From: a virus
IMG/VR virus record: IMGVR_UViG_3300037070_001924
Span: 1-23,697 of that record
Length of the DNA: 23,697 nucleotides
Reading direction: 5' to 3' (one strand)
Notes under the pieces: model-generated
Seen by the model: only the letters and a program-made list of their open reading frames with translations
Database searches by the model: none
Told to the model about the DNA's origin: nothing
Translations under genes and position numbers: made by a program
In this document: piece by piece, positions 1-23,697 of the stretch
How the letters are laid out: every line of letters begins with the position of its first letter
Numbering within the stretch: position 1 is the first letter of the stretch

Positions 1-77
1 AAGAAGAGAGGGACTCGCGCACACAGCTCAGGACTCTCACGAAATTTAAATGGTAGCGCGATGGAAAGGTCTAACAG

Positions 78-557
78 GTGGTGTACGAGCCAAAGACAGG
101 TAGGTCAAAGTTCGACCATCAGCGGCGAGCCAAGATTCTAGAGACCCTCGAACTCGGGGCGTCGATGGAAACGGCCGCCGCCTTGGCGCGTATCACCCCT
201 GTAACCTTGTACCGGTGGCTCAATAAGGGGCAAGACGCGGCCCCTGAGAGCCAATATGGGAAGTTCTACCTGGACGTGCAGGAAGCGCGGTCGAAGCCTA
301 AGGAGAGGGCGCTTCGAACCGTGGCCGCAGAGTTGGATAGCGACCCGGTGATGGCCTGGAAGTTCCTTGAACGTCGCGAAGAGGGTTTCTCACCCCCCTC
401 CACGCGCTTCATTGGCCCAGCCTCGCCGGTCGTTATCCAGCTAACTTTCGCCAATGGTGGAGCCCTCCCTGGTTCAACGCCCGACGGGGACGACGACATT
501 GTTGACGGTGAGGTGATCGAGGTTGGTGAGCCAGCCCAGCTCTCTTCGGGCCGCTAA
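78..557 (+). CDS. terminase small subunit (probable)
   Basis: Probable DNA-recognition subunit of the packaging terminase, which would bind the packaging site and load the large subunit. The 159-residue product has a basic N-terminus and a helix-turn-helix at about residues 17-50 (ETAAALARITPVTLYRWL, recognition helix around VTLYRWLNKG). A charged helical part follows at about 60-102, then an acidic tail. Length and position immediately before the large terminase fit the family. A GTG start at 78 is chosen because GGAAAGG at 63-69 lies 8 nt upstream; the next codon (81) is also GTG. The 3' end overlaps the large terminase gene by about 30 nt, which suggests translational coupling. The family is assigned from domain type and context, since small terminases are poorly conserved in sequence. 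Confidence 0.8.
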   Translation: MVYEPKTGRSKFDHQRRAKILETLELGASMETAAALARITPVTLYRWLNKGQDAAPESQYGKFYLDVQEARSKPKERALRTVAAELDSDPVMAWKFLERREEGFSPPSTRFIGPASPVVIQLTFANGGALPGSTPDGDDDIVDGEVIEVGEPAQLSSGR

Positions 558-1779
558 GGTCCAGGTTCGCCTCCCACCACTTCACCCGCTCCAACAGGAA
601 ATTGCCGAGTCCGAGGCTCGATTCAAGGTCGTTGTCTGCGGACGCCAGTTCGGGAAGACCGCCTTGGGAGCCGTGATGGTGGTGGCGGGGGCCTCCAAGG
701 GAGGCGACTACGGGTGGGTTGCGCCGAGCTTCCGCGTCGGTGAACTGGGCTGGCGAATGATCGTCAAACTGGCCCAACAGATTCCCGGTGTGAGCGTTCA
801 AGAACGCCCGGTCTACCGGATGACGTTCCCGAGCGGTGGCACGATTCAGATGTGGTCGTCCGAGCACCCGGACTCACTTCGAGGCATGACGCTCAACGGC
901 GTGGTGTTCGACGAGGCCGCGCTCGCCCGCCCCGAGGCGTGGCCGACGTTGCGGCCAACGCTGTCGGTCCGTAACGGCTGGGCGATGTTCATCTCGACGC
1001 CCAAGGGCCTCAACTGGTTCCACAAGCTGTACGAGGACGCGGCTCACATGAAATCGTGGCAGCGTTGGCGCATCCCGAGCCGCGAGAACCCTTACCTGCC
1101 GGACGACGATATCGAGCAGGCCAAGGCGGAGATGAGTTCGCTGCTGTTCTCGCAGGAGTACGAGGCGGAGTTTATCGCTGTCGGGACCGGCTTGTTCCAG
1201 TCGCAGTACTTGCAGCATTGGGACGCTCGGTGGGCCGGTGACGAACGGGTTTTCCAGCTGGGTACTCACACGGTCGCCGAAGAGGACTTGTCGAAGTTCA
1301 CGTCCGTGGACCTCGCGTTCTCGCTGGCCGAAGGTGCCGACTACACGGTCCTGTCAACATGGGGCGTGAGCGAGCGGCAACACATCTTGCTGATTGACTG
1401 CGTGAGGGGCCGCTTTGAGGGCCCCGACCTCATCAAGCAGATGAACGGTGTCTTTGTCAAGCACGGCGGTTACTTGGTCGTGGAACGTGTAACGCGTTCG
1501 TTGACCATCATCCAGGAAGCAGAACGGATGGGGTTGCCGATCAAGGAAGTGAAGGCCGACAAGGACAAGATTGCCCGCGCCATCCCCGCCTCGACGCGGA
1601 TGGAGCAGGGACGAATGTGGTTCCCGCCGACGACCACTCCGTGGTGGCGCGAGATTGAGGAAGAGATGCTCGCGTTCCCAGCCGGTGGTCACGACGACTT
1701 CGTAGACACGATGGCCTATGCGGTCCAGGAGGCGAGCGACGTCTCGTCTTACGCTGACCACAGATTGATGACAGTTTAG
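526..1779 (+). CDS. terminase large subunit (ATPase/nuclease)
   Basis: Packaging motor ATPase and DNA-cutting nuclease acting at the portal. From the GTG at 526 the protein has 417 residues. Visible motifs: Walker A CGRQFGKTA near residue 38, Walker B VVFDE near 126-130 with the catalytic Glu, and the coupling motif STPKG near 157. The RNase H-like nuclease centre has Asp in SVDLAFS (about 262), Glu in LVVERV (about 320) and HDDFVD (about 390-394). Both domains are complete and the size is usual. A TTG at 523 is also in frame; GTG 526 is preferred because AGGTGA at 511-516 lies about 9 nt upstream. It overlaps the small terminase gene. The sequence does not show whether packaging is cos or headful. 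Confidence 0.95.
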   Translation: MSQPSSLRAAKVQVRLPPLHPLQQEIAESEARFKVVVCGRQFGKTALGAVMVVAGASKGGDYGWVAPSFRVGELGWRMIVKLAQQIPGVSVQERPVYRMTFPSGGTIQMWSSEHPDSLRGMTLNGVVFDEAALARPEAWPTLRPTLSVRNGWAMFISTPKGLNWFHKLYEDAAHMKSWQRWRIPSRENPYLPDDDIEQAKAEMSSLLFSQEYEAEFIAVGTGLFQSQYLQHWDARWAGDERVFQLGTHTVAEEDLSKFTSVDLAFSLAEGADYTVLSTWGVSERQHILLIDCVRGRFEGPDLIKQMNGVFVKHGGYLVVERVTRSLTIIQEAERMGLPIKEVKADKDKIARAIPASTRMEQGRMWFPPTTTPWWREIEEEMLAFPAGGHDDFVDTMAYAVQEASDVSSYADHRLMTV

Positions 1780-1793
1780 GAGACTGTTGATGT

Positions 1794-2279
1794 ATGATAT
1801 TAGCAATTACCGAAACCGGGGCAATAAATGCCTTCACAGCATTCATTTCAGCGGCGGCGCTGGTGCTGGTCGCGTTCATCGGACGTTGGCAACTGACTGG
1901 CCGTCAGGAAGCTAGGAAGGACAGCAAATATCTGCACGAAAAGCAAGAAGAGCTTGCTCAAGCTGTGCTGCCGTCCAACGGTCATGACACGTTGGGGGAA
2001 GCGATTGAGGGGTTGGAGAATCACCTGAATCGAATCGACGCACGCTTGATAGAGGGAGAGGGTCGATTCGCTCGTATCGAGGGAGACTTAGCGGCTCGTG
2101 GGCCCCGCATTGACAAGTTGGAGGAACGGTCGTCCGAGACGTTGAATCTGGTCGCAGAGAATCATTCGTTGTTCAAGAACTACATTGAAGCGTGGACGCC
2201 GCTCGCGGCGCGTGCCGTCGGTGAATGGGGGGCGGACGGAACGAAGCAGAAGCGCAAAGTCCGGAAAGAGGACAAGTAA
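1794..2279 (+). CDS. membrane-anchored coiled-coil protein, unknown function
   Basis: Unrecognised 161-residue protein. It has a short outside-type N-terminus, one clear membrane segment at about residues 12-31 (Ala/Val/Leu-rich, ending IGRWQ), then a charged, heptad-like helical region at about 66-125 (EGLENHLNRIDARL, RIDKLEERSSETLNLV). It ends in a very basic tail (KQKRKVRKED). The layout recalls small actinophage proteins annotated DUF2746. It is also compatible with a single-pass holin-like protein, but no endolysin is in the window, so no function is assigned. The ATG at 1794 follows TTTAGGAGA (1775-1783). Another ATG at 1790 is closer to that site but opens only about 40 codons. The gene overlaps the next start by one base (TAATG). 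Confidence 0.75.
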   Translation: MILAITETGAINAFTAFISAAALVLVAFIGRWQLTGRQEARKDSKYLHEKQEELAQAVLPSNGHDTLGEAIEGLENHLNRIDARLIEGEGRFARIEGDLAARGPRIDKLEERSSETLNLVAENHSLFKNYIEAWTPLAARAVGEWGADGTKQKRKVRKEDK

Positions 2280-2578
2280 TGGTTTGGGTAGACATCAACG
2301 ACGTGCTCAGAGCAGAAACCAGGGCTGAAACCGATTGGGCAGCGACCCACTTGCCTCAGACCTCCAAGGCCCCGCGCCGGTGGCGATTCAGTGACCCGCC
2401 TGTTCCGTGGGAAGAGGGAGCGAAGTTGCCGGACGAGACAGTTGAACATCAGGCTCTCCGTCTGGTAGACTCGGGGTACTCGCGTTACGCGGTGGCAGCG
2501 TTCATGCAGGTTGCGGTTAACACAGTCACGCACTACATCAAGAGGGAAAGGGCACGCATTGGCACTATTCCGTCGTAA
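2279..2578 (+). CDS. small helix-turn-helix protein
   Basis: A 99-residue protein with a C-terminal helix-turn-helix at about residues 55-90 (EHQALRLVDSGYSRYAVAAF, then VAVNTVTHYIKRERARIG). This is the shape of a DNA-binding recognition unit with a basic second helix. The N-terminal 50 residues are charged and contain Trp/Pro patches, with no recognised domain. The ATG at 2279 overlaps the previous stop as TAATG and follows GGAAAGAGG at 2262-2270, so it is preferred over an in-frame start at 2225. It could be a late-gene regulator, a packaging accessory or a terminase-associated DNA-binding protein. The sequence does not decide between these. It overlaps the portal gene by about 20 nt. Confidence 0.75.
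   Translation: MVWVDINDVLRAETRAETDWAATHLPQTSKAPRRWRFSDPPVPWEEGAKLPDETVEHQALRLVDSGYSRYAVAAFMQVAVNTVTHYIKRERARIGTIPS
2541..2551 (+). promoter_or_regulatory. ribosome binding site deciding portal TTG start
   Basis: AGAGGGAAAGG, within the end of the helix-turn-helix gene, lies 7 nt before a TTG at 2559. That start gives the typical portal N-terminus MALFRRKSK. The alternative TTG at 2511 has no comparable site and would add 16 unrelated residues. Confidence 0.7.
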
Positions 2579-3998
2579 GAGCAAGGAGGCGGTCGACGAC
2601 CGGCCCCCCGCCACTCCACAGCCGGAATCGGTTGGCGAGAGTTATCCTCTCGTGACGGCCGAATTCCCGCGCTTCGACTCAGGCGGTCGGCCCATCGTGG
2701 AGTTCAGCCCCGAGACGCAGGCTGTCTTGCGGTTGGACGGAGTGCCAACCGACTTGGCGTGGGTCTACCGGTCGCAGCCTGGAGTCAGGCTGTGCGTGGA
2801 CTTCTTGGCTGACAACATTGCCCATTGCAAGCTGAAGGTCTACCACCGCGAAACAGGTCCACACGGACTGGAACACGGAGAGCGACGGGAAGCCGACCTG
2901 AGTCACAGTCTGTACAAGCTCCTGATGAACCCCGCCCCCGGAGTCAGCGGCTTCGACTTCATCCGAGACACTATTGCCGACCTCGCCATTTACGGGAACG
3001 CGCATTGGGTCATCCGTCGGGCCGGGGACGCCAAGGCCCTCGTTCGGGTAATGCCGCCCTACGTGAGCGCACGCGGCGGGTCGCCGGTCAGCTCCCCCGA
3101 CCTGTACATCGTGGACGTTGGAGGCGGGCCCGTCGATATTCCAGTTCGCGACATGACACACTTCCGAACCTACAACCCGTCCGACATCAGGGTTGGGACC
3201 TCCATTCTGGAGGCGCTGCGGGGCGTGCTGTCCGAAGAGAAGGCGATGTCACGTCACCGCCGCCACTACTGGGAAAATGCGGCTCGGATGGAAGGCTGGA
3301 TTGGCCGACCCAAGGCCGCTGGCCGTTGGTCGCGTGCGCAGAGGCGCGAGTTCCGGGAAGACTGGCAGGCGGCGCATTCGGGCGCTTCGACGGCCGGAAA
3401 GACCGCCATCCTGGAAGACGACATGAAGTTGAATGCCTACTCCTTCTCGCCCAAGGATTCGGAGTTCATCGAGAGCCGGGAATGGGCCCTCGACCTGGTT
3501 GCCACGGCTTTCCACATCCCCCTCGCCGTACTTTCACGGAAGGACACGGCGACCTTCGCGTCGATGAAAGAGTTCCACACCATGGTCTACGTGGACACAC
3601 TTGGGCCGTGGATGGCGCTCATGGAGAAGGCCATCAACGTGCAGCTGGTCCCGCTGTTCCGGGACCCCAGCCTATTCGTGGAGTTCAACATCGAAGAGAA
3701 GCTGCAGGGCGACTTCGAGTCAACGGCCATGGCGCTTCGTGCGGCAGGGCAGGTCCCCTACATGAGCCCGAACGACATGCGGCGAATCCGCAACCTCCCA
3801 CGCATCGACGAAGAGTGGGCAGACCAGCCCGCTCGACCCGCAAACTACCGGTACGCGGGTGACCCGGAACCCGTGACGCGCTTGGCACCCACTCCCATCC
3901 AGACAACGGAAGAGGACCTAGCGGCGTTGGACAGGGAACAGGCGGCGCTTGACGCCATTCTAGAGGAAGGAAGTGGAAATGGACACGTTCGTGTCTGA
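2559..3998 (+). CDS. portal protein (HK97 gp3-like)
   Basis: Forms the ring at the capsid vertex through which DNA enters and leaves and to which terminase and connector dock. The 479-residue product matches the HK97-type portal family. It has the N-terminal block around WVYRSQPGVRLCVDFLADNI, the clip/stem region, an EEKAMSRHRRHYWENAARMEGWI helix, and the late block LSRKDTATFASMKEFHTMV followed by a long helix and NIEEKLQGD. The C-terminus is acidic and probably disordered. The start is the TTG at 2559 (see the ribosome site at 2541-2551). The gene sits between the terminase block and the head protease as in HK97-like phages, and its last 20 nt overlap the protease gene. Confidence 0.93.
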   Translation: MALFRRKSKEAVDDRPPATPQPESVGESYPLVTAEFPRFDSGGRPIVEFSPETQAVLRLDGVPTDLAWVYRSQPGVRLCVDFLADNIAHCKLKVYHRETGPHGLEHGERREADLSHSLYKLLMNPAPGVSGFDFIRDTIADLAIYGNAHWVIRRAGDAKALVRVMPPYVSARGGSPVSSPDLYIVDVGGGPVDIPVRDMTHFRTYNPSDIRVGTSILEALRGVLSEEKAMSRHRRHYWENAARMEGWIGRPKAAGRWSRAQRREFREDWQAAHSGASTAGKTAILEDDMKLNAYSFSPKDSEFIESREWALDLVATAFHIPLAVLSRKDTATFASMKEFHTMVYVDTLGPWMALMEKAINVQLVPLFRDPSLFVEFNIEEKLQGDFESTAMALRAAGQVPYMSPNDMRRIRNLPRIDEEWADQPARPANYRYAGDPEPVTRLAPTPIQTTEEDLAALDREQAALDAILEEGSGNGHVRV

Positions 3999-5286
3999 GG
4001 AAGAGGCCGCGCAGTTCCGAGATTACATGGCGGACCCCTCCGCTCGGGCTGCGTTCGTGGAGTTCAAGGCTAGTGTCGCGCAGAACGGACAGGCGCGTCG
4101 CTACGAACACGTCCTGCGGGCCGTTGCCTCGCGTCCCTGGGCCATCGACGAACCGATGCTCGCGGTCATCGTCGATGTCCTCACCTTCCGGGCGTACGGT
4201 GGCCGTCTGACAGCTGAGGAAATCGAGGGCCGACTTGCGACGGCTCGCAGGACGCCTTCCAGTGAAGCGCCCAAGGGGGTAGCACGCATTCCCATTAGCG
4301 GCGTCATCATGCCAAAGGCGTCAGCGATGAGTGACATGAGCGGCGGAACCAGCGCTGAGGCGGTTGGCCAAGCCATCAGAGCCGCCACCGACAACCCCAA
4401 CGTCAGCAGCATCGTTCTAGACATCGACTCGCCCGGTGGAGCCGTGGACGGCATCCCCGAGTTGGCCTCGCTGATTGCGCAGGCGAACACCATCAAGCCA
4501 GTCGTGGCCGTCGCCAACCATGAGGCCGCTTCTGCCGCCTACTGGCTAGCCAGCCAAGCCGGCCGAATCATCGCGAGCCCAAGTGCCCGCGTCGGTTCCA
4601 TCGGCGTCATCTCCAAGCACGATGACGAGAGCGAACGCGCCCAGCGTGAAGGTGTCAAGACGACCCTGGTGAGCGCCGGTAGATTCAAGGCAGAGGGTTC
4701 GCCCTGGGAACCACTGAGCGAGGAAGCCAAGGTCCACCTGCAGTCGATGGTGGACGAGTTCTACGGCATGTTCGTGGAGGGGGTGGCGCGGGGCCGAGGC
4801 GTGAGCGCCGAGGCCGTGAAGGGCGGTTTTGGTGAGGGAAGAGTGGTAACTGCGAAGAACGCTCTCCAGCTTGGCATGATTGACGGCATCGGTACAATCG
4901 AAGCCGTCATCCAAGGCGAACTCGCCGCTGGACACGCCCGGGCGACAGCCACCGGGCCCCACCTGGTAGTCGCGACAGGTCCCGGGGCCGCTCCCGTCTT
5001 TGAGGGCGACGCCCCGGCTAGCCCCGTCGTCGACGGCCAGGATTCGTGGCCCGATGTTCGAGTTATGACGCCTGTGCGGATGGAAACGGCACCTGAGCCC
5101 GAACGGCTGGGGGACGGAACTCCGCAGGATGAGGAAATTGAACGTCTGCGGTTGGCAATCAACACCGACCCAGCAGAGGAATCCACGGTAATCGTGGAGG
5201 AAGTAGCCACTCCTGACGGTCAGGAAGTGGACCCGGAGATTCAGGCCTTGAAGGACGAGCTAGCCGTGCTCGGCCTGCCCGAGTAG
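3979..5286 (+). CDS. S49-family (SppA-like) head maturation protease
   Basis: Serine protease of the S49 family, as in lambda gpC, expected to act inside the prohead to clear scaffold and trim head proteins. It has 435 residues from the ATG at 3979, preceded by GAGGAAGGAAG. Visible: the oxyanion-region strand IVLDIDSPGGAVDG (about 145-158), the probable nucleophile Ser185 in EAASAAYWLAS, the probable general base Lys237 in AGRFKAEGSP, and the SPSARVGSIGVISK core. Ser and Lys are 52 residues apart, as expected for a Ser-Lys dyad. About 95 N-terminal residues precede the fold. The last 115 residues form an acidic, low-complexity tail ending in a short helix, which could serve as a built-in scaffold. 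It lies between portal and capsid genes. Confidence 0.9.
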   Translation: MDTFVSEEEAAQFRDYMADPSARAAFVEFKASVAQNGQARRYEHVLRAVASRPWAIDEPMLAVIVDVLTFRAYGGRLTAEEIEGRLATARRTPSSEAPKGVARIPISGVIMPKASAMSDMSGGTSAEAVGQAIRAATDNPNVSSIVLDIDSPGGAVDGIPELASLIAQANTIKPVVAVANHEAASAAYWLASQAGRIIASPSARVGSIGVISKHDDESERAQREGVKTTLVSAGRFKAEGSPWEPLSEEAKVHLQSMVDEFYGMFVEGVARGRGVSAEAVKGGFGEGRVVTAKNALQLGMIDGIGTIEAVIQGELAAGHARATATGPHLVVATGPGAAPVFEGDAPASPVVDGQDSWPDVRVMTPVRMETAPEPERLGDGTPQDEEIERLRLAINTDPAEESTVIVEEVATPDGQEVDPEIQALKDELAVLGLPE

Positions 5287-5331
5287 GGAGCCAACAGGCG
5301 ACCCGAGTGACAAAGGCAACATCGAACCCGA

Positions 5332-5339
5332 GAAGGGGG
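5332..5339 (+). promoter_or_regulatory. ribosome binding site deciding capsid start
   Basis: GAAGGGGG lies 6 nt before the ATG at 5346 and favours that start over an in-frame GTG at 5307, whose nearest purine tract is about 16 nt upstream. Confidence 0.65.
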
Positions 5340-5345
5340 CGTGAA

Positions 5346-6587
5346 ATGCCAGATACTGCCGAGCAGCCCGCGATGCTGGAGTATTTTCAGCAGGAGAAGG
5401 CGCTGCGGGTCAAGCGCTGCGAGGAGATTCTCGCTGGCGCACAGAAGGAGTTCCGCGGCATTACGGATGCGGAACGCGAGGAAATCAAGGGGCTCACGAC
5501 TGAGGCCCATGATTTCAACGGCAAGATCAAGACGGAGATGGAGAACCGGCAGCTTGCGGCTTCCATCGCGGCCTTGGCTCCGAGTCCCGTCGGTGACGCT
5601 GAAGTGGCAACCGGCCGTTCGGCTAGCGGGAAGAGACTCACCATTGGTGACATCTTCGTGCAGTCGGACGCGTACAAGGCGCTCCGTAAGCGGGGCGTCG
5701 AGGGCAAGTTCAACATGGGGCCGGTTCAGCTGCCGGAGTTCGGCGCGGTCGCGGGCATCGTAACAGAAGGCGCCGGTGACAACGACGAGATGTTCCTCCC
5801 GCAGCGCATCCCCGGCATCCAGTTGCCGGTCGAGACGCCGTTGGGGCTGACCGAGTTGTTCGGTACGGCGACCATCTCCAGCGGGAACACGGTGCTCCTC
5901 GTCAAGGAGACTGTGACGACCAACGCGGCTGACATCGTTGCTGAGGCAGCGGAGAAGCCCGCGTCGGACATCCAGTTCAACACCGAGACGGCTACGCTGA
6001 CCAAGATCGCAACCGTCATCAAGGTCTCGACAGAGATGCTTGAGGACGAGACGGCGATGGCGACGTACCTCAACTCGCGTCTGGCGACGTTCGTCCGCCA
6101 GCGCCGTGAGGACACGTTCGCCGTTCAGCTGCTCGCCCAGGCGGGGCAGTCGGCCATCGCAGCCGATGTTGGCGGCGAGAACCTGTTCGACGCCATCATC
6201 GCTGGTGCAGTGGACGTTCAGCGCTACGGTGGCCTTCCGGCCGATGCCGTCGCGATGACCATCCTGGACTGGGCAACGCTGATGGTCACGAAGGACGGAG
6301 TGAACGGCGGTTACTACAGCGGAGGCCCGTTCCAGGCTCCTGGGTCGCTGTTGTGGGGCCGCTACCGCATCGCCATCACCGAGCGTCTCGGCGACGGAAA
6401 CGTCGTGGTTGGAGCGTTCGGTGCCGGTGGCACCATCTGGCGGAAGAGCGGAGGTGTCAGCGTCGAGGCGACCAACTCGAACGAGGACGACTTCCTCACC
6501 AACCTGACGGCCATCCGAGCAGAAGAGCGTGCGGTGCTGCACTTGCAGCGCCCCGACGCGTTCTCCATCGTCTCGGTCGAGTCGTAA
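5346..6587 (+). CDS. major capsid protein (HK97 fold)
   Basis: Main shell subunit. It has 413 residues. An N-terminal charged helical stretch (about 10-75, LEYFQQEKALRVKRCEEIL onwards) looks like the HK97 delta domain that acts as internal scaffold and is removed by the protease. The capsid fold covers about 120-413, with the family blocks LPVETPLGLTELFGT, FNTETATLTKIATVIKVSTE, a spine helix, and the late block containing AITERLGDGNVVVGAFG with NLTAIRAEERAVLHLQRPDA. No separate scaffold gene is seen between protease and capsid. Start choice: ATG 5346 (see ribosome site). The gene is followed by a strong hairpin. Confidence 0.95.
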   Translation: MPDTAEQPAMLEYFQQEKALRVKRCEEILAGAQKEFRGITDAEREEIKGLTTEAHDFNGKIKTEMENRQLAASIAALAPSPVGDAEVATGRSASGKRLTIGDIFVQSDAYKALRKRGVEGKFNMGPVQLPEFGAVAGIVTEGAGDNDEMFLPQRIPGIQLPVETPLGLTELFGTATISSGNTVLLVKETVTTNAADIVAEAAEKPASDIQFNTETATLTKIATVIKVSTEMLEDETAMATYLNSRLATFVRQRREDTFAVQLLAQAGQSAIAADVGGENLFDAIIAGAVDVQRYGGLPADAVAMTILDWATLMVTKDGVNGGYYSGGPFQAPGSLLWGRYRIAITERLGDGNVVVGAFGAGGTIWRKSGGVSVEATNSNEDDFLTNLTAIRAEERAVLHLQRPDAFSIVSVES

Positions 6588-6603
6588 GGGAACTAACACT
6601 GAT

Positions 6604-6625
6604 GGGGGGACCTTCGGGTCCCCCC
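6604..6625 (+). terminator. 9-bp GC hairpin with TTCG loop after the capsid gene
   Basis: A perfect inverted repeat GGGGGGACC-TTCG-GGTCCCCCC starts 17 nt after the capsid stop. The loop is the exceptionally stable C(UUCG)G tetraloop. No T-run follows (TGATG comes next), so it may be a weak terminator or attenuator, or a 3' stabiliser of the abundant capsid message. It can also form on the opposite strand. Confidence 0.7.
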
Positions 6626-6648
6626 TGATGTGTAGGAAGGAGGCGACA

Positions 6649-6804
6649 ATGCCGAAGGCGAAGTCCAAGGCCCAAGCCCGGTTCTTCGGGGCAGTCGCTG
6701 GCGGCAAGGTGCGCAAGAAGGGCCTGTCGAGGAAGGAAGCGCGGACGCGGTTGCGGGGAGTCAGAGTCAAGAAGTTGCCCGCACGCTCGCGCAAGAAGCA
6801 CTAG
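6649..6804 (+). CDS. small very basic protein, DUF3008-like
   Basis: A 51-residue protein made largely of Lys and Arg, beginning MPKAKSKAQARFFGAVAGGK and ending with a run of basic residues. The KSKAQxRFFGxVxxGK start resembles small phage proteins annotated DUF3008, whose function is not known. A nucleic-acid-binding or capsid-associated role would fit the charge and position, but this is inference. The ATG at 6649 has a near-ideal site AGGAAGGAGG at 6634-6643. The gene lies between the hairpin after the capsid gene and the modification cassette. Confidence 0.75.
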   Translation: MPKAKSKAQARFFGAVAGGKVRKKGLSRKEARTRLRGVRVKKLPARSRKKH

Positions 6805-6815
6805 GAAGGACGCGA

Positions 6816-7391
6816 GTGAAAATCTTCGTAGACGTGGGGGCGCATGAGGGGCAGACAATCGAGGAAGTGGTCAAGCCCGAGTACGGCTTCGACATCATCT
6901 ACGCATTGGAGCCGATGCCGAAGCAGTTTGACACTCTCGAACGCAATTTCTTGGGCGATCCCCGAGTCAAGGCCCGGAACGTGGGCCTGGGGGCCGCGAA
7001 CGCTTCCGTAGTGATGTACGGCGGCAACGAACAACTGGAGGCGTCCATTTACGGCGACAAGAACGACGTGGACGAGAATATTCACACTCTCGTCAAGATG
7101 CTGGATGCCGAAGACTTCTTCCGGGCGCTACCGGAGGGTGAGGTTTTTGTCAACATGAACTGCGAGGGCGCAGAGCTTCCCATCCTGACGCACTTGATCG
7201 ATTCCGGTGCCATCGACCGAATCGACTATCTGCTGGTGGACTTTGACATCCGCAAAATTGCGCGGTTGGCAGACCGCGAAGCAGACTTGCGATTTGGGCT
7301 GGACGCATCGGCCGTGTCGTGGACGTGCGAATACCCGGTGGCCGAGACTCACCAGGAAATGATCGGCGCTTGGCTGCGGGGTGTGTTGTGA
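6816..7391 (+). CDS. FkbM-family SAM-dependent methyltransferase
   Basis: 191-residue methyltransferase of the FkbM type, a family that commonly O-methylates sugar or polyketide hydroxyls with S-adenosylmethionine. The SAM-binding motif FVDVGAHEGQTI is at residues 4-15, the acidic second-strand motif ALEPMP at 30-35, and the late block VFVNMNCEGAELPIL carries the conserved Glu typical of the family. The GTG start at 6816 follows AGGAAGGA at 6803-6810. The product appears complete though short. Its stop overlaps the next gene's start (GTGA). As the first gene of the cassette it would most plausibly methylate a glycan made by the downstream glycosyltransferases. The substrate is not visible. 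Confidence 0.85.
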   Translation: MKIFVDVGAHEGQTIEEVVKPEYGFDIIYALEPMPKQFDTLERNFLGDPRVKARNVGLGAANASVVMYGGNEQLEASIYGDKNDVDENIHTLVKMLDAEDFFRALPEGEVFVNMNCEGAELPILTHLIDSGAIDRIDYLLVDFDIRKIARLADREADLRFGLDASAVSWTCEYPVAETHQEMIGAWLRGVL

Positions 7392-7945
7392 TTCCCGACA
7401 CGAAATACGGAGAGTGGGACTACAAGAATGCGCTCAAACCGTTCCCCTATGACGACACGCCGACTTACGAGATTGGCGGCGCTTGGGTCAGTGACCGCGG
7501 ACTCGTTGAAGATTGGGGTTGCGGCACCGGTTGGGCTGCAAAGTACATCGAGAAGGCTGGGTATCGCGGCTTGGACGGAGCGTGGTCCCGATGGGCAACT
7601 CAGGTGGTGGACCTTCGGGAATACCGGTCGAACGTGCCCTGCATTTTCATGCGGCACGTGTTGGAGCACAATGCCGACTGGCGCTTGATTGCAGACAACC
7701 TAGCGCATTCGTGGACCGACCGGGCTGTGGTTATCTTGTTCATTCCGCCGCAGCCGGAGGAACTGGATGTAGGTGGACCCGACTGGCCGGTGCCGGACAT
7801 TGCGGTTAGCGGACCCGAACTGTTCGACCTGCTCGCCCCGTCCGACATGCCCGAGGTCAAATTCTACGTCCAGGAGCTTCACTACCCGCCCGAGGACAGC
7901 ATCCAGTGGGGTTGGGAAGGCGTCATCATGATGGAACGTGCCTGA
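7388..7945 (+). CDS. class I SAM-dependent methyltransferase
   Basis: 185-residue methyltransferase-fold protein. The glycine-rich SAM motif VEDWGCGTGWAAKYI is at about residues 40-54, an acidic strand end (GYRGLDGAW) follows, and MRHVLEHNADW (88-98) matches the post-motif block of Methyltransf_11/25-like enzymes. The C-terminal half is Pro/Glu-rich with a regular strand pattern ending WGWEGVIMME. The GTG at 7388 overlaps the FkbM stop as GTGA, indicating coupled translation. Upstream in-frame starts would run deep into the previous gene. The substrate is unknown; sugar, protein or small-molecule methylation are all possible. A glycan target is inferred from the neighbours. Confidence 0.78.
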   Translation: MIPDTKYGEWDYKNALKPFPYDDTPTYEIGGAWVSDRGLVEDWGCGTGWAAKYIEKAGYRGLDGAWSRWATQVVDLREYRSNVPCIFMRHVLEHNADWRLIADNLAHSWTDRAVVILFIPPQPEELDVGGPDWPVPDIAVSGPELFDLLAPSDMPEVKFYVQELHYPPEDSIQWGWEGVIMMERA

Positions 7946-8534
7946 GTGGCATGGGCCGATTCCCGTCCACACTGTGGACCGAATCCGAGTGGTCTATGTA
8001 GAAGTCCCAAAGGCGGGCTGTACTTCCATCAAATGGGCGTTAGCTAAGTACCGAGGCGACGGTCGGCCCCCGCAGGGGGAGGACATTCATCGGTGGTTTG
8101 GTTACATCGAGGCACGCAATCCAACCCAGCTGCACGAATGGCTACAATATCGTTGGCCGGGTTGGTTCAGGTTCACGGTGGTTCGTGACCCTGTGACGCG
8201 ATTTGAGTCCTTTTACTGGGGAAACAAGTACGGTGAAGAGGGCGACATAAACAGGTACGTCAGGAGGGGGCGAATCAATGAGGCGATGCGACACGATATT
8301 CACGCGGTTCCGCAGACAACCTTGCTGGGTAACACGCTATCCGACTTCGATTTCGTGGGACACACTGAAAACATGGACGAGGTTGCCAAGGTGTTGAGCG
8401 AAGCCGCGAATCGGAAGGTGAAGATTCCACACTTGAACGCGTCGCCTATTGAGCGAGTGCCCACCCTAGCAGCCACTCGCCGTCGCTTGCGCACGCTCTA
8501 TCGTCGCGATATGAGGACCTTCGGCTATGTCTGA
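7938..8534 (+). CDS. sulfotransferase, family 2 type
   Basis: 198-residue PAPS-dependent sulfotransferase that would move a sulfuryl group to a hydroxyl, most often on a carbohydrate. The 5'-phosphosulfate loop VEVPKAGCTSIKWAL is at about residues 21-35. The 3'-phosphate motif FTVVRDPVTRFESFY is at about 79-93. Further family blocks are FDFVGHTENMDEVAKVL, IPHLNAS and the terminal FGY. The length is at the short end but the fold looks complete. The GTG at 7938 overlaps the preceding gene by 8 nt, and the stop overlaps the next ATG by 8 nt. No PAPS-making genes are visible, so it would depend on host PAPS. Such genes are uncommon in phage structural operons. Confidence 0.88.
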   Translation: MPEWHGPIPVHTVDRIRVVYVEVPKAGCTSIKWALAKYRGDGRPPQGEDIHRWFGYIEARNPTQLHEWLQYRWPGWFRFTVVRDPVTRFESFYWGNKYGEEGDINRYVRRGRINEAMRHDIHAVPQTTLLGNTLSDFDFVGHTENMDEVAKVLSEAANRKVKIPHLNASPIERVPTLAATRRRLRTLYRRDMRTFGYV

Positions 8535-9930
8535 GCCCAAGGTGGCTATCGTCGTTCCATGGCGCGGAGGCGACCGGGACCGTGAACGAGCCTGGCGCTG
8601 GACCCGCGAATGGTGGGAGCAATTCGGCTGGCCGGTCCATGAGGTTGAGCACAAGCCACCCGTTCCGTTCAATCGCTCCTGGTGCATCAATGAAGGTGCA
8701 CGACGGGCTGGCGAGTGGGATGTTCTAATTGCCATCGACGCCGACGTGTTCGAAGAGAACCACGAGCAAGTGCATGAAGGTGTGAGGGTGGCGTGGGACA
8801 CCGGTAAGCTGGTTGTTCCGCATTTGGTGGGAGCCGACCTTTCTCACCGGGGCACCGACCTCATGTTGGCCGGTCAGAGTTGGACTAGGAGCATTGTAGC
8901 CCGTCGGCCGGTGTGTACCTCGAGGGTTACCATCATACGGCGGGACCTGTTTGAGCGCGTCGGTGGCTTCGACCAGAGATTCCAGGGGTGGGGCCATGAG
9001 GATGTTGCGTTCTGGGCAGCGGCGGTTCCAATCAACGGCGTAGCTCAACTGCCGGGGACGTGCTATCACCTTTGGCACACTCCCAGCTTGCGAGCCGCCC
9101 GTGGGACTCGTGATTGGATGGAAGGCAAGAAGCTCGCGGACCGTTACCTCACAGCGTTTCGGAATGGACCGCCTGCGGTTGACGAGATACTCAATGAGCG
9201 GAAAGTGACCCAGCGCTACGCCCCGGAGCAAGCCCCTGGGACGGCGGAGGTCCCGGCGTATGGCTCCGTTGACGTGATTGTGCCCACGGCGGGCCGACGG
9301 GCCTACCTAGAGGCGACCCTGGCGTCCTTCAAAGAGAGAGTCAAGGGCAGTATCGGTCGCAAGACCATCCAGGACGATTCGGGCGACCCGGAGTTCGGTG
9401 AATGGCTTGCCACCCACTACGGAAGCGAATGGGACATCATTACGACTCCAGGCAAGACGGGGTTCACTGAGGCCATTCGCAGCTTGTGGGCCTACGAGCA
9501 GAGTAAGAACGGTGAGGGTTCGCCCTACATCTTCCACCTGGAAGACGACTTCACGTTCGACCAGGACATTAATCTGAACGACATGATTACCGTCCTGGAA
9601 TCGGACCAGCGTCTCGCTCAAGTTGCCTTGCTGCGGGGTCCCTGGGCTGAGGACGAAATAAAAGCAGGCGGCATTATTCAGCAGCATCCGGGTAGTTACC
9701 AGTGGAAAGAAGCAGCTGGCCTCCCTTACATGCAACACCGGAGGTACTTCACCACTAACCCCTGCGTCTACCGGCGCGGACTCTTAGACCGGGGCTGGCC
9801 TAACATAAAGAACTCGGAGATTGTTTTCACGAAGCGGATGCGGGCGCGGTCAATGTACTTCGCCTACTTTGGAGACGGCACGCCAATGTGCACTCATATT
9901 GGCGACGAGCGTGTGGGGATTGGTTACTGA
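8527..9930 (+). CDS. two-domain glycosyltransferase
   Basis: 467 residues with two GT-A-like domains. Domain 1 (about 5-225) has PWRGGDRDRERAW, a DxD metal/sugar-nucleotide motif DAD at 71-73, the galactosyltransferase-C-terminal-like block GGFDQRFQGWGHED at 146-159, and HLWH at 181-184. Domain 2 (about 247-467) starts DVIVPTAGRRAYLEATLASF like a family-2 glycosyltransferase, has HLEDDF at about 337-342 as its probable metal site, and ends in a conserved-looking MCTHIGDERVGIGY. The two domains differ from each other. The start ATG 8527 overlaps the sulfotransferase stop, and the stop overlaps the next start (TGATG). It could add two successive sugars. The acceptor is unknown. Confidence 0.85.
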   Translation: MSEPKVAIVVPWRGGDRDRERAWRWTREWWEQFGWPVHEVEHKPPVPFNRSWCINEGARRAGEWDVLIAIDADVFEENHEQVHEGVRVAWDTGKLVVPHLVGADLSHRGTDLMLAGQSWTRSIVARRPVCTSRVTIIRRDLFERVGGFDQRFQGWGHEDVAFWAAAVPINGVAQLPGTCYHLWHTPSLRAARGTRDWMEGKKLADRYLTAFRNGPPAVDEILNERKVTQRYAPEQAPGTAEVPAYGSVDVIVPTAGRRAYLEATLASFKERVKGSIGRKTIQDDSGDPEFGEWLATHYGSEWDIITTPGKTGFTEAIRSLWAYEQSKNGEGSPYIFHLEDDFTFDQDINLNDMITVLESDQRLAQVALLRGPWAEDEIKAGGIIQQHPGSYQWKEAAGLPYMQHRRYFTTNPCVYRRGLLDRGWPNIKNSEIVFTKRMRARSMYFAYFGDGTPMCTHIGDERVGIGY

Positions 9931-10664
9931 TGCGCGACCCTAAAGTCGTCGTTTTGGTGCCGCTTCGCCTGGATGAAGCCGACCCGGCTCGCGCCAAGGC
10001 GTGGGACTTCACAAGAGAACACCTCGAGAGTTTTGGCTGGCCCATCTACACGGCCGATTCCGTTGGGCCGTGGAAACGAGCCGAAGCAATCAACCGGGCA
10101 GCCCGTGAAGCTGATATGGTGAGCGACGCTTCCTGGGACATCGCGGTTATCGCTGATGCCGACACCATCCACTTGCCGCAGGACTTGCGGAGTGGGGTGG
10201 TGTTGGCAGCGAAGCTGCAGACTCTGGTGATTCCGTGGCGCACGCGGTGGAAGTTGTCACAGGCGGGAACCCAGCGGTTCTACGAGCACGGGATTCCCGG
10301 CTACACGGCGGAGGACCTCGACAGGAAGGACCGCACGCGCACGCGGATGCCGCCCAAGGTCCGTGGCGGAACGACCATCGTTCCTCGTAACGTGTGGGGA
10401 CGAGTAGGAGGCTTCGATGAAGGGTTCGTTGAATGGGGTCACGAGGATGTCGCTTTTCGAATCGCAGCGGCGACGCTTACGCCAGGCCGAATCAACGAGC
10501 TGTTCGGAACCATCTGGCATCTGTGGCATCCACGGAATATTAACCACGACCACCGTCATGACAACGACACCCGACTCGGACAGTACAACGAAGCCGACGG
10601 TAGCAAGATTCGCATGCTCGATCTGCTCAACAAGCTTGAGGTGTTGCCAGGAGTGCCATCGTGA
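9930..10664 (+). CDS. glycosyltransferase (GT-A, paralogue)
   Basis: 244-residue single-domain glycosyltransferase, clearly paralogous to domain 1 of the preceding gene. It shares the N-terminal VVVLVPLRLDE block followed by AKAWDFTREHLESFGWPIY (compare AWRWTREWWEQFGWPVH). The DAD motif is at 76-78, GGFDEGFVEWGHED at 160-173, and HLWHPR at 197-202. It has no second domain. The start at 9930 shares bases with the previous stop (TGATG); an upstream in-frame ATG at 9888 would only extend into the previous gene. The 3' end overlaps the next gene as GTGA. The role is inferred to be one sugar-adding step of the cassette's glycan. Confidence 0.85.
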   Translation: MRDPKVVVLVPLRLDEADPARAKAWDFTREHLESFGWPIYTADSVGPWKRAEAINRAAREADMVSDASWDIAVIADADTIHLPQDLRSGVVLAAKLQTLVIPWRTRWKLSQAGTQRFYEHGIPGYTAEDLDRKDRTRTRMPPKVRGGTTIVPRNVWGRVGGFDEGFVEWGHEDVAFRIAAATLTPGRINELFGTIWHLWHPRNINHDHRHDNDTRLGQYNEADGSKIRMLDLLNKLEVLPGVPS

Positions 10665-11398
10665 AGCTCACCGTGGTCGTAGCGTTCCGTGATTCGTCGC
10701 CGGAGCAGGACCGAGCCCGATTGTGGAATTGGCTGCTTCCCAAGTACGGTCAGCATTTCCCCGGTTGCACCGTGGTCATCGGAACAGACAACGGCGAAGA
10801 CCCGTTCCACAAAACCGTCGCCTTGAACCGGGCCGTCGCTGACGCCGATGACGGGTTCATCATGTTGAACGACACTGACACGTGGTGTCCAAGCTCACTG
10901 GTAAAGGCGGGCCTGACGATGTTGGCTGAGCATCCCGACTCGTGGGTGCGGCCGTGGAATCTTAAGCTGAAGCTGGGTCCCGACGACACGGAATGGGTCC
11001 TCAAGCATGGACCGGAGTGGGACGGCGAAGTGCCGGTGAATGCCGACCATCCGCTCCGCAGGGAAAACCTGAACACCTATTGGGCCGCGCCACCCTGGCT
11101 GTTCACGAAGGAACAATTCGACCGCGTTGGTGGCTTCGATGAACGATTCCGAGGCTGGGGACAGGAAGATGAAGCATTCTGTCTGGCGATGCGGGCAATC
11201 GTGGGCCGTCCTAAGACCGTCCTAGGGCAAGCCGTCCATTTGCACCATCCGCGTATCGGACGGTCCGGTAAAGACTGGTGGCCCGGCGAAGAGAAACTCG
11301 ACACCCACCATCGACGCCCCAACGAGAAGCTAGTGGTTCAGTACAAGTCACTCGTCCGCCGTCCAAAAGACATGGAGCAGTTTGTGAGGTCGCGATGA
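10661..11398 (+). CDS. glycosyltransferase (GT-A, paralogue)
   Basis: 245-residue glycosyltransferase, third copy of the same domain type. It has VVVAFRDSSPEQDRARLW, a DTD motif at 71-73 (LNDTDTW), GGFDERFRGWGQED at 157-170 and HLHHPR at 193-198. The spacing of the motifs is preserved relative to the two upstream copies, while the rest has diverged, suggesting old duplications and different sugar specificities. The GTG at 10661 overlaps the previous stop (GTGA). The last codons overlap the ATG of the head-tail connector gene (ATGA), so the cassette is translationally continuous with the structural genes. Confidence 0.85.
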   Translation: MKLTVVVAFRDSSPEQDRARLWNWLLPKYGQHFPGCTVVIGTDNGEDPFHKTVALNRAVADADDGFIMLNDTDTWCPSSLVKAGLTMLAEHPDSWVRPWNLKLKLGPDDTEWVLKHGPEWDGEVPVNADHPLRRENLNTYWAAPPWLFTKEQFDRVGGFDERFRGWGQEDEAFCLAMRAIVGRPKTVLGQAVHLHHPRIGRSGKDWWPGEEKLDTHHRRPNEKLVVQYKSLVRRPKDMEQFVRSR

Positions 11399-12027
11399 CA
11401 GTACCCTTCATTTCGGTAGCTGATCTTGGCAAGTACACCGGCCAGGATTTAAGCTCAAGTGACTTAGCGGTCATGATGGCGGATTCCGCATGCCAGATGA
11501 TTCGGGACGAGATTGACCAGCTCATCAACTATGTTGAGGATGACGTGGTGACGCTGGACGGCAAGGACCGGAACATGCTCGTCCCGCCCGAGCTTCCCAT
11601 TGTGGATGTGACCGAAATCACTATCGACGGTGGTGACCCGCTGGTTGCCGACGACGATTACCGTGTCGTCAACGAACGGACGATGATTCAGCGCCTGAGC
11701 AGCGGGGTTCCCGACGATGATGTCGTGTGGAGCCGCGAGACGGCTATCCAGGTCACGTACTCGCACGGCTGGGTGGTGAGCGAAGATGCCGTGGACGTGC
11801 CAGCCGGTAAGATTCGAGTGCCGTCCAGCCTCCGGGCAGTCGCGCTATCGTTAGCGGCGCTCGGATTGGTGGCTGGACGAACTGGAGTCGGTGGTGTGAG
11901 TTCCGAAACCATCGGCCGCTACAAGTACACCATCGACTCCAGTTCTTCGTCCTCGTCGAGCGGCATGATTCTAAGCGACGACCAGTTGAACATCCTCCAC
12001 AAGTATTACGTGGAGGCGGTTGCGTGA
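11395..12027 (+). CDS. head-tail connector protein
   Basis: 210-residue protein in the position of the HK97 gp6-like adaptor that docks under the portal. Features fit: an N-terminal helical bundle (FISVADLGKYTGQDLSSSDLA, then helix MADSACQMIRDEIDQLI), a central beta part (PPELPIVDVTEITIDG, DDDYRVVNERTMIQRL, IQVTYSHGW), and a return helix PSSLRAVALSLAALGLVAG. A run of eight serines (about 182-189) sits in a probable loop before the C-terminal helix. The ATG at 11395 overlaps the last glycosyltransferase stop. A much longer in-frame extension upstream lies inside that gene and is not used. The family call rests on fold pattern and gene order. Confidence 0.75.
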   Translation: MTVPFISVADLGKYTGQDLSSSDLAVMMADSACQMIRDEIDQLINYVEDDVVTLDGKDRNMLVPPELPIVDVTEITIDGGDPLVADDDYRVVNERTMIQRLSSGVPDDDVVWSRETAIQVTYSHGWVVSEDAVDVPAGKIRVPSSLRAVALSLAALGLVAGRTGVGGVSSETIGRYKYTIDSSSSSSSSGMILSDDQLNILHKYYVEAVA

Positions 12028-12377
12028 CCGTTGAGAGCCTTATGACTCAGCCTGCCACACTCAAGACCCTGACCGGGGAAACTCGCGGGGCTGCGGGCGG
12101 GTCCGAGCCCACCTACAGCGACACGGCGTTCACCGGCTACTTCGAGCCAGAGCCGCCGATTGGCCTGGAGGGTGAGGCTCTGCAAGTGGGCAACTATGAA
12201 ATGGGTCGCTGGTTCGGTTGTGCGCCGCTCTCCCTAACGTTCACTGGTCACGATGTCATCGAGTACAATGGTGAGATACTCGAACTGACCGGCCCGCCCC
12301 GCAAGATGTGGAATCCGCGAACAAGCGCCTTTTCGCATTACGAGTTGTCGTTGCGGGTAGTGGAGGTTGACCAGTGA
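12024..12377 (+). CDS. head-tail stopper/joining protein
   Basis: 117-residue beta-rich protein in the slot of the head-completion (stopper) protein that closes the DNA channel below the connector. It has short strands with the pattern FTGYFEPEPP, LSLTFTGHDVIEYNGEILEL and a terminal YELSLRVVEV, typical of small SH3/barrel-like joining proteins. The GTG at 12024 overlaps the connector stop (GTGA) and its own stop overlaps the next gene (GTGA). No motif alone is decisive; the assignment is by size, secondary-structure pattern and order. Confidence 0.6.
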   Translation: MTVESLMTQPATLKTLTGETRGAAGGSEPTYSDTAFTGYFEPEPPIGLEGEALQVGNYEMGRWFGCAPLSLTFTGHDVIEYNGEILELTGPPRKMWNPRTSAFSHYELSLRVVEVDQ

Positions 12378-12799
12378 CCACGATGAACTTGGAATCCGCC
12401 CTGTTCGACTACTTGACGTCGGACCCAGGCGTGGAAAGCCTGGTGGACGACCGAGTTTATCCGATGCGGGTCCCTGAGGGTGCAATCCTGCCCGCCATTT
12501 CGTACGGGCGCACGTCGGCGACTCGAACGTACACGTACGACTCGTTCGAAGACACCAACGCGTTCGTGCGGGTGCGGATGCAGTTCAACTGTTGGTCATC
12601 AAAGGCCGAAGAGGCCATGCAGGTTGGGGAGGCGGTGCTACTGGCACTAAGCGGGTACGACGGGGAACTGAGCGGTCAGCTCGTCGCAAGCGCGTTCAAC
12701 GTGCTTGAACAGGACATGTATGAAGGTGAAACAAAGATGTACAGAAGGATGCTCGATTTCATGATTCTGTACGAAGATGAGCTAACGCCCAGCAGCTAG
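12374..12799 (+). CDS. tail terminator / completion protein (DUF3168-like)
   Basis: 141 residues matching the tail-completion family often annotated DUF3168, which caps the tail tube and joins it to the head. Features: N-terminal helix ESALFDYLTSDPGVESLVDDRVYP, the strand ILPAISYGRTS, FVRVRMQFNCWSSKAEEAMQ followed by a helix, and the terminal strand YRRMLDFMILYED. A GTG at 12374 overlapping the previous stop is used; an in-frame ATG three codons later (12383) is possible. The gene lies directly before the tail tube gene, the usual place. Confidence 0.75.
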   Translation: MTTMNLESALFDYLTSDPGVESLVDDRVYPMRVPEGAILPAISYGRTSATRTYTYDSFEDTNAFVRVRMQFNCWSSKAEEAMQVGEAVLLALSGYDGELSGQLVASAFNVLEQDMYEGETKMYRRMLDFMILYEDELTPSS

Positions 12800-12831
12800 C
12801 CTGACTAGGAAAGAGAAGGAGGAACGTCGCA

Positions 12832-13233
12832 ATGACGAAATACGCAGGACGCGGATTCACCGTCACGCTGGAAGGAGGCGACCCGCTTCCGCAGCTTCGG
12901 GAGTTCGGAGCGTTCGGTTCCACTCGCGCGCTCATCGACGCCACGGCTTACGGCGACGACTGGACGGACTTCGTGACGGGCCTGCAGGACGGAGACGAGG
13001 TAGCGTTCACCATCGCCTACGACCCGGCCGACGTGGACCACACCGAGTTGATCGACGCTTACGACAACACCGATGGCCGGGTTACCTTCACGGTGGTCCA
13101 CACGGCCTCGGGTTTCGAGGCGTTCATCAACTGCATCATCAACGCGCTCCGGCGCGAGTCGCCAATCGACGGTCTGTTCGCCCTCTCGGGAACGCTCAAG
13201 ATCGTCAACCCTGGCGTCGTTGTCCCAACGTAA
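12832..13233 (+). CDS. major tail (tube) protein
   Basis: 133-residue beta-rich protein predicted to polymerise as the tail tube. The strand pattern FTVTLEGGDPLPQLREFGAF, EVAFTIAYDPADVD, RVTFTVVHTASG and DGLFALSGTLKIV is like tube proteins of long-tailed phages. It is at the small end for the family and has no added C-terminal Ig-like domain. The gene has a strong site (GAAGGAGGAACG before ATG 12832) and is flanked by small non-coding gaps, consistent with high, independent translation of an abundant protein. It is followed by the chaperone genes, the standard order. Confidence 0.8.
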   Translation: MTKYAGRGFTVTLEGGDPLPQLREFGAFGSTRALIDATAYGDDWTDFVTGLQDGDEVAFTIAYDPADVDHTELIDAYDNTDGRVTFTVVHTASGFEAFINCIINALRRESPIDGLFALSGTLKIVNPGVVVPT

Positions 13234-13305
13234 CACTGAAAGCCCCTAGCACTTCGCACCACCAGCACGTGACCATGAACATCTATTGAAGGGGGCACCA
13301 CAGTC

Positions 13306-13704
13306 ATGAGACTTACTGCCGACGCGATTCGCGCCGTTGACGACCTTGTATACGAGGACGTGGAGGTTCCCGAGTGGGGCGGGTCCGTCATTGTCCGAGG
13401 TCTAACGGCGAAGGAACGAGACAACTACGACCGGGAAATCATCCGCGTAGACAACCACGGCAACACCTCTTTGGGGCGCTTGGAGAATCTCCGGGCGCTC
13501 CTCGTTGTGCGCTGCCTCGTCAACGAGGACCACACCCGAATGTATCGGGACGCTGACGCCAAGTGGCTTGGCGAGAAGTCGTCCAAGGTCATCGGTGAAC
13601 TCTACGACGTGGCGGCACGGTTGAGCGGCATGCGAGCCGAGGAAGTTGAAGAGGTTGCGGCGGATTTAGACGGCGACCAGCCCGACAGCAACTCTTCCGA
13701 GTAG
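13306..13704 (+). CDS. tail assembly chaperone, upstream frame (G-like)
   Basis: 132-residue acidic protein in the place of lambda gpG. It would bind the tape measure and tube subunits during tail assembly and not enter the virion. It has a beta-rich start (VYEDVEVPEWGGSVIVRGL) then helical parts (RLENLRALLVVRCLVNED, SSKVIGELYDVAARLSGM) and an acidic tail. The ribosome site is GAAGGGGG at 13288-13295. The last 12 codons follow a GGATTTA heptamer at which ribosomes are predicted to slip -1 and make a longer fusion with the next frame. Confidence 0.78.
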   Translation: MRLTADAIRAVDDLVYEDVEVPEWGGSVIVRGLTAKERDNYDREIIRVDNHGNTSLGRLENLRALLVVRCLVNEDHTRMYRDADAKWLGEKSSKVIGELYDVAARLSGMRAEEVEEVAADLDGDQPDSNSSE

Positions 13705-14120
13705 CGCTCGCGCTGGGAATGCCGGTTGGGGTGCTGCTGGACGGTATCCCGAGAATGGAGCGGTGTGGGTGGCGGGGCCGCAAGGAGCGGCAAGTCGGCT
13801 GGGTTTCGCCACCCATTTCCGCGCTTGAACTACAGGAATGGAGCGCGTTCGAAATGGTGAACGGGCCTATTCTGATTCACGACCGCATTGAGACAAGCAT
13901 CGCGATTGCGGCCATGACTTCGGCGGCTCCATACACCGACAAGAATCGACCCAACAAGCTCAGCGATTTCATTCCGGTGTGGGACCACGTGCTGGCGTCC
14001 AAGCCGAAACAATCGGCCGACGACATCATGGAAGCGATCAAGTCCATGGCAATCAAGAAATACGACCAGGAGGAAGGGAGGGACGTGTTCTATGGCGACA
14101 GCGGTGACGTTCATCCCTAA
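13650..14120 (+). CDS. tail assembly chaperone, downstream frame (T-like), reached by -1 frameshift
   Basis: Open in the -1 frame from 13650 (after a TGA at 13647) to 14120. The predicted fusion runs from 13306 to the TTA codon at 13666-13668, continues in the -1 frame from 13668, and is about 271 residues. The first downstream-frame part reads RRRPARQQLFRVALALGMPV, then ISALELQEWSAFEM and a helix. This resembles the T part of GT chaperones (an LALALGM block followed by an xxEWxAF block). The LALAL block lies before the first ATG (13719), which itself has no good ribosome site. This supports production by frameshift rather than as a free protein. The end overlaps the next gene by 29 nt. Confidence 0.72.
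   Translation, partial: RGCGGFRRRPARQQLFRVALALGMPVGVLLDGIPRMERCGWRGRKERQVGWVSPPISALELQEWSAFEMVNGPILIHDRIETSIAIAAMTSAAPYTDKNRPNKLSDFIPVWDHVLASKPKQSADDIMEAIKSMAIKKYDQEEGRDVFYGDSGDVHP
13662..13668 (+). promoter_or_regulatory. -1 ribosomal slippery heptamer GGATTTA
   Basis: G GAT TTA is in correct phase for tandem slippage in the chaperone gene (zero-frame codons GAT at 13663, TTA at 13666). It falls inside the only stretch (13650-13704) where both frames are open. The same heptamer is, to my knowledge, the MMTV pro-pol shift site. No convincing downstream pseudoknot was found by eye. Confidence 0.65.
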
Positions 14121-14394
14121 TCCTGCGTTGGAAGCAGAGTGGTACAGCAGCGCAGAAGCTAACCTAATGATGACCAGCATTGGCGAACAGATTCGGTCGA
14201 TCGCTAAAGGTCTGTGTCCAGTTGACACGGGCCTGCTGGCTAGTTCGATTGAATCGTTCGTGGGATTTAGCGAAATGGGTCGTCTCGAAGTGATGGTTGG
14301 CTCGAGCGTTCGCTACGCCGGATTCGTGGAGTTCGGCACGTCCAAAATGGCTGCGCAGCCTTACCTGCGCCCGGCGCTCGACTCGGTGATGTAG
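14092..14394 (+). CDS. HK97 gp10-like head-tail/tail completion protein
   Basis: 100-residue protein of the HK97-gp10-like family, normally acting at the head-tail neck. It has a helical N-terminus (MTSIGEQIRSIAKGLCPVDTG), then the family signature PVDTGLLASSI, and the later block YAGFVEFGTSKMAAQPYLRPAL. The ATG at 14092 follows a strong purine site (AGGAGGAAGGGAGGG, 14068-14082). The gene overlaps the end of the T-like frame and precedes the tape measure gene. This position is unusual, since the family is generally encoded between the stopper and the tail terminator. Confidence 0.85.
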   Translation: MATAVTFIPNPALEAEWYSSAEANLMMTSIGEQIRSIAKGLCPVDTGLLASSIESFVGFSEMGRLEVMVGSSVRYAGFVEFGTSKMAAQPYLRPALDSVM

Positions 14395-14395
14395 A

Positions 14396-17300
14396 ATGCC
14401 ACTTGATGGTGGAGTTGCGATTGTCCGCGTTGTTGCGGATGCATCGAAACTAAATCAGACCATTCTTCAGTCCACGCGTGGGGCTACAAGCGGTATCTCC
14501 GGGTTGGGCGCGAAAATCTCCGGCGCTCTGAGCAATCCGTTCGTAGTTGCCGGAGCCGTAGTTGCCGGTGTTACGGCCAAGATGGGCTACGACTTCGAAG
14601 ACGCGTTCACTCGCATTGACGCCATTTCGAATGCCAGCAGTAAGGACATTGCCTTATGGCGTGAGCAGGTCATGACTTTGGGAGCGGAGACTGCCCAATC
14701 ACCGAAAGACTTAGCGGACGCCCTTTACTTTCTAGCGTCTGCTGGTCTTAAAGCAAATGAGGTCTTTCCCGCCCTGGAAGCGAGTGCGAAGGCCAGCGCG
14801 GTGGGTCTGGGGTCGGTCGCCCAGGTCGGGTCCGTCGTGGCTGCGGTCTTGAACGCGTACGCGGGCTCTGGACTACGGGCGTCCGATGTAACCGACACCC
14901 TGTTCGCCGCCGTCCGAGAGTCACGAGCGGAAACAGACGAGTTCGGCCAGACCTTGGGTCGATTGCTGCCAATCTCGTCCCGAGCGGGAATCTCGTTCGG
15001 TGAGCTAGCCGGTTCCTTGGCGTCACTGTCCAACATCGGTTTGGACGTGTACGAGGCATCAACCGCCATGCGAGCTGCGATTCAGGCCATTACCGCCCCC
15101 GGCGAGAAGGCTGCTAACACCATGAACGAAATGGGCATCTCTGCTCAAGAGATGCTCGACGCCATCCATGAACAAGGGCTCTTGGGGGCCCTAAAGTACC
15201 TTGATAAGCAGATCAAGCTGAACACATCTTCGGAATCCGAGTACCTTCGGGCTTTCCGTGATATCGTCCCCAACGTTCGTGCCCTGACCGGCGTTCTCGG
15301 TCTAACGGGTGCGAACCTGAAGCATGTCCAGTCCATTTTCGAAGCAACTACAAACGCGACCGGCGACTTGGCGGCAGGCTTAGAGGTCGTCCAGGCCGGA
15401 CCAGCGTTCAAGTTCAGAGAGGCTCTCACCAAGCTGGTCATCACCGGCACTCAGCTTGGAATGCACGTCCTACCGGCCATCACCGACCTTCTAAGCGTGC
15501 TTGGGCCTATTCTGGAAGTAGTGGCGCGGAACGCGAAGGCGTTGCTGCTCGCCTTCTTGGGCTACAGGGCGCTCATGTTCCTGCCAACGCTGTTGGGTGG
15601 CATTGCAACCGCGCTCGGGCTACTTGGATTGGGTGGCGGGGCAGGCGCGGCTGCAGGCGCGGCTGCTGGCGTGTACAAGTTCGGTCAGGCTGCAAAGTAC
15701 ATGGGAACAACAGCAGCTGCAGCTAATAGTGCCCTTGGTGCAGGAGCAGCAGGAGCCGGTGGAGCCGGATTCCTGGCGGCGCTAGCGAAGGTAACTCCGG
15801 CTGGAGTCAAAGCCGCAGCTGGGATGTTCGCTATTGCTTACGCGATAGGCGACGTTAGTGCGCAGGCCGATACGTCCAAGACGCGATTGGAAGACGTGAA
15901 TAATCGGCTTAAGCTGATTGCCAACTTGCAGAATAATCTCCAAGCTGGTCGCTTCAAGGGTGGGGCGCTGGCGGACCAAGCGGGCCCGCTGGCGGAGACT
16001 CGTGAGGAAATCCAAGCAACGATTGACCAGTTGATGATTTTACCGGACAGCCTGCAAGCCAATGCACAAGCGTTCCAGTTGGCTGCCAAGTACGGCTACG
16101 AATACAGCGATGCGCTCTATATCGTTAATTCTAATGGTATGGAAGGTGCGCAGCATTCTAGGCAGGTTACCAAGTCGATTCGGCAGCAGATTAGAGCGTT
16201 CAAAGATGGCAAAGATGCTGTCAACGAAGCGATTCCGGTCTACATGCAATGGGGATTCGCAACCAGGGAGGCGTTCGGCAAGTTCCAGGAGGCCATTCAG
16301 GAGACATTGCAAACGGGCATCGGCGAATTCGAGAAGTTTGAAGATGCCTTTGCTCCTGCTTCTGTAATTAAGAAGCAGCTAGAACTTGCTATTCGCATTT
16401 CCCGGCAGAAGGTCAACGACCTCAAGGAAATCTTCGCCGACGACAGCTTAAACCGTTCCACTAAACTAATGTTGGCGAGTCTGCCAGCGGACGTGAGGCA
16501 CATTTGGGCTGTTTCCGATGATGCTGGCAAGGCTGAAATCTTGAAGCTGGGCAGAAACTGGACCCGTCTACAGAACACCAACGTTGGCAAGATCATGAAT
16601 CCGTTGAAGGGCATGAAGGACAAGGCCAAGACACACGGCCGAGCGGTTCCGGAGGGTGTACGGGCCGGTATTGTCGAAGGAACCCCGGCGGCTGTGGCTG
16701 CAGCGAGGTCGCTTGCCAATAAGATTAACAACGTCATGGCGACCATCTGGAAAGTTGCATCGCCGTCGAAGGTAACTCACCAGTTCGGCGCGTGGCTGAT
16801 TGAGGGTCTAATCAATGGAATCAAGTCTCGCGAGGCGGCACTAACTAACACTATCGAGCACGTAACCGACGTGCTAATGAAGCAGCTGGATAAGGCTAGA
16901 GAAGCTCTGCAACAGGCAAAGGACGACAAGAAGGCGCTCGCTCCGTTCGAGGCGGCGGTGGAGGTTGCTCGCGGTCGTGTGAAGATGGCCCACGAACTTG
17001 AGAAAATGGCCAACCAGGCGCAGAAGGCGCTTGATAAAATCATTAGTAAGTTCAAGGAGTTCAAGTCCTCCATCCGCGATGGGTTCTCCGACTTCAAGGA
17101 CCTTGGCGGCATTATCAGTGACGCCTTGAAGCAGTACCAGGACGACTTGAAACAGTACAACGAGGACATGATTCAGTACCAAGAGGCGTTGGCTGACTAC
17201 ATGCTCCAAGTCCACCAGCCTGGTGATAAGCCACCCGAAGCTCCAACGGCTCCTTTGCCGCCTGATTACGCCAACATCATCGCGCAGACTGTCGCCAACG

Positions 17301-17968
17301 CCCAGCGGTTGGCTAAGGACCTAATTCTCGCTGCCAAGGCGGGCCTATCAAAGGCGCTGCTGGCTCAGTTCGCCGCGCAAGGTGAAGCGGGAGCCAACGC
17401 GCTCGAAGCGTTGTTGGCCAATCCAGCGTTGATTGCTCAGCTGAATGCGGCCTACCAAACCATCAATGCCGCTGCGAACAACACAGCCGAGGCGTTGGGA
17501 GCCAAATTCTTCGGCAAGGCCATCCGTGAGGCGACTCACGAGTTCAATAACGCTGTTCATGCTCTGCAGAAGTTCATCATTGCCATGATAAAGGCCATGA
17601 TTGACGTGGGCGGGGCTAGCGCAGCGCTTAAGGGTCTCCTTGCCAACCTCCAACAGCAGCTGCAGAACGCTGGAAATGCTGGAAATGCTGGAGGCGGTGG
17701 AGGTGGAGGCGGTGGCGGCGGGAACGCCCCCGGCCCTGGCAACAATTGGGGGTCTGGCTGGGGTGGAAACATGCCGGGCGTACCCAACGCTCCACCATGG
17801 CAGCCAACCTGGAAGCCGACTTGGGAACCCACTTGGGAACCATCGTGGAAGCCCAAGGGCGATGTCTACGTGACTGTCAACGGTGACGTGACCGGCAAGG
17901 AAGTTGTCAATAAGGTGCGCGACGAGCTAATCCGCATTGGGCGGAATAACGGAGGGACGGGCCTGTGA
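14396..17968 (+). CDS. tail tape measure protein
   Basis: 1190-residue protein setting tail length and passing into the host during DNA entry. It contains an N-terminal segment with Ala/Gly hydrophobic helix (about 40-65), and a TP901-type tape-measure core at about 65-330 (DFEDAFTRIDAISNASSKDI, FLASAGLKANEVFPALEASA, FGELAGSLASLSNIGLDVYE). Membrane-like hydrophobic segments lie near 380-415 and 470-490. Long helical or coiled-coil parts lie at about 825-890 and 1000-1110. Next come an 11-glycine run, a Trp-Pro repeat (1135-1152), and the short conserved-type end GDVYVTVNGDVTGKEVVNKV. At the usual ~0.15 nm per residue it implies a tail of about 175-180 nm (inference). ATG 14396 directly follows the previous stop; its stop overlaps the next GTG. 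Confidence 0.93.
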   Translation: MPLDGGVAIVRVVADASKLNQTILQSTRGATSGISGLGAKISGALSNPFVVAGAVVAGVTAKMGYDFEDAFTRIDAISNASSKDIALWREQVMTLGAETAQSPKDLADALYFLASAGLKANEVFPALEASAKASAVGLGSVAQVGSVVAAVLNAYAGSGLRASDVTDTLFAAVRESRAETDEFGQTLGRLLPISSRAGISFGELAGSLASLSNIGLDVYEASTAMRAAIQAITAPGEKAANTMNEMGISAQEMLDAIHEQGLLGALKYLDKQIKLNTSSESEYLRAFRDIVPNVRALTGVLGLTGANLKHVQSIFEATTNATGDLAAGLEVVQAGPAFKFREALTKLVITGTQLGMHVLPAITDLLSVLGPILEVVARNAKALLLAFLGYRALMFLPTLLGGIATALGLLGLGGGAGAAAGAAAGVYKFGQAAKYMGTTAAAANSALGAGAAGAGGAGFLAALAKVTPAGVKAAAGMFAIAYAIGDVSAQADTSKTRLEDVNNRLKLIANLQNNLQAGRFKGGALADQAGPLAETREEIQATIDQLMILPDSLQANAQAFQLAAKYGYEYSDALYIVNSNGMEGAQHSRQVTKSIRQQIRAFKDGKDAVNEAIPVYMQWGFATREAFGKFQEAIQETLQTGIGEFEKFEDAFAPASVIKKQLELAIRISRQKVNDLKEIFADDSLNRSTKLMLASLPADVRHIWAVSDDAGKAEILKLGRNWTRLQNTNVGKIMNPLKGMKDKAKTHGRAVPEGVRAGIVEGTPAAVAAARSLANKINNVMATIWKVASPSKVTHQFGAWLIEGLINGIKSREAALTNTIEHVTDVLMKQLDKAREALQQAKDDKKALAPFEAAVEVARGRVKMAHELEKMANQAQKALDKIISKFKEFKSSIRDGFSDFKDLGGIISDALKQYQDDLKQYNEDMIQYQEALADYMLQVHQPGDKPPEAPTAPLPPDYANIIAQTVANAQRLAKDLILAAKAGLSKALLAQFAAQGEAGANALEALLANPALIAQLNAAYQTINAAANNTAEALGAKFFGKAIREATHEFNNAVHALQKFIIAMIKAMIDVGGASAALKGLLANLQQQLQNAGNAGNAGGGGGGGGGGGNAPGPGNNWGSGWGGNMPGVPNAPPWQPTWKPTWEPTWEPSWKPKGDVYVTVNGDVTGKEVVNKVRDELIRIGRNNGGTGL
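15641..15664 (+). repeat. 12-bp perfect tandem repeat in tape measure gene
   Basis: Two adjacent copies of GCAGGCGCGGCT encode AGAA twice, in the Ala/Gly hydrophobic stretch of the tape measure protein. A likely slippage-prone site that keeps the reading frame. Confidence 0.9.
17672..17722 (+). repeat. GGAAATGCT tandem repeat and glycine-codon run
   Basis: Two copies of GGAAATGCT (17672-17689) are followed by eleven consecutive glycine codons of mixed GGN type, giving a flexible linker before the Trp-Pro repeat in the tape measure C-terminus. Confidence 0.9.
17798..17851 (+). repeat. Trp-x-Pro-Thr/Ser tetrapeptide repeat in tape measure
   Basis: Five tryptophans spaced exactly four residues apart (codons at 17798, 17810, 17822, 17834, 17846) in units WQPT, WKPT, WEPT, WEPS, WKPK. 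The middle charge changes from K to E to E to K. The 12-nt units differ at synonymous positions, so this is not a very recent duplication. Confidence 0.95.
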
Positions 17969-18885
17969 GTTTTACCATTCCGAATAAGGCGGTTACTTAC
18001 CCGTTCCAATCGCGCTGGTTCCAGTCCGACATCGACATTATTCAAAATGCGGCTGGTGGTCGGTATGGTGTAATCGACCCTGGCTGTGTGGTTACTGCAA
18101 GCGTTGTGCCCGCGATGACGGTCGAGGTCGCCTCGGGTCAGGTGGTCATTGCGGGTGTTCGATACGACATAAGCGCGGACACTGTTGCTATTGTTGACGC
18201 CGACCCGCTGTTGCCACGTTTTGACACTGTTGTGGTTGCGGACGATCAATTGGCAGGCGTGTTGAGCGGCACCCCGGACGCGGCTCCGTTCCCTCCGTCT
18301 CCTGCGTCGGACCAAGTTGGAGTAGCGCAGGTGTTTGTCCCAGCCGGTGCCACCGCCGTGTCGAATGGTCAGATTGTTGACAAGCGTATTCTTGTCGCGG
18401 ACCCGGTTGCGGCGACAGGATGGAGTCGGTTATCGGCGTCAACGGACCTTGTACGGTCCAACCAGGCCACGCGGACGTTTGACTCCGTACTGTCGTTCGC
18501 GGCGCAGGCGAACACGAAGTATCGGGTCCGGGCTCAGGTAGCGTGGGTCGCTGCTGTAGGAAGCCTTAATAATTTAAGCTGGGGAATCGCTGGGCCACTG
18601 TCTCCTGACTTCATCGTTGGGACGGGAGTCAACTGGTATCCGGCTTATGGACAAACCGCGCAGACGATGGGAATCGGCACGGCGCAGTACAACGTGGCGA
18701 TTGGTGTTGGACCGAATGTGGCGGGGAGTCCTGGAACCAACACCTACGGGGTTGCCACGTTCGACCTAATCTTCTGGAACGGGGCGAATGCGGGGACGTT
18801 CGGTGTCGCGTGGGGACAGCAGATTGCCTCCGCGCCAACCATGACCCGTAAGGCGGGGTCTTACCTTGAATACGAGATCGTCTAA
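17965..18885 (+). CDS. tail appendage / minor tail protein
   Basis: 306-residue two-domain structural protein. Residues 1-150 resemble the N-terminal attachment domain common in phage tail fibres (GCVVTASVVPAMTVEVASGQ, then a block RFDTVVVADDQLAGVLSGTP, PASDQVGVAQVFVPAGATAV and IVDKRIL). Residues about 153-306 form a beta-sandwich-like head with the block VLSFAAQANTKYRVRAQVAW found in several receptor-binding tail proteins. The GTG at 17965 overlaps the tape-measure stop (GTGA) with GGAGGG upstream. The slot after the tape measure is normally taken by the distal tail protein, but this sequence does not look like one. Receptor binding is inferred. Confidence 0.68.
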   Translation: MSFTIPNKAVTYPFQSRWFQSDIDIIQNAAGGRYGVIDPGCVVTASVVPAMTVEVASGQVVIAGVRYDISADTVAIVDADPLLPRFDTVVVADDQLAGVLSGTPDAAPFPPSPASDQVGVAQVFVPAGATAVSNGQIVDKRILVADPVAATGWSRLSASTDLVRSNQATRTFDSVLSFAAQANTKYRVRAQVAWVAAVGSLNNLSWGIAGPLSPDFIVGTGVNWYPAYGQTAQTMGIGTAQYNVAIGVGPNVAGSPGTNTYGVATFDLIFWNGANAGTFGVAWGQQIASAPTMTRKAGSYLEYEIV

Positions 18886-18888
18886 ACG

Positions 18889-21800
18889 ATGACGCTCTGG
18901 AAGCATGACGGCTTCGCCCACGGGAGTGTTGCGACAGGCACGGGCGGTATTTACGATTCTGTTCAGGCGTCCCCGTCTATTGTCACGTCACCCGTTCGCT
19001 TGGGGACGCACGCACTTCGCATCAACGCAGCTGGCGCGGCAACCCGTGTAGCGTATACTTTACCGACTGGAACACGGCAGGTCGTCGAAAGCTTCTACGT
19101 CTATCTTGAGGACCTTCCCGGCGCGGTTGTGCAGCTGGCGACCATCGCCAACGCCAGCGGTCCTGGGTATTTCCAGTTTGATTCGGGTACGGGGCGATTC
19201 GCTGTTTCTATCAACAACTTGGGACGAACGTCGGTCGGCCCGGCTTCTGTTGCAGCTGACACGTGGTATCTTGTTGACCTGATTTACGACTGTTCCACTG
19301 GTACTGCGTCTATCACAGCTCGAATCAATGGTGGTGCCCCGGTTGCGGTTACGCGAGCGCAGCTTGCTGCAGATGCCTCGTCAGTATCCCTCGGCACACA
19401 GTCGGCGCAGACGTTTGATTGTTACTACGCAGACTGGGAAATCTCGCTAGATACAGCCGACTACCCCATCCTTGACCACTGGGTTGAGTCGCTAATCGTT
19501 ACCGCCGACGGCACTCACAATATTGCCACGCTCGGTGACTTCGATTCGTTTACTGGGACTAACTTCGACAACGCCACCACGACCGGCTACACATTCATTG
19601 ACCATCGACCGTTGCAACTGGCGAATACCGCCGACGCTGTTATTCGTCAAGACACAGGCACCACAACCGACTACATGGAATTCCTGTTCGAAAACTTGAC
19701 TACAACGGTGGGGACCGTGCAGGCCGTTCGACCGTACGCCTCCGCCATTGAGTCGGGCGGCGGCACGTCGGTCGCGGAAGTGCGGCTGTTGCTCTCCACG
19801 AATACCGAGGTCTCGGTTATTGACCCGACCACCGGTAACGTCTCAGTGATTGACGCGACCGACGATATTCTTGCAACAGTCAACCTGTTCAAGCGGATGG
19901 CGAACGACCCATCCGGTGGTTGGGACATCTCGAAGGTCAACGGGCTAAAGGTCCGGCTCGGATTCGGTGACGCCGTTCCTGACGTTAATTTCATCGACGT
20001 GATGGTTGAAGTTGCCATCAAGCTAGCGACGAACGCTACCCCTACCAGGGTCGCAGCGGTCGCAGCGGTGGCCACTCCAACGATTCCACTGTCGGCCACC
20101 GCAAGCCCCGACCGTATCAACCGAGTCGTCGACATTCCGACCCCGACGATTCGGATGACGTCGACTCCGACTCCGACGCGAATCGCGGCTGTCGCGGCGG
20201 TCCCGATGCCCTTTGCCATCGCGGGCGGTAGTGCGTCAGCCAACCCGCTCGTGGTTACGGCGCGGGCTTCGCTTCCATCGCCTACCATTACGGCGACTGC
20301 TCCAACCACATTCGAGGACTTTTATTCGGCTGGGTACGGTCAAGGCTACGAGTCTATCGTCGTCGAACCGCCGGTAGTTGTTCCACCCCCGCCACCACCC
20401 CAAGCCCCGACTCCATCGTTGCGGGTGCTGATCGACTTCGAAAACGACCTAAGCCCGTTGTCGGGCCCAATGCCGATACCAGTGTTCACGGACGTCACGG
20501 AAAAATTGCTCGCGCTGCCCGTCTCAGTCACAAGAGGACGCAAGCGTCTCATGGACCGCATTGAAACAGGTCAGCTGTCGATGACGTTCAAGGATGTGGA
20601 CCGAGCGCTCGACCCGTCGAATCAGGACTCGCCTTACTACCCCGGCGTTGCACCGGACCGACGCATCCGGCTGGAAGCGGTGATTCCATGGGAGACGGAT
20701 GCCTTTACAATGTGCAGTTCCTACGTCGGAGACGACGACATTGTGGGTGGCGGGCTAACGTCCCACTACATCTCAATCTTCGACGGACTGACGGACGAGT
20801 TTACCTACAACTTCCCCGGTCCTGGGAAATACGCGACGGTGGACGTGCGGTCGTCGGACGTATTGGCTCTAGCGGCTCGGGACGAAGTAAGCATCAACAC
20901 GCCCTACACTTACGTGTGGATCGCTTACGAATCAATATTGGACACTCGCGCCTACATGGGACGCGACGAAACAACCCTGGACCCGAACACTCAATCCCGA
21001 TTCCGCGACATCGACCAGGACACCACCATTGTTGCGATTCATAGCGCGTTAGAGAACATGACGGCGGCTCTTGATTTGGTGACGGCTTCGGGGGGCGGGA
21101 ACTTCTACATTGGGCGGGACGGTCGACCAACTTATCGCTCTCGCGATGCTCTGAACGAGCCCGTCAAGATGACTTTTGCGGTGGACGCGGAGCGTTATCG
21201 GGACATACGATTTTCGTTCGACAACGCGCTGCTCATCAACGATGTTACAGTGAATGGGTATAGCATTGGGCCGTTTGGAACCACCGAAACCTCCATTCAC
21301 GATGAGGACGCTGCTAGTAAGCAGAAACACCCTGGACGGCCCCCTTTGTCCCTTGACACCCTTCTAACCGACTCGGGAGTGATGGCTGAACGAGCAAGGG
21401 AGATATTGGCTAACTTCGCGTACGCCACCCGCTACGTGGCTAGTCTTGAAATCTCGCAAGTCTCCACGGATTGGTTCGCCGTTTTGTCGTGCGACTTGTG
21501 GGACAAGATTAACCTCTCCGTGGTATTGCCGAATGGCGATATCATCGGACAACCCTCACTCATTGAAGGCATCGACATCACCACCAATAACTTCCGAGAG
21601 TGGAGCGTTACCTGGTGGCTGTCCGTCCCGCCGTCGTTCCAAATGCTGACGGTCCAGGACAAAAGCTTCGAGAATGGCAGCGAAGGAAGCTGGGAAGCTG
21701 TAACTAACTGCACCATTGAATCGACGAATCAAGAGTGGTCCATTTGGCACACCGGCCCCAACCACATCGAGCGCCAGGGTTACAGGCCGCTGGCAGCGCC

Positions 21801-22203
21801 CAACGGCTCATACGCCTTGTGGCTCAAGGCAGCAGCGGCTGGCGAATTCTTCGCGCACAGCGGACCTTACCCGGTCGTGGGGCGCGCCTTGTACCAGGCG
21901 GAGTACAAAGTTCGGCAGGCGCGGTTTTTGGAGGACACCACGGCAATCCCCGGCTATGGTACCACCAACGGTGGACCGTTCAGATTGGACTTAGAATGGT
22001 ACGACGAGAACGACGTTCTGCTGTCGACGGACCTTGGAGCAGAAGTGCTGTCGTCGTTCGGTTGGACGCAGTGGGTCCTGGTGACGCAGATTAAGCGCGC
22101 TCCGACCGGCGCGGCGTTCGTCCGCGTTCGCGTCGGGTCCACCAGGACCGTGCAGTCGGGAATGTTCGTGGATGATGGGCTACTGACGCGAATTGTGGGC
22201 TAA
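18889..22203 (+). CDS. lectin / tail hub fusion minor tail protein
   Basis: 1104-residue multi-domain tail-tip protein. About 5-190 is a concanavalin-like (LamG-type) beta-sandwich (SFYVYLEDLPGAVVQLATIA, WYLVDLIYDC). About 195-380 is a second beta domain seen in actinophage minor tail proteins. About 383-474 is a Pro/Thr/Ala repeat region, and about 495-508 a poly-proline linker. About 510-920 is a tail-hub-like part with VTRGRKRLMDRIETGQLSMT and SPYYPGVAPDRRIRLEAV, a hallmark of actinobacteriophage minor tail proteins. About 923-1104 is a carbohydrate-binding-like jelly roll (FENGSEGSWEAVTN onwards). The ATG at 18889 follows the previous stop by 3 nt with a weak ribosome site. It probably combines hub and host-glycan binding. 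Confidence 0.78.
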   Translation: MTLWKHDGFAHGSVATGTGGIYDSVQASPSIVTSPVRLGTHALRINAAGAATRVAYTLPTGTRQVVESFYVYLEDLPGAVVQLATIANASGPGYFQFDSGTGRFAVSINNLGRTSVGPASVAADTWYLVDLIYDCSTGTASITARINGGAPVAVTRAQLAADASSVSLGTQSAQTFDCYYADWEISLDTADYPILDHWVESLIVTADGTHNIATLGDFDSFTGTNFDNATTTGYTFIDHRPLQLANTADAVIRQDTGTTTDYMEFLFENLTTTVGTVQAVRPYASAIESGGGTSVAEVRLLLSTNTEVSVIDPTTGNVSVIDATDDILATVNLFKRMANDPSGGWDISKVNGLKVRLGFGDAVPDVNFIDVMVEVAIKLATNATPTRVAAVAAVATPTIPLSATASPDRINRVVDIPTPTIRMTSTPTPTRIAAVAAVPMPFAIAGGSASANPLVVTARASLPSPTITATAPTTFEDFYSAGYGQGYESIVVEPPVVVPPPPPPQAPTPSLRVLIDFENDLSPLSGPMPIPVFTDVTEKLLALPVSVTRGRKRLMDRIETGQLSMTFKDVDRALDPSNQDSPYYPGVAPDRRIRLEAVIPWETDAFTMCSSYVGDDDIVGGGLTSHYISIFDGLTDEFTYNFPGPGKYATVDVRSSDVLALAARDEVSINTPYTYVWIAYESILDTRAYMGRDETTLDPNTQSRFRDIDQDTTIVAIHSALENMTAALDLVTASGGGNFYIGRDGRPTYRSRDALNEPVKMTFAVDAERYRDIRFSFDNALLINDVTVNGYSIGPFGTTETSIHDEDAASKQKHPGRPPLSLDTLLTDSGVMAERAREILANFAYATRYVASLEISQVSTDWFAVLSCDLWDKINLSVVLPNGDIIGQPSLIEGIDITTNNFREWSVTWWLSVPPSFQMLTVQDKSFENGSEGSWEAVTNCTIESTNQEWSIWHTGPNHIERQGYRPLAAPNGSYALWLKAAAAGEFFAHSGPYPVVGRALYQAEYKVRQARFLEDTTAIPGYGTTNGGPFRLDLEWYDENDVLLSTDLGAEVLSSFGWTQWVLVTQIKRAPTGAAFVRVRVGSTRTVQSGMFVDDGLLTRIVG
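20035..20310 (+). repeat. imperfect Pro-Thr-Arg-Val-Ala repeat region
   Basis: About four degenerate units of 20-25 residues, for example TPTRVAAVAAVATPTI, RINRVVDIPTPTI, PTRIAAVAAVPMPF and VTARASLPSPTI. They include a perfect 9-bp tandem repeat GTCGCAGCG at 20050-20067. It is probably an extended spacer between the lectin part and the hub part. Confidence 0.8.
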
Positions 22204-22212
22204 GGAGGGAAT

Positions 22213-23697
22213 GTGACCGAACTACCTGTCAATGTCGACTCGGCCTACGCGGACGACGCGACGCATCCTGATGTAAAGATTCACCAGCAACATCACGACT
22301 TCCTGCACTACCTCTACAACCTGTTCGAGCAGGCCATCGAGGATGGAACAGGGACTTGGGACGATGGCGGTATTCCGTTCTGGGTCGCAGGTGATGGGGA
22401 GTTCAGCATCATCGACCCCGGGATTTCCGGCTCACCAGGCCCCACGGGACCGCAAGGGCGCGGGTTCCTGTTCATGGGCGTGTGGTCGTCCGGGACGGCG
22501 TACAACGTCGCCACGTCCAACTCACCGGAGGCGTACGAGGTTGTGCAGTACGGGCGACACCTTTACTACGCGCTTACGGACCACACGAACTCCACCCCGA
22601 CCACCGACGCCAATGGTTATCCCACGGCCTCGGCCAACTGGGGTGTGTTCCTAACGGGCGGCTTGGACGGGGCAACCGGCGTTCCAGGAGCGGACGGTTC
22701 TCAAGGCCCAATCGGCTTGACTGGACCATCGGGGCCTTCGGCCGAGGTTGGCGACATTATCACGTCATCCGGTTCTACGCAGACGCTTGACAGCGCCGAC
22801 GCCACCTACTACAAGATTACGCTTACCGACGATTGCACGATCAACCTCGCGGACACGACCGGCGAGGCGGCTTCGGCTATGACCATTCGATTGTTCCAGG
22901 GAGTGGGCGCACCGTGGCTCGTGGACTTTCCGGACGTATCGTCCTGGTTCACCGCTTCCGGGGCGGCTCCAGTTTTGGGGACGACGGAAGGCGATGCGAC
23001 CGTCATCGTGGTCGATCACTTCGACGGCGAATGGTTCGGCTACGCGCCCGGTGTTTCGGCCACACCGCCGCCCGAGACGTTCCCCACCCTCGACTTCGAG
23101 GAATGGGGTGTTGGCTCGTCGGACGGACAGAACAAGCTCGACACGCTTGGCACCGCTACGTGGGTGCTCAATTCGGCGGTCCAGCTGGGAAACAAGAGGG
23201 GTGGCGTGGTGGGCGTCGTGCTCACGACGGACAACTCCGTGACGCCGCCCGTCCCGTCCCTGGCCGGTGGCGGGGCATCCGCCTGGACGGTCATCGGCAG
23301 CATTGCCTGGGGTACGGGCACCGTACTTCGCAGGCTTACACTGTTCGCTGCGCGGGATAGTTCTAGTTCAGCGGCGGCTCAGTTCACAGTGACGGCCATT
23401 CAAGCTGGAGTGAGCTACACCAACTGTGTTATCAAGGGTGTCAGGTCCACGGGCAACGTCCCCTCGACGTGGATGGCCACGATGCTGGGGAACTTTGCTA
23501 CAAACAACAACATCCTCACGGGGAACTCGTCGGCGCAGCTTGCAACTCTGGCAGCGTTGGCCTCTGGCAACCGTCCCATCGCGTGTCTGGCGACGAACCT
23601 CGACACCACCTACACTTACGACACCAACTACGCCATTATCGGCTCGACGCAGCTTGGCACCGGGCCGACCATCGAGCTTCACTTCTTCTGGGACGCA
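22213..23697 (+). CDS. tail fibre protein with CBM5/12-like domain and collagen-like repeats (3' end outside window)
   Basis: Open frame of 495 codons without stop to the window end. It begins MTELPVNVDSAYADDATHPD and a helical HHDFLHYLYNLFEQA. A short collagen-like stretch GSPGPTGPQG follows, then a chitin-binding-like module (GVWSSGTAYNV, YEVVQYGRHLYYALTDH, ending ANWGVFL) at about residues 90-155. A second collagen-like run (GATGVPGADGSQGPIGLTGP) is at about 155-180, then beta-rich domains including LDSADATYYKITLTDDCTINL. The GTG at 22213 follows AGGAGGG (22203-22209) closely; the overlapping ATG at 22211 is followed by TGA. It would form a trimeric fibre binding host surface glycans. Function is from domain type and position. 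Confidence 0.75.
   Translation, partial: MTELPVNVDSAYADDATHPDVKIHQQHHDFLHYLYNLFEQAIEDGTGTWDDGGIPFWVAGDGEFSIIDPGISGSPGPTGPQGRGFLFMGVWSSGTAYNVATSNSPEAYEVVQYGRHLYYALTDHTNSTPTTDANGYPTASANWGVFLTGGLDGATGVPGADGSQGPIGLTGPSGPSAEVGDIITSSGSTQTLDSADATYYKITLTDDCTINLADTTGEAASAMTIRLFQGVGAPWLVDFPDVSSWFTASGAAPVLGTTEGDATVIVVDHFDGEWFGYAPGVSATPPPETFPTLDFEEWGVGSSDGQNKLDTLGTATWVLNSAVQLGNKRGGVVGVVLTTDNSVTPPVPSLAGGGASAWTVIGSIAWGTGTVLRRLTLFAARDSSSSAAAQFTVTAIQAGVSYTNCVIKGVRSTGNVPSTWMATMLGNFATNNNILTGNSSAQLATLAALASGNRPIACLATNLDTTYTYDTNYAIIGSTQLGTGPTIELHFFWDA

What the first reader, a model, noticed from the sequence alone, without database searches (positions are those of the whole stretch)
6816..11398. Methyl-, sulfo- and glycosyltransferase cassette inside the head-tail structural operon
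Six genes (FkbM methyltransferase, class I methyltransferase, sulfotransferase, three glycosyltransferase genes with four GT domains) sit between the capsid block and the head-tail connector. Every junction overlaps (GTGA, 8-nt overlaps, TGATG, GTGA, ATGA), and the last gene overlaps the connector ATG, so they should be co-translated with virion genes. Glycosylation of capsids or tails by phage-coded glycosyltransferases is known in some actinobacteriophages. A glycan that could also be sulfated and methylated, encoded in the capsid neighbourhood, would be a new virion-decoration system, perhaps for evading host surface or antibody recognition or for adhering to a matrix. The target could instead be a host surface glycan.
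Basis: partly seen in the sequence, partly recalled or inferred. Interest (0 to 1): 0.8.

Follow-up and report, generated by a model that had tools for sequence, protein, structure and literature searches.

The report
Phage capsid sugar-coating gene cassette
A bacterial virus carries, between its shell genes and its tail-joining genes, six enzymes that most likely build a methylated and sulfated sugar on the tips of its own shell and tail proteins; sugar-coated phages are already known, but no sulfated coat has been described in the literature searched here.

Summary
[quoted passage not shown] Catalytic motifs are intact.

The position and the GT plus methyltransferase make-up are not new. Mycobacteriophages of cluster J (same slot) and cluster O (Corndog) have them, and published work reports glycans on the C-termini of Corndog/Che8-type capsid and tail-tube proteins. 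The same slot holds GT cassettes in about 16 viral contigs.

Two results are new here. (1) The sulfotransferase recurs in a second virus with an unrelated P22-type capsid (L150: MCP-methyltransferase-GT-sulfotransferase; 47% identity) and has no hit in 50,697 phage records. (2) A C-terminal serine marks the MCP of GT-carrying phages: 16/16 against 2/45 in the window's MCP family (only two independent origins), and 9/9 against 0/7 in isolates with unrelated capsids (Optimus is an exception). The window's MCP ends in Ser, its tail terminator in Ser, its tail-tube protein in Thr.

Best reading: a sulfated, methylated O-glycan on the phage's own capsid and tail proteins. New variant of a known kind; untested chemically.

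The parts
5307..6587 (+). Major capsid protein (HK97 type); C-terminus ...SIVSVES: terminal Ser426 (codon 6582-6584) is the predicted O-glycan acceptor
   Evidence: phrog_10, 1.6e-35; C-terminal residue survey
6604..6625 (+). Strong hairpin after MCP (9-bp stem, TTCG loop, no T-run); general in MCP relatives with and without GTs, probably an mRNA 3'-end or attenuation element that lowers cassette expression relative to MCP
   Evidence: folding; role inferred
6649..6804 (+). 51-aa basic ORF between MCP and the cassette; no family match
6816..7391 (+). MT1: FkbM-family SAM methyltransferase (motif VDVGAHEG); likely sugar O-methylation
   Evidence: TIGR01444 45.7 bits over cut-off; motif
7388..7945 (+). 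MT2: class I SAM methyltransferase, weak profile match, motif DWGCGTG kept
   Evidence: structure prediction failed
7938..8534 (+). ST: carbohydrate-type sulfotransferase (Sulfotransfer_2) with both PAPS motifs (PKAGCTSIK, VVRDP)
   Evidence: (60 bits); homologue in L150
8527..9930 (+). GT1: two glycosyltransferase domains (N: DAD + GWGHED; C: EDD)
   Evidence: phrog_1721 9e-25 and phrog_3047 3e-10; motifs
9930..10664 (+). GT2: glycosyltransferase (DAD, WGHED)
   Evidence: phrog_1721 5e-22; 49% to L004 GT
10661..11398 (+). GT3: glycosyltransferase (DTD, GWGQED)
   Evidence: phrog_1721 3e-17; 50% to L004 GT; matches cluster O Dylan gp34 at 3e-10
11395..12027 (+). Head-tail adaptor, translationally overlapped with GT3
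   Evidence: phrog_442 1.6e-24
12374..12799 (+). Tail terminator, C-terminus ...ELTPSS (possible further acceptor)
   Evidence: phrog_347; C-termini
12832..13233 (+). Major tail (tube) protein, C-terminus ...GVVVPT: terminal Thr133 (codon 13228-13230) is a predicted acceptor
   Evidence: phrog_158; C-termini

Best explanation
The cassette makes a virion glycan. Late in infection the three GT proteins (four domains) build a short O-linked sugar chain on the C-terminal Ser/Thr of the major capsid protein (Ser426), the tail-tube protein (Thr133) and perhaps the tail terminator. The two SAM methyltransferases cap sugar hydroxyls with methyl groups, and the sulfotransferase adds sulfate from host PAPS. 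The mature particle would carry several hundred methylated, negatively charged glycans. Shown here: enzyme families and intact motifs, operon structure, recurrence of the slot, and association of GT carriage with a C-terminal Ser on MCP and tail-tube proteins. Inferred: that these residues are the acceptors in this phage, the order of transfer, that methyl and sulfate go onto this glycan, and any benefit (shielding, altered charge or adsorption, mimicry of methylated or sulfated host glycans).
For: Six overlapping ORFs with catalytic motifs. Nearest relative L004 (MCP 74%) has a GT/methyltransferase cassette in the same slot with different enzymes. GT cassettes follow MCP in about 16 contigs, with methyltransferases, GT32, glycerophosphotransferase-like or GDP-mannose dehydratase genes. 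Independent sulfotransferase case L150 with P22-type capsid: MCP-MT-GT-ST. C-terminal Ser on MCP: GT+ 16/16 vs GT- 2/45; isolates GT+ 9/9 vs GT- 0/7, tail tube 8/9 vs 0/7. Cluster-O-type capsids lacking GTs end VAD/EAA instead of VGS/VRS/VQS/TAS. Portal, adaptor, head-closure and tape-measure proteins show no such Ser enrichment. Published glycans lie on the C-termini of capsid and tail tube in mycobacteriophages (cited in PMC12619734; capsid and tail tube also PMC11600133, and PMC12363180).
Against: No mass spectrometry or host is available. In the window's MCP family GT carriage arose only twice on the tree, so the 16/16 count is not 16 independent events. Optimus (cluster J), with GTs in the same slot, has an MCP ending ...PSF. 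The GT reported as essential in Corndog (gp38) and Che8 (gp110) has no homologue in the 23.7-kb window, so the initiating GT is unidentified. Some GT- capsids end in Ser (the KAS group). MT2 is a weak match. Structure models of ST and MT2 failed (pLDDT 37).
Confidence: 0.66

Rival explanations
1. The GTs decorate the virion, but the sulfotransferase and/or a methyltransferase acts on something else (for example a virion protein side chain such as Tyr sulfation or protein methylation, or a host metabolite).
For: FkbM and Sulfotransfer_2 families have varied substrates. L004 and most other slot cassettes have no sulfotransferase, so sulfation is not a core step.
Against: PF03567 is a carbohydrate-type sulfotransferase family, and the best phage profile is named galactose-3-O-sulfotransferase. 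ST sits between MT2 and GT1 with 8-nt overlaps and recurs directly after a GT in L150.
Confidence: 0.17
2. The cassette modifies host surface glycans (receptor masking, superinfection exclusion), and its place in the structural operon only sets late timing.
For: The GTs are distantly like beta-1,4-galactosyltransferases and chondroitin synthases. Actinobacterial surface glycolipids carry methylated and sulfated sugars (own knowledge). [quoted passage not shown]
Against: No lipid-carrier GT, flippase or membrane protein in the cassette. The link between GT carriage and a terminal Ser on MCP and tail tube is not expected for a host target. Corndog and Che8 virions are published as glycosylated.
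Confidence: 0.1
3. The cassette hypermodifies phage DNA (sugar on a modified base).
For: Phage GTs can glycosylate DNA (reference 46 of PMC12619734).
Against: No base-hydroxymethylating or related enzyme found in the window. GTs are phrog_1721 type, not a DNA GT family. FkbM and sulfotransferase are not DNA-modification enzymes in known systems (own knowledge). Location with virion genes.
Confidence: 0.03
4. The cassette is a passing insertion with little function (moron genes under decay).
For: The slot is patchy and variable: only 5 of 49 searched records (mostly MCP relatives) have phrog_1721 genes.
Against: All six ORFs intact with motifs and tight overlaps. The slot recurs across capsid families. 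Acceptor-like C-termini are kept over long divergence.
Confidence: 0.04

Closest known systems
Cluster J mycobacteriophages (Omega, Optimus, BAKA, Thibault): 8-10 gene insertion between MCP and head-tail connector
   Same: Same slot; several GTs plus a SAM methyltransferase (PMC3706429; Optimus table). Optimus gp17 and window GT3 are both phrog_1721 and match each other.
   Different: Cluster J has a kinase and a zinc protease and no reported sulfotransferase; Optimus MCP ends in Phe, not Ser; the target was left open in that paper.
Cluster O mycobacteriophages (Corndog, Dylan): O-methyltransferase + three GTs in the structural operon
   Same: Methyltransferase followed by GTs among virion genes; Dylan gp34 (GT) matches GT3; Dylan MCP ends VGS and tail tube GDS; capsid modification proposed (PMC4351075).
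   Different: Located between portal and protease; no sulfotransferase; has the gp38-type GT that the window lacks.
C-terminal virion glycosylation of Che8, Corndog and Myrna (Freeman et al. 2023; known here only through citing papers)
   Same: Phage-encoded GTs; glycans at C-termini of capsid and tail tube (PMC12619734; PMC12363180).
   Different: No sulfate mentioned in the citing papers read; the gp110/gp38-type GT reported as essential is absent from this window.
Phage sulfotransferase genes in marine phages (e.g. OM43 phage contigs, Synechococcus phage S-SRM01)
   Same: Sulfotransferase-fold enzyme encoded by a phage.
   Different: Those are Sulfotransfer_3 (PF13469), and their function is described as unclear (PMC10580990); their genome context was not examined here.

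Membership tests
Phage virion C-terminal O-glycosylation (Che8/Corndog type) | Phage-encoded glycosyltransferases | tested here: met
   Three phrog_1721-family genes, four GT domains, DXD and WG[HQ]ED motifs
Phage virion C-terminal O-glycosylation (Che8/Corndog type) | Hydroxyl residue at the C-terminus of capsid and tail-tube proteins | tested here: met
   MCP ends Ser, tail tube ends Thr; GT+ vs GT- association
Phage virion C-terminal O-glycosylation (Che8/Corndog type) | Homologue of Corndog gp38 / Che8 gp110 | tested here: not met
   No window ORF hit by a profile of 30 homologues. The contig is a fragment, so a copy elsewhere is not excluded; the window is therefore filed as a variant, not a member.
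Phage virion C-terminal O-glycosylation (Che8/Corndog type) | Glycan found on virion proteins | not testable with these tools
   Uncultivated contig; no virions
Cluster J-type post-capsid GT/methyltransferase insertion | GT + methyltransferase genes between MCP and head-tail connector | tested here: met
Sulfotransfer_2 (PF03567) carbohydrate sulfotransferases | Profile match over cut-off and PAPS 5' and 3' motifs | tested here: met
   60.1 bits vs 22; PKAGCTSIK and VVRDP
Sulfotransfer_2 (PF03567) carbohydrate sulfotransferases | Sulfate transfer to a sugar | not testable with these tools
   needs an enzyme assay; fold model failed

The most novel reading that the evidence does not exclude
A modular post-capsid slot in actinobacteriophage-like viruses writes chemically diverse glycans (methylated, sulfated, possibly glycerophosphorylated) onto a common C-terminal Ser/Thr tag of capsid, tail tube and tail terminator, and the terminal residue predicts which phages are glycosylated. 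The window would be the first phage known to carry a sulfated virion glycan.
Probability: 0.5. Interest if true: 0.8.

Novelty: new variant of a known kind. Interest (0 to 1): 0.62.

Why it matters
[quoted passage not shown] The C-terminal Ser/Thr signature points to the virion, names the residue to look at, and can be read from any genome, so phages with sugar-coated particles could be predicted and tested by simple mass spectrometry. A sulfated virion glycan would change particle charge and recognition, which bears on phage ecology.

Tried and rejected
Structure prediction of ST (2-sequence alignment) and MT2 (single sequence) gave pLDDT 37 and was not used for fold searches. tblastn of the two STs, MT1 and MT2 against 50,697 phages gave nothing useful. 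ST searches of bacterial genome contigs found no relative with these short patterns, so host or donor is unknown. A PDB search with ST gave no meaningful hit. PF13704 was uninformative as a GT control. The post-MCP hairpin was considered as a cassette-specific element and rejected: it is also common in MCP relatives without GTs. The plain Fisher test on MCP C-termini (7.5e-13) was not taken at face value because the tree shows only two origins in that family; unrelated capsid families were added for that reason. The rule that all post-capsid GT phages have a terminal Ser fails for Optimus. Rahel's MCP could not be identified and was left out.
Full report
What was checked. The window is a 23.7-kb IMG/VR viral record holding a siphovirus structural module: terminase, portal, protease, MCP, cassette, head-tail adaptor, tail terminator, tail tube, tape measure, baseplate or fibre genes. 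The cassette has six intact ORFs. Near-identical copies in two other contigs (L003, L083) show it is not an assembly artefact.

Enzymes. MT1 is an FkbM methyltransferase over NCBI's cut-off. MT2 keeps a SAM motif but scores below cut-off. ST is a Sulfotransfer_2 protein with both PAPS motifs. The GTs belong to phrog_1721, plus phrog_3047 for the C-terminal half of GT1. A profile of these GTs matches beta-1,4-galactosyltransferase 1 structures (4e-14). GT1 N, GT2 and GT3 are paralogues (27-40% identity).

The slot. The nearest relative, L004 (MCP 74%, large terminase 73%), has GTs in the same place, with a methyltransferase protein and a GT32-GT fusion instead of MT1, MT2 and ST. Scans anchored on GTs and, separately, on MCPs gave about 16 contigs with a GT cassette directly behind MCP. 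Their cargo includes Methyltransf_24, FkbM, GT32, CDP-glycerol glycerophosphotransferase-like proteins, and in L088 a GDP-mannose 4,6-dehydratase plus epimerase. Of 49 searched records, nearly all of them MCP relatives, only five have a phrog_1721 GT, so the slot is variable. In cultivated phages the slot was described for cluster J (PMC3706429), where Optimus has MCP-GT-kinase-methyltransferase-GT-GT-GT. Cluster O has a methyltransferase and three GTs between portal and protease (PMC4351075).

Sulfotransferase. The ST has no match in 50,697 phage records even at E 5, nor does its L150 homologue. In IMG/VR it recurs only in L150, a 4-kb contig from a different virus with a P22-type coat protein (PF11651, 46 bits), in the order scaffold, MCP, methyltransferase, GT, ST (47% identity to the window ST). 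A third GT-bearing record has a marginal Sulfotransfer_2 protein about 5.7 kb from its GT (22.8 bits vs 22). PF03567 was not found in 49 searched records (MCP relatives plus one GT-anchored contig). So sulfation is a rare add-on that has been joined to post-capsid cassettes in at least two unrelated phages.

Acceptor signature. Citing papers report that glycans of Che8/Corndog-type phages lie on capsid and tail-tube proteins, at their C-termini. I therefore compared C-termini. All MCPs on GT-bearing loci end in Ser; 4 of 74 without GT do. After removing duplicates and requiring 3 kb of context for GT-free loci: 16/16 against 2/45. The tree shows two origins of GT carriage in that family, both with Ser, so the formal phylogenetic test there has no power. 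Independent evidence comes from other capsid families. Cluster-O-type MCPs end VGS, VRS, VQS or TAS with GTs, but VAD in a 54.6-kb record and EAA in a 13.7-kb record without GTs. L150's P22-type coat ends ASS. Nine isolates with a gp38-type GT have MCPs ending in Ser (9/9) and annotated or syntenic tail-tube proteins ending in Ser (8/9); seven isolates without GTs have 0/7 and 0/7 (Fisher 9e-5 and 1.4e-3; isolates too are partly related). Homologous ends make the point: TM4 (no GT) ...KTPVAVVAPAA, Misha28 (GT) ...KTPVGAVVPDGS. In the window's relatives the tail terminator also ends in Ser (L087, L088, L089, L161). Portal, adaptor, head-closure and tape-measure proteins show no such enrichment. 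The exception is Optimus, whose MCP ends PSF.

Expression. A strong hairpin follows MCP (6604-6625), then a 51-aa basic ORF, then the cassette, which is overlapped with the adaptor gene. The hairpin is a general feature of MCP 3' ends. A plausible reading is that MCP is made in excess while the catalytic cassette is made at the lower level of the connector genes; this is inference.

Interpretation. The best explanation is virion O-glycosylation at C-terminal Ser/Thr with methyl and sulfate capping. The step from enzymes to a sulfated virion glycan is inferred. The window lacks a homologue of the GT reported as essential in Corndog and Che8, so it is filed as a variant that works like that system, not as a proven member.

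Limits. No host, no virions, a partial genome, and failed structure models. Freeman et al. 2023 itself was not held and is cited through other papers; whether it already reports the terminal-Ser rule is not known to me.

Noticed in passing
window 6604-6625; also after MCP in L004, L005, L088, L093, L129, L135 and GT-free relatives: Strong GC-rich hairpin directly after the MCP stop, without a T-run, general in this MCP family (51 of 72 GT-free loci have post-MCP folding stronger than any internal control window).
   Followed up: partly
window 12374-12799: Tail terminator ends ...TPSS; terminal Ser recurs in tail terminators of GT-bearing relatives but not in the isolates checked, hinting at a third acceptor in this lineage.
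   Followed up: partly
L110 8430-9449, L129 12733-13746, L168 8885-10363, L135 10346-11794: CDP-glycerol glycerophosphotransferase-like proteins in post-capsid GT cassettes, suggesting glycerophosphate-type decoration of virion glycans.
   Followed up: partly
L088 4963-7444: GDP-mannose 4,6-dehydratase (398 bits) and an epimerase directly after MCP: a phage making its own sugar nucleotide next to its capsid gene.
   Followed up: partly
window 14092-14394: HK97-gp10-like protein (PF04883, TIGR01725) sits just before the tape measure, after the predicted tail assembly chaperone ORFs, an unusual place for it.
   Followed up: no
L204 (Optimus) MCP 7894-9303: Cluster J exception: GT cassette in the same slot but MCP ends ...APSF; it also lacks the Corndog gp38-type GT.
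   Followed up: partly
L165 1375-2193 (record of L124): Marginal Sulfotransfer_2 protein (22.8 bits) about 5.7 kb from a phrog_1721-type GT in a 65.7-kb viral contig.
   Followed up: partly
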